Part shown: piece by piece, positions 1 through 64,000 of the stretch
How positions within the stretch are numbered: position 1 is the stretch's first letter
Layout of the letters: every line of letters starts with the position of its first letter
Assembly (NCBI RefSeq): GCF_947494755.1
Contig: NZ_CANLVZ010000001.1
Span: 248,001-312,000, forward strand
Reading direction: 5' to 3'
Origin: an uncultured Tateyamaria sp.
GTDB lineage: Bacteria; Pseudomonadota; Alphaproteobacteria; Rhodobacterales; Rhodobacteraceae
Length of the DNA stretch: 64,000 nucleotides
Program-made: the position numbers and the translations under genes
Notes under the pieces: generated by a model
Told to the model about the DNA's origin: nothing
The model's database searches: none
The model's input: the letters and a program-made list of their open reading frames with translations, nothing else

Positions 1-769
1 TGGCGACGTTGCCGGTAAAGCCGTCGGTGATGACCACGTCCGCCATGTCACCCGAGATATCGCCACCCTCGACAAAGCCGACAAATTCGAAATCGGCAGC
101 GCCCGCGTGATCCTTGATCAGCTCATAGGCTTCTTTCAATTCGGCGCGACCCTTGTGCTCTTCGGTGCCCACATTCAGCAGGCCGATGCGGGGGCGGGAC
201 AGGTCAAGGCCGTTGCGGGCATAGGATGCGCCCATGAGCGCAAAGCGCAGCAGATCGTCAGCATCCGCGCGCACATCCGCGCCCACATCGAGCATCACAT
301 TGAAGCCCTGGGGGTTTGAACTGGGGTAAAGCACGGCAATAGCGGGGCGGTTCACGCCGGGCAGCTTGCGCAGGCGGATCATCGACAAAGCCATGAGCGC
401 GCCGGTGTTGCCGCAGCTGACGGCCACGGTGGCCTCGCCCGCGCGCACCGATTCGATAGCGGACCACATTGAGGTGTCCTTGCCGTTGCGCACCACGTGG
501 CTGGGCTTGTCTTCCATGGTCACGACGTCTGCGGCGTCGCGAATCTCGCAGCGGTCGGCAAGGCCCTTGCGGCGCGCGACCAGCCGTTCAAGCTCGTCCT
601 TGGGGCCGTGCAGGATAAAGCCGAGTTTGGGATTGATCTGTGCAGAAGTCGCACAGCCAGACACAACAACGGCGGGGCCCGCGTCCCCGCCCATTGCGTC
701 AACAGAAAGTATGATCGGAAAAGCGAGCGCTGACCTCGTGTCGGCCGTATCGGATGGGGGGGCCGTCAT
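1..769 (-). CDS. plsX: Phosphate acyltransferase PlsX (partial, C-terminus outside window)
   Basis: PlsX makes acyl-phosphate from acyl-ACP for the first step of phospholipid synthesis at the inner membrane. The reading frame opens with MTAPPSDTAD at 769 and reaches the family hallmark SVDAMGGD about 24 residues in. Downstream are NTGALMA and a glycine-rich VGTEEHKG stretch, also typical of PlsX. The frame stays open to base 1, so about 256 residues are visible and the C-terminal part lies beyond the left edge. It follows rpmF by 34 bases in the yceD-rpmF-plsX order that is conserved across proteobacteria, where fabH usually comes next. The start is not strongly marked by a ribosome-binding site, so an internal start closer to the SVDAMGGD motif is possible. 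Confidence 0.95.
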   Translation of the reverse strand, partial: MTAPPSDTADTRSALAFPIILSVDAMGGDAGPAVVVSGCATSAQINPKLGFILHGPKDELERLVARRKGLADRCEIRDAADVVTMEDKPSHVVRNGKDTSMWSAIESVRAGEATVAVSCGNTGALMALSMIRLRKLPGVNRPAIAVLYPSSNPQGFNVMLDVGADVRADADDLLRFALMGASYARNGLDLSRPRIGLLNVGTEEHKGRAELKEAYELIKDHAGAADFEFVGFVEGGDISGDMADVVITDGFTGNVA

Positions 770-803
770 TGCTGATGTCTTGCGTGTATCGCTTTCAATC
801 CAC

Positions 804-1010
804 TTAGGCCGCGTCGTCTTCCAGATCGATCTCTTCGGTCAGGGCGACAACTTCGTTGTCGTCGTAGTGACCGCAGGCTGCACAGATATGGTGGGGGCGT
901 TTCAGCTCGCCACAGTTGGTGCACTCGTTGGGGTTTGCGGCGGTCAAGCTGTCGTGGGCGCGGCGATTGTTGCGGCGCGATTTCGACACTTTGTTCTGTT
1001 GCACAGCCAT
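804..1010 (-). CDS. rpmF: 50S ribosomal protein L32
   Basis: This 68-residue protein starts [19 protein letters not shown] and has the two zinc-ribbon cysteine pairs of L32 (CTNC and CAAC, about residues 31-48), followed by an acidic tail. Length and composition match the bacterial family. It is a component of the large ribosomal subunit near the peptidyl-transferase region. It lies between yceD (256 bases upstream) and plsX (34 bases downstream), the usual genomic setting. An in-frame ATG upstream would add 13 residues, but MAVQQNK is the conserved N-terminus of the family. Confidence 0.97.
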
Positions 1011-1075
1011 TGGAATGGGCCTTTGGATTTGGGCAGAGCCGCATCGCAAAGCGACGGGGATGCGAGATTGTCAGG

Positions 1076-1156
1076 TCGCCCGACAAAGGGGCGCGGTTTA
1101 AATCGCCCGACAAAGGGGCGCGGTTTGGGTTGCCCTGCAAAGGGGCACGGGTTCGA
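1076..1156. repeat. Three tandem 27-bp repeats between yceD and rpmF
   Basis: Units run 1076..1102, 1103..1129 and 1130..1156. Units 1 and 2 differ only in their last three bases; unit 3 is more diverged. Each carries CCC, a 6-base spacer (GACAAA or TGCAAA) and GGGG, so each copy could form a small hairpin. The core GCCCTGCAAAGGGGC of unit 3 also occurs inside yceD at about 1311..1325. No gene is visible in the 256-base gap that holds them. A role in the yceD-rpmF transcript is only a guess. Confidence 0.8.
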
Positions 1157-1266
1157 TCATCCTGATCAGGTGTGACGTGCGTTTAGGCAAGTGCCCACGC
1201 CATGTCCAACCGAAAATTGCGTGAAGGGCGCAAAATACTCAATCCATCCTTGCGTGCAAGGGCAAA

Positions 1267-1833
1267 TCAGTCCTCCTTGTCGCCCTCCATCTGCGCCTTG
1301 AGGTCCGCAAGCCCTGCAAAGGGGCGAATGGCCTCGTCGGTGAGGGGGGCCACACCCGGCTCAGTCAGAATCGTTTCGCCCAATGCGGCGTCCGGCGCGC
1401 GCGGATATTCGGGCACCGCAAGGCTCAGCGCTTCGATCAGGATCGCCTCGGGGTCAATCCACTGGCCAAGGGGTTCGATGGTGTCATCCTCGGGCATTTC
1501 CACCTCGTCGCCCTCGGCCACATCCTCGTCCGGGCGGAAGTCATGCACGAAGAGGCGGCGCACCGGCACATCGAGCCGCGTGGTGACAGGCACAAGTGTC
1601 ACGCCGCAGGGCTGGGTCACCGTCGCCCCCAATGTGCCCTCAAGGTGCCAGTCTCTCGCGCCATGCCCCGAGATGGCCCCGGCAAAGCGCACCTTGCGCA
1701 ACCCGCTGAGGTCTAGCGTGTCAGCCATGGCGGCCATCGCTGCGGCATCGGGGACCACTTCGAAAGCCGTCTCACTGTTCTGGGACAGGTCGGCCACACG
1801 CAGGGCCGCACGTGACGGAGGGGTCTTTGACAT
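1267..1833 (-). CDS. yceD: YceD family protein (DUF177)
   Basis: This 188-residue protein belongs to the YceD/DUF177 family, which is almost always encoded just upstream of rpmF. Family members are linked to 23S rRNA or ribosome assembly, but the biochemical role is not settled. The start MSKTPPSRAALRVADL at 1833 was chosen because the 59 extra residues of the longer frame look non-coding and overlap the promoter region of bamE. The C-terminal half is acidic (EEDVAEGDEVEMPEDD-like), with the family's PFAGLADLKAQM near the end. It is divergent from bamE, with about 100 bases between the two starts. Confidence 0.9.
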   Translation of the reverse strand: MSKTPPSRAALRVADLSQNSETAFEVVPDAAAMAAMADTLDLSGLRKVRFAGAISGHGARDWHLEGTLGATVTQPCGVTLVPVTTRLDVPVRRLFVHDFRPDEDVAEGDEVEMPEDDTIEPLGQWIDPEAILIEALSLAVPEYPRAPDAALGETILTEPGVAPLTDEAIRPFAGLADLKAQMEGDKED

Positions 1834-1936
1834 GCTGGATGCTTTCGTTTCTTGAACCGGAGGAAACCTTTTAGTAAGTCGGGATAAAAGCACTCCGCCT
1901 CCTGAGCAAGGGGCGGCGCAACAAAGGGGGGTCACA

Positions 1937-2386
1937 ATGCGGACCTTTACACCACTTCTCGGCGCAGTTCTGGCGCTTTCGCTGGCGGGCTGTTCCCCCA
2001 CGTTTCGCAACCACGGCTATGTTCCCGACGACGAAGACCTTCAGGAGCTTGCAGTCGGCATCGATACCCGCGCTTCGGTCGAGGATCTGGTGGGCCCCCC
2101 AACCGCGGGCGGTGTTCTTGAAGGCGGCAACTATTTCTATGTACGCAGCCGCGTGCGCACCTTCGCGTTCACGCGCCCCACGATCATCGAACGTCAGGTA
2201 CTGGCTGTCAGCTTTGACGAGGCGGGCGTGCTGTCCAATATCGAACGGTTCGGGCTAGAGGACGGGCGCGTTGTACCCTTGTCGCGCCGTGTGACCGAAA
2301 GTGGCGTGACCGACACCAACATCATTCGCCAGCTCTTTGGCAATATCGGGCGCATCGGGGCAGGCGGCGTCTTTGGCGACAACTGA
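1937..2386 (+). CDS. bamE: Outer-membrane assembly lipoprotein BamE (SmpA/OmlA family)
   Basis: The 149-residue product begins with a lipoprotein signal peptide (MRTFTPLLGAVLALSLAGC) with a lipobox LAGC and Cys19 as the lipidation site. After it comes a SmpA/OmlA-type domain containing the RASVEDLVGPPTAGG segment typical of BamE. It is predicted to sit at the inner face of the outer membrane as a partner of the BamA beta-barrel insertion machinery. It is transcribed away from yceD. The C-terminal glycine-rich tail (GRIGAGGVFGDN) is common in alphaproteobacterial members. Confidence 0.9.
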   Translation: MRTFTPLLGAVLALSLAGCSPTFRNHGYVPDDEDLQELAVGIDTRASVEDLVGPPTAGGVLEGGNYFYVRSRVRTFAFTRPTIIERQVLAVSFDEAGVLSNIERFGLEDGRVVPLSRRVTESGVTDTNIIRQLFGNIGRIGAGGVFGDN

Positions 2387-2462
2387 TCACGCCTGTCATC
2401 CTTCTGTCGCGCGCGCCGTGGCATATGTCATGTGTCACCGCCCATGGCAGGAGATGTGAGGC

Positions 2463-3185
2463 ATGATCGGGCTGTCCAAGGGCCGCTATCTGGCAGAGCA
2501 GGCGCAGAGCGCGCATGATATCGCGGCCGCCCAGGCCCTGCGCGCCCGCTGCTTCGGCGTGGATCTGGACGGAGACGCCTTTGATGACCGCTGCGTTCAC
2601 ATTCTGATCCGCCGGGTGATGGACGGCGCGGTCGTGTGCTGTTTTCGGATGATGCCGTTGGCGGCTGGCGATATCTCTCAAAGCTATTCCGCTCAGTATT
2701 ACGAGCTGACCGCATTGGAAGGCTATGCAGGCAACCTTGTTGAAATGGGCCGCTTTTGCGTCGACCCCGAGATGAGTGACCCTGACATCCTGCGCGTCGC
2801 GTGGGGGGCGATGACGGCCTATGTCGACGCCAATGAGGTGACGCTGCTGTTTGGTTGTTCGTCCTTTGCTGGCACCGAGACGGCGGATTATCTGGACGCC
2901 TTTGCCATGCTCAAGGCCCGCCATCTGGCCCCCAACCGCTGGCTGCCGCGCGTCAAGGCCCCCCATGTCTTCAAATATGCCGCCCGCCTGCGCCGCAAGC
3001 CGGATGCGAAAAAGGCGATGCTGCGCATGCCACCCTTGTTGCGCACCTATTTGATGATGGGCGGATGGGTCAGCGACCATGCGGTTGTGGATCGCCAACT
3101 CAACACGTTGCACGTCTTTACAGGGGTCGAGATTGGGGCAATCCCACCGGCGCGCAAACGGCTTTTGCGGGCCGTGCTGGGCTGA
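2463..3185 (+). CDS. olsB: OlsB-type N-acyltransferase (ornithine lipid synthesis, GNAT fold)
   Basis: This 240-residue protein resembles L-ornithine N-alpha-acyltransferases that use 3-hydroxyacyl-ACP to make lyso-ornithine lipid. The N-terminal half has the acetyltransferase-type core (ALRARCFGVDLDGDAFDD, then LIRRVMDGAVVCCFRMMPL, then LVEMGRFCVDPEM). The C-terminal part is basic, as expected for a membrane-associated acyltransferase. In many relatives the partner O-acyltransferase gene olsA is adjacent, but here the next gene is the ABC-F ATPase. The family assignment is firm; the exact substrate is inferred. Confidence 0.8.
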   Translation: MIGLSKGRYLAEQAQSAHDIAAAQALRARCFGVDLDGDAFDDRCVHILIRRVMDGAVVCCFRMMPLAAGDISQSYSAQYYELTALEGYAGNLVEMGRFCVDPEMSDPDILRVAWGAMTAYVDANEVTLLFGCSSFAGTETADYLDAFAMLKARHLAPNRWLPRVKAPHVFKYAARLRRKPDAKKAMLRMPPLLRTYLMMGGWVSDHAVVDRQLNTLHVFTGVEIGAIPPARKRLLRAVLG

Positions 3186-3194
3186 GGTCGGACC

Positions 3195-3242
3195 GAGGGG
3201 CCGGCCCCTCGGACACCCTGCGGTATTTTTGGTCAAAGGAAG
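3195..3242 (+). repeat. Intergenic element with 16-bp perfect palindrome (copy A)
   Basis: GAGGGGCCGGCCCCTC at 3195..3210 is a perfect palindrome. About ten bases later comes GCGGTATTTTTGGTCAAA (3220..3237). The same GCGGTATTTTTGGTCAAA string recurs at 17550..17567 and a degenerate version lies near 41069..41091. The hairpin plus T-run could end the olsB transcript. The recurrence suggests a dispersed intergenic repeat family. Confidence 0.65.
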
Positions 3243-3296
3243 GGGCAAGGGGGCGGTGTGGTTGACCCTGAGGGCCTGACCCACTAGCTGCGCGTC

Positions 3297-5105
3297 ATGG
3301 CACGTGTACCCCTTCTGCAGCTTTCCGATATTTCCCTCACCTTCGGGGGCGATCCTGTGTTTGACGACCTGTCCCTGGTTGTCCAACCCGGTGATCGCGT
3401 GGCCCTTGTGGGCCGCAACGGCTCGGGCAAGTCGACGTTGATGAAAGTCATGGGCGGGCTGGTCGAGCCTGATCGCGGCGAGATCGTGGCGGGCCCCGGC
3501 GTGACGGTGGGATATATGGAGCAGGACCCGGATATGTCCGGCTTTACAACGCTCGGTGATTTCGCGATGCACGGGCTGCATGCGTCGGATCTCTACAAGG
3601 TGGAGCGCGCCGGGGCCGGTCTGAAGTTTGATCCCGCCCGTCCTGTGTCCACCGCCTCCGGTGGCGAGCGTCGCCGCGCGGCTTTGGCTCGGCTGATGGC
3701 CGAAGAGCCGGGGTTGATGCTGCTCGACGAGCCAACCAACCATCTGGATATTGAGGCCATCGCCTGGCTTGAAAGTGAGTTGAAGACCACCCGCGCCGGT
3801 TTCGTGCTGATCAGCCACGACCGTGCGTTTCTGCGTGAACTGACCCGCGCAACCCTATGGATCGACAGGGGAATGGTGCGCCGTCAGGAAAAGGGGTTCG
3901 ATGCGTTTGAGGCGTGGCGCGACACCACGTGGGAAGAGGAAGACACTCAACGCCACAAACTCAACCGCAAGATCAAGGCCGAGGCCCGGTGGGCCGTTGA
4001 GGGCATCAGTGCGCGGCGCAAGCGCAATCAGGGCCGTGTGCGCGCCTTGCAGGAGTTGCGCGCCGAACGCGCCAGCCAGATCAAGCGGCAGGGTACGGCC
4101 GCGATGGCTTTTGGCGCGGGCCAGAAATCAGGGCGCAAGGTGATCGAGGCCAAGGACATCTCCAAAGCCTTCGGTGAAAAGGTGATCGCGCAGCCGTTTT
4201 CGCTGACCGTGCAGCGGGGCGACCGCATCGCCTTTGTCGGCCCCAACGGCGTGGGCAAGACCACCATTCTGAACATCCTGACGGGGCAGATTGCGCCCGA
4301 CACCGGCACCGTGACCCTTGGCACCAACCTCGATATCGCGCTGTTTGATCAGGCACGAGCCAAGCTGGATGGCGACATGACCCTGTGGGACAGCCTGACG
4401 GGCGACCCCGACATGCGCGTCAGCGGCAAGGCCGATCAGGTCATGGTGCGTGGCACGCCCAAACATGTGGTGGGCTATCTCAAGGAATTTTTGTTTGATG
4501 ACGCCCAAGCCCGCGCGCCTGTGCGTTCGCTGTCTGGGGGAGAAAAGGCGCGGTTATTACTGGCCAAGATCATGGCGAAACCGTCGAACCTGCTGGTGCT
4601 GGACGAGCCGACGAACGATTTGGATGTCGAAACGCTCGATCTCTTGCAGGACCTGATCGACCAGTATGATGGGACCGTGATGCTGGTGAGCCACGACCGC
4701 GATTTTCTGGACCGAGTCGCTGTGACCACCATCGCGATGGAGGGGGACGGCAAAGCGGTTGTCTATGCGGGTGGGTGGTCGGATTACCGCAGTCAGCGCG
4801 GTGCAGACGAAAGGGCTGAAATCCAAGCGAAATCAAAAGTGTCCGGGATGAAGTCGAAGCCAGAAAGCGCGCCAACGTCGGGCCTGACCTTCACCGAAAA
4901 GCATCGTCTCGAGACCTTGCCCGCCGAGTTGGAGCGCCTCGAGGCGGAGATCAACAAGATCCAGGAATTGATGAGTGATCCGAACCTGTTCACCGAAAAT
5001 CCCGTGAAGTTCCAGAAGGCGACGGATGCGCTGATTGAACGCCAGTCCAAGCTGGATGCCGCCGAGGAAGAATGGCTGGCGTTGGAAGAGAAGGCACAAG
5101 CCTAG
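3297..5105 (+). CDS. uup: ABC-F family ATPase, Uup type
   Basis: A 602-residue soluble protein with two ABC ATPase domains and no membrane segment. Domain 1 has Walker A at residues 39-47 (GRNGSGKST), signature SGGE at 121 and Walker B ending LLDEPTNHLD near 142-151. Domain 2 has Walker A at 315-323 (GPNGVGKTT), signature SGGE and LVLDEPTNDLD. A charged C-terminal segment from about residue 525 fits the coiled-coil domain of Uup, which binds branched DNA and ribosomes. ABC-F proteins act on the ribosome or, for Uup, also influence transposon excision. The last 4 bases overlap the convergent acetyltransferase gene. Confidence 0.93.
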   Translation: MARVPLLQLSDISLTFGGDPVFDDLSLVVQPGDRVALVGRNGSGKSTLMKVMGGLVEPDRGEIVAGPGVTVGYMEQDPDMSGFTTLGDFAMHGLHASDLYKVERAGAGLKFDPARPVSTASGGERRRAALARLMAEEPGLMLLDEPTNHLDIEAIAWLESELKTTRAGFVLISHDRAFLRELTRATLWIDRGMVRRQEKGFDAFEAWRDTTWEEEDTQRHKLNRKIKAEARWAVEGISARRKRNQGRVRALQELRAERASQIKRQGTAAMAFGAGQKSGRKVIEAKDISKAFGEKVIAQPFSLTVQRGDRIAFVGPNGVGKTTILNILTGQIAPDTGTVTLGTNLDIALFDQARAKLDGDMTLWDSLTGDPDMRVSGKADQVMVRGTPKHVVGYLKEFLFDDAQARAPVRSLSGGEKARLLLAKIMAKPSNLLVLDEPTNDLDVETLDLLQDLIDQYDGTVMLVSHDRDFLDRVAVTTIAMEGDGKAVVYAGGWSDYRSQRGADERAEIQAKSKVSGMKSKPESAPTSGLTFTEKHRLETLPAELERLEAEINKIQELMSDPNLFTENPVKFQKATDALIERQSKLDAAEEEWLALEEKAQA

Positions 5106-5647
5106 CGGGCGCGGGCGGCTGCTCCGATGACTGTTTCATCTGGCCCCACGTCCTTGGTCACGACGCTGCCTGCACCGATTATGGCGCGCGTGCCGATGGT
5201 CACACCCGGCAGTACAATCGCACCCGCGCCTATCCAGACATCCGCCCCGATCGTGACGGGATGCGCTATTTCGATGCCTGCCCGCCGCTTGACGGGGTCG
5301 CGATGGTGATCCGCACACAGGATTTGTGCTCCGGGTCCGATCATCGTCCCGTCCCCGATATGAACGGGCGCACTGTCGAGGATCACGCAGCCCGCATTGA
5401 TAAAAACATCGACGCCGAGATGGATGTTGCGCCCATATGAACAGTGGAACGGCGCTTCGATCAGGCAGTTGGGGCCGTGGTCGCCGAAGAGGGCAGATAA
5501 GGGGGCACTGAGCGTGCGGCGTTGTGCCGGGGGTAACGTATTGTGGGTGTGCACCGCATCCAGCGCGATGCAGCGCAAGTCCTCAAGCTCATCATCAAGG
5601 CACGTATACCACATACCTGCTTCCATCTTGTGCCGCTCGGATTGCAT
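5102..5647 (-). CDS. Maltose/galactoside-type O-acetyltransferase (left-handed beta-helix)
   Basis: This 181-residue protein has an N-terminal Mac domain (KMEAGMWYTCLDDELEDLR) and then hexapeptide repeats such as VFINAGCVIL, VTIGADVWIGAGAIVLPGVTIG and AIIGAGSVVTKDV. That layout matches maltose O-acetyltransferase and related sugar acetyltransferases. The His pair at 114-115 (ADHHRD) is at the usual active-site position. The start codon overlaps the stop of the upstream dehydrogenase by one base (TAATG), so the two are probably translated together. The physiological acceptor sugar cannot be told from sequence. Confidence 0.87.
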   Translation of the reverse strand: MQSERHKMEAGMWYTCLDDELEDLRCIALDAVHTHNTLPPAQRRTLSAPLSALFGDHGPNCLIEAPFHCSYGRNIHLGVDVFINAGCVILDSAPVHIGDGTMIGPGAQILCADHHRDPVKRRAGIEIAHPVTIGADVWIGAGAIVLPGVTIGTRAIIGAGSVVTKDVGPDETVIGAAARAR

Positions 5648-6402
5648 TATCGCATCCGCAATGCGCCATCGAGCCGGATCACCTCGCCGTTCAGATACCC
5701 CATCTCGACAATAAACGCGGCCAGCCGCCCAAACTCGTTCGGATCACCAAGGCGGGGTGGGTTCGGCACATCCGCGGCCAGACCCGCCTGCACATCTTCG
5801 GGCAATCCGGCCAGCATGGGGGTCTTGAAGATACCCGGCGCGATGGTCATCACCCGCACGCCGCTGCTGGCCAGATCCCGGGCCATAGGCAGGGTCAGCC
5901 CCACGATCCCGCCCTTGGAGGCCGCATAGGCCGCTTGCCCCTTTTGCCCGTCAAAGGCCGCGACCGAGGCCGTGTTGATGATCACGCCGCGCGCGCCATC
6001 GGGTTCTGGCGTGTTGTCGGCCATGGCGGCGGCGGCCAGACGGGCCACGTTGAAGCTGCCCACCAGATTGATGTCGATGGTCTTCTGGAAGGCGGGCAGG
6101 GGGTGGGGGCCATCGCGGCCAACCGTCTTAATACCCAATGCGATGCCGGCGCAGTTTACGGCTGCATTGATCCCACCCATCTTGTCGCGCGCCAGATCAA
6201 TGGCCGCCTGAACCGAGGCCTCGTCCGTCACATCCGTCTCGGCAAAGTGCCCGCCAATCTCGGCTGCGACCTCCGGACCCCGATTCGAATCGCGATCCAG
6301 CAGGGTGACTTGCGCGCCCAGAGACGCGAAATGGCGCGCCGTTGCTTCTCCAAGCCCTGACGCGCCGCCCGTTACTACCGCTTGAGTTGTGTTGAGTTGC
6401 AT
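5647..6402 (-). CDS. Short-chain dehydrogenase, 3-hydroxyacyl-CoA dehydrogenase type 2-like
   Basis: A 251-residue SDR with the NAD-binding TGGASGLG motif at residues 11-18, the NCAG motif at 83-86 and the catalytic Ser146, Tyr159 and Lys163. The overall sequence, including [17 protein letters not shown] and APGIFKTPM, is close to the HSD10/3-hydroxyacyl-CoA dehydrogenase type 2 group. That group oxidises short-chain 3-hydroxyacyl-CoAs in fatty-acid or branched amino-acid breakdown. A perfect inverted repeat 23 bases before the start looks like a repressor site. The acetyltransferase gene follows with a one-base overlap. Confidence 0.88.
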
Positions 6403-6424
6403 CGACAGGACCTCCGGACAGATT

Positions 6425-6438
6425 TGAACACACGTTCA
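6425..6438. promoter_or_regulatory. Candidate operator TGAACACACGTTCA
   Basis: A perfect inverted repeat, TGAAC-N4-GTTCA, lies 23 bases upstream of the dehydrogenase start. Repeats of this size and spacing are typical of TetR-family repressors of fatty-acid breakdown genes. Which regulator binds is unknown. Confidence 0.5.
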
Positions 6439-6475
6439 GTTAGCCGCAAAGAGACGGGCGACGCAACCGCGCCGC

Positions 6476-7615
6476 CTAGCCTTTGTGGATCCAGCCCCCG
6501 CCAAAGATCCGGCTGCTGTCGCGGTCGTAAAAGACACAGGCCTGGCCCGGGGATACGCCTGCTTCGGCGGCGACCAGTTCGACAGTGGCCTCCGTCGCGC
6601 TGATAGGCCGAATCACGGCGTCGGTGGGCGGGCGGGTCGAGCGGACTTTGACCGCCACGTGCCATTCCGATTGGCTGTCGAGCGGAACATCGCCGAGCCA
6701 GTTGATCTCGCGAACAGGGACGGTACGGGTCGCAAGCATCTCCTTGGGGCCGACGATGACCTGACGGGCATCCGCGTCCAGTTTCACCACGTAAAGCGGG
6801 TCCGCCAGCCCCCCGATCCCGAGGCCGCGCCGCTGCCCGATCGTGTAGTTGATCACGCCATCATGGGCCGCCAGAACGCGCCCTTCGGTGTCCACAATAT
6901 CACCCGGTGCCGCCGCCTCGGGGCGCAGCTTGCGGATGACAGAGGCGTAGTCGCCGTTGGGTACGAAGCAGATGTCCTGACTGTCGGGTTTGTCGGCCAC
7001 GCTCAGCCCGTATTTGGCCGCCAAGGCCCGCGTATCATCCTTGGACGGCAGGTGCCCAAGCGGGAAGCGCAGGTAGTCGAGTTGCTCGGGCGTGGTCGAA
7101 AACAGGAAGTAGCTTTGATCGCGCGCGGCATCTGCTGCACTGTGCAGTTCCGCGCCAAAATCGCCCATTTTGCGTTGTATATAGTGCCCCGTGGCCATGC
7201 AGTCCGCCTCAAGATCCTTGGCTGTTTCCAGCAGGTCCTTGAATTTCACGCGCTCATTGCAGCGGATGCAGGGCACCGGCGTGGCTCCGCCCAGATAGCT
7301 GTCGGCGAACTCGTAGATCACTGCGTCTTTGAAGACGTTTTCATAATCGAGCACATAGTGGGGAAAGCCCATTTCCTCGGCCACGCGGCGCGCATCATGG
7401 ATGTCACGACCCGCACAGCACGCTCCCTTTTTGGCCAGCGCAGCCCCGTGATCGTACAGCTGCAAGGTGACGCCCACGACGTCGTAGCCTTGGGTCTTGA
7501 GTTCGGCCGCCACGACCGAACTGTCCACGCCGCCAGACATCGCGACAACCACGCGGGTGTCGGCCGGGGACTTGGCAAAACCAAGCGAGTTGAGCGGACC
7601 GGATTGGTCAAGCAT
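6476..7615 (-). CDS. mnmA: tRNA-specific 2-thiouridylase MnmA
   Basis: MnmA puts sulfur on U34 of tRNAs for Lys, Glu and Gln, using ATP and a persulfide relay. The 379-residue protein has the PP-loop SGGVDSS at residues 27-33. The two cysteines of the reaction are Cys119 ([10 protein letters not shown]) and Cys216 ([13 protein letters not shown]). The N-terminal extension of about 20 residues before RVVVAMSGG is common in alphaproteobacteria. It is divergent from sciP; the region between the two starts contains a perfect CtrA box. Confidence 0.96.
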
Positions 7616-7678
7616 GGGGCATCTCCGGGAGGGTTCGGCGCATATATATGAAAATGCGAAATAGTCTCAAGGGGCCGT

Positions 7679-7693
7679 TTAACGCCGCATTAA
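7679..7693. promoter_or_regulatory. Perfect CtrA box upstream of sciP
   Basis: TTAACGCCGCATTAA matches the CtrA consensus TTAA-N7-TTAA at all eight conserved bases. It lies 45 bases before the sciP start and 64 bases from the mnmA start. CtrA activation of sciP is established in Caulobacter; use of this site here is inferred. Confidence 0.75.
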
Positions 7694-7737
7694 ATGCCAG
7701 CGCCGATGTTGGGCAAAACCAAGACAAGAGCGGTGCA

Positions 7738-8016
7738 ATGTATTTGAAAAAAGTCGATGGCCCACGGGCGGTCTCTCTGCCGGATGGCACGGTATTAACG
7801 CAGGCGGATTTGCCCCCCAAAACGACCCGACGATGGGTCGCCTCGCGCAAGGCGGCTGTGGTGCGCGGGGTGGCCTTTGGGTTGATTAGCCAAGAGGTCG
7901 CGCTTGAGCGATACGGCATCTCCGAAGAGGAGTTTGTGGAATGGGTGCGCGCTGTGTCCGAACATGGCGAAGAGGCATTGAAGGCGACGGCACTTCAAAA
8001 GTATAGACAACCTTAG
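7738..8016 (+). CDS. sciP: CtrA inhibitor SciP (DUF1153)
   Basis: SciP is a small DNA-binding protein that blocks CtrA-dependent transcription during the cell cycle. The chosen start MYLKKVDGPRAVSLPDG gives 92 residues, the usual family length. It contains the hallmark TQADLPPKTTRRWVASRKAAVV and a helix-turn-helix-like LERYGISEEEFVEWVRAV. A start 90 bases upstream (7648) is possible in the frame, but it would place the perfect CtrA box inside the gene and add non-conserved residues. ctrA begins 97 bases downstream on the same strand, the arrangement seen in other Rhodobacterales. Confidence 0.93.
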   Translation: MYLKKVDGPRAVSLPDGTVLTQADLPPKTTRRWVASRKAAVVRGVAFGLISQEVALERYGISEEEFVEWVRAVSEHGEEALKATALQKYRQP

Positions 8017-8042
8017 GTTGTTGTGCTATCTCTGTCTCAAGG

Positions 8043-8057
8043 GTAACGTGTGGTTAA
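8043..8057. promoter_or_regulatory. Near-consensus CtrA box upstream of ctrA
   Basis: GTAACGTGTGGTTAA fits TTAA-N7-TTAA with one mismatch in the first half-site. It lies 56 bases before the ctrA start, where an autoregulatory site would be expected. The second half-site is exact. Confidence 0.55.
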
Positions 8058-8113
8058 CCTTTTCAGTTCACGTTTAGTTCAGCCCAAGACACCCCAAGTT
8101 TGGAGAGCCTAGA

Positions 8114-13184
<5,071 letters not shown>

Positions 13185-13211
13185 CGCCCGGGTTCCGAAA
13201 AGTTCACAAAT

Positions 13212-13226
13212 GTTCTTAAAAAGTTC
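13212..13226. promoter_or_regulatory. Alphaproteobacterial SOS (LexA) box
   Basis: GTTCTTAAAAAGTTC is an exact GTTC-N7-GTTC direct repeat, the LexA operator form defined in Rhodobacter and other alphaproteobacteria. A third GTTC at 13202 has 6-base spacing to the first. It lies 59 bases before the 42-codon gene and 28 bases after the recG stop. Confidence 0.75.
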
Positions 13227-13284
13227 TTTACGCATCATTAAGAATGTGAGAACAAAGAGGCAACTTAAGAACGGAGACGCCGAC

Positions 13285-13413
13285 ATGACCACGCTGCGCC
13301 ACATCAAACAGATTGCCACCCGGGCCGAAGCGACATTGCTTCAGGATGCACTTGGGGCGGCGGCATTGATGGTGATGCTGGTGGTGGGTCTGCATCTGCC
13401 GTCCTTGATCTGA
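13285..13413 (+). CDS. 42-residue single-pass membrane protein, probable SOS gene
   Basis: The start at 13285 follows a GGAG site (ACGGAGACGCCGAC). The protein has a polar N-terminus (MTTLRHIKQIATRAEATLLQ, net basic) and one hydrophobic helix, about residues 22-40, rich in Ala, Val, Leu and Met. It resembles no family I can name with confidence. Its size and layout and the SOS box upstream recall SidA of Caulobacter, a 29-residue inner-membrane division inhibitor made on DNA damage, and TisB of E. coli. No sequence identity to either is claimed. A structured RNA region follows directly. Confidence 0.7.
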   Translation: MTTLRHIKQIATRAEATLLQDALGAAALMVMLVVGLHLPSLI

Positions 13414-13420
13414 TTACTGC

Positions 13421-13597
13421 CTGCGTACTTGCTTTGATCCTCTTTGCGCCCGTCCCAAATTGGCGCTACCTTTCGTAACCGGCTCTGCCTGTCGATTACG
13501 AATTCCCCCAATTGCCTCGGGGGATAACGGATCTGTCCCCCGCAAGACACGCTTTCCTTGCGCCGCCATCCTTACAGGATGTGCGGCGTTTTTTTTG
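13421..13597 (+). ncRNA. Candidate structured RNA ending in a terminator
   Basis: The 200-base gap after the small gene has dense pairing. GCGT-A-CTTG (13423-13431) can pair with CAAG-AC-ACGC (13543-13552), and GATCC (13436-13440) with GGATC (13529-13533). Inside are three hairpins: GCGCC/GGCGC (13446, 13462), CGTAA/TTACG (13474, 13496) and CCCCC/GGGGG (13505, 13519). GGGGG could instead pair with CCCCC at 13537-13541, and CGCAAG/CTTGCG (13541, 13557) competes with both the outer stem and the terminator. It could be a separate small RNA or the 3' end of the SOS transcript. It does not match 6S, SRP or tmRNA by eye. Confidence 0.45.
13561..13597 (+). terminator. Rho-independent terminator
   Basis: CGCCGCCATCC pairs with GGATGTGCGGCG (one bulge), followed by eight T. 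It faces the convergent chemoreceptor gene. Confidence 0.9.
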
Positions 13598-13614
13598 GAT
13601 AAAGCCGCCGCTGG

Positions 13615-15009
13615 TTAAAACGTATAGGCCAGTCGCAAGCCGCCCCAATGCTGTCCTCGCACGGTGATCGGGGCCGACAAATCCTTCATCATCACAAATT
13701 GCCCGCCTCCCATATCGCGCCGGTACACCTGCAGCAGGAACGGGGCTGTGTTGCGCCCGGCCTTCAGGCCCACCCGATCATTGAAAATACGCCGATTGCG
13801 GCAATGGGCGGTGTTCCAGATGACATCATCGCGCGGTGGTTGCGCGAATTTGCGATTGTGCGTCGGCAGATAACCGTTCACATCCACCGCTGCGCAGAAG
13901 ACAACGCGGGGATCAAAGGCGAGTGCCGGTTCCTGTATCGCGGGCAGCACGGTATCAAGCAGGTCGACATAGGCAGTGCGCACCTGTTCGGGGGCCGTGC
14001 CCGGAATGGGCACATAGGTGCGGTCAAACAGGGCTAGTACGCTGATCCTGCCTTGATCGATGGCCTCTTCGAACACCTTGGTGATGGCTGCGGCCTGCGC
14101 GCGCACATAGTCGACAAAGGGCGCGTCATCGGTCAGCCCGCCAAGGTCAGCGGTGGACTGCACAATTTCTTCGGATGTGTCAATCAACCGCTCGACCCGG
14201 GCGTGGGCCTGTTTGATTCCGTCTGTGGTGGCCACGATACTGCTGCCGATCTCTGTCATGTCGGGGGCGAACAACTCGACAGCGGCGCGCACTTTCTTTG
14301 TTTCAGCATCGATGCGGTCGGCTTGAGACTTCGTGTCGCCCACCGATCGCTCCATCCTGCTGAGCGCCTGATCGGTCTCGGTGCTGTGCTCCATCAGTTT
14401 GGTGGCACGTTCGGCCACGTCCTGCGCTTCGACGCCAAGGGCCGAGATCCAGCCGGTCAATGTCTCGATATTTGTTGAAATCTGCGCGGCGGCGGCCTTG
14501 GTCTTTTGCGACAGCTCATTGATGGCCTCAGCCACCACGGCAAAGCCGCGCCCGCTCTCACCGGCACGGGCCGCCTCGATCTTGGCGTTGATGGCCAGCG
14601 TGTTCACCTGCATCGAGATCGCGGCAATCTGTGAGTTGTTGGATTTCACGGCCTTGAGTGTTTCGCCCACATCATCGCTGCGCTCTGACAACCCTTGGAC
14701 CCATGTCGCGACCTCGCGCGATTGGGTGCCAAACGCGCGTATCAAAGCGGCGGAGTGGCTGACATCTTCGGATGTGCGCGCCACGCTATCCTCAAGATCG
14801 CTTGCCGCCTCTTGCGCGGCATCATTGGCGGTTTCGATCTGTCGGCTTTCCCGCTCAAGCGCCGACAGGGCGGCGCGCTGATCGCGGGCCTGTGCCTCGA
14901 CCATGTCAAGAAACCCCGCAATATCAACGATTTCATACCCAAGCGCAGAGGCCGCACGTGCAAGCGCATTCAACTGCGGCATATCGGGAAATTCAGGGTG
15001 GGCCGTCAT
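13615..15009 (-). CDS. Soluble methyl-accepting chemotaxis protein with C-terminal sensor region
   Basis: A 464-residue receptor without any membrane segment. The signalling hairpin comes first: the conserved tip region reads AISMQVNTLAINAKIEAARAGESGRGFAVVA, given here only in part as NAKIEAARAGESGRGFAVVA, around residues 138-165. The C-terminal ~180 residues lack coiled-coil character. They contain CRNRRIFNDRVG, LLQVYRRDMGGG and MKDLSAPITVRGQHWGGLRLAY, similar to C-terminal domains found in cytoplasmic or redox-type receptors. Domain order is therefore reversed compared with classic transmembrane receptors. No che genes are nearby. The signal sensed is unknown. Confidence 0.87.
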   Translation of the reverse strand: MTAHPEFPDMPQLNALARAASALGYEIVDIAGFLDMVEAQARDQRAALSALERESRQIETANDAAQEAASDLEDSVARTSEDVSHSAALIRAFGTQSREVATWVQGLSERSDDVGETLKAVKSNNSQIAAISMQVNTLAINAKIEAARAGESGRGFAVVAEAINELSQKTKAAAAQISTNIETLTGWISALGVEAQDVAERATKLMEHSTETDQALSRMERSVGDTKSQADRIDAETKKVRAAVELFAPDMTEIGSSIVATTDGIKQAHARVERLIDTSEEIVQSTADLGGLTDDAPFVDYVRAQAAAITKVFEEAIDQGRISVLALFDRTYVPIPGTAPEQVRTAYVDLLDTVLPAIQEPALAFDPRVVFCAAVDVNGYLPTHNRKFAQPPRDDVIWNTAHCRNRRIFNDRVGLKAGRNTAPFLLQVYRRDMGGGQFVMMKDLSAPITVRGQHWGGLRLAYTF

Positions 15010-15081
15010 CCAGTCACTTTCGCCGCCTAAAGGTTGGCTACCTTTAGGCGCTAATCGTTCAGATTTGGCTAATATCGACGC

Positions 15082-15534
15082 TCAGGCGCAGTCGGACTGC
15101 ACCGCTTGTTCCATCGCTTCGACCGTGGCCTCGATGCTGAGGAGGATGGAGGCGTGGCGATTCTTGTACTCGCGCGCAGGTTCCAGCACCTCAAACCCGT
15201 CAAAGGGCGCGGATGGGACAGGCCCGCCTGATTTCAGCATCGCGCGCAGACTGTCACGCGCCACGATCACCTCGTCCAGCGTTCGCCCGATGATCGCGCC
15301 GCCCGCAACTGCCGCCGCAGCCTGGCCCAGTGCGCAGGCTTTGACGTCCTGGCCAAAGCCCACGATTTTGCCGTCCGCCACGTTCACATCCACCGTGACA
15401 GTCGAGCCGCACAAGGGCGATCGTTTCTTGACGCTGGCATCCGGGTCGGGCAGGCGGGCGTGATGCGGAATGTCGGCCGCCAGCGCGAGGATCCGGTTCG
15501 AGTAGAGTTTGATCAGGTCCGTATCAGCTGGCAT
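15082..15534 (-). CDS. IscU/NifU-like iron-sulfur scaffold protein
   Basis: This 150-residue protein belongs to the IscU/NifU N-terminal family (YSNRILALAADIPHH, then RSPLCGSTVTVDV, then ACALGQAAAAV). Cys42 and Cys67 fit the first two cluster ligands. The third cysteine expected near residue 105-110 is missing; the only other Cys is Cys149 at the C-terminus. Members of this Rhodobacterales subgroup are encoded next to hisI, as here. The missing ligand suggests a role other than the housekeeping scaffold. Confidence 0.82.
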   Translation of the reverse strand: MPADTDLIKLYSNRILALAADIPHHARLPDPDASVKKRSPLCGSTVTVDVNVADGKIVGFGQDVKACALGQAAAAVAGGAIIGRTLDEVIVARDSLRAMLKSGGPVPSAPFDGFEVLEPAREYKNRHASILLSIEATVEAMEQAVQSDCA

Positions 15535-15611
15535 ATGCGTGGCGTCTCTGGTGTCAGTTGCGCTTTGTCCTTACATAAGCGGGTCTGATCCAGATTCAAA
15601 AAGGTTTTGCC

Positions 15612-15977
15612 ATGAGTGACGTTTTTGACCCCGCCACGGTGCAGTTCAATGCGCAAGGGCTGGTGCCCGCAATTGCGCAGGATGTGGACAGCGGCGAGGT
15701 TCTGATGATGGCTTGGATGAATGTCGAAGCGTTGCGCCGCTCGCTTGAGACCCGGCGGGTGACCTATTGGTCGCGCTCGCGGCAGGAGTTCTGGATCAAG
15801 GGCGAGACATCGGGCCATGTACAGGACCTGGTGTCGCTGCGCATTGACTGCGATCGGGACTGTATCCTGATGCAGGTGCGCCAGACCGGGCCTGCATGTC
15901 ACACGGGGCGGCGTACCTGTTTTTATACCGATGTAACAGAGGGTTGCGAAGTGGAGTTGATGTCATATATGGTATGA
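15612..15977 (+). CDS. hisI: Phosphoribosyl-AMP cyclohydrolase HisI
   Basis: HisI opens the purine ring of phosphoribosyl-AMP in the third step of histidine synthesis. The 121-residue single-domain enzyme has the family segments [37 protein letters not shown] and the metal-binding [10 protein letters not shown] and [13 protein letters not shown]. It is not fused to HisE. It is divergent from the IscU-like gene, with 77 bases between the starts. No other his gene is in the window. Confidence 0.95.
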
Positions 15978-16023
15978 TGCGGCCTGCGCGCCCGATTGGC
16001 GCTCACCCTGTCAGGTCTGAAGG

Positions 16024-16866
16024 TCACAACCCGATCATGGCGCGGATATCGTCGGGCGATCTGCCCTCGGCGCGGTAGGTCGCAAGGCTGCGTGCATCGT
16101 CCCGTTTGGCCAGCCGTTTGCCCGCCTCATCCCGGATCAGCGCATGGTGGTGATAGCGCGGCGTGGGCAGGTCCAGCAGCTGTTGCAAGAGGACGTGGAT
16201 CGCTGTGGCCGGGGCGAGGTCGACGCCGCGCACCACATCCGTGATCTTTTGGGCCGCGTCATCCACGACGACCGAAAGGTGATAGGATGTGCCCATGTCC
16301 CGGCGCGCCAAGACGATGTCGCCAATGGTGCGCACGGGATCGTCTGCGCTGATCTCGCCCGCGTTTAACCCGGTTTCGACATATGGTCTGAGCGTGATGG
16401 GTGACGTGGCCCTACCCATATCGAGCCGCAGCGCGTGGTCCTGCGGGCGCGGCCCGGTGCGGGGATGTTTGGTGCGGCAGATGCCGGGATAGATCAGCCC
16501 ATCGGGGCCGTGCAGTGGCGCACCCTCCTGCGGCGCGCTGAGCGTCTCGGCAATGTCGCGCCGATTGCAGTCACAGCGATAAAGCAGCCCCGCCGCCCAC
16601 AACCGATCCAACGCGTGGTGGTATGTCGCGAGCCGGTCCGATTGGCGCATCACAGGGGTTGGCCAGGTCAGCCCCAGCCATCTCAGATCGTCGTAAATCT
16701 GCGCCTCCCAGGCAGGGCGGGCGCGGCCTTGATCGATGTCCTCGATCCGCAGCAGGAAGTCACCATTGTGCCGGGCCGCGATCTGCTCAGCGAGCAAGGC
16801 GGAATAGGCATGCCCCAGATGCAGTGGTCCGGTCGGGGACGGTGCAAAGCGGGTTCGAAATGTCAC
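16024..16866 (-). CDS. gluQ: Glutamyl-Q tRNA(Asp) synthetase
   Basis: This shortened glutamyl-tRNA synthetase attaches glutamate to queuosine at position 34 of tRNA(Asp). The 280-residue protein has the HIGH-type motif HLGHA at residues 17-21 and the KMSKS-type motif KRLAKRDD near 257-264. It has no anticodon-binding domain, which separates it from GltX. Its start overlaps the stop of the upstream methyltransferase as ATGA, so the two are probably co-translated. Confidence 0.93.
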   Translation of the reverse strand: MTFRTRFAPSPTGPLHLGHAYSALLAEQIAARHNGDFLLRIEDIDQGRARPAWEAQIYDDLRWLGLTWPTPVMRQSDRLATYHHALDRLWAAGLLYRCDCNRRDIAETLSAPQEGAPLHGPDGLIYPGICRTKHPRTGPRPQDHALRLDMGRATSPITLRPYVETGLNAGEISADDPVRTIGDIVLARRDMGTSYHLSVVVDDAAQKITDVVRGVDLAPATAIHVLLQQLLDLPTPRYHHHALIRDEAGKRLAKRDDARSLATYRAEGRSPDDIRAMIGL

Positions 16867-17468
16867 GCTTTCTCAAGTATATAGACGGTGGAGTTGAGGT
16901 TGATGCCGGGCAGATGTGCGCCAGCCTCCTTGAACAACAAACGGGCGGCACCGCAGTCGGTCCATTCCGATACCCCGGCCATGTTTGCGGGGTCCTCAAG
17001 GGCGTGATCATTGAAGGAAAAGACCAGTTTGCCATCGGGTGGCAACGCACGCATCAACTGGTGCAGCACGCTGATCGGGGCTGCGCCTGCGCCAATGACG
17101 CCGATGGCGGCCATGGCTTTGTAATCGGTGCGCGGCAGGTCTTGCCCCGCTTCGATCTGGTTTAGATGCCGATAGACCCCTTTTTCGCGTGCTCCGTTGA
17201 GCATTTCCTCGGACAGATCTACGCCATCGATGGTGCCGAACCCGGCATGTTTGAGGGCAAGGCCGGAGAGCCCGGTGCCGCATCCGAAATCCAGGACGGG
17301 GGCGGCCAGATCATCGACCTGCCGCGCCAGCGCATCCGCACAGCGCCCCGGTGTTGCATAGCCGTTTTCGCTGACTTCGGCCTCGTAGCTTGCGGCCCAG
17401 TCATCATAGAGCGTGCGCGTGGAGGCGGCGTCACGGGCCTTGTACGCCTTGTTCAGAAATTTTGTCAT
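16863..17468 (-). CDS. Class I SAM-dependent methyltransferase
   Basis: A 201-residue methyltransferase with the SAM-binding motif LDFGCGTGLSG at about residues 59-69 and an acidic loop IDGVDLSEEML. The N-terminal LYDDWAASYEAEV is common in small Rossmann methyltransferases related to UbiE and TPR-associated enzymes. The substrate is unknown. It shares a 4-base overlap with gluQ, which might hint at a tRNA or translation link, but that is speculative. Confidence 0.85.
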   Translation of the reverse strand: MTKFLNKAYKARDAASTRTLYDDWAASYEAEVSENGYATPGRCADALARQVDDLAAPVLDFGCGTGLSGLALKHAGFGTIDGVDLSEEMLNGAREKGVYRHLNQIEAGQDLPRTDYKAMAAIGVIGAGAAPISVLHQLMRALPPDGKLVFSFNDHALEDPANMAGVSEWTDCGAARLLFKEAGAHLPGINLNSTVYILEKA

Positions 17469-17520
17469 GACGCCAGTTTAGGCGGTGAGACGTCCAGTGG
17501 CTAGGGGCCGCCTCAAGACC

Positions 17521-17570
17521 TGCACCTGAGGGCCAGCCCCCAGACCCCCGCGGTATTTTTGGTCAAAAGA
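17521..17570 (+). repeat. Intergenic element (copy B)
   Basis: GCGGTATTTTTGGTCAAA (17550-17567) is identical to copy A at 3220-3237 and is again preceded by a run of C-rich sequence. It ends just before the trmFO stop codon, opposite to the direction of that gene. Confidence 0.6.
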
Positions 17571-17572
17571 AA

Positions 17573-18925
17573 TCAGGCCGCCTTGGCTTGAGGGGCGAGC
17601 CAGTCTTGCCAATCGATTTTGGCGCGGTCTGTATAAGCTTTGTAGCGGTCCTTGCGCCCTCTGCGCCCACCTTTCAGGCCCTCGACCGGGGGGAACAGCC
17701 CGAAATTGACGTTCATTGGCTGAAATGTCTTTGCATCCGCCCCGCCGGTGATGTGGGTGATCAATGCGCCCATGGCGGTCGTATCTGGCGGGGGGGCGAG
17801 CGTGCCTCCCAGAATTTCGGTCGCAGCCATGCGCCCCGCTAGCAGACCCATGGCGGCGGATTCCACATAACCTTCGACGCCGGTGATCTGACCGGCAAAG
17901 CGGATGTTGGGACGGGATTTGAGGCGCATGTCCGCGCTGAGCAGTGTGGGGGCGTTCAGGAACGTGTTGCGGTGAATGCCGCCAAGACGGGCGAACCGTG
18001 CATTCTCGAGACCCGGAATTTTTTTAAAAACATCCCCTTGTGCGCCATACTTCATCTTGGTTTGAAACCCGACAATGTTGTAGAGCGTGCCCAGTTTGTT
18101 GTCGCGCCGCAATTGGACGACGGCATAGGGTTTGACGTCGGGCGCATGCGGATTGGTGAGGCCCACCGGCTTCATCGGGCCAAAGCGCAAGGTTTCGCGG
18201 CCCCGTTCGGCCATCACCTCAATGGGCAGGCAGCCGTCGAAATACCCGGCTGTCTCGCCCTCGTGAAACTCGGTTTTGTCGGCGGCCAGCAGCGCGTCTA
18301 TAAACGCCTCGTATTGGTCACGATCCATGGGGCAGTTGAGGTAGGCGGTGCGCTCTTCCTCGGTTTCACCCTTGTCATAGCGCGATTGCATCCACGCTTT
18401 GCTCATGTCGATGCTGTCGTGGTAAATGATCGGCGCGATGGCGTCGAAGAAGGCGAGCGCCTCGGCCCCCGTCTCGGCTGCGATGGCCTGACCCAAGGCT
18501 GACGACGTCAGCGGCCCGGTCGCGATGATCCAGTGGCCATCCTCCGGCAGGGCGGTGATTTCCCCATACTCAACACGGATATTGGGGTGCGCCATCAGCG
18601 CATCCGTCACCGATTGGGCAAAAGGCTCGCGGTCCACAGCCAATGCGCCACCCGCAGGCAGGCGGTGTTTGTCCGCCGTCTGCATGATCAACCCATTGGC
18701 CGCCCGCATTTCCCAGTGCAGCAGGCCGACTGCGTTTTGCTCGCTATCGTCAGAGCGGAATGAATTGGAACACACCATCTCACCAAGCAGTCCGGTCTGG
18801 TGGGCGAAGGTGCCAACCTCGGGGCGCATTTCGTGGATAACCACCGAAATACCCATATGTGCGGCCTGCCAGGCGGCTTCGGACCCGGCCATGCCGCCGC
18901 CCACGATGTGTAATATGTCTGTCAT
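17573..18925 (-). CDS. trmFO: Methylenetetrahydrofolate-tRNA uracil-54 methyltransferase TrmFO
   Basis: TrmFO methylates U54 in the T-loop of tRNAs using methylene-THF and FAD. The start [20 protein letters not shown] at 18925 puts the FAD-binding [11 protein letters not shown] near the N-terminus as in the family. The 450-residue protein also carries [24 protein letters not shown] and [20 protein letters not shown], all typical. A start 18 bases upstream is possible. The gene is preceded by a 287-base gap with a long stem-loop. Confidence 0.95.
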
Positions 18926-19000
18926 GGCGCGGATGTAGGGCATGGACCACGCACGCGCAACCGCGGGGTGGGTTCTGGCTTATATTGCTGTGGGGTGGTT

Positions 19001-19075
19001 TTGGGGTCGCCGCTGCGGGAATGGTCGATCAGTGAGAGGCTGATCTGGAGGGACCTTCCGCCGGCGGCGACCCAA
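19001..19075. other. Long stem-loop in the trmFO upstream gap
   Basis: Arms TTGGGGTCGCCGC (19001-19013) and GCGGCGACCCAA (19064-19075) pair over 12 bases with one bulged G, and GGAA/TTCC (19018-19021/19056-19059) extends the stem. Inside, GGTC/GACC (19023, 19052) and GATCAG/CTGATC (19027, 19040) form a second stem with a 7-base loop, leaving TGGAGG bulged. There is no T-run on either side, so it is not a standard terminator. The rest of the gap 18926..19212 holds no gene; TGATTTGGAAA occurs twice in it (19140, 19162). Confidence 0.6.
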
Positions 19076-19212
19076 AAGTGTGACAGTTCCGATGAACCGT
19101 GTCCTATTTGTGCCGCATTTGCGCCCAAATTACTACGCTTGATTTGGAAATAATCCGGGCCTGATTTGGAAACAATTCAAAATCCCACGTAATTTCATTC
19201 AATTTCAAAGGG

Positions 19213-19998
19213 TTATTGATTCCACTCTGGCGTGCGCTTGGCGATAAAGGCTGCGATCCCTTCCTGCGTGTCGCGGTCGGCGAGGTTCTTGACCATGACA
19301 TCCCCGGTGTAGGCATAGGCGTCTGCCGTGCTCATCTGGGCCTGGGCATAGAACGCCTCTTTGCCAATTTTGACGGCGCTGCCCAATTTGTCGGCGATTT
19401 TCCGGGCGAGGACGGCGGTTGCGCTTTCCAGATCGTCGGGTGCAACGGCATGGTTGATCAGGCCCAGCTCAGCCGCGCGCGCGGCTTCGATGAAATCGCC
19501 AGTTGTGAGCATTTCAAAGGCGTGCTTGCGCGGGATGTTGCGTGACAGCGCAACCATCGGGGTCGAGCAGAACAGGCCGATATTGACCCCGTTGACCCCA
19601 AATCGTGTGCCATGTGCTGCCACGGCCAGATCGCAGGTCGCAACCAGCTGGCACCCGGCAGCCGTTGCGATCCCGTGGACCTGGGCGATCACGGGTTGGG
19701 GCAGGGACTGGATGCGGGTCATCATCGCCGCGCAGCGGTCAAACAGATCCGCAAAGTAGGCGGTGCCGCCATCTTCGGCTTGTCGCCCGGCGGTCATCTG
19801 TTTGAGGTCATGGCCTGCGCAAAAGGCCTTGCCCGCGCCAGACAGGACCACCGCGCGAATGCCGCGATCCTCGGCGATCTCGTCGAGCGTCGTGTGCACC
19901 GCCGCGATCATCTCGTCCGACAGCGCATTCAACCGCTCGGGCGCGTTCATGCGCAGATGCGCCACCGCGCCTGTGACCTCACGTTCCAGAATTGCCAT
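19213..19998 (-). CDS. Enoyl-CoA hydratase/isomerase family protein
   Basis: A 261-residue crotonase-fold protein. The start MAILEREVTGAVAHLRMNAP was chosen because it follows GGAGGGCAAG and matches the family N-terminus. The oxyanion-hole regions are AFCAGHDLKQM and HGIATAAGCQLVATCD. The usual second catalytic glutamate position in the second segment is not clearly Glu, so it may be an ECHDC3-like or isomerase-type member rather than a classic hydratase. It is divergent from a PaaI-type thioesterase, which fits acyl-CoA metabolism. Confidence 0.87.
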   Translation of the reverse strand: MAILEREVTGAVAHLRMNAPERLNALSDEMIAAVHTTLDEIAEDRGIRAVVLSGAGKAFCAGHDLKQMTAGRQAEDGGTAYFADLFDRCAAMMTRIQSLPQPVIAQVHGIATAAGCQLVATCDLAVAAHGTRFGVNGVNIGLFCSTPMVALSRNIPRKHAFEMLTTGDFIEAARAAELGLINHAVAPDDLESATAVLARKIADKLGSAVKIGKEAFYAQAQMSTADAYAYTGDVMVKNLADRDTQEGIAAFIAKRTPEWNQ

Positions 19999-20055
19999 CT
20001 TGCCCTCCTCCCGGTTTCGAGCAAACCCTACGTCACGCCAGCAGTGAGGAAAAGC

Positions 20056-20490
20056 ATGCGAACCGTGATGACCGCCACCGAGATGAACGCGTTTCTGCAA
20101 AAGGTGTTTCTGGAAGTGGCGGGGGAGTTCAACGTCGAAGAGGTAACAGAGGCGGGCGTGACCTTGCGATTATTGGTACAAGATCACCATTTGCGCCCCG
20201 GTGGTACAATCTCGGGGCCCGCGATGTTCGGGCTGGCCGACGTGACCGCCTATATGGTCACGCTGGCCCATATCGGGCCGCGCGCGCTGGCGGTCACCAC
20301 GAACTGTTCGATTGATTTCATGCGCAAGCCTGCCGCAGGTGTTGATCTGATCGGTCAGGGTCGTCTGCTGAAGCTGGGCAAGCAATTGTCTGTGTCAGAC
20401 GTGCTGATCTTTTCCGAGGGGATGGCGCAGCCCGTCGCGCGTGCCAGCCTAACCTATGCGATCCCGCCGCAAGGTGTCGATCTGCCTTGA
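20056..20490 (+). CDS. PaaI-family hotdog thioesterase
   Basis: A 144-residue hotdog-fold protein starting MRTVMTATEMNAFLQK after a GAGGA site. The sequence RPGGTISGPAMFGLADVTAYMVTL is the helix segment that carries the acidic catalytic residue in PaaI-type acyl-CoA thioesterases, followed by NCSIDFMRKPAAG. It is divergent from the enoyl-CoA hydratase gene with 57 bases between the starts. The acyl-CoA substrate is unknown. Confidence 0.87.
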   Translation: MRTVMTATEMNAFLQKVFLEVAGEFNVEEVTEAGVTLRLLVQDHHLRPGGTISGPAMFGLADVTAYMVTLAHIGPRALAVTTNCSIDFMRKPAAGVDLIGQGRLLKLGKQLSVSDVLIFSEGMAQPVARASLTYAIPPQGVDLP

Positions 20491-20520
20491 GTGGGATGGC
20501 TTTAGTGTATGTCAAATAGT

Positions 20521-20549
20521 GAAAAGGCGGCCGGGGTAGACCCGGCCGC
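20521..20549 (-). terminator. Hairpin terminator for the DUF1127 gene
   Basis: GCGGCCGGG (20527-20535) pairs with CCCGGCCGC (20541-20549). On the minus strand it is followed by CTTTTCAC. It lies 32 bases after the stop of the DUF1127 gene. Confidence 0.6.
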
Positions 20550-20581
20550 AAGGAAGAGGTCTGGCGGATGCCACGGGGATG

Positions 20582-20815
20582 TCACGCCCGCCAGAACACA
20601 CGCTGTGCTTCGATCGAGGCGGCAGCGGGTGTCAGTCCCACATCGCGCAACTGCGCTGGCGTCAGTTGCGCCAGGGCCAGTCGTGACCGGCGGCGTGTGG
20701 CCCATTTCGACAGCAGTACCGCACATTTGAGCGCGACAACCGAGGCCGCAGGAATGCGGGTTTGCGCCATCAGATAGGCGAGGTTCTGGTCTGCGTTCAT
20801 GATGCGGTGTGTCAT
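20582..20815 (-). CDS. DUF1127 domain small protein
   Basis: A 77-residue basic protein starting MTHRIMNADQNLAYLMAQ after an AGGAG site. Its C-terminal half, RRRSRLALAQLTPAQLRDVGL, is the DUF1127 (YjiS-like) motif. Members of this family are Arg-rich small proteins; some bind RNA and affect phosphate, carbon or stress adaptation in alphaproteobacteria. It is divergent from a MocR regulator and one of the candidate operators lies 17 bases upstream of its start, so control by that regulator is likely. Confidence 0.88.
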   Translation of the reverse strand: MTHRIMNADQNLAYLMAQTRIPAASVVALKCAVLLSKWATRRRSRLALAQLTPAQLRDVGLTPAAASIEAQRVFWRA

Positions 20816-20831
20816 GGGAAATCTCCTGTAA

Positions 20832-20847
20832 TTGTATTGACACAATA
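20832..20847. promoter_or_regulatory. Candidate MocR operator 1
   Basis: ATTGTATTGACACAAT is an ATTGT-N6-ACAAT inverted repeat in the divergent region between the DUF1127 gene and the MocR gene. It contains a TTGACA that could be a -35 element. Confidence 0.5.
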
Positions 20848-20904
20848 TAGCAAAGCTGCCAGAAATAACGGTACAATAGTGGTGCGTACTAAATCTACGG
20901 AAAT

Positions 20905-20921
20905 ATTGTAATGGATACAAT
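20905..20921. promoter_or_regulatory. Candidate MocR operator 2, across the start codon
   Basis: ATTGTA-N5-TACAAT is a perfect inverted repeat that spans the ATG of the regulator gene (20911). It shares ATTGT/ACAAT half-sites with operator 1, and a further ACAAT half-site lies near 20872. This suggests autorepression. Confidence 0.55.
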
Positions 20922-22326
20922 TTGGCGGCCGGACCTGCTTGATACACCGGGGCCGAAATACAAAGCGGTGATGGAGGCCATTCGCGCCCGGATCGCCTCA
21001 AATCACCTGAAAAACGGTGAAAAGCTGCCTCCGGTGCGTGATCTGGCATGGAAGCTGGGTATAACGCCGGGGACGGTTGCCCGCGCCTATACGCTGCTTA
21101 CGGACGATGGCACGCTGCGCGCCGAGGTGGGGCGGGGCACGTTTGTCGCCACGCCCGATCCCAAGACGCCGCTGTGGACGGACATCCCGCTTGAGGTGGA
21201 TTCAGCCACGCACAATTCGGAATACCAACCCTATCAGGTCAATCTGTTCTCGCCGCACTTGCCGAGTGTGGGGCAGGCGACGCTGATCCGGACCTTGCTG
21301 GCTGAGGTTGCCGCCGATCCGCCATCGGGCATGATGCACTACCCGACCCGCAGCGGGGCCGCGCCTGCGCGCGAGGCGGCTAAAGCGTGGTTGTCTTCCG
21401 CTCCTTTGGGATCGTTCAGCGCGGATGATATCGTGCTTTCCCATGGCGGGCAGAACGCCATCATGCTGATCTTTCAGGCCCTTTTGCGGGGCCGTCGCCC
21501 GGCTGTACTGGTCGAGGATCTGGCCTATCCCGGCTTTCGCCGCGCTGCCGAATTGCTGCGCGCGGATGTAATCCCGGTGGCCATGGACGAACATGGTGTG
21601 ATGCCCGACGCGCTTGAGGCCGCGATCAAGGCGCATGACGCGCAGGTCTTTTGCACCTCGCCTGAGGTCCACAATCCGACCTGCGGGTTTACGCCGGAGG
21701 CGCGGCGCGCCGAGCTGGTCGAGGTGATCCGCCGCCACGATCTGAGCATTCTTGAGGATGATTGCTATCGCCTTGGGGCCGCGCAGGCCCCAAGTTATCG
21801 GATGCTTGCACCCGAGCGCAGTTGGTACATCTCGTCCATCTCGAAATCCGTCACCCCGGCCTTGCGCCTTGGCATTGCGGTTGCGCCCAAGGGGCAGGCG
21901 GCAGTGTTGCGGCGCACGGCGGAGTATTCCTTTTTCGGGTTGGCCACGCCGATGACGGATTTGGCGGCCAAGCTGCTGATCCATCCAGACCTCGCGCCGA
22001 TGATGCAGCGGGCCCGGGATGAAATTGGGGCCTATGTCCATTGCGCGGTCAATGTGCTGGGCAGCTATGATCTGGAATGGCGCAGCGATGTGCCCTTTCT
22101 GTGGCTGCGTCTGCCCGAAGGGTGGCGGGCCGGGGCCTTTGTGCAGGCGGCGGAAGCGCAAGGCGTGCGCATCCGCGCGGCCGAGGAATATGCCTGCCGC
22201 GATGCGCGTGCGCCCCATGCGGTGCGTTTTGCGGTCAACGCAGGTGTGGGCATCGAAAGTTATGAGCGTGCCTTGGTGCGCCTGCGCGATCTTCTCAACA
22301 ATCCACCCGAATCCATCGGGGTCTAA
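20911..22326 (+). CDS. MocR-type regulator (GntR HTH fused to aminotransferase domain)
   Basis: A 471-residue protein with an N-terminal GntR winged helix (KYKAVMEAIRARIASNHLKNG, then LPPVRDLAWKLGITPGTVARAY, residues 17-60) and a C-terminal fold-type I PLP domain. The PLP lysine is Lys312 in SSISKSVTPALRLG. MocR proteins sense PLP or amino-acid-like ligands and usually control a divergent gene. Here that is a DUF1127 protein, not an aminotransferase or pdx gene, so the target is unusual. Two inverted repeats with the same half-sites lie in the divergent region. Confidence 0.9.
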   Translation: MDTIWRPDLLDTPGPKYKAVMEAIRARIASNHLKNGEKLPPVRDLAWKLGITPGTVARAYTLLTDDGTLRAEVGRGTFVATPDPKTPLWTDIPLEVDSATHNSEYQPYQVNLFSPHLPSVGQATLIRTLLAEVAADPPSGMMHYPTRSGAAPAREAAKAWLSSAPLGSFSADDIVLSHGGQNAIMLIFQALLRGRRPAVLVEDLAYPGFRRAAELLRADVIPVAMDEHGVMPDALEAAIKAHDAQVFCTSPEVHNPTCGFTPEARRAELVEVIRRHDLSILEDDCYRLGAAQAPSYRMLAPERSWYISSISKSVTPALRLGIAVAPKGQAAVLRRTAEYSFFGLATPMTDLAAKLLIHPDLAPMMQRARDEIGAYVHCAVNVLGSYDLEWRSDVPFLWLRLPEGWRAGAFVQAAEAQGVRIRAAEEYACRDARAPHAVRFAVNAGVGIESYERALVRLRDLLNNPPESIGV

Positions 22327-23363
22327 AGCAGGCCCGCCGCGCCCCAGAACAGCCCGAACGCCACCGTCGCCGAGGACAGCGCCGCCGCGTAGCCTGCCAG
22401 TTTCCATGTCGAAAAGGGCCGCTCGCCAAAGGTGCGCCCCCGCATCCCGCACACCACTACCTTCTTGGCTCGCCCCTTGTAGCTATAGTGCAGAATCCAC
22501 ACGGGCAGCAGGATGCGCCGATAATGGATACCGGTCGTGGCGGCCTGATAGCCGATATTGTGCACGCCGGATCTGTTGATGTCGTCCTTGATGTGGTTGC
22601 GGATCAGCAGGTCCTTGTCGTCCTCATTGGCGGCCAGCCCCTCGTGGACGCTCTGGTGGTGCTGTTCGGCGGCGAACCCGGCCAGATACCCTGCCCGGTA
22701 GGGGCGCAGATTGGCTGGCTGGAAATCATGCAGGATGCCGTCGCGGATCAGGGGTGTCACATGGGGCGAGGCGGGCACCAGCAGATCGTCAAAGCGGATG
22801 GTCATGCCCCCCTGCACCTTGTGGGTGCGCGTCTTTTTGTTGTGGCGCGTGGTGTACATTGCCCAATATTGCACCGCCTCTTTGCTATCAAAGGTCCAGA
22901 ACGGGACATAGATGCCCGCAACCCGCCCCTTGGCCACGATCCCGGCCAGATCGCGCGGCGCGGCAAGGCGACGCGCGACCCACGCCAGCGCGGCCTTCTG
23001 GGCATCACTGTCGGGCACCCGGAACGGGATCAGCGCCATCGGCTCATAGGCCCGATCACCGTCCGCCAGCACCACGGGGCCATCGCAATAGGCACAGCGC
23101 GTGCTGAGCGAGGGGCCGACAAAGGTCACCGTCCCGCCGCAGGTCTCGCAGCGGTGGACCGTGGCGTCGATCTGCGCCGGGGCCTCGGAGGTGTCGGTGT
23201 CGGGATCAAAGGGGTATTCATGGCCTGCGCGGGCGTCATCCTCGGTCTCAAGCCGGCGGGGGGTGCCACAGCTTTGACAGACCAGCGCTTGGGGGGCCGG
23301 ATCGTAAAGGCACTGGCCCGCGCAGGACGGGCATTGCAATTCGGCCTGTAGCGCGCCGCTCAT
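22323..23363 (-). CDS. TFIIB-type zinc-ribbon protein with C-terminal membrane segment
   Basis: A 346-residue protein with two N-terminal zinc ribbons: CPSC/CQSC (residues 11-33) and CETC/CAYC (about 73-94). A long middle region follows, and one or two hydrophobic segments lie at the C-terminus (LAGYAAALSSATVAFGLFWG). Related proteins are often called primosomal protein N'-like, but no helicase motifs are present, so that name is not justified. It overlaps the next gene upstream as ATGA and converges with the MocR gene by 4 bases. Function is unknown. Confidence 0.75.
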   Translation of the reverse strand: MSGALQAELQCPSCAGQCLYDPAPQALVCQSCGTPRRLETEDDARAGHEYPFDPDTDTSEAPAQIDATVHRCETCGGTVTFVGPSLSTRCAYCDGPVVLADGDRAYEPMALIPFRVPDSDAQKAALAWVARRLAAPRDLAGIVAKGRVAGIYVPFWTFDSKEAVQYWAMYTTRHNKKTRTHKVQGGMTIRFDDLLVPASPHVTPLIRDGILHDFQPANLRPYRAGYLAGFAAEQHHQSVHEGLAANEDDKDLLIRNHIKDDINRSGVHNIGYQAATTGIHYRRILLPVWILHYSYKGRAKKVVVCGMRGRTFGERPFSTWKLAGYAAALSSATVAFGLFWGAAGLL

Positions 23364-23683
23364 CGGTCGGACTCCATCAGGGCGACGGCGATTTCCAGCA
23401 GGATGCGCAGGCGCAGCCAGCCACGGTCAATCGCCCCCGCCAGATCGCCGCTGACGCCCCAATCGCCGATGATGGTTGCGATGAACCACGTGGTCATTAG
23501 CCAGAACGCAATGATGGACCAGCCCCCGATGCTGCGCAGCCAGCCGGCCGAGCCTTGCCGCAACTCGTGCTTGGCCTCATAGACGGTGATCAGTTTGCGC
23601 ACGGTCGGAATGCCCGCAAGGGTGGCCACAACGATCAAGGCCAAGGTCGCCAGTGCCGGAAAAAACGCCAAATCGGATATCAC
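23360..23683 (-). CDS. Small membrane protein, unknown function
   Basis: A 107-residue protein with two hydrophobic stretches, LAFFPALATLALIVVATLAG near the N-terminus and IIAFWLMTTWFIATIIG in the middle. It overlaps the zinc-ribbon gene by 4 bases and is probably co-translated with it, so the two may form a membrane complex. I recognise no family. Confidence 0.7.
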   Translation of the reverse strand: MISDLAFFPALATLALIVVATLAGIPTVRKLITVYEAKHELRQGSAGWLRSIGGWSIIAFWLMTTWFIATIIGDWGVSGDLAGAIDRGWLRLRILLEIAVALMESDR

Positions 23684-23838
23684 GTCGAAAGGGGCCTTTG
23701 GGTTGTCAAAATCGTCAAGGCCCCTTGTTGCAGATGTGGGGTGGGGTGCAAGGGTTGAAAGTTGCCCTCAAATTGGGGTAATATGATACCGTATTTATAA
23801 AGCATTGATTTACATTTATTTTAACTGACTTCACGTCA

Positions 23839-23867
23839 TTGACGCGCCCCTTGACCCCCCATATAAC
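23839..23867 (+). promoter_or_regulatory. Sigma-70 promoter for rplM-rpsI
   Basis: TTGACG (23839-23844), 17 bases, then TATAAC (23862-23867). It lies 38 bases before the rplM start. The rest of the gap 23684..23838 holds no gene. Confidence 0.7.
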
Positions 23868-23905
23868 GCCCCAATCTGAAATTCGACCCCTTAGGGATGC
23901 GACAC

Positions 23906-24367
23906 ATGAAAACCTTTACCGCAACACCTGCGGACATCGAAAAAAAGTGGATCATCATTGATGCCGAAGGCATCGTGCTGGGCCGCCTTGCCTCGATCGT
24001 CGCCATGCGCCTGCGTGGCAAGCACAAACCGTCCTTCACGCCTCACATGGATTGTGGTGACAACGTCATCATCATCAATGCCGAGAAGATCCAGCTGACC
24101 GGCAACAAGCGTCAGGAAAGTCACTACTGGCACACTGGCCACCCCGGCGGCATCAAATCGCGCACCAAAGAGCAAATGCTCGAGGGTAAGTATCCTGAGC
24201 GTGTCGTGACCCTCGCGGTCAAGCGGATGCTGCCCGGCAACCGTCTGAGCCGTCAGATCATGACCAACCTGCGCGTTTATGCCGGGGCGGATCACCCCCA
24301 CGAGGCGCAAAGCCCCGAAGTTCTGGATGTTGCGTCCATGAACGCCAAAAACACGCGGAGCGCATGA
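23906..24367 (+). CDS. rplM: 50S ribosomal protein L13
   Basis: The 153-residue protein starts [20 protein letters not shown] and contains [19 protein letters not shown] and [12 protein letters not shown], the conserved L13 core. The start at 23906 was preferred to one nine bases upstream because MKTF is the conserved N-terminus and AGGG precedes it. It is followed directly by rpsI, the universal order. Confidence 0.97.
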
Positions 24368-24369
24368 GC

Positions 24370-24858
24370 ATGGCTGACGAAATCAACACACTCGAAGACC
24401 TGCAAGCCGTTGCGGGCGACGCCGCCCCCGAAGCGGTTGAGGTCATCCACCGCGAGCCCGTTCGTGACGAGCTGGGCCGCTCCTATGCCACAGGCAAACG
24501 CAAGGACGCGGTCGCCCGTGTCTGGATCAAACCCGGTTCGGGCAAGGTCACTGTCAACGGCAAGGAAATGAACACCTATTTTGCACGCCCCGTGCTGCAA
24601 ATGATCCTCGCACAGCCGTTCACGGTCGCAGGGGTCGAAGGCCAGTTTGACGTGGTTGCTACCGTCAAAGGTGGCGGGCTCTCGGGTCAGGCCGGTGCGG
24701 TCAAGCACGGCGTGTCCAAAGCGTTGCAGCTTTATGATCCCTCACTGCGTGGCGCATTGAAAGCCGCAGGCTTCCTGACCCGCGACAGCCGCGTTGTGGA
24801 ACGCAAGAAATACGGTAAGGCCAAGGCGCGCAAGAGCTTTCAGTTCTCCAAACGCTAA
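24370..24858 (+). CDS. rpsI: 30S ribosomal protein S9
   Basis: The 162-residue protein ends with the conserved [17 protein letters not shown], whose basic tail reaches the ribosomal P site. An N-terminal extension of about 30 residues before [16 protein letters not shown] is usual in alphaproteobacteria. Two starts compete: ATG at 24364, which overlaps the rplM stop as ATGA, and ATG at 24370. GGAG at 24357-24360 is only 3 bases from the first but 9 from the second, so 24370 is preferred. Confidence 0.95.
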
Positions 24859-24880
24859 ACCCTTCGATATTAAGATCAAA

Positions 24881-24906
24881 AGCCCGCTTTTCAGTGGGCT
24901 TTTTTT
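24881..24906 (+). terminator. Terminator after rplM-rpsI
   Basis: AGCCCGC pairs with GTGGGCT (7 base pairs, one G-T) and seven T follow. Confidence 0.92.
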
Positions 24907-24978
24907 CTGGCCGTTGCCTGTTGCGGCCCCTAGATTTGCCCTCGGGGGCAGGGCGGGCAAGAACACCGGGATGGGGCC

Positions 24979-25605
24979 ATGGACGCGACCGATATCATTG
25001 ATCTGGACCAGACAGAGCTGATCGCCCAGGGCGAGAACAGGTTGGTCTATCAGCATCCCAACCAAGATAACGTGCTGATCAAGCTGCCAAAATCGACCAG
25101 CAAGGACCTGCGCAAGCTCAAGACCCGCTGGATCAACAGGCCCGCGTTGATCCGCTTTGGCAGCCTGCGCACGATGCAGCGCGAACAGGAAGAATATGTT
25201 GCCCTGCTGTGGCGCAACGGTGCGCTGCCCTCGTTCCTGCCGCGCCTGATGGGCTATTGCGAAACCAGCGCAGGACCCGGCGCGCTGGTTGAAAAGATCG
25301 TGGATGTGGACGGCGCGCTGGCCCCCACAGTCAAGGCGTTTTGCCAGGCTGGTCACGCTACGGCGGCGTTCGCCGACAAGCTGGCCGCGTTTTTCGATTA
25401 CTTGGCCGATCAGGGCTGCATCGCCAGTGGGATCCACTGGGGCAACATCGTCGTCATTGATGGCGGCACCCGGTTTTATCTGGTCGATGGGCTGGGTGAG
25501 ATCGTGTTGATCAAGACCCAGTGGCTGTCAGAGCGGCTGCGCCGTCGCAATCTGGAAAAGCAGAAACAGGCGATGCTGGTGCAGGTCCGCAATCGCATCC
25601 CCTAG
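24979..25605 (+). CDS. YrbL-like kinase-fold protein
   Basis: A 208-residue protein similar to YrbL, a PhoP-regulated protein of enterics with a degraded kinase-like fold. The lysine in NVLIKLPKS after a nucleotide-loop-like GENRLVYQHP, and HWGNIVV with YLVDGLGE, resemble a kinase catalytic loop and metal-binding motif. Function is not known in any organism. It stands alone between the ribosomal terminator and a convergent tetR gene. Confidence 0.75.
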   Translation: MDATDIIDLDQTELIAQGENRLVYQHPNQDNVLIKLPKSTSKDLRKLKTRWINRPALIRFGSLRTMQREQEEYVALLWRNGALPSFLPRLMGYCETSAGPGALVEKIVDVDGALAPTVKAFCQAGHATAAFADKLAAFFDYLADQGCIASGIHWGNIVVIDGGTRFYLVDGLGEIVLIKTQWLSERLRRRNLEKQKQAMLVQVRNRIP

Positions 25606-25612
25606 ACGGGCG

Positions 25613-26230
25613 TCACTCGTCGGGGCGGATCAGCCCCAGACCCCGCAGGTAGATCCCGATGCCGGTTTCCAGCAGGTCTTCGGGCGGAAAGGGCGAGGCG
25701 CGGCCCGGTGAGTTGCGTGCGAACAATTCGACCACCCCGTGGCTCATTGCCCAAATATGGGCCGAAAACATCGACGCAGGCGGGCGTTTATCCGCCGGGA
25801 TATGCTCGCTGAGGTCACCAGCGGCCTTTTCCAACACCGCATTGGCGCGCGCGGCCACATCCGCAAGTTCGGGGGTGCGGTTGACGGAAATTCCCGCCTC
25901 GAACATCGCGATGTAGTGGCCCGGAAAGCGGCGGGCAAAGGCAAGATAGGCGCGCCCCGTCGCCTCGAATGCCGCCAGTGCCGAGGGTTGACCGGATTGG
26001 TAGGCGTGTTCCATGAGGTCCGCAAAGATGCCATAGCCCTGACGCGCGCATTCGGCGATCAGGTCGGCGCGTCCTTCGTAGTGGCGATAGACGGCTGCCG
26101 GCGTCACGCCCGCCTTCTTGGCCGCTTCGGACAGCGTAAAGCCCGTCGGCCCCTTTTCCTCGATCAGAACGAGGGCGGCATCAATCAGGGCCTGCCTCAG
26201 GTTTCCGTGGTGATAGCCCCGTTTAGGCAT
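25613..26230 (-). CDS. TetR-family transcriptional regulator
   Basis: A 205-residue regulator starting [20 protein letters not shown]. The helix-turn-helix is at about residues 29-50 ([21 protein letters not shown]). The C-terminal ligand domain resembles the group with TetR_C_33-like domains ([15 protein letters not shown]). The first 8 bases overlap the end of ppk2, so it is likely in the same operon. The ligand and target genes are unknown. Confidence 0.9.
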
Positions 26231-27092
26231 CCCAGATGTCCGGCCCACCACAGATACCTTTGTCAGTCTCTCCAATGGCTTGGGCGTCTTTATTCGTGTA
26301 GTCGAGCCCATGCAGAACCGTGCGGATCGCCGCAAGGCGCGCGCGTTTCTTGTCGTCTGAGCGCACGATGGTCCACGGGGCAATGTCCGTGTGGGTCTTG
26401 TCGAGCGTTTCGCGGATCGCCGCCGAATAGGCGTCCCATTTCTTGAGGCCTTCGACGTCGATCCAGCTGAGTTTCCACTGCTTGAGGCGGTCTCGCTCAC
26501 GCGCGCGGATCCGGCGCAATTGCTCGGCCCGCCCGACATTCAGCCAGAACTTGAACAGGTGAATGCCGTCCTCGACTATCATCCGCTCAACCGGGTTCAC
26601 CTGTTCAAAAAACAGGGCGCGCTGTTCGGGTGTGCAAAAGCCGAAAACATGCTCGACCACACCGCGATTATACCAGCTGCGATCAAAGAAGGTGATCTGT
26701 CCCCCGGCGGGCAACTGGTTGATATAGCGCTGGAAATACCATTGGCTGGCTTCGGTTTCGGTAGGTTTTGACAAGGCCACCACGCGCGCGCCGCGCGGGT
26801 TCAAGTTCTCGCGGAACCGTTTGATCGTACCGCCCTTGCCAGCCGCATCGCGCCCTTCGAACACGCAAGCCACGCGGGCACCCGTTTCGTTGACCCAGGC
26901 CTGCATCTTGACCAGCTCGATCTGCAGCGCCTCCATCTCGGCGTCATAGACCTTTCCCTTCATCCGCTGATCATGGGGGTAGGACGGGGCGAGGATGTCG
27001 TCCTTGTCCGCGTCCTTGATCGCTGCGCGAATGTCATCTGGCGCACCGTTTTCATAAAAATCGGAGATCGCCCCGTCAAAGGGAAGGGTCAT
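26223..27092 (-). CDS. ppk2: Polyphosphate kinase 2
   Basis: PPK2 transfers phosphate between polyphosphate and nucleotides, usually making GTP or ATP. The protein has Walker [10 protein letters not shown], the lid-type sequence [17 protein letters not shown] and Walker [16 protein letters not shown], matching class I PPK2 enzymes. The start [12 protein letters not shown] at 27092 gives 289 residues; an ATG 33 bases upstream is also possible, and neither has a clear ribosome-binding site. Before the IS insertion the gene lay about 50 bases after the hydrolase gene in one direction, so the IS may have cut its original operon. Confidence 0.93.
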
Positions 27093-27148
27093 GGCATGGT
27101 CCAAGTTACTGCTCTTAACATGCAATATGGGGTAGGGCGACGGTTAAC

Positions 27149-27156
27149 GCAAACCC
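27149..27156. repeat. Target-site duplication, left copy
   Basis: GCAAACCC directly before the left end of the IS is repeated at 29473..29480 directly after the right end. If the terminal repeats are counted one base shorter at each end, the duplication reads as 10 bases (CGCAAACCCG). Confidence 0.85.
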
Positions 27157-27179
27157 GGTAGTGTCTCAGTTTGAAATTG
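27157..27179 (+). repeat. Left terminal inverted repeat
   Basis: The 23 bases are the exact reverse complement of 29450..29472. The stop codon of the transposase gene (27166-27168) lies inside it. Confidence 0.9.
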
Positions 27180-28053
27180 CTTTCTTTTTGTAGGGACCGC
27201 GCGTCTTGGGCGCTTGTGCACGCGCATCGACTAAGCCAACAATCCAAGCTGTATCGCGCAGCGTGTCGGAAACACCGGCGGCCATTGCAGGTGTCATTTT
27301 CAACGTCTTGTGCATACGCACGAAGTTGTAATGCACAAAGTACAGCGAAAGCATGTGCAGATGGTTTTCCAGCTTCTTGCTGAAACCGTTGGTCAGACAG
27401 GTGAAGCGACGCATGCCCATGCGCATTGTGAGGTTTTGACGCTCAACGTAGGACGTGCTGACCAGTTCTTCGACAGGTTGCCCAATGACAGCCTCTTTCT
27501 TGATGCCTGTGCACTCGGCGGGGCTGTACTTGCGCTCTGCGGTCTTACCGCCAGTCTCGCCGTAAATCTTCACGAGCATGGCATAGTCAATGTCTGAACC
27601 AAACGCATCCTCAACGGCGCTGAGGTAAGCCTTGTGGCCGTCTGTGGTAAGCTGAACGCGGTTTGTCAGGCGGTCGCGCAGATCAAACATGAACTCGTGC
27701 GCTGTTGTCGCGGAGCGGTCACCTACCTCATAGGACAGGATCATTTTGCTGTCTGCGTCGATAGCAGTCCACGTCCACACGTCGCCAGCGCCATCAGGGG
27801 CGGCTTTGGCAGTCTTTACGTTCTTGTCTTTAGCGTAGCAGAACGACCAGATTTCATCACACTCAACGCGAGTTGAGCCTACATTGCGCACTGTCTCGTC
27901 ATGGTATGCCGCACAGGCTTCACCAGCCTCTATCAACAGCTTTGTCACTGTGTTGATTGATACACCTACAACCCGGCTGATTGAGCGCATGGAATTACCC
28001 TCTACCATCATGTTCAGGATCATTGCGCGGGTTTTGATGTCAAGTTTGTTCAT
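27166..28053 (-). CDS. IS1-like DDE transposase (single frame)
   Basis: A 295-residue transposase. Residues 1-40 form a helix-turn-helix (NSMRSISRVVGVSINTVTKL). The catalytic triad is readable as Asp66 (ECDEIWSF), Asp138 (TTDGHKAY) and Glu204 (YVERQNLTMR). The ERQN block followed by a region like SKKLENHLHMLSLYFVHYNF corresponds to the InsB part of IS1. Unlike IS1 itself, there is no insA/insB frameshift, which matches the single-ORF subgroup. The frame is intact from ATG to stop, so the protein could be active. Confidence 0.9.
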   Translation of the reverse strand: MNKLDIKTRAMILNMMVEGNSMRSISRVVGVSINTVTKLLIEAGEACAAYHDETVRNVGSTRVECDEIWSFCYAKDKNVKTAKAAPDGAGDVWTWTAIDADSKMILSYEVGDRSATTAHEFMFDLRDRLTNRVQLTTDGHKAYLSAVEDAFGSDIDYAMLVKIYGETGGKTAERKYSPAECTGIKKEAVIGQPVEELVSTSYVERQNLTMRMGMRRFTCLTNGFSKKLENHLHMLSLYFVHYNFVRMHKTLKMTPAMAAGVSDTLRDTAWIVGLVDARAQAPKTRGPYKKKAISN

Positions 28054-28102
28054 ACCTTTGTTATAGTTGTTTTATATTTACTTAACAGGCAAAAATTTCA
28101 GT

Positions 28103-28696
28103 TTAAATATTTGCGAGTCGTTCTGCCAAGTTATCCCAGTCTTCTTCAAGCATGTCTTCAACCGTGGATATAGGCAGTTGAAGCTTGTCAGCTAGGCCAT
28201 CCAGCGTGAGAATGCCTTCTGTGACTTTCTGCCTTGCAATAACTCTCGCCGCTTTGGGGAATAGAAGCATTAATCCCTTTTGTTGAGCCAGCATGTCAGC
28301 CGCAACCTTCATCGTCATTCGCGGCTCATCCCCTATCGCCGCACTCCCGCTCAGCACCTGCGCCAACTCCATTATGTCTTCAGGATCGCTTGTTCGTGAA
28401 ACGTGCGCATCACACACGTGCACAAGCTCTTTGGCGCAAATAATTCTTTGCAGCAGAATGTCTACATTTGCAGGATAGACGATAAGTGAAACCAGATTGG
28501 GTTCCGAGTACATCCCCCCCGAAGGTTCCGTGAATTGAACGTAAGTTCCAAGAAGTTGGTTTAAGTCCATTTCCTCTTCAACCAAGCGTATATCATCCTG
28601 ATACCCCATCTCGATAAGGGCATCGCAAATCTCCTCAATTTCTATTGGGAGTTCTGTTCTGCCGTCAAACTTTGATTGAAGATTTTTGAACAACAT
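28103..28696 (-). CDS. IS passenger protein, degenerate ImmA/IrrE-like
   Basis: A 197-residue protein starting after GGAG with suitable spacing. The segment ICAKELVHVCD (residues 86-96) is laid out like the HEXXH helix of ImmA/IrrE metallopeptidases, but Lys89 replaces the first His, leaving only Glu90 and His93. The C-terminal part (AADMLAQQKGLMLLFPKAAR, then TLDGLADKLQLPISTVEDML) resembles the FAAELLMP and winged-helix part of that family. A metal-dependent protease is therefore unlikely; a binding or regulatory role is possible. The similarity is by eye only. Confidence 0.7.
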   Translation of the reverse strand: MLFKNLQSKFDGRTELPIEIEEICDALIEMGYQDDIRLVEEEMDLNQLLGTYVQFTEPSGGMYSEPNLVSLIVYPANVDILLQRIICAKELVHVCDAHVSRTSDPEDIMELAQVLSGSAAIGDEPRMTMKVAADMLAQQKGLMLLFPKAARVIARQKVTEGILTLDGLADKLQLPISTVEDMLEEDWDNLAERLANI

Positions 28697-28713
28697 TTTG
28701 CTCCAAATGAAAT

Positions 28714-28735
28714 AGGCCCGATAAAAATCGGGCCT
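28714..28735 (-). terminator. Perfect 9-bp hairpin between the passenger genes
   Basis: AGGCCCGAT (28714-28722) and ATCGGGCCT (28727-28735) are separated by 4 bases. On the minus strand TATTTCATTT follows. It could terminate the upstream passenger transcript or act as a control hairpin, as it ends only 9 bases before the ribosome-binding site of the next gene. Confidence 0.6.
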
Positions 28736-28764
28736 ACCACAATTTGGGAATGCATAACAAGTTG

Positions 28765-29196
28765 TTACATGGGCGTTTTCTCACGGCCCGTTTTCGGCGG
28801 GTTGTGCGGCATACCCCTGTCAATCGCAGACTTAATGACGCGCCTTGCCTCTTCGCACATACCTTCACTAGTGGAGTCGGTACCTGCTAGAAACTTAACG
28901 TTATGTAACTCACGGCCACCTTCAGACAGAAGGTCGTGGAGTCCTGACGAACAAAGTTGAGTCATTTCCTTCTCTCCTTTTTGCCACCGAGCGCTAGCGG
29001 CTTGATTTGCTATCTCTGAACGGCGCTCTGCGCTCAGAATATCATTTCGTGCTTTCGCACCAGCTACACCGCTTTTGCGGCGATTCTTTGACACGTAAGA
29101 GGTTTCTTCCTCCTCACCTGTCGCTATCTTTGCTACCATAACCGACATCCCAATGGAGTCGGCTGGCCGCTTCTGTCCGTTTGGGCCTTTCGGCAT
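28765..29196 (-). CDS. IS passenger protein with KGG/RRSEIA-type motif
   Basis: A 143-residue basic protein starting MPKGPNGQKRPADSIGMSVM after GAGAGAGG. The N-terminal half is like small proteins common in Rhizobiales chromosomes (MPKGP-x-G-x-KRPAD at the start, RRSEIANQAASARWQK at residues 58-73), whose function is unknown. The C-terminal 66 residues (MTQLCSSGLHDLLSEGG onward) are of a different character. They start at an in-frame ATG (28965) that has its own strong AAAGGAGAGAAGG site, so a shorter protein may also be made. The start at 29196 was preferred to one 78 bases upstream because of the ribosome-binding site. Confidence 0.65.
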   Translation of the reverse strand: MPKGPNGQKRPADSIGMSVMVAKIATGEEEETSYVSKNRRKSGVAGAKARNDILSAERRSEIANQAASARWQKGEKEMTQLCSSGLHDLLSEGGRELHNVKFLAGTDSTSEGMCEEARRVIKSAIDRGMPHNPPKTGREKTPM

Positions 29197-29210
29197 GTCA
29201 ACCCTCTCTC

Positions 29211-29241
29211 GCGTTGTAAATGTAGACTCACATGTCAACGC
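29211..29241. promoter_or_regulatory. Inverted repeat upstream of the passenger gene
   Basis: GCGTTG (29211-29216) and CAACGC (29236-29241) with inner ATG/CAT complementarity form a 31-base dyad just upstream of the ribosome-binding site of the 28765..29196 gene. It contains TTGACA on the minus strand, so it may be a promoter with operator. Confidence 0.4.
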
Positions 29242-29449
29242 TTTTTTCTCTTGTACACACTCATTGACTACCACAACAAGTCGATTCGCGCACTATTTTA
29301 GTTCGGCTGCGACATATGTTGCCAACATGTCAATGGTTAACATCCAATAAATGTAGGTCACTGTGACTGTCCTTTCAAGGCATCAACTCAACACACTCGC
29401 GTTAACGTTTGGTTAGCGTACGGCGGTTTCTACAATGGATTGTAAGGAC

Positions 29450-29472
29450 CAATTTCAAACTGAGACACTACC
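29450..29472 (-). repeat. Right terminal inverted repeat
   Basis: Exact reverse complement of 27157..27179. Its outer bases supply the last codon's third base and the TAG stop of the alpha/beta hydrolase gene. Confidence 0.9.
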
Positions 29473-30439
29473 GCAAACCCGCACGCGCCGCGACGCGGTC
29501 AATGGCGTCGATCACGGCCTCGGGGTGGGTGTGTTGTGGCATGTGGCCGACGCCTTCGAGGACTGTGACATTGGCCCCATCGATCTGATCCGGCAGCTTG
29601 GCGGAGTGGACCGTCAGAGGCACGATGGTGTCCGCATCGCCGTGCACGATTTCAACCGGTACGGAGATGTCGCCGTATTCCTGAGCCATCTCAACCACAT
29701 AAGGACGCAACCAGTTCACTTGACGCGCATTCGCACGCATAGAGTTGCGGCGCAGGATCAGGGCAGGGCCGACGTGCTCGATATAGCCTTCGGGTGCTGC
29801 CTGAGGGGTAAAGATATTCGCCACAATCGAGTCCACATAAGCCTGCGGCACAAATGCGGAAAGCACAGGCACCACCAGCGCGCCGCCCCACGCCGACCCA
29901 TTGACCGTGTAGGTCCAGCCCAGTTCGCCCGGCCACGGGTTTGCGACCCCTGCCACGGACACGACGCCTGCCAGATCGTCAAATTCAAGCGCCCATGCCA
30001 GCGCGACGATCCCGCCAAAGGAGTGGCCCAGCACAATGGGGTTTTCGACACCAAGCTGGTCTGTGGCCGCCTTGAGCAGTCGGGCTTGGTCGCTGGGGCT
30101 GGCATGGCCAGTGGACCATGCGCGTTTGTGTTCGGGGTCGATTTGGTCGGTCCAGCCCAGACCGGGACGATCCAAAATGGTGACGCGGTATCTCTCTGCG
30201 AGCGTTTGGGCAAAGCCGAGCGTGAATTCGCGGGTGTTCCCCGAGGCCCCGTGGATCAAGACCAGATCGGGGCCGCTGCCCATCTGTTCGGCGTGGACTT
30301 GCACGCCATTCACATCGAGCATTTGCCCGGTCGGAGGATAGGCGGCAGCCGCGTCGCGCTCGCGTTTCAGCGCGTAGAATTGCACCAGACCGATGCACAG
30401 AACGACGACGGCCAAAAGCACCCACAGTGTTGTTTTCAT
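29468..30439 (-). CDS. Alpha/beta hydrolase with N-terminal membrane anchor
   Basis: A 323-residue hydrolase starting MKTTLWVLLAVVVLCIGLVQ, a single membrane anchor or uncleaved signal. The oxyanion HG is at 63-64, the nucleophile elbow GHSFGG has Ser140, the acid is in HGDADTIVP and the His in GVGHMPQHTH. The substrate is unknown. It begins 4 bases after the metA stop, so it is likely in an operon with it. The IS inserted exactly at its stop codon: CGT TAA became CGG TAG, leaving the protein unchanged. Confidence 0.88.
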   Translation of the reverse strand: MKTTLWVLLAVVVLCIGLVQFYALKRERDAAAAYPPTGQMLDVNGVQVHAEQMGSGPDLVLIHGASGNTREFTLGFAQTLAERYRVTILDRPGLGWTDQIDPEHKRAWSTGHASPSDQARLLKAATDQLGVENPIVLGHSFGGIVALAWALEFDDLAGVVSVAGVANPWPGELGWTYTVNGSAWGGALVVPVLSAFVPQAYVDSIVANIFTPQAAPEGYIEHVGPALILRRNSMRANARQVNWLRPYVVEMAQEYGDISVPVEIVHGDADTIVPLTVHSAKLPDQIDGANVTVLEGVGHMPQHTHPEAVIDAIDRVAARAGLR

Positions 30440-30443
30440 ATCG

Positions 30444-31391
30444 TTATCCTCGCAAGTCAGTGCGATCTTGACCGATCCGCTCCATCTCGTATGGGGTGGT
30501 GAGATAGATCTCGGACAGCCAGTTGCCATAGAGCAGATGCGCGTGGCTGCGCCAGCGGTTTGCGGGTGTCTGGCTGGGATCGTTTTCGGGGAAATAGCCG
30601 ACCGGAACGGCAATCTTGGCCCCTTCGACCTGTACGGATTCCAGATCGCGGTCATATTCCTGTTTCAGTGTATCGCTGTCATATTCAAAGTGGTTCAGGA
30701 TATAGAGCGCGCGGTGGTCGGGGTCTTCGATCAGGCAGGGGCCGGTGACGTCCGAGCCGAGCAGGATGGGCAGGCCCGCAGCCTCGACCTCGGGGCGGCG
30801 CACTTCGGTCCAGCGGCTGACGGGCACGACGCAATCATCCGAAAAGCCGCGCAGGTAGGGCGAGGCGGGTGCGAGGTTCGCGTGCCGATAGGCCCCGAAC
30901 AGTTTCGCGCCAAGCAGGTGTTTGGGCACTTTGTGGAAGTGGTGCAGCATCGCCATGCCGCCCCAGCACACACCAAACGTGGAATGTACGTTGGTCTGTG
31001 TCCAGTCCATGACCTGTTCCAGCTCGTCCCAGTAGTCCACATCCTCGAAGTCGAGATGTTCGATGGGCGCGCCGGTGATGATCAGCCCGTCGAATTTCTG
31101 GCCCCTCACGGCCGAGAAGGGCTGATAGAAACTCTCCATATGTTCGGCGGCGGTGTTGCGCGTCTCGTGATCGGACATGCGGATCAGCGTGAGTTCGATT
31201 TGCAGCGGGGTGGCCCCGATCAGGCGCGCAAACTGGGTTTCGGTCTGGATCTTCTTTGGCATCAGATTAAGCAGCCCGATCTTGAGCGGCCGGATGTCCT
31301 GATGGGCCGCCAGCTCTTCGTCCATCACCATCACGCCCTCGTTCGTCAGAACGTCATAGGCGGGCAGGGTGGAGGGGAGCTTGATGGGCAT
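30444..31391 (-). CDS. metAA: Homoserine O-acetyltransferase, MetA family
   Basis: The 315-residue protein catalyses the first committed step from homoserine to methionine. Catalytic Cys142 lies in [10 protein letters not shown]. The residue at position 111 is Glu (GAPIEHLDF), which in this family specifies acetyl-CoA, whereas Gly there (E. coli) specifies succinyl-CoA. The start [15 protein letters not shown] at 31391 gives the standard N-terminus and makes this numbering match E. coli. No SAM-II or SAH riboswitch signature was seen upstream. Confidence 0.92.
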
Positions 31392-31463
31392 GAGGGTGGT
31401 CCTGATGGCGCACGGGGAGAGATGCATATTTATGGAACAATGAAGCGAAAGGTGCAGATAGCC

Positions 31464-32327
31464 CTAGGGTGCACGTCGCTCAAGGGCCATGGCGACCAGA
31501 TCGACAAAATCCGCTTCACCTTTGAGCGAGGCGACCTCGTCGGCGGTCACAGTCACGCCCCATCGCGACATCGCCTCGTAGCGCGGCTGGCGGTGAGCGA
31601 GCGCGCGCGCGTAGGTCCAGCGCACGAAGGCATCGGGGTCGACTTTGTCTTCGCCAAGGCCGGTTTCCCCCAGATAACTGTTCCAGCAGTCGAGCAAAAA
31701 GGCGGGCTGATAGGCCATCGGCTTGGGGGCCTTGTCAAACCGCGCGATCAGGGCGGCGGTGTGGGCTGCGTCCCCTTTGATCCAGATTGGCAGGCAGGCG
31801 GCGCTGAGGCTCTGCATCAGCGCGTCGTTGTCGTCGTGCGGGTCCACCCACTCACAGATGGAGCCGCCCGTGTCGCAGATGAAATGCGGGTAGCCGTACA
31901 AATCATGCGCCCGATCCGCAAAATGCCTCGTGTCGTTCAGGGCCGCGACTTCGGAGGTGCGGAACTGCTCTTGCCGCCGCCGGTATTCATCGATGGGCAG
32001 ACCGCCTTTGTCCGCATCGCCGGGCTTGCCCAGGTAGGTCGACACCGGGTTCAGATTATCAAAGGTGATGTTCGAGCCGATATAGATGCTGTCGCTGAGC
32101 AGAAGCGCGCGCAGGAACGGTACTTTCATCGCCTCGGCCTTGGCATTGTCGGCGATCAGCTCGCCCATGTAGCGTGTGCCGATCCGGTAATCGATCGAGT
32201 AGTGAAACCAATTGCCTGAGGCGCGCACGGTCGTGGACATATGCGTCTTGCCCAAGCCCGACATGCCATAGACCAGCACGCGTTTTTGCGCGGCGGCGCG
32301 CCAGTGGTCGGCATCGCGGTAAAGCAT
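31464..32327 (-). CDS. P-loop ATPase-like protein, unknown function
   Basis: A 287-residue protein starting MLYRDADHWRAAAQKRVLVYG with a Walker A GMSGLGKT at about residues 21-28. No ABC or helicase motifs follow. It includes NWFHYSIDYRIGTRYM and FICDTGGSICEWVD. The frame can be extended upstream by 21 residues, but those are low-complexity Thr/Pro. Members of this family occur in Rhodobacteraceae near metA, but no role has been shown that I know of. Confidence 0.72.
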   Translation of the reverse strand: MLYRDADHWRAAAQKRVLVYGMSGLGKTHMSTTVRASGNWFHYSIDYRIGTRYMGELIADNAKAEAMKVPFLRALLLSDSIYIGSNITFDNLNPVSTYLGKPGDADKGGLPIDEYRRRQEQFRTSEVAALNDTRHFADRAHDLYGYPHFICDTGGSICEWVDPHDDNDALMQSLSAACLPIWIKGDAAHTAALIARFDKAPKPMAYQPAFLLDCWNSYLGETGLGEDKVDPDAFVRWTYARALAHRQPRYEAMSRWGVTVTADEVASLKGEADFVDLVAMALERRAP

Positions 32328-32364
32328 GTGCGTGGTTCCTGTCCCCGTGGTCGTGCGGGATGTC

Positions 32365-33300
32365 CTAGCCGGGGGGGCGGGGGCGGTCAACGGCTCTGCC
32401 CCGGATCAGGGTCCAGATGCGCCCATCAAGGATCATCAGGCCGAGCGCCAGCAGGGCAAAGCCTGCAAATGCGTTAGGGCTGAGCGCCTCGCCCCGCACC
32501 ACCGCACCAAGCGTAATGGCGACGGGCGCGATCAGCAGGGTGACCAGCATCAGATTGCCTGACCCGGCCACGGCCAGCACGCGGTAATAGAGCAGATAGG
32601 CCCCCGCCGTTGCGATCAGCGCGTAATAGGCGATGGCAAGTATCGTATCGGTTTGCAGGGCGAGCGTGATCGGCCCGTCGATGATCCACGCCATCGGCAG
32701 GGTGATCAGCGTCGATCCGGTCAGCATACCCGCCGCCGCCACCTGTGGGGCCAGCCCGCCAAGCCGCTTGCGCGCCCAGACCCCGGCGAGCGCATAGCTG
32801 ATCGTGCCCGCGATGATCGCCAGTTGCGCAAGGCTGCGCAGATCGAAGCTGCGGAAATTCTCGAGCCCGATGGCGGTGGCGACTCCGAAAAAGCCCAAGG
32901 TGACGCCGATCCCCTTGCGCAAGGTGATCCGCTCATCCGCAAAGAAAAGTGCCGCGGCGACCACCCCGAAAATGGCTGTGGCCGCGTTCAGGATCGAGGT
33001 CAGCCCGGTTTCGATATGCAGCTGCCCCCAAGCCATCAACCCAAAGGGAATGACGTTGTTGAGCAGCCCCATGCCCAGAAATCCGACCCAGATGCGCGGA
33101 TCGCGCGGGATCGGCAGGCGCATCGCGATCACCACGGCCCAGAGCGCCAGCATCGCCCACCCGGTGCGATGCGCCACAGAGGTCAGCGGAGCCACCTCGT
33201 CCAGCGCAATGCGAATCGACAGGAACGAGCCGCCCCAAATGAAGGCAAGCAACAGCATCTCGGCCCAGGCCCGGCCCGTCATGGTTTTCTGGAGTGTCAT
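32365..33300 (-). CDS. EamA/DMT-family transporter
   Basis: A 311-residue membrane protein with about ten hydrophobic helices in two EamA repeats (WAEMLLLAFIWGGSFLSIRI at the start; ALAGVWARKRLGGLAPQVAA in the second half). Such proteins export or import amino acids and metabolites. The start at 33300 excludes 59 upstream residues that are not hydrophobic. Substrate unknown. A terminator for the upstream FadL-like gene lies just before it. Confidence 0.88.
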   Translation of the reverse strand: MTLQKTMTGRAWAEMLLLAFIWGGSFLSIRIALDEVAPLTSVAHRTGWAMLALWAVVIAMRLPIPRDPRIWVGFLGMGLLNNVIPFGLMAWGQLHIETGLTSILNAATAIFGVVAAALFFADERITLRKGIGVTLGFFGVATAIGLENFRSFDLRSLAQLAIIAGTISYALAGVWARKRLGGLAPQVAAAGMLTGSTLITLPMAWIIDGPITLALQTDTILAIAYYALIATAGAYLLYYRVLAVAGSGNLMLVTLLIAPVAITLGAVVRGEALSPNAFAGFALLALGLMILDGRIWTLIRGRAVDRPRPPG

Positions 33301-33352
33301 TGGGCGATCAATGGCAGAGCGGGGGGCAGGCCACCACCCGAATCCTGCGCAA

Positions 33353-33384
33353 AGAAAAACCCCGCCCGGTGATCCGGACGGGGG
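33353..33384 (-). terminator. Terminator after the FadL-like gene
   Basis: On the minus strand CCCCGTCCGG pairs with CCGGGCGGGG around ATCA, followed by TTTTTC. Confidence 0.9.
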
Positions 33385-33415
33385 TGATATCGTGTTGCCT
33401 GCGAAGCGGTGCAGA

Positions 33416-34612
33416 TCAGAAGTTGAAGCCGATGCGGAAGCCGAAAGCGATGGCGTCGTTGTCGTCAAAGTCTGCAACGCCGCTGGCCGAGTTCACCAGC
33501 TGATCGCCGGGCTCGACATAGCTGATGCCGCCCGAGATTGTGGCGATGTCACCTACATAGCGCGCACCGATTGCAATGCCGCGCGACCCGCTTGTGGGGG
33601 CCAATGCGGTTGTGGATGGTGTTACGCTATCGGTTTCATAGCTGATCGAGATTGAGGCCGACCAACGCTCGGAGAACTGACGGCCCACACCGATGTTATA
33701 GGCGGTGCTGTCGTCAGCGAAGTTGACGAAGTTGATACCGTCCACGTCCGCGGCAAACGGAGTGCCGGCGACACCTGCGGTTGTATCCGGCGTCGTCAGG
33801 TTGAAGCCGTCATATTTGGAATGGCGAATAGACCCGAACAACAGGGTGCCTTCGGCAATACCTGTCTGGAATTCGAGATTGATGCTTTCAGGGAAGGAGA
33901 CCCCGAACTGGACTTCTTTCTGATCGAGGATCGCCGTGCGGGCGACATCGGTGAAGAAAGTTTGCGTACCTTCGAACTCTGCCTCGATGGCTTCGTTATA
34001 GGACAACGCGATCCGCAACGCGATCTCGGGACGCTCATACGCGACACCGACCACGGCACCGAAGTCATAGTCGCTGTCTGCTTCAAGAGAGATCGGCAGC
34101 GAAGGCGCTGCGTTCAGCGCCACAAGCGCAGGGACAGGGATGGGAGGCAGACCACCAAAGAACGGATTAGCCGTGAAGGTGTCGATGAACCCGTCTACCT
34201 TCAGTGCACGTGCCCCGATGATACCCGACCAGTTGTCGTTGAACTTGTAGCGCCCGATCAGCGAGATCTGGTTCGAGCTTACGCCTGCACCACCTCCCAA
34301 AAACGGCGAGTCATCGTCATACTGGATGTCCGCGCCATAGGGTTCTTCAAGGATCAGCGCGACGCTGATCTGGTCTGTCAGGTCGGTCTTGAAGGCGAGG
34401 CCCGGCGTGTCAAAGCTTTTGAGCGGGTCGTCAACACCGTCGGCGCGTGCGTTTGGCTCGATATGCCCATAGCTGAATTGAACATAGCTGCCAGTCTCAC
34501 CACCTTTTTCGAAAAGGGGCCCCAGAAACTGGGACGAGCGGTCGATGCCGCCAGCTTGTGCCGTGAACGCAGAGGCCGTGAGTGCGGCGGCTGCGAGTAC
34601 GCGAGTCTTCAT
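33416..34612 (-). CDS. OmpP1/FadL-family outer-membrane protein
   Basis: A 398-residue beta-barrel with a cleavable signal peptide (MKTRVLAAAALTASAFTAQA, then GGIDRSSQFLGPLF) and a C-terminal phenylalanine (GFRIGFNF), the signal for outer-membrane insertion. The family transports long-chain fatty acids and other hydrophobic compounds. The start follows GGGAGGATTACGA. Many alternating aromatic and polar residues fit strands (VQFSYGHIEPNA, YNIGVGRQFSERWSASISI). Confidence 0.87.
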   Translation of the reverse strand: MKTRVLAAAALTASAFTAQAGGIDRSSQFLGPLFEKGGETGSYVQFSYGHIEPNARADGVDDPLKSFDTPGLAFKTDLTDQISVALILEEPYGADIQYDDDSPFLGGGAGVSSNQISLIGRYKFNDNWSGIIGARALKVDGFIDTFTANPFFGGLPPIPVPALVALNAAPSLPISLEADSDYDFGAVVGVAYERPEIALRIALSYNEAIEAEFEGTQTFFTDVARTAILDQKEVQFGVSFPESINLEFQTGIAEGTLLFGSIRHSKYDGFNLTTPDTTAGVAGTPFAADVDGINFVNFADDSTAYNIGVGRQFSERWSASISISYETDSVTPSTTALAPTSGSRGIAIGARYVGDIATISGGISYVEPGDQLVNSASGVADFDDNDAIAFGFRIGFNF

Positions 34613-34759
34613 TCGTAATCCTCCCAAAAATGCGCATCTGTGTTCCCCGATGATGCGCCTTGGGAGGGAATAAGCCTTTTTCAACCCCTATCGGTCAATA
34701 TTGACCCTAGGGCAGAGCGGATCGTCGTGACGAAGCGTCATATTTTTGTGACTTTCGGG

Positions 34760-35629
34760 TCACAGCCCATCTTTTGGGCGCGTTTCGACCCAGATGTTGA
34801 GGTAATTGCCCCCGAAGATGATCAGCGCCCCGACAAAAACCCAGATATCAACGACTTCGCCGTAAACAAGCATCCCGATCACAGCGATGGTGGGCAGTCG
34901 GATAAAGTCGATCGGCACTACCACCGTCGCAGGCGCAATCGACAGCGCATTGGTCAGACAGTAATGCGCCAGCAGCCCTGCGCACCCGATCAGAAACACC
35001 CACGGCCCCGTATTGGCATCGGGCAGGGTGATATCTCCGTCATAGCCTGCCATGACCAGCCCCATGACCAGCTGCATGGACGTCAGCCAGAACAGGATCG
35101 ACCCGATCCCCTCATTGCGTGTCAGCTTTTTGGTCAGCATGATCGTCAGCGCAAAAAAGATCGCGGAGGAGGCGGCGGTGATCAAACCTGCATTGATGCC
35201 CGCCATATCGGGGCGCGCCACGATCAGGATGCCGATGAACCCAAGCACAGCCGCAAGGGCGCGCACAGGGGTGAGCTTTTCGCCCAGGATGAGCGGGCTT
35301 AGAACGATCACCCAGATCGGAGATGTGAATTCAAGGGCGAACACCTGGGCCAGCGGTATGACCGTTACTGCGTAGAACCACAGGTTCTGGCCGGTGAAAT
35401 GTGCCGCATTGCGCAGCAGGTGTGTGCCGATCCGCTGTGTCTGAATGCTGCGCCAGTGGCCTGTCATGCTGAGCAATGCGCAGACGATCACCACCCCGAC
35501 TACGCTGCGATACATCATGATCTCAAACGTATCGAGTTGGTGTGCCACCTCGCGTCCGGCCACGGCCATGGTCGAAAAGGATGCAATCGATCCCGACATC
35601 CACAGCGCGGCCTTGAGCACGGGGTTCAT
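34760..35629 (-). CDS. EamA/DMT-family transporter
   Basis: A 289-residue transporter with ten predicted helices in two EamA halves ([38 protein letters not shown]). It belongs to the S-adenosylmethionine or riboflavin-like branch of the superfamily by general appearance, but the substrate cannot be told. Its start overlaps the stop of the small monooxygenase gene as ATGA, so guaA, the monooxygenase and this gene form one tightly overlapped unit. Confidence 0.87.
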   Translation of the reverse strand: MNPVLKAALWMSGSIASFSTMAVAGREVAHQLDTFEIMMYRSVVGVVIVCALLSMTGHWRSIQTQRIGTHLLRNAAHFTGQNLWFYAVTVIPLAQVFALEFTSPIWVIVLSPLILGEKLTPVRALAAVLGFIGILIVARPDMAGINAGLITAASSAIFFALTIMLTKKLTRNEGIGSILFWLTSMQLVMGLVMAGYDGDITLPDANTGPWVFLIGCAGLLAHYCLTNALSIAPATVVVPIDFIRLPTIAVIGMLVYGEVVDIWVFVGALIIFGGNYLNIWVETRPKDGL

Positions 35630-35904
35630 GGCATGCCCGTGATCTTGTAGTCGCGCGTGATGCCTTTGGTCTGGATCGCCCAATCCGAGGCGGCGGCGCG
35701 GGTGTTGTGGGCGGTGAAGGCGTCGGGCGTGGTGAATTCTTCGGCCACGTCCCAGATCAGCGGGTCGTCGGTTGGAGTGACCTCAAAGGACACACACCCC
35801 GCCTCGGCCCGCGTCAGCCCGATATGCTCTGGCAAGGCGGCGCGCACCCGTGCTGCCTCGCCTGCGGTGGCGCAGCGCAAGGTGCCGGTCAGGGTCACTC
35901 CCAT
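35626..35904 (-). CDS. ABM-type (antibiotic biosynthesis monooxygenase) domain protein
   Basis: A 92-residue single-domain protein of the dimeric alpha/beta-barrel type ([20 protein letters not shown], then [20 protein letters not shown], then [13 protein letters not shown]). The pattern fits YgiN/ABM proteins, which act on quinones or other aromatics or have unknown roles. It overlaps guaA by 10 bases upstream and the EamA gene by 4 bases downstream. Confidence 0.8.
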
Positions 35905-37469
35905 TCAATCGTGCCCGGAGGTTTCGATGTGATGTCATAGGTCACCCGGTTGATCCCCGGCACCTCATTGATGATCCGCGTGGCCGTTTCGCCAAGAAAG
36001 TCGTGGGTGAAGGGGTAGTAGTCTGCCGTCATCCCGTCCACCGAGGTCACGGCCCGCAACGCGCAGGCATAATCATAGGTCCGCCCGTCGCCCATGACAC
36101 CCACGGTGCGCACAGGCAGGATGGCTACAAAGGCCTGCCAGATCTCGTCATAGAGCCCGTGTTTGCGGATCTGATCGATATAGACCGCATCCGCTTCGCG
36201 CAGGATATCCAGTTTGGGCCGCGTGATCTCACCAGGGCAGCGGATCGCTAGGCCCGGACCCGGAAAGGGGTGACGCCCGATAAAGCTGGCGGGCAGGCCC
36301 AACTCGCGCCCCAAGGCGCGCACCTCGTCCTTGAACAGCTCGCGCAGGGGTTCAACGAGTTTCAGACCCATCTTTTCCGGCAGGCCGCCCACATTGTGGT
36401 GGGATTTGATCGTGACCGAGGGGCCACCGCTGAACGAGACCGATTCGATAACGTCCGGATAAAGCGTGCCTTGGGCCAGAAATTCGGCCCCCTCGACCTG
36501 ATCGGCGTATTTCTGGAACACGTCGATGAAAAGGCGGCCAATGATCTTGCGCTTGGTTTCAGGATCGGATTGCCCTTCTAGTTCACCAAGGAATAGGTCT
36601 GCCTCGTCCGCATGAATCAGCGGGATGTTGTAATTGTCGCGGAACATGGCGACGACCTCGTCCGCCTCGTTCTTGCGCAAGAGGCCATGATCGACGAAGA
36701 CGCAAGTGAGCTGGTCGCCGATGGCCTCGTGGATCAGCACCGCGGCCACCGACGAATCGACACCGCCCGAGAGGCCACAGATGACCTGTTTGTCGCCCAC
36801 CTGATCGCGGATCGCCTGAATGGCTTGTTCGCGGTAGGCACCCATCGTCCAGTCGCCGGTGAACCCGGCCAATTTCACGAAATTCTCGTAGAGTTTCGCG
36901 CCCTTGGGGGTGTGGTGGACCTCGGGGTGGAACTGCACCGCATAGAAGTGGCGGCTCGTATCGGCGGTGATGGCGTAAGGCGCGTTAGGCGAGGTGCCGT
37001 AGACCTCGAAACCCGGGGCAAGCTGGCTGACATGGTCGCCATGGCTCATCCAGACCTGCTCGCGCCCGTCGGCAAACCAGCCCTCAACCAGATCAAGCGG
37101 GCTTGCCGGTGTCACAAAGGCGCGCCCGAACTCTGCCGTGCCGCCGCCGCCCGAGATTTTGCCGCCCGTGACCGCGCCGCCAAGCTGCTGCATCATCACC
37201 TGTTGCCCATAACAGATGCCAAGGACGGGCACGCCCATGGTGAACAGGGCGTCAGGCGCGCGTGGGCTGCCCTCGCGGGTGACGCTGTCAGGTCCCCCCG
37301 ACAGAATCACCGCACGCGGCGCCATCTCGCGCAGGAACGCTTCGGTGACGTTCTGATAGGGGTGAATTTCGCAATAGACATTCAACTCGCGCAGGCGGCG
37401 CGCGATCAACTGCGTCACCTGGCTGCCGAAATCAATGATGAGGAGGCGGTCATGGGTCTGTTCTGTCAT
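35895..37469 (-). CDS. guaA: GMP synthase (glutamine-hydrolysing)
   Basis: GuaA converts XMP to GMP. The 524-residue protein has an N-terminal glutamine amidotransferase with the nucleophile Cys in LGICYGQQ and the His/Glu pair in QFHPEVHHT. The ATP pyrophosphatase domain carries the P-loop SGGVDSS and the C-terminal dimerisation domain ends PPGTIEWE. The start [17 protein letters not shown] was chosen because the long upstream extension of the frame is not conserved. The 191-base divergent gap to the next gene shows no recognised riboswitch. Confidence 0.97.
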
Positions 37470-37660
37470 GACTGTGCAATAGGCGGGCACCCCGCTGGTG
37501 GCAAGGTCAGCCGAAAGGCAGCCCGCGTGCGCCCACCGATTTTTTTGGGGGGCTGGCAGGGGAAGTGTCGCTTTTTTCCCGGTTGCGGCGCTATCCGCGC
37601 GCGGCAAACATCCCGATAGGGTAATCAGCAGTCCACCAGTTGGGTTGAAGGGGATCAGCG

Positions 37661-39205
37661 ATGACCGAGGAGGCAACACGCAGACGAGGGCGCGGGGGCG
37701 GTGGTGCTGCCCGCCGGGCAGAGCGCACGGCGGTGTCCTTTGAGACGGCCAAATACATTGAGCGCAACATCCCCAACTTCGAAGTGCTGACCGAAGAGGC
37801 GCTCGACATCATCGAAACCAACGCCGAGACGATCCTCGAAGAGGTTGGCGTGAACTTTCCCGACAATCCCGCAGCCCTGAGGCGCTGGGCCGATGCGGGG
37901 GCTGATATTGACGGCGACCGGGTGCGTATTCCCAAGGGCCTTGCGCGCAAACTCTGCGCGACAGCCCCTGCCTCTTATACCCAACATGCGCGCAACCCCG
38001 AGCGCTCGGTTGTGGTGGGGGGCAAGAACCTTGTGCTGGCCCCGGTCTATGGCCCGCCGTTTGTGCGCGATGCCACCGGAGGGCGCCGCTATGCCACGAT
38101 GGAGGATTTCCGCAACTTCGTGAAGCTGGGCTACATGTCCAAGTGGCTGCACCATTCGGGCGGCACAGTGTGCGAACCCACGGATATCGCCGTTAACAAA
38201 CGCCACCTCGACATGCTGCACGCCCACATGACGCTGTCGGACAAGCCGTTCATGGGGTCGGTGACTGAACCAAGCCGGGCACGCGATTCGGTCGAGATGG
38301 CGGAAATTCTGTTCGGTAAGGACTTTGTTGCCGACAACACGGTCATGACGTCTCTGATCAATATCAACTCGCCCATGACCTTTGATGATGTGATGATGGG
38401 TGCGCTTGAGGTCTATGCCCAAGCCAATCAGGCCTGCATCATTTCGCCCTTTATCGTCGGCGGAGCCATGGCCCCTGTGTCTGTTGCGGGTACGTTGACG
38501 CAAGTGTTTGCCGAGGTGCTGGCCGGCATTGCCTATTCGCAGTTGTGTCGCGCGGGCGCGCCTGTTGTGATGGGGGCCTTCGTGACCTCGATCGACATGA
38601 ATTCCGGGGCACCCACATTCGGCACGCCAGAAGCGGCCCATATCACATACGGGGCAGGACAGTTGGCGCGGCGCATGGGGCTGCCATACCGCTCGGCGGG
38701 GTCATTCTGCGGCTCAAAGCTGCCCGACGCGCAGGCGGCTTACGAGACGTCCAATTCGCTGAACATGGGACTGCTGGCGGGTGTGAACTTCATGCTGCAC
38801 TCCTGCGGGTGGCTTGAGGGCGGGCTGGTCAGTTCCTACGAGAAATTCGTGATGGATGCGGATCAGCTTGGCGCGCTGCACCATCTGGCAGCGGGCGTTT
38901 CGATGGATGCCAATGCGCAGGCCATGGACGCGATTCGAGAAGTTGGCCCCGGCGGGCACTATCTGGGCTGCGCGCACACGCAGGAAAACTTTAAATCGGC
39001 GTTCTGGAAGTCCGATCTGCTGGACTACAAACCGTTTGAGACATGGGAAGACGAAGGCGCACGCGATACGGCGCAACTGGCCTCCCTGCGGGTTCAGAAG
39101 ATGCTGGGCGACTACCAGCAACCCGCGCTTGATCCGGCAATCCGCGAGGCGCTGGATACTTATGTCGCCGAGAAAAAGGCCGCAGAGCCCGACAGCTTTA
39201 TGTAG
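37661..39205 (+). CDS. MttB-family (trimethylamine methyltransferase-like) protein, non-pyrrolysine
   Basis: A 514-residue protein of the MttB superfamily ([20 protein letters not shown] near the start, [20 protein letters not shown] in the barrel). There is no in-frame TAG, so it lacks pyrrolysine. Characterised relatives without pyrrolysine demethylate glycine betaine or other quaternary amines onto a corrinoid protein. No corrinoid protein gene is adjacent. Roseobacters carry many paralogs and live on such osmolytes, but the substrate here is unproven. The first 25 residues are an Arg/Gly-rich tail. Confidence 0.88.
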
Positions 39206-39223
39206 TCGGGCCTGCCGGGTCGA

Positions 39224-39526
39224 TCAGGACGCCACCGGATCGGCCTGAGCGGCGCGCAGGATGCGCGCTTCGCCCACAATGGCGATCAGAATGTCGATAT
39301 GGCGTAACAGGCTGTAGGACGAATCATCGCCTATGCGCATCGTGTTGAGATCACCTTCGATCTCCATCAGACGCATCAGGGCGGCCCCGTGGCGCGGCAG
39401 GCTGCCATATCCCAACAGACGGGGCAGATGGGCCGTGCGACGGTAATCTTCGGCTCCGATACGGGCAGCGCGCATCAACAGGCGTGGACGGTGCAGGGCG
39501 TTCAACATGGATAGGATATCTTGCAT
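39224..39526 (-). CDS. DUF6477 family protein
   Basis: A 100-residue protein starting MQDILSMLNALHRPRLLMRA after AGGAG. It has the family's RPRLLMRAARIGAEDYRR and conserved LPRLLGYG; it looks helical and soluble. The family is confined to Rhodobacterales as far as I know, and its function is unknown. It is divergent from the DUF6456 gene with a 270-base gap that contains a CtrA-like site and no further gene. Confidence 0.82.
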   Translation of the reverse strand: MQDILSMLNALHRPRLLMRAARIGAEDYRRTAHLPRLLGYGSLPRHGAALMRLMEIEGDLNTMRIGDDSSYSLLRHIDILIAIVGEARILRAAQADPVAS

Positions 39527-39687
39527 TTCCGGTGCTCCTTCAGGTCTGTGTCATACCGATCCCCACCGGCGATGACCCTGTCACCTTGACACAACCTGAG
39601 CGGGTGTTGCGTACAGCGCTGAGTGCCCGTTCGTTCGTTTATCAACTGTTTATCTTTTGGAAACAATGCTGGGCACATCGACGAATG

Positions 39688-39702
39688 TTAACGAACAAGT
39701 AA
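39688..39702. promoter_or_regulatory. Near-consensus CtrA box
   Basis: TTAACGAACAAGTAA fits TTAA-N7-TTAA with one mismatch. It lies 95 bases before the DUF6456 gene and 162 bases from the DUF6477 start, in the divergent gap. Confidence 0.45.
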
Positions 39703-39796
39703 CCAATGCACCCTTAGGTTGTGTGGATAAACTGTGGAAAACCGAAGCGTCGCGCAATGACTTCGGACCCGGTAGGAAGAGGACGGACACAACATC

Positions 39797-40933
39797 ATGT
39801 ACCAGACTGACAGGCCACACCCTGTGCTGTCGGGGATGCCCCCTTGGGTGCCCGACGCCGCCTTGCACTACCTTGCGCATACCGAGGCCGGTTTGCCGAT
39901 CCGCGAACTGGCGCGCAAGTCCGGCTGCCACGCCTCTACCGTTCTGCGCCAGATCCGCCGGTTCGAGACCCGGCGCGATGATCCGCTGATCGATGCGGTG
40001 CTGCGCAAGCTGGGATCACGGGTTACCCGCAAAGGTTCGTCGACTGCACCTGCGCAACAAAAGGAATGCTCTGATATGCATGCTGTCGCACTTGATCAAA
40101 GCCCCGATACACCGACCCTGAACCGGGATGCGCAACGTATCCTGCGCCGCCTGTGCGAGACCGGGGCGGTGCTGGCCGTTGCGGTCGATATGGAAAAGGC
40201 CGTTGTCGTGCGCGATGGCGCAACGGGGGCAAGCACCCGCACGGCCGTGGTCGATCGCAAGGTGGCCGAGGCCATGGCCTTGCAGGACTGGATTGTCGCC
40301 GATACCGCCGGACGCATCACCCGCTACAAGATCACGCCCGCGGGCCGCGCCGCTTTGGCCGACATGATGGGTGAGGTCGGGCATGACATGCAGGGCATGG
40401 CCGAAACGCCCGCCGAATTTGCGGATCAGCATCGCGTGTGGGGTGAACGCACGGTGCGCGACAACGAAACAGGGCAGCCGCGCAAGGTGCGCTACAATCT
40501 GGCCGAATCTCCGCTGACCGCCCTTGCGCGGCGCCGCGACAAGGGGGGCGCACCGTTCCTGACGGATGATCTGGTGACGGCGGGCGAGCGTTTGCGCGAA
40601 GATTTCGAGCTGGCGCAGATGGGCCCGCGCGTGGCCCAGAACTGGGACCGGTTTCTGACCGGCGGCGGGCGCGGTGGATTTGCGCAGGACAGTGGGGTGG
40701 GCAACGGACCTGAGGGCGCGCGGCGTCGTGTGGGCCATGCGCTCAAGGATCTTGGGCCGGGTCTGTCGGATGTGGTTTTGCGCTGCTGTTGTTACCTCGA
40801 AGGGCTGGAATCGGCGGAAAAACGGCTCGGCTGGTCGGCGCGGTCCGGCAAGATCGTGCTGCGCATCGCGCTGATGCGCCTGAAACAGCATTATGCGGAG
40901 ACGACGGGACCAGGGGGCGGCATGATTGGCTGA
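39797..40933 (+). CDS. DUF6456 helix-turn-helix protein
   Basis: A 378-residue protein with an N-terminal helix-turn-helix (GLPIRELARKSGCHASTVLRQIRR, given as LARKSGCHASTVLRQIRR, residues about 36-53). A DUF6456 domain fills the C-terminal half, including NLAESPLTALARRRDKGG and SARSGKIVLRIALMRLKQHY. The middle region (ILRRLCETGAVLAVAVDME) may be a second winged helix. Such proteins are widespread in alphaproteobacteria and look like DNA-binding regulators of unknown target. A strong terminator follows. Confidence 0.85.
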   Translation: MYQTDRPHPVLSGMPPWVPDAALHYLAHTEAGLPIRELARKSGCHASTVLRQIRRFETRRDDPLIDAVLRKLGSRVTRKGSSTAPAQQKECSDMHAVALDQSPDTPTLNRDAQRILRRLCETGAVLAVAVDMEKAVVVRDGATGASTRTAVVDRKVAEAMALQDWIVADTAGRITRYKITPAGRAALADMMGEVGHDMQGMAETPAEFADQHRVWGERTVRDNETGQPRKVRYNLAESPLTALARRRDKGGAPFLTDDLVTAGERLREDFELAQMGPRVAQNWDRFLTGGGRGGFAQDSGVGNGPEGARRRVGHALKDLGPGLSDVVLRCCCYLEGLESAEKRLGWSARSGKIVLRIALMRLKQHYAETTGPGGGMIG

Positions 40934-40952
40934 CCTCTTTTGATCCTGATTG

Positions 40953-40993
40953 AAATGGCGCTGCGATCCCTCCCTCGCAGCGCCATTTTTTTT
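40953..40993 (+). terminator. Strong terminator after the DUF6456 gene
   Basis: AAATGGCGCTGCGA pairs with TCGCAGCGCCATTT around a TCCCTCC loop, and a run of eight T follows. Confidence 0.95.
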
Positions 40994-41040
40994 ATCTGGC
41001 GTGATCTGATTGGTGCTGCGCGACACGATATTTAAGGCGG

Positions 41041-41092
41041 CTCTGCCCCCGGCCGTGCGGCCTCCCCCGGAGTTTACTTGGCAAGATGAAGC
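41041..41092 (+). repeat. Degenerate intergenic element (copy C)
   Basis: CCTCCCCCGGAGTTTACTTG followed by GCAAGATGAAG resembles the GCGGTATTTTTGGTCAAAGGAAG element of copies A and B, with several changes. A GGCCGTGCGGCC hairpin lies just before it. Confidence 0.4.
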
Positions 41093-41136
41093 TGGATCGG
41101 CATTAGGGGGCTGAGGCTGTGGCGGCGGGAGGTATG

Positions 41137-41574
41137 ATGTCGGAGCAGAATAGAGAGGGGCTGGCGCTGTTGATCCTGCGCCTTGGTTTGGCGTGGTTCA
41201 TTTTTCTGTGGGCGGCGCACAAAATCATCACGCCCAAGCAATATCAGGGGCTTGCCCGACATTTTGATGGTGTCGATCTGGAATTTACCACCATTTATGC
41301 TGTGGCGGCTGTGCAAATCCTGATCTGTGTGTTGGTGGCCATTGGGGCCGTGCGCTGGATCAGCTATCCGGCCTTGGCGCTGATGCATCTATTTACCGTT
41401 CTGCGCCGGTGGGAGGGGTTCTTTGATCCCTTCGCCCTCAATGATCGCGGATTTCCCATTCACCGCAATCAGGTCATTGATCTGGCTGTGCTGGGCGCAA
41501 TGATCGCCTTGATCCTGTTGATCCACCGCGATCGTTGGAGCGTGGGCGCGTGGTGGAAAGGGCGCGGCGCATAG
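41137..41574 (+). CDS. DoxX-like membrane protein
   Basis: A 145-residue protein with four predicted membrane helices ([43 protein letters not shown] in part, a third near [12 protein letters not shown] and a last [13 protein letters not shown]). The layout fits DoxX/DoxD relatives. The start at 41137 was chosen because GGGAGG sits about 5 bases before it, too close to the earlier ATG at 41134. Function is unknown. Confidence 0.75.
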
Positions 41575-41656
41575 CGGCCATGCGCCGCGTGGTATTCTTT
41601 TGCGCCCGCCTTATGTTAGAAACAGTTTAACGCTGAACTATTCCGAGGCTTTGCCC

Positions 41657-42610
41657 ATGCGCGATTTGAAAATCCCTGAACAGCGCCACCCTGAAAAGGC
41701 GCGCCGTCCTGACAATCCGCAGCCAAAGAAGCCTGACTGGATCCGGGTCAAGGCCCCCGGCGGCGCGGGCTATACCGAAACGGCCAAGATCATGCGCGAC
41801 AACAACCTCGTGACGGTCTGCGAAGAGGCCGGATGCCCCAATGTGGGCGAATGCTGGTCGCAAGGGCACGCCACGATGATGATCATGGGCGAGGTCTGCA
41901 CGCGCGCCTGCACGTTCTGCAACATCGCCACCGGCAAGCCGCCCGAGGATCTCGATGCGTTCGAGCCGGGCCGCGTGGCCCACGCCGTCGAGAAACTGGG
42001 CTTGAACCATGTGGTCATCACCTCCGTAGACCGCGACGATGTCGAGGATGGTGGGGCAGACCACTTTGCCCAGACCATCCGCGCCATTCGTCACCGCAGT
42101 CCGGGCACGACCATCGAAATCCTGACCCCTGATTTTATTCGCTGTGATCCGAGTGTGTTGGAGGTCGTTGTTGAAGCGCGCCCGGACGTGTTCAACCACA
42201 ACCTCGAAACCGTGCCGGGCCTTTACCCCGAGGTGCGCCCGGGTGCGCGCTATTTCCATTCTTTGCGGCTGCTGCAGCGGGTCAAGGAGATGGACCCGTC
42301 CATGTTCACCAAATCGGGCATCATGGTTGGCCTTGGCGAAGACCGCCAATCGGTCATGCAGGTCATGGAAGACATGCGCGCCGCCGACATCGATTTCCTG
42401 ACCATTGGGCAGTATTTGCAGCCCACGCCCAAGCACCACCGCGTCGACCGCTTTGTGCATCCCGACGAATTTTCAGCCTATGAAAAGGCGGCCTATGGCA
42501 AGGGGTTCCTGATGGTCTCGGCCACGCCGCTCACCCGCTCGTCCTATCATGCGGGGGAGGATTTTGCGCAGTTGCGCGATGCGCGGCAGAAAAAGCTGAA
42601 CCTCGCCTGA
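41657..42610 (+). CDS. lipA: Lipoyl synthase LipA
   Basis: LipA inserts two sulfurs into the octanoyl chain on lipoyl domains. The 317-residue radical SAM enzyme has the CX3CX2C cluster motif at Cys81, Cys85, Cys88 (CTRACTFCN) and the auxiliary cluster ligands Cys55, Cys60 and Cys66. The C-terminal [10 protein letters not shown] contains the conserved RSSY serine that ligates the auxiliary cluster. The start at 41657 has GAGG nine bases upstream. Confidence 0.97.
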
Positions 42611-42615
42611 AGAGG

Positions 42616-43509
42616 TCAAGGGATTGCGGGCAGGGCTTTGACATAGGCTGCGATGGCGGCGCGGTCTGCTTCGGGCAGCTGTGACAGATTTTCGACGACC
42701 TCTGCCATTTCGCCGCCTGCGCTGTCGTAGTCAGGCGTGAAACCGGATGTGAAATAGGCGATCAGGTCGGCCTCGCTCCACTCTAGTGCTGCCGGGGTAA
42801 TGTTGGGGATGGTGCCCTTGCCGGAAGGGTTGGGGGCACCGGCCATCCAGCCTGTGCGATCAAGCCCGCCAAGGGCGTTGCGCGATGTGTGGCACTCGGC
42901 GCAATGGGCCAGCCCTTCGGCGAGATAACGGCCGCGCTGCACAACAGGGTTATCCGTTGCCACCACGAAATCCTCGGCCACAAACAATCGCTTCCACAGC
43001 CCCAGACCGCGCCGGATGTTGAAGGGAAAGCCGACATCATGGGGGCGGTTTTCAACCTCACTGGGCGGCAGCGTCTGGATATAGGCAAAAAGGTCAATGA
43101 CATCGCCGGGGGTGGCGCGTTGGTAGGCCGCATACGGAAAAGCGGGATAGTAGTGCTGTCCCTGGGGTGAGACGCCCAAGGTCACCGCGCGAGCAAAACC
43201 CTGCGCCGACCACTCGCCGATGCCTTGATCAAGGTCGGGCGAGATATTGGGAGCATAGAACGTGCCGAATTCGGTCACAAAAGGCAGCCCGCCCGCAAGA
43301 ATGGGCAGGGCCGCGCTGTCGGTTTCGGCCTCGGGGGCGGTGTGGCAAGACGCACATCCCCCAGCGTGAAAGATCAGCGCGCCGTTGTCGGGGTCGGGAA
43401 CGTGGCCCGCTGCGAACGTGTCGGGCAGGGATGCGGGCCGGGTCAAAACCCAGCCCAAGCCAGCAGCCAAAACCGCCAGCACGACGCCCACCCGCAGAAC
43501 CCATCTCAT
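42616..43509 (-). CDS. Membrane-anchored dihaem cytochrome c
   Basis: A 297-residue protein with an N-terminal hydrophobic anchor (VLRVGVVLAVLAAGLGWVL) and two haem-c sites, C52-ASCH and C203-AECH. The domains resemble the cytochrome subunits of membrane alcohol or gluconate-type dehydrogenases (YYPAFPYAAYQRATPGDVID, GVRHTS-like CHTSRNALGG). The redox partner is not evident. It is followed in the same direction after 9 bases by... more precisely it lies 9 bases downstream of the cytochrome c' gene, so the two are co-transcribed. Confidence 0.87.
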   Translation of the reverse strand: MRWVLRVGVVLAVLAAGLGWVLTRPASLPDTFAAGHVPDPDNGALIFHAGGCASCHTAPEAETDSAALPILAGGLPFVTEFGTFYAPNISPDLDQGIGEWSAQGFARAVTLGVSPQGQHYYPAFPYAAYQRATPGDVIDLFAYIQTLPPSEVENRPHDVGFPFNIRRGLGLWKRLFVAEDFVVATDNPVVQRGRYLAEGLAHCAECHTSRNALGGLDRTGWMAGAPNPSGKGTIPNITPAALEWSEADLIAYFTSGFTPDYDSAGGEMAEVVENLSQLPEADRAAIAAYVKALPAIP

Positions 43510-43518
43510 GACGCGCGT

Positions 43519-43995
43519 TTAGTTCTGTGGACCGCGATAGGGTTTGTGGCAGGCCCCGCAGGCATCACCCACACCTTTCATCGCACCGCGCAGCGCCTCA
43601 AGGTCCGTGCCAGCGGCTTCCACCATCGCCGCTGCTGCGGTTTCCAGACCAATGGCCTTTTCCTCGAAGCCTGCGGCGTCGCTCCAGATTTCGGCCTTGG
43701 CGCGCGATCCGGCAACGGCACCCTGTTCTGTACCTGCAATCCACAACACGGCCCGGTTCATGGAGGCGGCGGCCGCCAGGTTTTCTGCGGCGGCCGTGGC
43801 CGTTGCGGCGTCATAAGGCGTTTCGCCCTTGGCCATGCTGCCAAGCAGCCCGGTGTGATAGGAAATCATGCCCATTTGTGCGTTGCGGGCTTTGACCGCC
43901 CCTTCAAGCGCCGGATTGGCGTGGCTGGCAGCAAAAGCGGCAACGGTCACGGCTGTCACCCCGAGGGTCGTCATGGCGAGACTGGAAAGACGCAT
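43519..43995 (-). CDS. Cytochrome c' (periplasmic)
   Basis: A 158-residue protein with a signal peptide (MRLSSLAMTTLGVTAVTVAA, cleavage near SHA-NPALE) and a single C-terminal haem site C146-GAC-H150 followed by KPYRG. A C-terminal CXXCH on a four-helix bundle is the mark of cytochrome c', which binds NO and can protect against nitrosative stress. The start follows AGGAG. It is upstream of the dihaem cytochrome gene. Confidence 0.87.
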   Translation of the reverse strand: MRLSSLAMTTLGVTAVTVAAFAASHANPALEGAVKARNAQMGMISYHTGLLGSMAKGETPYDAATATAAAENLAAAASMNRAVLWIAGTEQGAVAGSRAKAEIWSDAAGFEEKAIGLETAAAAMVEAAGTDLEALRGAMKGVGDACGACHKPYRGPQN

Positions 43996-44132
43996 TGTAT
44001 GAAACTCCTTTTTCTTGGCTGTGCCACAGTGGTAGCGCAAAAGCCGCGCGCGCCATAATCACAACTGCCGGGTGCTGTAAAAATCGGGCTTCTTATGGTG
44101 ATGGCCCGCCTGCATCCTAGGGCTGTCTGAGG

Positions 44133-44144
44133 TGTCATATGACA
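44133..44144. promoter_or_regulatory. 12-bp perfect palindrome TGTCATATGACA
   Basis: It lies in the 291-base divergent gap between cytochrome c' and the 66-residue gene, 138 bases from the cytochrome start. It is not an FNR or NnrR consensus. Apart from this and a TTGACA at 44222-44227, nothing clear is visible in the gap. Confidence 0.35.
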
Positions 44145-44286
44145 TGGTGACGTTTGCGTAAGTCACGGATTAAGCGGGAAAAAACGCAAAGGACAACAAC
44201 CTGTGCGTGTGGCGGTTTTGCTTGACAGGTCTGGGTGTTCAACCGACGATAGAAAGCAAGGGAACTGAACACAATGGGGGGGCCAC

Positions 44287-44487
44287 ATGAGCGATAAATC
44301 GACGATTATTGAGAAATTGAAAGGCATCATCAGCCGTTTGGATCCAAAGCAGTCGGACGTAGCCATTTGTCATTTACGCGACGCGATTGCCGCAATTGAG
44401 GCGGTGAGTGCAGGGCGGGCGACCGAATATGCGCGCGACGACATCATTCGCAACGGCGTGGTCGGACGGGTTACGCCGTTTCGGTGA
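44287..44487 (+). CDS. 66-residue conserved-looking protein, unknown
   Basis: A 66-residue protein starting [20 protein letters not shown] after a G-rich GGGGGGG site. It has a helical N-terminus and a charged middle ([15 protein letters not shown]). A TTGACA lies 60 bases upstream. It overlaps the convergent hpt gene by 17 bases. I recognise no family; support comes from start, spacing and composition only. Confidence 0.6.
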
Positions 44488-45016
44488 ACCGGACCTTGCC
44501 GATATAGGGCAGGTTCCGGTTGCGTTGGGCAAAGTCGATCCCGTAGCCCACAACAAATTCATCGGGTATTTCGAAGCCCGTCCAATTGGCTTTGACGTCG
44601 ACTTCGCGCCGGCTTGGCTTGTCGAGCAGCGCAATGGTGCGCAGCTTGGCGGGGTTGCGCCCTTTGAGCAGGCGGATGACGTGGTGCATCGTATATCCGG
44701 TGTCCACGATATCCTCGACCACCAGTACGTCGCGCCCTTCAATTGCGCCGCGTAAATCCTTGAGAATGCGTACCTCTCGGCTGCTTTCCATGCCGTCGCC
44801 ATAGGAAGACGCTTCGAGGAAATCGACCTCGATCGGCAGGTCCAGCTCGCGCACAAGGTCTGCGATGAACACGAAACTGCCGCGCAACAGGCCCACCACG
44901 ACCAGTTTGTCGGTGCCGTCAAACTCGGTCTGAATTTCGCGGCACAGCGCCTCGATCCTGGCCGCGATGGCCTTGGCCGAGATCATCTGGTCTATGACAT
45001 ATGGCCGCTGCGACAT
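44471..45016 (-). CDS. hpt: Hypoxanthine phosphoribosyltransferase
   Basis: Hpt salvages hypoxanthine and guanine to nucleotides with PRPP. The 181-residue enzyme has the PRPP-binding motif [13 protein letters not shown] at about residues 94-106, and the conserved [17 protein letters not shown] and [12 protein letters not shown]. The start [17 protein letters not shown] excludes a 28-residue non-conserved extension in the longer frame. It is divergent from the COQ10-like gene. Confidence 0.93.
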
Positions 45017-45092
45017 GGTCGTCCCCTTGATTTTACGGACCTTTCGCGACACATCCATGCGCAACCGTTCCTGCAAGGCCCTGTCTAACCCA

Positions 45093-45536
45093 ATGCCCAC
45101 CCATTCCGAAACCCGCTTCCTGCCCTACACAGCGCAACAGATGTATGATCTGGTCGCCGATGTGGCCTCGTACCCCGAATTTCTCCCATGGTGTGCGGCG
45201 GCGCGGGTGCGCAAGGTGACCCCAAAAGGCGATCACGAGGTGATGGAGGCCGATCTGGTCATCAGCTTCAAGGTGTTTCGCGAACGCTTCACCAGTCGGG
45301 TGGTTTTGTATCCCGAGGCCCACAAGATCGACACGGAATATCTGGACGGCCCGTTCCGCTATATGAAGTCGAACTGGGCGTTTTCGGAGGCCGAGGGCGG
45401 CTGTGAGGTGTCGTTTTTCGTGGACTTCGAGTTCAAGAATGCGATCCTGCAAGGCATCATCGGCGTCGTGTTCAACGAAGCGATGCAGCGCATTGTGCGT
45501 GCGTTCGAGCGGCGGGCCGCCGCGCTTTACAGCTGA
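45093..45536 (+). CDS. COQ10/RatA-like START-domain protein
   Basis: A 147-residue SRPBCC/START-type protein ([20 protein letters not shown], then [13 protein letters not shown], then [20 protein letters not shown]). This is the alphaproteobacterial COQ10 homolog that binds ubiquinone. The same family was named RatA toxin in E. coli, but no RatB-like partner is next to it, so a quinone role is more likely. Start as given fits the family N-terminus. Confidence 0.87.
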
Positions 45537-45576
45537 GCCCGGCATGGGGTTGGCCTGACCCGGCGGGGAGGATGTT

Positions 45577-46824
45577 TTGCAACACGCGGGCGGTGAGATC
45601 ACCGATTTGCTGCTGGACTATGCGCAGGCCACGCCCCCATCCGAGGTGCGCGATGTCACGGCGCTGTCGCTGCTGGATTGGGCGGCTTGCGGGATTGCAG
45701 GCCATGCCGAGGGCGCGTTTGCGCAGTGGAGCGCCACGCTGAGCACATCCGGACCATGCGTGCGCTTTGATGGTGTGCAAGCGAGCGCAACCGAGGCGGC
45801 GCTGGTGAACGGCACTTTGTCCCATGCGCTCGACTACGACGACACCCACTTTGCCCATATCGGTCACCCATCGGTCGTGATGTGTTCGACAGCGCTGGCT
45901 GTCGCCGAAGGGCAGGGCGCGACGTTGTCCCAGATGCTTGATGCGGCCCTTGTCGGGGCGGAGGCGTCGGTGGCGGCGGGCCTTTGGCTGGGGCGCGATC
46001 ACTATCAGGTCGGGTATCACCAGACCGCAACGGCAGGGGCCTTTGGAGCAACCGTGGCGGCGGGTCGCTTGTTGGCGCTGACGCGTGCTGAGATGCGTCA
46101 GGCCTTGGGCCTGTGCGCCAGCATGGCCTCGGGGCTGAAGGCGCAGTTCGGTACCATGGGCAAACCGCTGAACGCCGGGCTGGCCGCGCGCACAGGTGTC
46201 GAGGCTGCGCAGTGGGCGGCGGCCGGCATGACTGCCGCGGCCGATGGGCTGGCAGGTCCGCTCGGGTTCGGCGAGACGCATCACGGCACCAATGCCCCGG
46301 CTCCGTTCAACTGGCGCATGGGCGGCGTCAGCCACAAGTTTCACGCTTGCTGCCACGGGCTGCATGCCGCGCTCGAGGCTGTGCGCCGCGTTGAGATGGC
46401 GGGCGCAAAGGCGGTGACAGTCCACACCCATCCCCGCTGGCTGTCGGTCTGCAACCAGCCCGCACCGGAGACAGGGTTAGGGGCCAAGTTTTCATTTGCG
46501 CATGTCTTGGCAATGGCGGCGTACGGGCTTGATACAGGCGATATCGCGTCGTTCAGTGACGCCTGCGCGCAAGCCCCCGATCTTGTGAGCTTCCGGCAGA
46601 AAGTGCGCGTTGCGGGGGACGAAAGCCTGTCGGAAATGCAGGCGCGCATCGACATCGACGGACAGGTCTATGTCCACGATCTGGATGCCCCCTTGCCGTT
46701 TGAGACCCGCCGCCAACGTATACAAGCAAAAGCCCGCGCGCTGGTGGGCGCACGGGCGGATGATCTGTGGCAGATGATCGAGGCAAATGACCTGCCGCGA
46801 TTTGCTCAGCTGCTGACGTCGTAG
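45577..46824 (+). CDS. MmgE/PrpD family protein
   Basis: A 415-residue protein of the 2-methylcitrate dehydratase/iminodisuccinate/cis-aconitate decarboxylase fold (LSLLDWAACGIAG, LVNGTLSHALDYDDTHFAHI, GTMGKPLNAGLAARTGVEAA). The conserved DYDDTH and MGKPLNAG loops form the active site in the family. The start is a TTG with GGGAGG six bases upstream; no ATG or GTG in frame is better. The substrate is unknown, as many family members act outside the methylcitrate cycle. It overlaps the end of amtB by 19 bases. Confidence 0.85.
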   Translation: MQHAGGEITDLLLDYAQATPPSEVRDVTALSLLDWAACGIAGHAEGAFAQWSATLSTSGPCVRFDGVQASATEAALVNGTLSHALDYDDTHFAHIGHPSVVMCSTALAVAEGQGATLSQMLDAALVGAEASVAAGLWLGRDHYQVGYHQTATAGAFGATVAAGRLLALTRAEMRQALGLCASMASGLKAQFGTMGKPLNAGLAARTGVEAAQWAAAGMTAAADGLAGPLGFGETHHGTNAPAPFNWRMGGVSHKFHACCHGLHAALEAVRRVEMAGAKAVTVHTHPRWLSVCNQPAPETGLGAKFSFAHVLAMAAYGLDTGDIASFSDACAQAPDLVSFRQKVRVAGDESLSEMQARIDIDGQVYVHDLDAPLPFETRRQRIQAKARALVGARADDLWQMIEANDLPRFAQLLTS

Positions 46825-47987
46825 GCCCGCTCGCCATGTACGATCAGGTCGAGGCCGTTGACCTCGGTTTCCTCGTCCACGCGCAGCGGCGTGATGATCC
46901 GCACAACGAACACCAGCACGACAGTGACGATAAGGGTGTAAACACCTACAATCACCAGCGATCCAAGCTGCGCGGCCCATGCGCCAGCGCCAAAGACCGC
47001 AATCATGATTGTGCCAAAGATGCCGCCGACGCCGTGGACCGCAAACACATCCAGCGTGTCGTCGATTTTCAAAGCGTTGCGGATCAGGTTCACCGCCTCC
47101 TGACACAAGACGCCCGCGACGCCTCCGATGATCAGCGCCTCGACCGGGCCAACAAAGCCAGAGGCGGGCGTGATCGAGGCGAGACCCGCGATTGTGCCCG
47201 TGACCATGCCTACAAGGCTCGCCTTGCCGAACTTGACCTTTTCCCACAGCGCCCAGGTGAGCGACGCGGTGGCAGCCGAGATATGTGTGACTGTCAGTGC
47301 CATCGCAGCACCACCGTCTGCGGCCAGTTGCGAGCCACCGTTGAACCCGAACCAGCCAACCCAGAGCAGGGCTGCGCCCATCATCACCATGCCGGGGTTG
47401 TGCGGCGGAGTTGTCGCGTTCCGACGCGCGCCAAGGAACACGGCCAGCACAAGGGCTGCGATGCCTGCGGTTTCGTGCACCACGATGCCACCCGCAAAGT
47501 CGCGCACGCCGACCTCGCCAAAGATGCCGCCATCCGCCAGCATGCCACCACCCCAGACCCAGTGGACGACGGGCGCATAGCACAAGAGCATCCAGAGCCC
47601 CGAGAACAGTAGCACAAAGCCAAAGCCTATCCGCTCAACATAGGCGCCGACAATCAGCGCAGGCGTGATGATCGCGAATGTCATCTGAAAGGCGAAGAAC
47701 AGGATTTCGGGCAAGGTGCCGCTGAGCGACTCCGCCGTCACACCGCTGAGCAGCAGTTTATCAAGACCACCCCAATAGCCGCTGTCCCCACCGCCAAAGG
47801 CGATGGAATACCCGACAACGAACCACAGGATGCTCATCAAACAGGCAATCGCATAGCAGTGCATGAAAACGCTCAGCACATTGCGCGCCCGCACCAGCCC
47901 GCCGTAAAACAGCGCCAGCCCCGGCAAAGTCATCATCAGCACCAAGGCCGTGGCCACGATGATCCACGCTGTATCCGCTCCGTTCAT
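46806..47987 (-). CDS. amtB: Ammonium transporter AmtB
   Basis: A 393-residue protein with eleven predicted membrane helices. Family motifs include MTLPGLALFYGGLVRARNVL, DFAGGIVVHETAGIAALVLA and FAVHGVGGIFGT, where the twin pore histidines reside in VVHE and VHG contexts. The start MNGADTAWIIVATALVL follows GGAGGGG; an upstream extension would add a possible signal-like MAAENTSVGG. No glnK is adjacent. An NtrC-like site lies 108 bases upstream, and ntrBC is 3.5 kb away. Confidence 0.93.
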   Translation of the reverse strand: MNGADTAWIIVATALVLMMTLPGLALFYGGLVRARNVLSVFMHCYAIACLMSILWFVVGYSIAFGGGDSGYWGGLDKLLLSGVTAESLSGTLPEILFFAFQMTFAIITPALIVGAYVERIGFGFVLLFSGLWMLLCYAPVVHWVWGGGMLADGGIFGEVGVRDFAGGIVVHETAGIAALVLAVFLGARRNATTPPHNPGMVMMGAALLWVGWFGFNGGSQLAADGGAAMALTVTHISAATASLTWALWEKVKFGKASLVGMVTGTIAGLASITPASGFVGPVEALIIGGVAGVLCQEAVNLIRNALKIDDTLDVFAVHGVGGIFGTIMIAVFGAGAWAAQLGSLVIVGVYTLIVTVVLVFVVRIITPLRVDEETEVNGLDLIVHGERAYDVSS

Positions 47988-48094
47988 GTTGTCCCCTCCG
48001 ACAGATGTGTTTTCAGCGGCCATGGCGGAGGACGCGTGCGGAAAAAAGAGGCGATGGGCCCTGAAGGCGGCGCGAGAACGGGCAAAACGCAAAC

Positions 48095-48111
48095 TGCACA
48101 AAAATAGGGCA
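48095..48111. promoter_or_regulatory. Candidate NtrC-binding site upstream of amtB
   Basis: TGCACAAAAATAGGGCA matches the NtrC consensus TGCACC-N4-TGGTGCA at 10 of 13 conserved positions. It lies 108 bases before the amtB start and 51 bases before the 3' end of pncC, which runs the same way. Confidence 0.45.
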
Positions 48112-48161
48112 AAAATTTATGGTGGGTGATTAATATGCGGGCGCTTGATGAAGTGGTGGCG

Positions 48162-48635
48162 CTAGCCGTTGTCCATGCGGTTTTTCAACATGGTCAAGGC
48201 GTGGTCGCGGGCTGCCTTACGGACGTTGGCGCGCCCCATGGCACCGAACTCGACTGTTTCGCACTGCATTCCCGACCCATCGGCGACGGCGAAGCAGACG
48301 CGGCCTTCGGGCTTGAACTCGGACCCGCCCGGACCTGCGATGCCGGTGATCGAGACGGCCAGTTGCACGGGGGCGTGCGCCAAGGCCCCGGCGGCCATTT
48401 CGCGCGCAACCTCTTCGCTGACCGCGCCATGCGCCTCGAGAGTGGCGGGCGAGACCCCCAGCATCTCGATCTTGGCGATATTCGTGTAGGTGACAAAGCC
48501 CCGTTCGACCACGGCGGATGATCCGGGGATGTCCGTCAGGGCCGCTGCGACCATGCCGCCGGTGCAGCTTTCGGCGGTGGCGATCATGACGCCTTTGGCT
48601 TTGGCGCGCTCAAGGATTTCTGCCGCAAGGCTCAT
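48162..48635 (-). CDS. pncC: Nicotinamide-nucleotide amidohydrolase PncC (CinA C-terminal family)
   Basis: A 157-residue single-domain protein that hydrolyses NMN to nicotinate mononucleotide in pyridine recycling. It has the catalytic ATAESCTGGMVAAALTDIPG (Ser23) and GPGGSEFKPEGRVCFAV. It lacks the N-terminal COG1058 domain of full CinA. The start overlaps the pgpA stop as ATGA, and the ispD-ispF-pgpA-pncC order is conserved in Rhodobacterales. Confidence 0.93.
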   Translation of the reverse strand: MSLAAEILERAKAKGVMIATAESCTGGMVAAALTDIPGSSAVVERGFVTYTNIAKIEMLGVSPATLEAHGAVSEEVAREMAAGALAHAPVQLAVSITGIAGPGGSEFKPEGRVCFAVADGSGMQCETVEFGAMGRANVRKAARDHALTMLKNRMDNG

Positions 48636-49126
48636 CGCATGAGCACCCCATGGGCGAGGGCGGCGAGGGCGAGCACGCCGATGGCCGCAAAAACGCCTGC
48701 GATGACGTCATCCAGCATCACCCCAAGCGCGTCACCCCGCCGGTCAGCCCAACCCACCAGCCACGGCTTCCAGATGTCGAACAGGCGAAACAGGACAAAG
48801 GCGGCGATCCAGCCAGGCCACATGACCAGAATATCGAGGCCGCGATCCCATGCGGCATAGGACAGCGGGGCGAGCGCGGTCCATTGGCCGACCACTTCGT
48901 CTGCAACGATCTCGGAGGGGTCGTGATCTGTCGTACCGGCGGTCACGTGCGCCGTCGCCCACCACGCGGCGACAAAATAGAGGGCTGTCGCTGCGACCAG
49001 CAGCGGAAAGCCTCCGATCTGGTGCAAGACCCACGCCATTGGCAGCGCCACAGCCGATCCCCACGTGCCGGGGGCCGGGCGGAGGTAACCAACGCCACCG
49101 ACCGTGGCGAGCATCCGCGCGATCAT
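48632..49126 (-). CDS. pgpA: Phosphatidylglycerophosphatase A
   Basis: A 164-residue inner-membrane enzyme that removes phosphate from phosphatidylglycerophosphate. The segments [20 protein letters not shown] near the start and [14 protein letters not shown] are the family marks, followed by hydrophobic helices and [11 protein letters not shown]. The gene overlaps ispF upstream and pncC downstream by 4 bases each. Confidence 0.95.
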
Positions 49127-49602
49127 GGCCGCACCAGTGCGCAGGTCGCGATGCAGGCGATGCCCTCGCCGCGTCCCGTGAACCCGAGCCGTTCGGAGGT
49201 GGTCGCCTTGACCGACACCCGCGCCACATCCAGTCCCATGATATCGGCCATCACTTCACGCATCCGTTCCGCATGCGGCCCGACCTTGGGAAACTCGCAG
49301 ATCAGAGTGCAGTCCACATTGGAAATCTCGAATCCCATCTCACACGCCAGATCGACCGCATGACGCAGGAAAATATGGCTCTCGGCCCCTTTCCACTGCG
49401 GATCAGAGGGCGGGAAATGCTGCCCGATGTCACCCTGCGCCAAAGCGCCATAGATCGCGTCCGTCACCGTGTGCATCCCCACATCCGCGTCCGAGTGACC
49501 GACAAGCCCTGCATCATGGGGCACGTTGACGCCACAAAGGGTCACATGGGTGCCGGGGCCAAAGGCGTGCACGTCAAACCCATTGCCCAGTCTAATGTCC
49601 AT
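49123..49602 (-). CDS. ispF: 2-C-methyl-D-erythritol 2,4-cyclodiphosphate synthase
   Basis: IspF makes the cyclic diphosphate in the MEP route to isoprenoids. The 159-residue enzyme starts [17 protein letters not shown] with the metal ligands in DVHAF, and has [20 protein letters not shown] and the C-terminal [15 protein letters not shown]. It is separate from IspD rather than fused as in some alphaproteobacteria, but overlaps ispD by 11 bases. Confidence 0.96.
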
Positions 49603-50248
49603 CGCGTCCTCGCATGATCCGTTCGGCCCGCGCGAAGTCGGCGGGGTGGGTGATTTTCAGGTTGTCTTCGTCGCCCGGCACGATGGCGACATCAAGCCCA
49701 AAGGCGCGCGCCACCTCCACATCATCCGCCGCATCGCCGTGATGGGCTGCATGAGCGGCTCTGATGGCGGCGGTGTGAAACCCTTGCGGGGTCTGGGCGC
49801 GGTAAAGGCCCGCCCGATCCTGCGCGCCGGTCACGTGGCCGTCTTGCCCCGTCCACAGCGCATCGGTGACGGGCAGGGCGGGGGCAGCTCCGGGGGTGCC
49901 GGAGAGGGCGGCAATGACCGCGCTGATGGTTTGGGGCGCGACCAGAGGGCGGGCAACATCGTGGATCAGCACATGATCCGCGCTACACGCAGCAAGGCCA
50001 TTCTGGACGGACGCCGCACGGGTCGCTCCGCCGTGTACGTAGATCACCTTGTCGCTGAGGTAGGGGGCCGCGCGCTGAACATCATCGGGATGCAGGACCA
50101 GCACGATCTGGTCGATCTGTGGATGGGCCTCGAACACCTGCAAGGTGTGTGCCAGCACCGGCGCACCCTTCAGCATTTGCCACTGTTTGGGCACGTCTCC
50201 GCCCGCGCGCAGGCCCCGGCCAGCCGCCACGATGATGGCAGCGGTCAT
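49592..50248 (-). CDS. ispD: 2-C-methyl-D-erythritol 4-phosphate cytidylyltransferase
   Basis: IspD couples CTP to MEP. The 218-residue protein has the nucleotide loop [20 protein letters not shown], then HDVARPLV and [13 protein letters not shown], all conserved. It is the first gene of the ispD-ispF-pgpA-pncC unit and is divergent from dusB with a 201-base gap that shows no further gene. Confidence 0.96.
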
Positions 50249-50449
50249 GGGACGATATCGGGCGTTTGCAGCATGCCCAAATCTCTATGCGCTTGGCCTG
50301 TGGCTGTCCATGCCCTGCGCGATGCGTGGAATATGCACAAAAAACAGGCAACCGTGCTAAACCATCGTCACGAAACCCTTTGCCTTGATTGAGTACACCT
50401 TGAGGCTGGGGTAGCTGAGAGAGACCGCACAAGGATTAGGCACATATCC

Positions 50450-51430
50450 ATGGCCTTCGGACCACTCAACATGACCGCACCTGTGATGCTGGCCCCGATG
50501 GCCGGGATCACGGATTTGCCGTTCCGCAGCCTCGTGGCGCGGTTCGGGGCGGGCATGGTCGTGTCCGAAATGGTGGCGAGCCACGATATGCTGAATGCCC
50601 GCCCCGGTAGCCGCGAAAAGGCGGAACTGGGATTGGATGCAGCGGCCACAGCCGTGCAGCTTGCGGGCCGCGAGGCTGCACCCATGGCGGAGGCCGCGAA
50701 GATGGTGGCCGGGCAGGGTGCGCAGGTCATCGACATCAACATGGGCTGTCCTGCGAAAAAGGTGACGCAAGGCTATTCCGGTTCGGCCCTCATGCGTGAC
50801 CCTGACCACGCGCTGACGCTGATCGAAGCGGTGGTGCGCGCGGTGGACATTCCGGTGACGCTGAAAACCCGGCTTGGCTGGGATGACGCGCTGATGAACG
50901 CGCCCGAGATCGCGGCGCGCGCCGAGGCGGCGGGCATCCAGCAGATCGTGATCCACGGGCGCACGCGCTGCCAGTTTTACAAAGGGCAGGCGGATTGGGC
51001 CGCCATCCGGGCTGTCAAGGACGCGGTGTCGATCCCGGTGATTGCAAACGGGGACATTGTGGATATGGCCTCTGCCCGCGCGGCGCTGCGTTTGTCCGGC
51101 GCGGATGGCGTGATGATCGGGCGCGGGGCGCAGGGGCGACCCTGGCTTCTGGCCGAGATTTCCCATGCGCTTTATGGCACGCCCGCGCCTGAGGTTCCCG
51201 AAGGGACTGATTTTGTCGACATGGTCCTCGATCACTACGCCGAGATGCTGCGCTTTTACGGTGATGTGCTGGGCCTGCGGGTCGCGCGTAAACATCTGGG
51301 CTGGTTCATGGACACAGCAGGCACACCTGCTGGCCTGCGCCGCGCCGTCCTGACGGCGAAGACTCCTGCCGAAACGCTCAAGGTTCTGCCCCGCGCCCTC
51401 ATGCCCGGCGCTGACGTGGCGGCGGCATGA
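50450..51430 (+). CDS. dusB: tRNA-dihydrouridine synthase DusB (NifR3)
   Basis: A 326-residue FMN enzyme that reduces uridine in the tRNA D-loop. It has MLAPMAGITDLPFRSLVARF, DINMGCPAKKVTQGYSGSAL with the catalytic Cys, and GIQQIVIHGRTRCQFYKG. In Rhodobacterales and Rhizobiales it is the first gene of the nifR3-ntrB-ntrC operon, as here, and its stop overlaps ntrB as ATGA. Confidence 0.96.
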   Translation: MAFGPLNMTAPVMLAPMAGITDLPFRSLVARFGAGMVVSEMVASHDMLNARPGSREKAELGLDAAATAVQLAGREAAPMAEAAKMVAGQGAQVIDINMGCPAKKVTQGYSGSALMRDPDHALTLIEAVVRAVDIPVTLKTRLGWDDALMNAPEIAARAEAAGIQQIVIHGRTRCQFYKGQADWAAIRAVKDAVSIPVIANGDIVDMASARAALRLSGADGVMIGRGAQGRPWLLAEISHALYGTPAPEVPEGTDFVDMVLDHYAEMLRFYGDVLGLRVARKHLGWFMDTAGTPAGLRRAVLTAKTPAETLKVLPRALMPGADVAAA

Positions 51431-52524
51431 CCGGGGCGGGGGACCTTTGGGCGTCGCTGCCTGTGCCTGCCATCGTGATCGGGCCGCAGGACGAGATTGT
51501 CGATATCAACTCCGCCGCCGAAGGGTTTTTCAACTCGTCGGCGAAGACGATGCGGGGGCTGCCTGTTTGGGATCAGTTGGCAGTGGACGCCCCGCTTGAG
51601 GACAGTCTGGCGCGTGCGCGCAAGAACGGCACGCCGTTGTTTGTGAACGATGTGGATGTGGGTAACGGGCAGCGCGCGCCGCTGCAATGCGCTTTGCAGA
51701 TCGCACCGTTTGTGGGCGCGCCTGAACATATGGTCATGATGATCTCGCCCCGGGAACTGGCCGGACGGATGACGCAGAACCATTCGGCGAAATCGGCCGC
51801 GAAATCCGCCATCGGCATGGCCGAGATGCTGGCGCATGAAATCAAGAACCCTTTGGCGGGGATCACCGGTGCGGCGCAACTCCTCAGCATGAGCCTTGAG
51901 CCGCAAGACCTTGAACTCACGGACCTTATTGTCGAGGAAAGCCGACGGATCGTGAAGCTCCTGGAGCAGGTGGAGCAGTTTGGCAACCTCTCGCCCCCCG
52001 ATCTGAAAGCGGTCAATATCCACGATGTTCTGGACCGCGCGCGCCGCTCGGCGCTACTTGGGTTCGGAGCGCAAATGACGATCATCGAGGATTACGACCC
52101 CTCGCTGCCGCTGGCCTATGGGGACCCCGATCAGCTGTTGCAGGTGGTCCTGAACCTGCTCAAGAACGCATCCGAGGCCGCCGGGGACAATGGCGGTACC
52201 ATCCGGCTGCATAGCTATTTCGAACATTCTTTCCGGCTGCGTCGCGCGGATGGGACGGGCACCTCGCTGCCCTTGCAGATCGAGATCATTGACGATGGCC
52301 CCGGCCTGCCGGACACGATTGCCGCCGACATCTTCGACCCCTTCGTATCGGGCAAGGAAAACGGTACCGGCCTTGGCCTTGCGCTGGTCAGCAAGATCAT
52401 ATCGGACCACGCGGGCTGGATTTCAGTCACATCCGTGCCCGGACACACCGTATTCCGCCTGTCCCTGCCGCGCACGCCCAAACCTGAAACCGCAGATACT
52501 GCATCTGACTCACACGAGGATTAA
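51427..52524 (+). CDS. ntrB: Nitrogen regulation sensor kinase NtrB (GlnL)
   Basis: A 365-residue soluble kinase with an N-terminal PAS-type domain (PAIVIGPQDEIVDINSAAEGF), the HisKA box with His137 in LAHEIKNPLAGI, and an ATPase domain (NLLKNASEAAG N-box, DDGPGLPD and GTGLGLALV). In response to GlnB it phosphorylates or dephosphorylates NtrC. It starts in dusB and ends 3 bases before ntrC. Confidence 0.96.
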   Translation: MTGAGDLWASLPVPAIVIGPQDEIVDINSAAEGFFNSSAKTMRGLPVWDQLAVDAPLEDSLARARKNGTPLFVNDVDVGNGQRAPLQCALQIAPFVGAPEHMVMMISPRELAGRMTQNHSAKSAAKSAIGMAEMLAHEIKNPLAGITGAAQLLSMSLEPQDLELTDLIVEESRRIVKLLEQVEQFGNLSPPDLKAVNIHDVLDRARRSALLGFGAQMTIIEDYDPSLPLAYGDPDQLLQVVLNLLKNASEAAGDNGGTIRLHSYFEHSFRLRRADGTGTSLPLQIEIIDDGPGLPDTIAADIFDPFVSGKENGTGLGLALVSKIISDHAGWISVTSVPGHTVFRLSLPRTPKPETADTASDSHED

Positions 52525-52527
52525 TCG

Positions 52528-53889
52528 ATGGATGGCACCGTTCTGGTCGCGGATGACGACCGCACAATCCGAACCGTTCTGACGCAGGCGCTTACACGTG
52601 CAGGGTGCAAGGTCCACGCCACATCCAGTCTGACGACGCTCATGCGATGGGTGGGCGAAGGCAAAGGCGATGTGGTCATTTCCGACGTCATGATGCCGGA
52701 TGGCAATGGGCTCGAGATGTTGCCCAAGATCAATCAGGACCGCCCCGGCCTGCCGGTCATCGTGATCTCGGCCCAGAATACGATCATGACGGCGATTCAG
52801 GCGGCCGAGGCCGAAGCCTATGACTATCTGCCCAAGCCGTTTGACCTGCCCGATCTGATGAAACGCACCGCCAAAGCGCTCGAGATGAAGGCGCATAGCC
52901 CGATGCGGGTGGACAGTGACGAGCGTCCGGACGAGCTGCCGCTTGTGGGGCGCACCGCCGTCATGCAGGCGCTGTACCGCGTTGTGGCGCGGGTGATGAA
53001 TACCGATCTGCCGGTGCTGATCTGGGGTGAGAGCGGAACAGGTAAGTCCTTGATCGCACGGGCCATTCACGACTTCTCCGACCGGCGTACCCTGCCGTTC
53101 GTCACCATCACCGCCGCAGAACTGCAGGACCTCGAAGGGCCTGCCCGCGTGTTGGCCCGCGTCAAAGGCGGCACCCTACTGATCGATGAAATTGCCGACA
53201 TTCCCGAAGAATTGCAGGCCCGTATCGTGCGCATGATGGACACGCCCGGCGAATATGTGCCGCGGTTTCTGGCCACGTCGCAAAGCGATCTGACCGCGGC
53301 GATGGAGGCGGGGATGGTGCGCAAGGATCTCTATTATCGGCTGTCTGGCGCGACGCTCAAAGTGCCTGCGTTGCGCGAACGGGTCGATGACATCCCGCTG
53401 CTTGGCGAACATTTTCTGGGCCGGGTCGAAAAGGCAGGGCAGGCCCGGCGCGTGCTGTCAGAAGGAGCGGCAGAGATTTTCCGCACTTATAGCTGGCCCG
53501 GCAACGTCCGCCAGTTGGAAAACGCAGTGCGCCGCCTTGGGCTGACCAGCCGCGCGGTCGAAATCTCGGCCGCTGAGGTCGAACAGGTCCTCGGCAGCCA
53601 GCCCGAGTTGGACCCGATCCGCAGTTCGGGCGACACAGAAAAGCTGGGGGCCTCCGTCGCGCGTCACCTCAAGCGATATTTCGACCTGCACGGCAATATG
53701 TTGCCGCCTTCGGGCCTCTATCAGCGGATTCTGCGCGAGGTTGAGGCCCCGCTGATCGAGATTGCGCTGGATGCAACCGGCGGAAATCAGGCGAAATGTG
53801 CCGATTTGCTGGGAATTAACCGCAATACCCTGCGGAAGAAGATCACAGACCTGGATATAGAGGTGACACGGCGTCGTAAGTTGATGTAA
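52528..53889 (+). CDS. ntrC: Nitrogen regulator NtrC, GAFTGA-less type
   Basis: A 453-residue response regulator. The receiver has Asp53; the AAA domain has Walker A at 167-174 (GESGTGKS) and Walker [14 protein letters not shown]; the C-terminus has a Fis-type helix-turn-helix ([20 protein letters not shown]). The GAFTGA loop used to contact sigma-54 is missing: between the ATPase motifs the sequence runs [19 protein letters not shown]. The same loss is known for Rhodobacter capsulatus NtrC, which activates sigma-70 RNA polymerase. It controls nitrogen-source genes, probably including amtB. Confidence 0.95.
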
Positions 53890-53988
53890 TACTGCCACAC
53901 ACCCGTGGCTGATGGGGCGCACCGCCCCGCTGACCACCGGATATGGCGGTAATGGCGCGCAAGTGCCACATCATCGAGGACATGCCAC

Positions 53989-56229
53989 GTGGCATCTGGG
54001 ACACGCACCACTTGGTGGATGACGCTGGCACGCTTGCGCCGACGCAGGCGTGTGCGCAACGCCGCGACCCTTGGGTTGGTGGTTTTGGGCCCGGTTCTGG
54101 CGATCACCACTTTCCTTGTTCTTGGCCCGCTTGATCAGGGGTCAAGCGCGCCGTCCTTGCGGCTGATCTTGTTGGCCGATCTGGTCTATGTGCTGGTCGT
54201 TGCCGCCCTTGTCCTGTCCCAGATCGGGCGTTTGATTGCCGCGCGGCGGGCCAAATCTGCCGGGTCACGCTTGCACATGCGTCTGACGGGCGCTTTTGCG
54301 CTTTTGGCGTTGATCCCGACCGTGACTGTGGCCGTGTTTGCGGGGCTGACCGTCAATATTGGTCTTGAGGGCTGGTTTTCGGACCGGGTCAGCCAGGTGG
54401 TCGGCAACTCGCTGGCCGCCGCCGAAGCCTATGAGACCGAACAGCGCGAAGACCTGATCACCGATGCGCGCGCCTTGGCCCGTTATATCGATCAGGTGCG
54501 GGCCGCCCAGAGTGTGGCCGACCGCGAAGTGCTCGCAGACGGGCAACTGCAGGTCCAGCGCGGCCTGCGCGAGGCGTTTCTGGTGGACGGCACCGGCGCT
54601 TTGCGCACGCGCGGCGACCGGTCCTACCTCTTTGATTTCGAGATGCCGACGCAGGACCACATTACGCAGGCCATTGAAACCGGCGGGCTGGTGATCGAGG
54701 ACTGGCCCAACAACGAATTCCGCGCGCTGGTGCCGCTGGCCAGCTACGTGGACCGGTTTCTTTATATCAGCCGCGAGGTGGACGGCGAAATCCTGTCACT
54801 CCTGGACGAAACGCAGGAAACTGTGCGGCTTTATCAACAGCTTGAGGCGGACAGGGGCCGTGTGCTGTTTGACTTTGGCGTGCTTTACCTGGGCTTTGCG
54901 GTGGTACTGATCCTGGCGGCGATCTGGCTTGGGTTCTGGTTCGCTGAGCGTTTGTCAGGCCCTGTGGGGCGGCTGACGGGGGCGGCGCAGCGCGTCGGTG
55001 CGGGAGATCTGGACGTGCAGGTCCGCGAAGAAGAAGGCGACGACGAAATCGCGATGCTGGGCCGTTATTTCAACCAGATGACCAAGCAACTCAAAGGGCA
55101 ACGGCAAAGTCTGCTGGACACAACCGAACAGATTGAACGGCGCCGTCGCCTGTTTGATTCCGTGCTCTCCTCCGTCACCTCAGGCGTGATCGGGGTCGAT
55201 CCCGAGGGCAAGGTGACACTCGTCAACCGCTCCGCTGCGCGTCTGCTGGAATGGGGGGAGGATCGCGAATCTGTCCCTCTCGCGGTTGCGATTCCTGAAT
55301 TGGCGGCGCTGTTTGCCTTGCTCAAGGCGGGGCCGCAGGAAACGACCCAGGGCGAGGTCAAGGTGACCCGCGAAGGTCGCTTGGAAAACCTGTTGGTGCG
55401 CATGGCGACCCGCCGCAGCGAAGAGGGGCGGCTTGAGGGCTATGTGATCGCGTTTGAGGACGTGACCGACCTTGTGAGCGCGCAGCGGATGGCCGCCTGG
55501 GGCGATGTGGCCCGCCGCATCGCGCATGAAATCAAGAACCCGCTGACCCCCATCCAGCTGAGCGCCGAACGGATCAAACGCAAATTCGCCCCCAAACTGG
55601 GCGAGGACAGTGACAGCCTTGAGCAGATGACGGATGTGATCGTGCGCCAGACTGGCGACCTGCGCCGGATCGTCGATGAATTTTCCAAGTTTGCGCGGAT
55701 GCCCGAACCCGATCGCCAATCCCATGACATTGCATTAATCGTGCGCGACGCCATCCTGCTTCAGCGCGCCGGGCAGCCGGATGTCACCTTTGACGCCGAT
55801 CTGCCGGACGCGCCTGTGATGGGCGATGTGGACGCAACAATGATTTCGCAGGCCCTGACAAACCTGATTAAGAACGCGGGCGAAGCCATTGTGACCTTGA
55901 ACGAAAAGGGGCTCACACCCGAAGGGCACGTGCCCCGCGTTGAGGTTGCGATGACCACAGACACCAACGGCGCGCATATCACGATTGCAGACAACGGGAT
56001 CGGCCTGCCCGAAGATCGCGCACGCCTGTTTGAACCCTATGTCACGACCCGAAACGAAGGCACCGGCCTTGGCCTGCCCATCGTGAAGAAGATTATCGAA
56101 GAACACGGGGGAACCCTCACCCTCGAAGATGCGGCCCCGTTCGAGGGCCAGACACATGCCGGGGCGATGGCGGTCATCACGCTGCCCATCACCATCCCGG
56201 GCCAAGTTGAGCAGGAGCAAGCGGTATGA
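53989..56229 (+). CDS. ntrY: Membrane sensor kinase NtrY
   Basis: A 746-residue histidine kinase. It has four predicted N-terminal helices with a periplasmic loop (about residues 100-285), a HAMP segment (ERLSGPVGRLTGAAQRVGAG), a PAS domain, HisKA with AHEIKNPLTPIQLSAERIKR, and an ATPase domain ending GTGLGLPIVKKIIEEHGG. The start is a GTG with GAGGA eight bases upstream; an ATG at 54019 (MTLARLRRRR) is a shorter option. It pairs with NtrX for nitrogen and, in some species, redox or envelope signals. It overlaps ntrX as ATGA. Confidence 0.94.
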   Translation: MASGTRTTWWMTLARLRRRRRVRNAATLGLVVLGPVLAITTFLVLGPLDQGSSAPSLRLILLADLVYVLVVAALVLSQIGRLIAARRAKSAGSRLHMRLTGAFALLALIPTVTVAVFAGLTVNIGLEGWFSDRVSQVVGNSLAAAEAYETEQREDLITDARALARYIDQVRAAQSVADREVLADGQLQVQRGLREAFLVDGTGALRTRGDRSYLFDFEMPTQDHITQAIETGGLVIEDWPNNEFRALVPLASYVDRFLYISREVDGEILSLLDETQETVRLYQQLEADRGRVLFDFGVLYLGFAVVLILAAIWLGFWFAERLSGPVGRLTGAAQRVGAGDLDVQVREEEGDDEIAMLGRYFNQMTKQLKGQRQSLLDTTEQIERRRRLFDSVLSSVTSGVIGVDPEGKVTLVNRSAARLLEWGEDRESVPLAVAIPELAALFALLKAGPQETTQGEVKVTREGRLENLLVRMATRRSEEGRLEGYVIAFEDVTDLVSAQRMAAWGDVARRIAHEIKNPLTPIQLSAERIKRKFAPKLGEDSDSLEQMTDVIVRQTGDLRRIVDEFSKFARMPEPDRQSHDIALIVRDAILLQRAGQPDVTFDADLPDAPVMGDVDATMISQALTNLIKNAGEAIVTLNEKGLTPEGHVPRVEVAMTTDTNGAHITIADNGIGLPEDRARLFEPYVTTRNEGTGLGLPIVKKIIEEHGGTLTLEDAAPFEGQTHAGAMAVITLPITIPGQVEQEQAV

Positions 56230-57638
56230 GCGACATTTTGATCGTGGATGACGAGCGCGATATTCGGGAGCTGATCTCGGATATCCTCGAGGACGAAGGC
56301 TATGCCACGCGGCTAGCGGGGAACTCGGACGATGCGATGGCAGCGATCAACACCGCAGCCCCGGCGCTGATGATCCTCGACATCTGGCTCAAGGACAGCC
56401 GGATGGACGGGATCGACATCCTCAAGACGGTCAAGCGCGACAACCCGGATGTGCCCGTGGTGATCATTTCGGGCCACGGCAATATCGAGATCGCTGTCGC
56501 CGCGATCAAGCAGGGGGCCTATGACTTCATCGAAAAGCCCTTCAACATCGACCAGTTGCTTGTCGTCATTCGCCGCGCCATGGAAACGTCGCGCCTGCGC
56601 CGCGAAAACCAGAGCCTGCGCCGCCCTGAGGTCGCCCAATCAGCCATCGTCGGATCATCGGCCTCATTCCGTGGCCTGATCTCGCAACTGGATAAGGTGA
56701 CGAAATCCAATGGCCGCGTGATGCTGACCGGCCCCGCCGGGTCGGGCAAAGAGGTCGCCGCCCGCTATATCCACGCCAAATCCAACCGCGCGGATGCCCC
56801 CTTTGTCACCGTGAATTGCGCCGGGGTCGCGCCTGAAAACATGGAAGAGGTGTTGTTTGGGCGCGAAACGCCCGAGCGCGGCATCGAAAAAGGGCTGCTC
56901 GAGCAGGCCCATGGCGGCGTGATCTATTTCGATGAGGTGGCCGACATGCCCATCGGCACCCAGTCCAAGATCCTGCGGGTGCTGGTAGATCAACAATTTC
57001 AACGGGTTGGTGGCACCGACAAGGTGCGCGTCGATCTGCGCGTCATCTCCTCGACCAACCGTGATCTGGAGCAGGCGATTGCCGCCGAAACCTTCCGTCA
57101 GGAGCTCTATCATCGTCTGAACGTGGTGCCGATCCCGGTGCCAAGCCTTGAGGAGCGGCGCGAGGATATTCCCGTTCTGGCAGCCCATTTCATCGAGGAG
57201 TTCAACACCGCCCAAGGCCTGCCCAAGCGCGCGCTGAGCGAGGATGCCGCGGCCCTGCTGCAAACCATGGTGTGGCCGGGGAATGTGCGTCAGCTCAAGA
57301 ACATGATCGAACGGGTGCTGATCCTGGGTGAAGGTACGGGCCCCATCGAGGCACGCGAGCTGCCCGGCTCCGAAGAGCCGACGGGCGAAGAGGGGCGCGT
57401 GGTGCTGTCGGGCGCGCTGGCGACCTTGCCGCTGCGCGAGGCCCGCGAGGCGTTCGAGCGCGAATACCTGCTAACCCAGATCAACCGTTTTGGCGGCAAT
57501 ATCAGCCGCACGGCGAATTTCGTCGGCATGGAACGCTCGGCCCTGCACCGCAAACTGAAATCGCTTGGGGTCGTGACCTCATCCAAGGCGGGCGCACGTG
57601 TAGCGCATCTGGACGAGGCGGACAGCGAGGCGGGCTAG
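56226..57638 (+). CDS. ntrX: Response regulator NtrX
   Basis: A 470-residue NtrC-family regulator with phospho-acceptor Asp52, Walker A GPAGSGKE at 169-176 and YFDEVADMP as Walker B, then a Fis-type domain (GGNISRTANFVGMERSALHR). As in other NtrX proteins the sigma-54 loop GAFTGA is absent: the segment after LFGRE reads TPERGIEKGLLEQAHGG. It is the output partner of NtrY and ends 4 bases inside the convergent NTF2-like gene. Confidence 0.94.
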   Translation: MSDILIVDDERDIRELISDILEDEGYATRLAGNSDDAMAAINTAAPALMILDIWLKDSRMDGIDILKTVKRDNPDVPVVIISGHGNIEIAVAAIKQGAYDFIEKPFNIDQLLVVIRRAMETSRLRRENQSLRRPEVAQSAIVGSSASFRGLISQLDKVTKSNGRVMLTGPAGSGKEVAARYIHAKSNRADAPFVTVNCAGVAPENMEEVLFGRETPERGIEKGLLEQAHGGVIYFDEVADMPIGTQSKILRVLVDQQFQRVGGTDKVRVDLRVISSTNRDLEQAIAAETFRQELYHRLNVVPIPVPSLEERREDIPVLAAHFIEEFNTAQGLPKRALSEDAAALLQTMVWPGNVRQLKNMIERVLILGEGTGPIEARELPGSEEPTGEEGRVVLSGALATLPLREAREAFEREYLLTQINRFGGNISRTANFVGMERSALHRKLKSLGVVTSSKAGARVAHLDEADSEAG

Positions 57639-58645
57639 CGCGCCCGCACCCCAAGCTGGGCCAGAACGTCGAGCCCTTGCATGTTCAGAAAGTGCAGAAT
57701 GTCGATGAACACCCAGTTTTCGGCCAGCTTGTCCCCGTCGCGCCGATAGATGTCTACGACCCGCATATCCGCCTTTTGCCCCGAGGGCGGCAGGCCCAGA
57801 AACGGCCCCGTGCACTCCATCGTCAGGTTCGGCCAGCCGAAAAACCCGCCATAAGCCCCTTCGGCCATGCGGCAGATGTGCCCGTTGAAGGTGCGCGCGC
57901 CCAATTGGGTTCGAAACGGGCGCTGATGCTGCTCGACGTAGCGATCAATGGTATAGGTCGCGCCGATGCCTGTGGGCCCCCACCAGATCATGTCGTCATT
58001 CCAGTCGCGCGCCAGTTCCTGCTGCGGCGTCAGCGGCAGGACACCTGCATTGGCCTGATCAATAGCGTGTATCATGGCGTGGATGCGGTCGAGCGTCTTT
58101 TGCCCTTCGGCGGGGTCCTGATCGTCAAAAAGCAGCCCGTCATGAGTCATCGGCCCGGGTTGCACCAGTTGGGCGGCGGTCATGTCCGGCAGGGGGTATT
58201 GGCCCGCCTGCGCCATCAGGTGCAGCAGGTCCACGAACAGCGCCTGTTCGATGATCTGGTCATTCTCGACGCGTGAGAATTCGGCGTAGCGGATCATCAC
58301 GATCTTGCGGGTGGGCTGGATGCCGAGAAAGGGTGCGTCGAACAGCGCCATCAAATGGCCCATCGAGGCGACCCAGGTACCGCGGCCTTCATCCAGATGG
58401 TTTTGTCCGGCAAAGAAGATGTCTTGTCGCCGCTGCACCCGCGACATCGCCGTCAACAGCGGCGTCCAGAAGGTGTCGGCAATGGCCTGAGGGCCGGTCT
58501 GGACGTGAAACGGGTGCATGCCGCGCCAAGTGGCATCTGCGCTCAGATGCTCGGCAAGCGCGTCCCCGACAGTGCCCGCATCGGCGCGCGCAAGGGCGGC
58601 GTGGTGGGCCTGCACGCAGGCCTTTGCACGGTATAAATCAGTCAT
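57635..58645 (-). CDS. Protein with two NTF2/SnoaL-like domains
   Basis: A 336-residue soluble protein with two similar halves. Each has the SnoaL/ester-cyclase pattern: first FHVQTGPQAIADTFWTPLLT and WVASMGHLMALFDAPFLGIQ, then TIDRYVEQHQRPFRTQLG and PNLTMECTGPFLGLPPSGQK with VVDIYRRDGDKLAENWVFID. Such proteins are often polyketide cyclase-like or unknown catabolic enzymes. It sits on the opposite strand inside the otherwise conserved ntrX-trkA stretch, so it may be an insertion into that order. Confidence 0.82.
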   Translation of the reverse strand: MTDLYRAKACVQAHHAALARADAGTVGDALAEHLSADATWRGMHPFHVQTGPQAIADTFWTPLLTAMSRVQRRQDIFFAGQNHLDEGRGTWVASMGHLMALFDAPFLGIQPTRKIVMIRYAEFSRVENDQIIEQALFVDLLHLMAQAGQYPLPDMTAAQLVQPGPMTHDGLLFDDQDPAEGQKTLDRIHAMIHAIDQANAGVLPLTPQQELARDWNDDMIWWGPTGIGATYTIDRYVEQHQRPFRTQLGARTFNGHICRMAEGAYGGFFGWPNLTMECTGPFLGLPPSGQKADMRVVDIYRRDGDKLAENWVFIDILHFLNMQGLDVLAQLGVRAR

Positions 58646-58647
58646 AT

Positions 58648-59112
58648 TTATCCTTGGGTGACGATACGGAACCCGCCACCCTCGGTGCGGATAGCACAGC
58701 TGGCGGAGTTGAGGCGGGGCAGCACGGGCGAGGGGCCAAGTGGCGCGGCCTCGGCCACACCGCGCGGGCAGGTGGGTACCTCGACAGGGCGATAGCCGCG
58801 ATCTCCCATGCACAGCGATTTGACGCGGGCGCGCAGGTCGGCGTTCACGTCGACTGAGTAAATCTCACCCGGAACCCAATAGCCGCCGTGATTGTAACAG
58901 TGCCCCTTGTGATTACAGACCTTGCGCGAAATGTAGCGTGGCGGGTATTGCCGGACTTTGGTGGCCACCGGCGCATCGCGCAAGGCGGCCACATCGCAGC
59001 GCGTGTTATCCCGTTCGAGCTGGGCAAAACTGACGCCCTCGGCATAGTAGGTGGATACAGGCGCGCATCCGCTCAACCCCGACAGCACCAAAACTGAAAC
59101 AACACCTCGCAT
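58648..59112 (-). CDS. Predicted lipoprotein with histidine/cysteine motif
   Basis: A 154-residue protein starting MRGVVSVLVLSGLSGCAPVS, a lipoprotein signal with Cys16 in LSGC. The mature part has HKGHCYNHGGYWVPGEIYSV preceded by CN, a Cys/His-rich patch, and further cysteines later. A 12-residue longer start is possible but breaks the signal peptide. It ends 2 bases before the NTF2-like start, so they are in one transcript. I recognise no family. Confidence 0.75.
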   Translation of the reverse strand: MRGVVSVLVLSGLSGCAPVSTYYAEGVSFAQLERDNTRCDVAALRDAPVATKVRQYPPRYISRKVCNHKGHCYNHGGYWVPGEIYSVDVNADLRARVKSLCMGDRGYRPVEVPTCPRGVAEAAPLGPSPVLPRLNSASCAIRTEGGGFRIVTQG

Positions 59113-59282
59113 GCCGTCAAGAGTGGCCCAAGCCCTGGGTTTTGACAATCGCCATTTGCGCCATCGGGATCAATTTGAACGACAGCCCCCTTTGGGCCAA
59201 AGCGTTGACCGGGGCCGTCCGGTCTGTCATGCCATGTGGCTGAAATGGCGGCGCATCGGGGCGCGCCAACACGGGGACAACG

Positions 59283-60659
59283 ATGAAAGTCATCATCTGT
59301 GGGGCAGGTCAGGTTGGCTGGCAGATTGCCCGCCACCTTTCGGGTGAACGCAACGACGTCACCGTGGTCGACAACGACCCCGAACTCGTGCGTCGTGCGA
59401 CGGATACGCTGGATGTTCAAGGGGTTGCGGGGTTTGCCAGCTACCCCGACGTGCTCGACCGGGCCGGCGCGCGCGATGCGGATATGATCATCGCCGCTAC
59501 CCATTCGGATGAGGTCAACATGGTGACCTGTCAGGTGGCCCACTCGGTCTTTGGCATCAACCGCAAGATCGCACGGCTGCGCAGCCAGTCCTATCTGACG
59601 GCGATCTATTCCGACCTTTACCGGCGCGATCACATGCCCATCGATGTGGTGATTTCACCCGAGCGCGAGGTGGCCGCGGCCGCGTTGCAACGCCTCAGCG
59701 CGCCCGCCGCCTTTGACACCGAGTTGTTCATTGACGGGCAGGCCCAGCTTTTGGGCATTGCACTGGATGCCGACTGCCCGGTGTTGAACACGCCGCTGCG
59801 CCAGTTGACCGACCTCTTTTCCACCCTGCGTGTGGTGGTCGTGGGCGTGCGCCGCGACGGCACCCTTTTTGCCCCCGAAGCCAGCGACCAGCTGTTTGAG
59901 GGCGACGAAGCCTATGTCTTTTCCCATGTGGACGATGTGCCCCGTACGATGGAGGTCTTTGGCAAGACGATGGCCAAACAGGAGCGGGTCGTGCTTGTGG
60001 GGGGGGGCAATGTGGGCCTGACCGTTGCCCGCGCGCTCGAAAAACGGGTCAAGCGGGTGCGGGCCAAGATGATCGAACGCAACCGGCGCTGCGCCGAACT
60101 GGCTGCCGAGGCGCTGGAGCGTACCATTGTGCTGAATGGCGACGGGCTGGATGTGACCCTGCTGACCGAGGCGGGCATTTCGCGGGCTGATGCGATGCTG
60201 GCGGTCACGGATGACGACAAGACCAACATGCTGGCGGCCGTGCGCGCCAAGGCCGAGGGTTGCCCTTACGCCATCGCGCTGATCAACGACCCCACGCTGG
60301 TGCCGATGATGGGCCCCCTTGGCATTGACGCCTATATCAACCCGCGCGCCACCACCGTGTCCTCGATCCTGCGCCATATCCGGCACGGGCGCGTGCGCTC
60401 GGTCTATTCCATCGGGGACGCGGATGCCGAGGTGATCGAGGCCGAAGTGCTGTCGACCTCGCCACTCGCAGGCAAGAAGATCAACGAGATCGACTTTCCC
60501 GAAGGCGTGCTGATCGGGGCCGTGCGCAAGGGCACAGACGTGATCCGCCCCGTCGGCCGCACCCGCATCGATGAGGGGGATGTGATCGCGATCTTTGCGC
60601 TGGCCAAAGACGTCCCCGAGGTGGAGCGCCTGATGCAAGTGTCCATCGACTTTTTCTGA
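59283..60659 (+). CDS. trkA: Trk potassium uptake regulatory subunit TrkA
   Basis: A 458-residue cytoplasmic protein with two RCK modules. Each has a dinucleotide-binding loop (VIICGAGQVGWQIARHLSG at the N-terminus; VVLVGGGNVGLTVARALEK near residue 234) followed by a TrkA-C domain. It gates the TrkH channel by nucleotide binding. Its stop overlaps the trkH start by one base (TGATG). Confidence 0.96.
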   Translation: MKVIICGAGQVGWQIARHLSGERNDVTVVDNDPELVRRATDTLDVQGVAGFASYPDVLDRAGARDADMIIAATHSDEVNMVTCQVAHSVFGINRKIARLRSQSYLTAIYSDLYRRDHMPIDVVISPEREVAAAALQRLSAPAAFDTELFIDGQAQLLGIALDADCPVLNTPLRQLTDLFSTLRVVVVGVRRDGTLFAPEASDQLFEGDEAYVFSHVDDVPRTMEVFGKTMAKQERVVLVGGGNVGLTVARALEKRVKRVRAKMIERNRRCAELAAEALERTIVLNGDGLDVTLLTEAGISRADAMLAVTDDDKTNMLAAVRAKAEGCPYAIALINDPTLVPMMGPLGIDAYINPRATTVSSILRHIRHGRVRSVYSIGDADAEVIEAEVLSTSPLAGKKINEIDFPEGVLIGAVRKGTDVIRPVGRTRIDEGDVIAIFALAKDVPEVERLMQVSIDFF

Positions 60660-62212
60660 TGCCGGATCGCGCTCACCAGCGCCCCGGACTGTGGGCAAGC
60701 GTGCAGCAATTGCCGCTGTTCCTGCTGTTGGTGGGCCTGTTCTCTGCCGCGATGCTGGTGCCCGCCGTGTACGGAGGGGTTGTGCGCGAACTGGTTACGG
60801 CGCGGGCGTTTTTATATTCTGGATTGCTCGGATTGGCCGCCTTCGCGCTGATAGGTCTGGCCCATGCGGGCCGCGAGACGCGCTATGGCACGCTTGGCCC
60901 CTTGTTGTCGCTGCTGTGTGCGTTTGTGTTTCTGCCAGTGATCTTGGCCGTCCCGTTCTATGAGGGGTTGCGCACAACCACCTTTCTGAATGCCTATGTC
61001 GAAATGGTCAGCGCGATCACGACGACAGGGGCGACATTGTTTGACGACCCCGGTCGCCTGAATGGCCCGCTGCATCTGTGGCGCGCCATCGTGGGCTGGA
61101 TGGGCGGGCTGATGATGTGGGTCGCGGCCTCGGCCATTCTGGCCCCCCTGAACCTCGGAGGGTTCGAAGTCACGGCGCGGGCCGAACGCGGGCGCAAATC
61201 CTCGCGCGATTTCGGGATGACGGCCCCCGAAGTGCGCAACCGCATTGCCAAGGTCGCCGCCGTGCTGGTGCCAATTTACGTCGCGCTGACGCTGCTGTTG
61301 TGGGTGTTGCTGGCGGTCGGTGGCGATCCGGCGCTGACGGCGGTGTGTCACGCGATGGCGATCATGGCGACCTCTGGCATCTCGCCCGTGGGCGGGCTGA
61401 CGGGCGCGGGCGCAGGGATCGCTGGCGAAGCGGTGATGCTGCTGTTCATGCTGTTTGCCTTGTCGCGACTGACCTTTTCGACGGACACGGTCACGGCGGA
61501 TGTCGATAGCGGTGGGCTGCGGCGCGACCCGGAATTTCGGATCGGGATTGCACTGGTGATCGTGGTGCCGCTGGTTCTGTTCTTTCGCCACTTCATGGGC
61601 GCGTTCGACGTCGCCGCTGAGGACGAGTTGCGCGATGCGGGCCGCGCGCTCTGGGGCAGCGCATTCACGGTGCTGTCCTTTCTGACAACCACCGGTTTTG
61701 CATCGGCCAACTGGGTGGACGCGCAGTCGTGGTCCGGGCTGCAGACGCCGGGGCTGCTGCTGATGGGGCTGGCCCTTGTGGGTGGCGGGGTTGCGACGAC
61801 GGCGGGCGGGGTGAAACTGTTACGGGTCTATGCGCTCTACAAAAACGGGCTGCGCGAGATGGAGCGGCTGGTGCATCCGTCCTCGGTTGGCGGTGCGGCC
61901 ACGATGAGCGGGCGCTTGCAAAAGGGTGGGGCCTTCATTGCGTGGATCTTTTTCATGCTGTTTGCGTTGACGCTCGCGCTGGTATCGATCCTTTTGTCAC
62001 TGGCCGGGGTCGATTTCGACACGGCGCTGATTATCGCGATCGCGGGCCTGTCCACCACCGGTCCCTTGCTGGATGTGGCCGCTGACATGCCCATTCAACT
62101 GATCGAAATGACCGGTGCCGCCAAAAGTATTTTTGTCGCCGCCATGGTGCTGGGGCGCCTTGAGACACTGGCGATCATCGCCCTTTTCACACCGGATTTG
62201 TGGCGCGGGTAG
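60659..62212 (+). CDS. trkH: Trk potassium uptake channel TrkH
   Basis: A 517-residue membrane protein with the four-repeat MPM layout of the K+ channel family. Selectivity-filter-like sequences are seen in SAITTTGATLFDD, IMATSGISPVGG, FLTTTGFASANW and AGLSTTGPLLD, with the conserved glycine in each. It works with TrkA in potassium uptake. A short terminator hairpin follows. Confidence 0.95.
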   Translation: MPDRAHQRPGLWASVQQLPLFLLLVGLFSAAMLVPAVYGGVVRELVTARAFLYSGLLGLAAFALIGLAHAGRETRYGTLGPLLSLLCAFVFLPVILAVPFYEGLRTTTFLNAYVEMVSAITTTGATLFDDPGRLNGPLHLWRAIVGWMGGLMMWVAASAILAPLNLGGFEVTARAERGRKSSRDFGMTAPEVRNRIAKVAAVLVPIYVALTLLLWVLLAVGGDPALTAVCHAMAIMATSGISPVGGLTGAGAGIAGEAVMLLFMLFALSRLTFSTDTVTADVDSGGLRRDPEFRIGIALVIVVPLVLFFRHFMGAFDVAAEDELRDAGRALWGSAFTVLSFLTTTGFASANWVDAQSWSGLQTPGLLLMGLALVGGGVATTAGGVKLLRVYALYKNGLREMERLVHPSSVGGAATMSGRLQKGGAFIAWIFFMLFALTLALVSILLSLAGVDFDTALIIAIAGLSTTGPLLDVAADMPIQLIEMTGAAKSIFVAAMVLGRLETLAIIALFTPDLWRG

Positions 62213-62229
62213 GCGGGTGTGCGCACTAG

Positions 62230-62250
62230 GTCCGTAACGGACTGTTTTTT
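62230..62250 (+). terminator. Probable terminator after trkH
   Basis: GTCCG and CGGAC pair around a TAA loop and are followed by TGTTTTTT. The stem is short. Confidence 0.55.
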
Positions 62251-62342
62251 GGGGTGGAATCTTCGCAACCCCCGCGACATACTCCGCGCCGAGGGACGGT
62301 CTGATCCGCAGGCCTAAGCAAGAAAAAAAGGGTTTAACCGAC

Positions 62343-62582
62343 ATGGCTTCGGACAGACAGAATTTACAAGACGCATTTCTCAATCACGTGCGCAAGACCA
62401 AGGTTCCAGTGACCATTTTTCTGATCAACGGCGTGAAATTGCAGGGTGTTATCACCTGGTTTGACAACTTTTGTGTGCTGTTGCGCCGGGATGGGCAAAG
62501 CCAGCTGGTCTACAAACACGCGATCTCGACGATCATGCCAAGCCAGCCGATCAGCCTTTATGAGGGCGAAGACGCTTCTTGA
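62343..62582 (+). CDS. hfq: RNA chaperone Hfq
   Basis: A 79-residue Sm-like protein. The Sm1 motif is visible ([20 protein letters not shown]) and the Sm2 motif is [13 protein letters not shown]. The N-terminal [15 protein letters not shown] is the standard Hfq start. It helps small RNAs pair with mRNAs. Like other alphaproteobacterial forms it has almost no C-terminal tail. The stop overlaps the hflX start by one base. Confidence 0.97.
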
Positions 62583-63853
62583 TGGGTGAGCAGCCGGAGT
62601 TCACCCGCGCCTGGGTTCTCCACCCCGATATCAAATCCGACAAAGACCGGCGCGAGCCCAGGTTTGCGCTGGCCGAAGCCGTTTCACTGGCCCATGCCCT
62701 GCCTGAATTGCAGGTGGTGGGCGAAACGATTGTCCCTCTGCCCAAGGTGCGGGCCGGTCTGCTGTTTGGCTCGGGCAAGATCGAGGAACTGGGCAAGCTG
62801 ATCCATGACGCCGAGGTCGAACTGGTCCTGATCGATGGCCCCGTCACCCCTGTGCAGCAGCGCAATCTAGAGAAAGCGTGGAAGGTCAAACTGCTCGACC
62901 GCACCGGGCTGATCCTCGAAATCTTCTCGGACCGCGCCGCCACCCGTGAAGGCGTGTTGCAGGTCGAGATGGCCGCACTCAGCTATCAACGCACCCGATT
63001 GGTGCGCGCCTGGACCCACCTCGAACGGCAACGCGGTGGCCTTGGTTTCGTTGGCGGCCCCGGCGAGACCCAGATCGAGGCGGACCGCCGTGCCATCGAC
63101 ACCCAGCTTGTGCGCCTGCGCCGCCAACTCGACAAGGTGGTCAAGACCCGCACCCTGCACCGCGCCGCGCGCGCCAAGGTGCCCTATCCAATCGTCGCTT
63201 TGGTGGGTTATACCAACGCCGGCAAATCCACTCTGTTCAACCGCCTGACCGGGGCGGACGTGATGGCCAAGGATATGCTGTTCGCCACGCTCGATCCGAC
63301 CATGCGCCGGGTTGAGCTTGAGGATGGCCCAGAGGTGATCCTGTCCGACACGGTCGGCTTCATCTCGGATCTGCCCACGGAACTGGTCGCCTCCTTCCGC
63401 GCCACGCTCGAAGAGGTGTTGGCGGCTGACATCGTGCTGCATGTGCGCGACATCTCACACCCCGAAACAGAGGCGCAGGCTGACGACGTTCAGACAATCC
63501 TTGCTGATCTCGGTGTCGGGGAGGAGCGTACCCAATTCGAAGTCTGGAACAAGATCGACCTGTTGCCCTCCGAAGAGGCCGAAGCGATGCGCGCCCGCGC
63601 AGCCCGCGAAGACGGGGTGTTTGCGATGTCCGCGATCACCGGCGAAGGGATCGAGGCACTGCTGACCCATGTGGCCGAGACCCTGCAAGGTGCGGTCATC
63701 GCAGAAACGGTTGTGCTGCCCTATGCCGAGGGGCGCAAGCGCGCGTGGTTGTTTGAACAGGACGTGGTCGAAGCCGAACGGCAGGATGAGAATGGCTTTG
63801 CCTTCGATGTCCGCTGGAGCGCCATTCAAAAGGCGCGCTTCGACGGTCTTTGA
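62582..63853 (+). CDS. hflX: Ribosome-associated GTPase HflX
   Basis: A 423-residue GTPase that rescues or splits stalled ribosomes. The N-terminal HflX domain includes KVRAGLLFGSGKIEELG and SYQRTRLVRAWTHLERQRGG; the G domain has GYTNAGKST (G1), DTVGF (G3) and NKIDL (G4). It starts on the last base of the hfq stop (TGATG). hfq-hflX is a widely conserved pair. Confidence 0.95.
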   Translation: MGEQPEFTRAWVLHPDIKSDKDRREPRFALAEAVSLAHALPELQVVGETIVPLPKVRAGLLFGSGKIEELGKLIHDAEVELVLIDGPVTPVQQRNLEKAWKVKLLDRTGLILEIFSDRAATREGVLQVEMAALSYQRTRLVRAWTHLERQRGGLGFVGGPGETQIEADRRAIDTQLVRLRRQLDKVVKTRTLHRAARAKVPYPIVALVGYTNAGKSTLFNRLTGADVMAKDMLFATLDPTMRRVELEDGPEVILSDTVGFISDLPTELVASFRATLEEVLAADIVLHVRDISHPETEAQADDVQTILADLGVGEERTQFEVWNKIDLLPSEEAEAMRARAAREDGVFAMSAITGEGIEALLTHVAETLQGAVIAETVVLPYAEGRKRAWLFEQDVVEAERQDENGFAFDVRWSAIQKARFDGL

Positions 63854-63899
63854 AGTCTGTCTGGTCTGTTTCAGGGGAAAGTTCTGGCAGGCGGTGTGC

Positions 63900-64000
63900 T
63901 CAGATCGCCCGCCACGCGCCGGGCGCAAGCCCGTCCACAGACCACTCACCAATTCGTGCCCGGATCAGCCGCAGTGTGGGAAAGCCCACATGCGCCGTCA
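63900..64000 (-). CDS. rRNA pseudouridine synthase, RluE/RsuA type (partial, C-terminus only)
   Basis: Only the last 33 or so residues are in the window; the gene enters from the right edge. They read [20 protein letters not shown], then [12 protein letters not shown] and a TGA stop. PTLRL-R-IG followed by GLAPG-WR is the usual C-terminal signature of the RsuA/RluE family. The target uridine cannot be told from this fragment. Confidence 0.75.

Follow-up and report, generated by a model that had tools for sequence, protein, structure and literature searches.

A recG-linked gene for a small membrane protein, with two predicted LexA operators and a structured 3′ RNA, in Rhodobacteraceae

Small SOS-induced membrane proteins have been described in several bacteria. 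SidA of Caulobacter crescentus is presented as a 29-residue inner-membrane protein that is induced through LexA and acts on FtsW (PMC4211646), and YneA of Bacillus subtilis as an SOS-induced protein whose transmembrane (TM) domain determines its location and whose target is also FtsW (PMC13396833). In Escherichia coli, the consulted parts of the dinQ report give a transcript of about 330 nt, two LexA operators overlapping the −35 and −10 elements, and a 27-residue single-TM peptide, DinQ, that affects recombination and membrane depolarization (PMC3567139), while TisB is described as a small SOS-induced membrane peptide (PMC8145889). UdsC of Rhodobacter sphaeroides is reported as an sRNA derived from the 3′ UTR of the 300-nt RSP_7527 mRNA, which encodes a small hypothetical protein (PMC9779115, PMC8625941, PMC6238624).

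The open reading frame (ORF) analyzed here lies behind recG in an uncultured Tateyamaria sp. and, judged from the description of SidA, shares with it a tiny membrane product, LexA control (predicted here) and an alphaproteobacterial host. In contrast to SidA, its members have 36 to 45 residues and an extra amphipathic helix, and their gene stands next to recG and comes with two predicted operators and a 3′ RNA. The likeness to DinQ resides in a similar transcript length, two operators over −35 and −10 and a single-TM peptide, all predicted from sequence in our case; DinQ is, however, controlled by the antisense RNA agrB, whereas limited scans found no antisense gene here. TisB, whose likeness depends on an SOS control that is predicted for our gene, pairs with istR-1 as a toxin-antitoxin, whereas limited scans found no antitoxin here. 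YneA carries an extracellular LysM domain, while our protein stops at the TM helix. UdsC/RSP_7527 offers a comparable design, a small-protein mRNA of about 300 nt with an sRNA released from its 3′ UTR; the sources describe the promoter there as RpoHII-dependent. The gene would therefore belong to a known kind, the small SOS-induced membrane proteins, in what appears to be a new form that combines a double operator with a conserved 3′ RNA. To our knowledge, the mechanism of division arrest after DNA damage has not been worked out in Rhodobacteraceae, either in marine roseobacters or in the Rhodobacter models. The unit offers one conserved candidate for such a post-damage stop, and it has no Pfam or NCBIfam model. 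We found no report of the small gene in titles and abstract openings of the open-licence literature, supplements being outside this scope, and the LexA sites listed for D. shibae in the consulted part of PMC6473078 do not include it.

The source assembly is a 4.1-Mb draft genome consisting of 60 contigs. The stretch of 64,000 nucleotides analyzed (the window) carries sciP, ctrA, ligA, recG and the small ORF in this order, followed by a convergent gene resembling chemotaxis receptors (Table 1). The ORF encodes the 42-residue protein MTTLRHIKQIATRAEATLLQDALGAAALMVMLVVGLHLPSLI. A preliminary description of this DNA had announced a 42-codon gene with a ribosome-binding site, situated after ligA and recG and preceded by an exact GTTC-N7-GTTC box, and all of these were recovered; the distance from the box to the ATG, given there as 59 bases, is 58 when counted from the end of the box (13226) to the start codon (13285). 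A Shine-Dalgarno-like motif precedes the ORF in 83 of 85 loci examined, and recG is immediately 5′ of it on the same strand in 104 of the 105 loci compared below, the exception being L100, where recG was not found. Elsewhere in the window, sciP and ctrA lie about 5 kb ahead of the unit, and a 388-residue ORF before sciP (6485 to 7651) has no match in Pfam (up to E = 0.001) or NCBIfam (up to E = 1).

Table 1. Features of the unit and its upstream neighbor (positions in the window)
Feature	Position	Strand	Remarks
recG, upstream neighbor of the small ORF	11073..13184	+	NCBIfam NF008164, 1107 bits
Extra GTTC, six bases ahead of O1	13202..13205	+	99/105 loci, 80/85 distinct blocks; putative role
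Predicted LexA operator O1, GTTC-N7-GTTC, GTTCTTAAAAAGTTC	13212..13226	+	105/105 loci
−35-like element TTTACG	13227..13232	+	T, T, A invariant; T17 in 80/84 and C19 in 80/84 distinct blocks; presumed promoter role
Predicted LexA operator O2, GAAC-N7-CAAC, over presumed −10	13250..13264	+	GAAC-N7-SAAC (S = C/G) in 98/105 loci
Ribosome-binding site GGAG	13273..13276	+	8 bases between GGAG and ATG
Small single-TM protein gene, 42 codons + TGA	13285..13413	+	ATG at 13285
Structured 3′ RNA: closing stem and three hairpins, pyrimidine-rich loops CTGCCT, TGTCCCAA, TGCCTC	13417..13552	+	Covariance model R1 match at 13423-13552 (sequence in training set)
Intrinsic terminator: bulged hairpin, then T8	13560..13596	+	Shared fold in relatives; simple terminator scan did not report it

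The ORF is present in all 20 genomes of the genus, each time with an exact box beginning 72 to 75 bases ahead of the ATG. A genus-profile search (E ≤ 0.01) retrieved it from 333 of 395 genomes of the family, covering 282 of 329 genera, and a wider profile matched 56 of the 61 genomes of an order sample, all within the same family. Among 387 genomes of the class, strong matches were restricted to 6 family members; in the remaining 381, 45 matched at E ≤ 0.1 (best, 3.4e−4), mostly inside long reading frames, and we counted none of these as a homolog, relatives as divergent as those described below being likely to escape the search. A search by promoter alone, for an exact 44-base block with 19 fixed bases, found it in 261 of the 395 family genomes, at most once per genome in our table (control pattern, 0). 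A sample of 241 class genomes gave 3 with the block; these belong to the 4 family members of that sample, and none of the 237 other Alphaproteobacteria has it. By hand comparison, 14 of the 62 protein-negative family genomes have the exact block, 347 of the 395 have a protein match or the block, the remaining 48 show neither, and in 86 a protein match occurs without the exact block. A relaxed block occurs in 46 of the 70 tested among these 86 (backward control, 2/70) and is lacking in the other 24; these sites are not tied individually to the ORF, and that of G305 sits at lexA. All ten block loci that we inspected, seven of them protein-negative, contain an ORF of 38 to 45 residues of the same design. 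A phage, plasmid or viral origin was considered and dropped, tblastn giving no match in phage and plasmid collections; a scan of viral contigs with one peptide pattern returned 22 matching stretches, none of them confirmed.

We compared 105 loci: 20 from the genus, 57 named loci (including Sulfitobacter, Roseovarius, Yoonia, Loktanella, Phaeobacter, Rhodovulum and Frigidibacter) and the 28 best-scoring ones from the family profile search, the window's own included. All were found by protein similarity, and the use of named loci and best-scoring matches weights the sample toward nearer relatives; most genus genomes are counted twice, leaving 85 distinct blocks. All 105 loci contain a rigid block of GTTC-N7-GTTC, the −35-like TTTAC and GAAC, of identical length in 104 and one base longer in the last. 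In the 84 distinct blocks of equal length, both GTTC, the next TT, the A at position 18, a TG (13247-13248 in the window, just before O2), GAACA and the final AAC are invariant; the two GTTC and the GAAC were also search requirements, through which no locus was lost. O2 is a perfect GAAC-N7-GAAC in only 1 of the 105. From this arrangement we infer a −35 element, a 17-base spacer and an extended −10 overlapped by O2; a consensus promoter scan of the locus reported no sigma-70 promoter and no canonical −10. Ahead of O1, the extra GTTC makes three consecutive copies (N6, then N7) at 13202-13226 and could perhaps be a third LexA contact. The preliminary description looked to relatives for the same frame and for a box at the same distance from it. 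Frame and box are conserved (20/20 genus genomes, 105/105 loci), and the distance holds within the genus but spans 54 to 108 bases over the 105 loci (starts were chosen by script, some of them possibly misplaced by one or two codons). The operators are thus anchored to the promoter rather than to the start codon. Control by CtrA was also considered, as TTAA-N7-TTTAC at 13216-13231 resembles the CtrA box; this reading was dropped because several genus genomes have TCAA or CCAA in place of the TTAA half, whereas both GTTC are retained.

Of the 48 family genomes missed by both searches, lacking protein match and block alike, we examined 30 and found recG in 27. Downstream of it, O1 occurs in 16/27 and O2 in 11/27 loci, compared with 0.26% and 0.54% in letter shuffles; a perfect GAAC-N7-GAAC lies within 160 bases after recG in 10/27, and O1 and O2 are spaced by 30 to 45 bases in 7/27, five of these seven having the perfect O2. 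TTGAC replaces TTTAC after O1 in several divergent relatives. A small TM ORF with a D-x-x-G-type anchor follows recG in 19 of the 27. Single loci depart from this layout: L270 has the ORF and no exact operators, L271 has GAAC-N7-GAAC and a TM ORF lacking the anchor motif, and L261 shows a block-like match 309 bases downstream with no ORF in the scanned stretch. Six others (L258, L260, L265, L266, L268 and L272, the latter with a partial recG) have neither an operator in the 160 bases read nor such an ORF. Over these loci as a whole, promoter and layout are thus better conserved than the protein sequence, making the unit an example of an SOS promoter that outlasts the similarity of its protein.

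Taken alone, a single GTTC-N7-GTTC proves nothing, because its count is at chance level (2 in the window against 1.67 expected; 109 genome-wide against 142 for the pattern read backward), and it is the conservation of its setting that carries weight. We read the surroundings of 100 of the 109 genomic boxes; a filter for intergenic boxes no more than 250 bases from a called gene start, based on a simple gene caller, left 32 site-gene pairs, ctrA and the small ORF among them. At genes checked by family, boxes lie 48 bases before the start of lexA and 61 bases before that of recA, 42 bases before a PcrA/UvrD-type helicase gene (incomplete in the stretch, with a score under the family cut-off), at pdeM, where the gene start is overlapped by 6, and 78 bases ahead of a DNA cytosine methyltransferase gene. 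With respect to their genes, the boxes of lexA, recA, the helicase and pdeM are inverted, and those of ctrA and the small ORF direct. The boxes at lexA, recA and other checked genes indicate that the motif serves as a LexA box in this genome, on a high chance background. The helicase, pdeM and methyltransferase genes, a boxed gene that looks mmcB-like by eye and two boxed genes without a clear family (six loci: L013, L150, L153, L154, L159 and L161) form a candidate SOS regulon.

LexA itself was detected in 388 of the 395 family genomes. By hand comparison, block and protein match are both absent from three of the seven others (G043, G153 and G357); G153 and G357 show no box or ORF behind recG, and the recG of G043 gave no match. 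The other four (G079, G146, G147 and G268) keep the exact block, which counts against LexA control, though their assemblies consist of 300 to 560 contigs. The comparison hints at a loss of the site together with LexA without deciding the matter. At the level of genera, g53 (G071, G372) gave a weak LexA match and g25 (G043, G357) none; recG was also without match in G043, G071 and G372 at the cut-off used. The box within a conserved rigid block, the exact block throughout the family and the frequent retention of box and ORF in missed genomes together make it very probable that LexA controls the ORF through two operators, and LexA control taken by itself we regard as highly likely. This reading, already proposed in the preliminary description from a single box, gains support from the second operator and from the inverted boxes before lexA and recA; the second operator, the family-wide spread and the structured 3′ RNA are additions to that description.

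The encoded protein is under purifying selection, since the mean pN/pS is 0.22 over 190 genus pairs, compared with 1.15 and 3.07 in two shifted frames. One TM helix is predicted, in line with the preliminary description: the best 17-residue hydropathy has a median of 2.29 over 78 distinct proteins, and AlphaFold2, with 38 aligned members, places helices at residues 3-13 and 15-41 (mean pLDDT, 94.8; pTM, 0.56). By these predictions the product is a small single-TM membrane protein, as are SidA-type inhibitors. D21, G24, L36 and P39 do not vary among the 78 proteins, and R13, T17, A22, A26-L28, V30-L32 and L38 hardly do; conservation is highest in the TM helix, with a conserved D-x-x-G where it starts. 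The 29 divergent proteins always have D or E at the anchor, which the anchor search required, and G follows in 25. The predicted TM stretch lacks K, R and E, which speaks somewhat against the charged helix pattern of TisB. Such residue-specific conservation in a helix free of K, R and E would suit a helix-helix contact with a protein partner better than a pore. The 38 aligned members, which were the proteins scanned, have no match in Pfam (up to E = 0.1) or the PDB (up to E = 1); the best E values were 0.0043 in NCBIfam (3 members), where none was significant, and 0.0055 in PHROGs (2 members).

Three bases past the stop codon, at CTGCCTGCG, begins an RNA fold common to relatives, which together with the terminator extends over about 180 nt (13417-13596) and covaries. 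Of the 85 3′ regions, 9 were dropped (start motif or terminator missing, or odd length), and merging of identical sequences gave 72, of which 45 were aligned; the unaltered MAFFT alignment of these folds to the terminator only, the rest of the structure needing sub-groups and the covariance model. This model, R1, derives from 16 genus sequences trimmed of the terminator. Of 56 non-training sources, 25 match it where expected at E ≤ 1, 16 of them below 1e−3 (E values are rough), and there are two off-place matches on the minus strand (L074 and L075). Two-sided changes affect 28 of 29 pairs, and the alignment reaches a covariation score of 0.556, compared with 0.190 for shuffles and 0.04 to 0.10 for slid controls; these counts are inflated and lean toward structure, since the underlying alignment (A5) was fitted to the model and includes 4 training loci and both off-place matches. 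In this genome R1 has one match (150 of 2533 candidates scored). The Rfam scan reported no family at gathering score over the 3′ RNA; two matches fell short of the threshold, one to Atu_C7 at 13430-13594 (E = 0.53; 19 bits against a cut-off of 45) and one to sX13 in L122 (E = 0.73). Two loci, L071 and L109, have no recognizable 3′ RNA though promoter and ORF remain. Pairing of the RNA with its own leader was rejected, as it is no better than with the leaders of other species (278 of 1000 permutations as good). Conserved structure followed by an intrinsic terminator is what is found in 3′-UTR-derived sRNAs, and the RNA could be a DNA-damage-induced sRNA of Rhodobacteraceae, in which case the small protein would perhaps not be the sole product of the unit. 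The locus thus associates a small, putatively SOS-controlled protein with a conserved RNA in one unit.

The predicted operators, their conservation, the selected frame, the RNA structure and the linkage to recG can all be read from the DNA itself; what the unit does has to be argued from them. We propose that the locus behind recG forms a single transcription unit under repression by LexA. As long as the DNA is undamaged, LexA would occupy both operators, O1 abutting the −35 and O2 covering the −10. DNA damage removes LexA by cleavage, the established SOS mechanism, and this would release a transcript of about 350 nt comprising the single-TM protein, the folded 3′ RNA and the terminator. The protein would be inserted with its N terminus inside, the amphipathic N-terminal helix lying on the membrane and the TM helix starting from the conserved D-x-x-G. 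Most likely, this helix would bind to a component of the complex for septal wall synthesis (FtsW/FtsI/FtsN) and so delay division as SidA does. A SidA-like brake on division during DNA repair is our best guess for the protein, favored by the precedent of SidA and YneA, small SOS membrane proteins acting on FtsW; we give the whole explanation, from repression to septal complex, an even chance of being correct.

Other functions would be compatible with the same promoter. The protein may resemble DinQ and TisB in being an SOS-induced peptide that disturbs the membrane potential or processes depending on the membrane, recombination for example, while RNA structure restrains translation. This reading stays alive because DinQ has the closest gene anatomy that we encountered (PMC3567139, in the parts covered), and a unit beside recG with a structured 3′ RNA would fit it; yet the RNA does not prefer its own leader, the conservation of the TM helix fits a protein partner better than a pore, and no antisense RNA emerged from the Rfam scan (gathering score) or from a promoter and terminator scan, both of them limited, the latter finding no promoter-like site and one terminator-like site on the minus strand (13335-13314; 0.7 expected). 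We consider it unlikely. That the structured RNA is the main product, a damage-induced sRNA that is cleaved from the transcript and acts in trans, the protein being an accessory, would accord with the two-sided changes and covariation reported above, with C-rich loops repeated in the hairpins and with the 3′-UTR sRNAs that Rhodobacter is reported to make from small-protein mRNAs, UdsC being an example (PMC9779115, PMC8625941, PMC6238624, as far as consulted). The purifying selection on the frame, the two loci keeping promoter and ORF without recognizable RNA, and the match of R1 in place below 1e−3 in only 16 of 56 non-training sources argue in the opposite direction, and we judge this reading decidedly unlikely. 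The two outputs might also be combined in a family-wide DNA-damage module, in which a promoter with two LexA operators, better conserved than the protein, would co-induce a division-halting microprotein and a 3′ RNA acting on other mRNAs, an idea that we put forward tentatively and believe to be somewhat doubtful.

Instead of acting on division itself, the protein could tune a membrane signaling or envelope system during SOS, for instance CckA and, by way of it, CtrA and gene transfer agents. An action of LexA on cckA has been reported in R. capsulatus (Kuchinski 2016, as cited in the consulted part of PMC6473078), and in the window the unit stands about 5 kb behind sciP-ctrA, but this neighborhood is perhaps mere gene order and the partner would be purely conjectural, which makes such a role improbable. 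A last reading concerns the promoter: the block might belong to another regulator or promoter type, its LexA resemblance being incidental, given that the motif is at chance level genome-wide and that conservation of the block extends beyond the length of a LexA box. Against this, O1 and O2 both hold the N7 spacing, O2 becomes a perfect GAAC-N7-GAAC in divergent relatives and lexA and recA of the same genome have the box, so that we find incidental resemblance hard to believe.

The window contains its other GTTC-N7-GTTC at 8066-8080, 33 bases before the start of ctrA. As a family feature this box was rejected, being present in only 11 of 47 loci with DNA upstream of ctrA. All 11 are named Tateyamaria, and the box may possibly reflect an SOS-CtrA link at the level of the genus.
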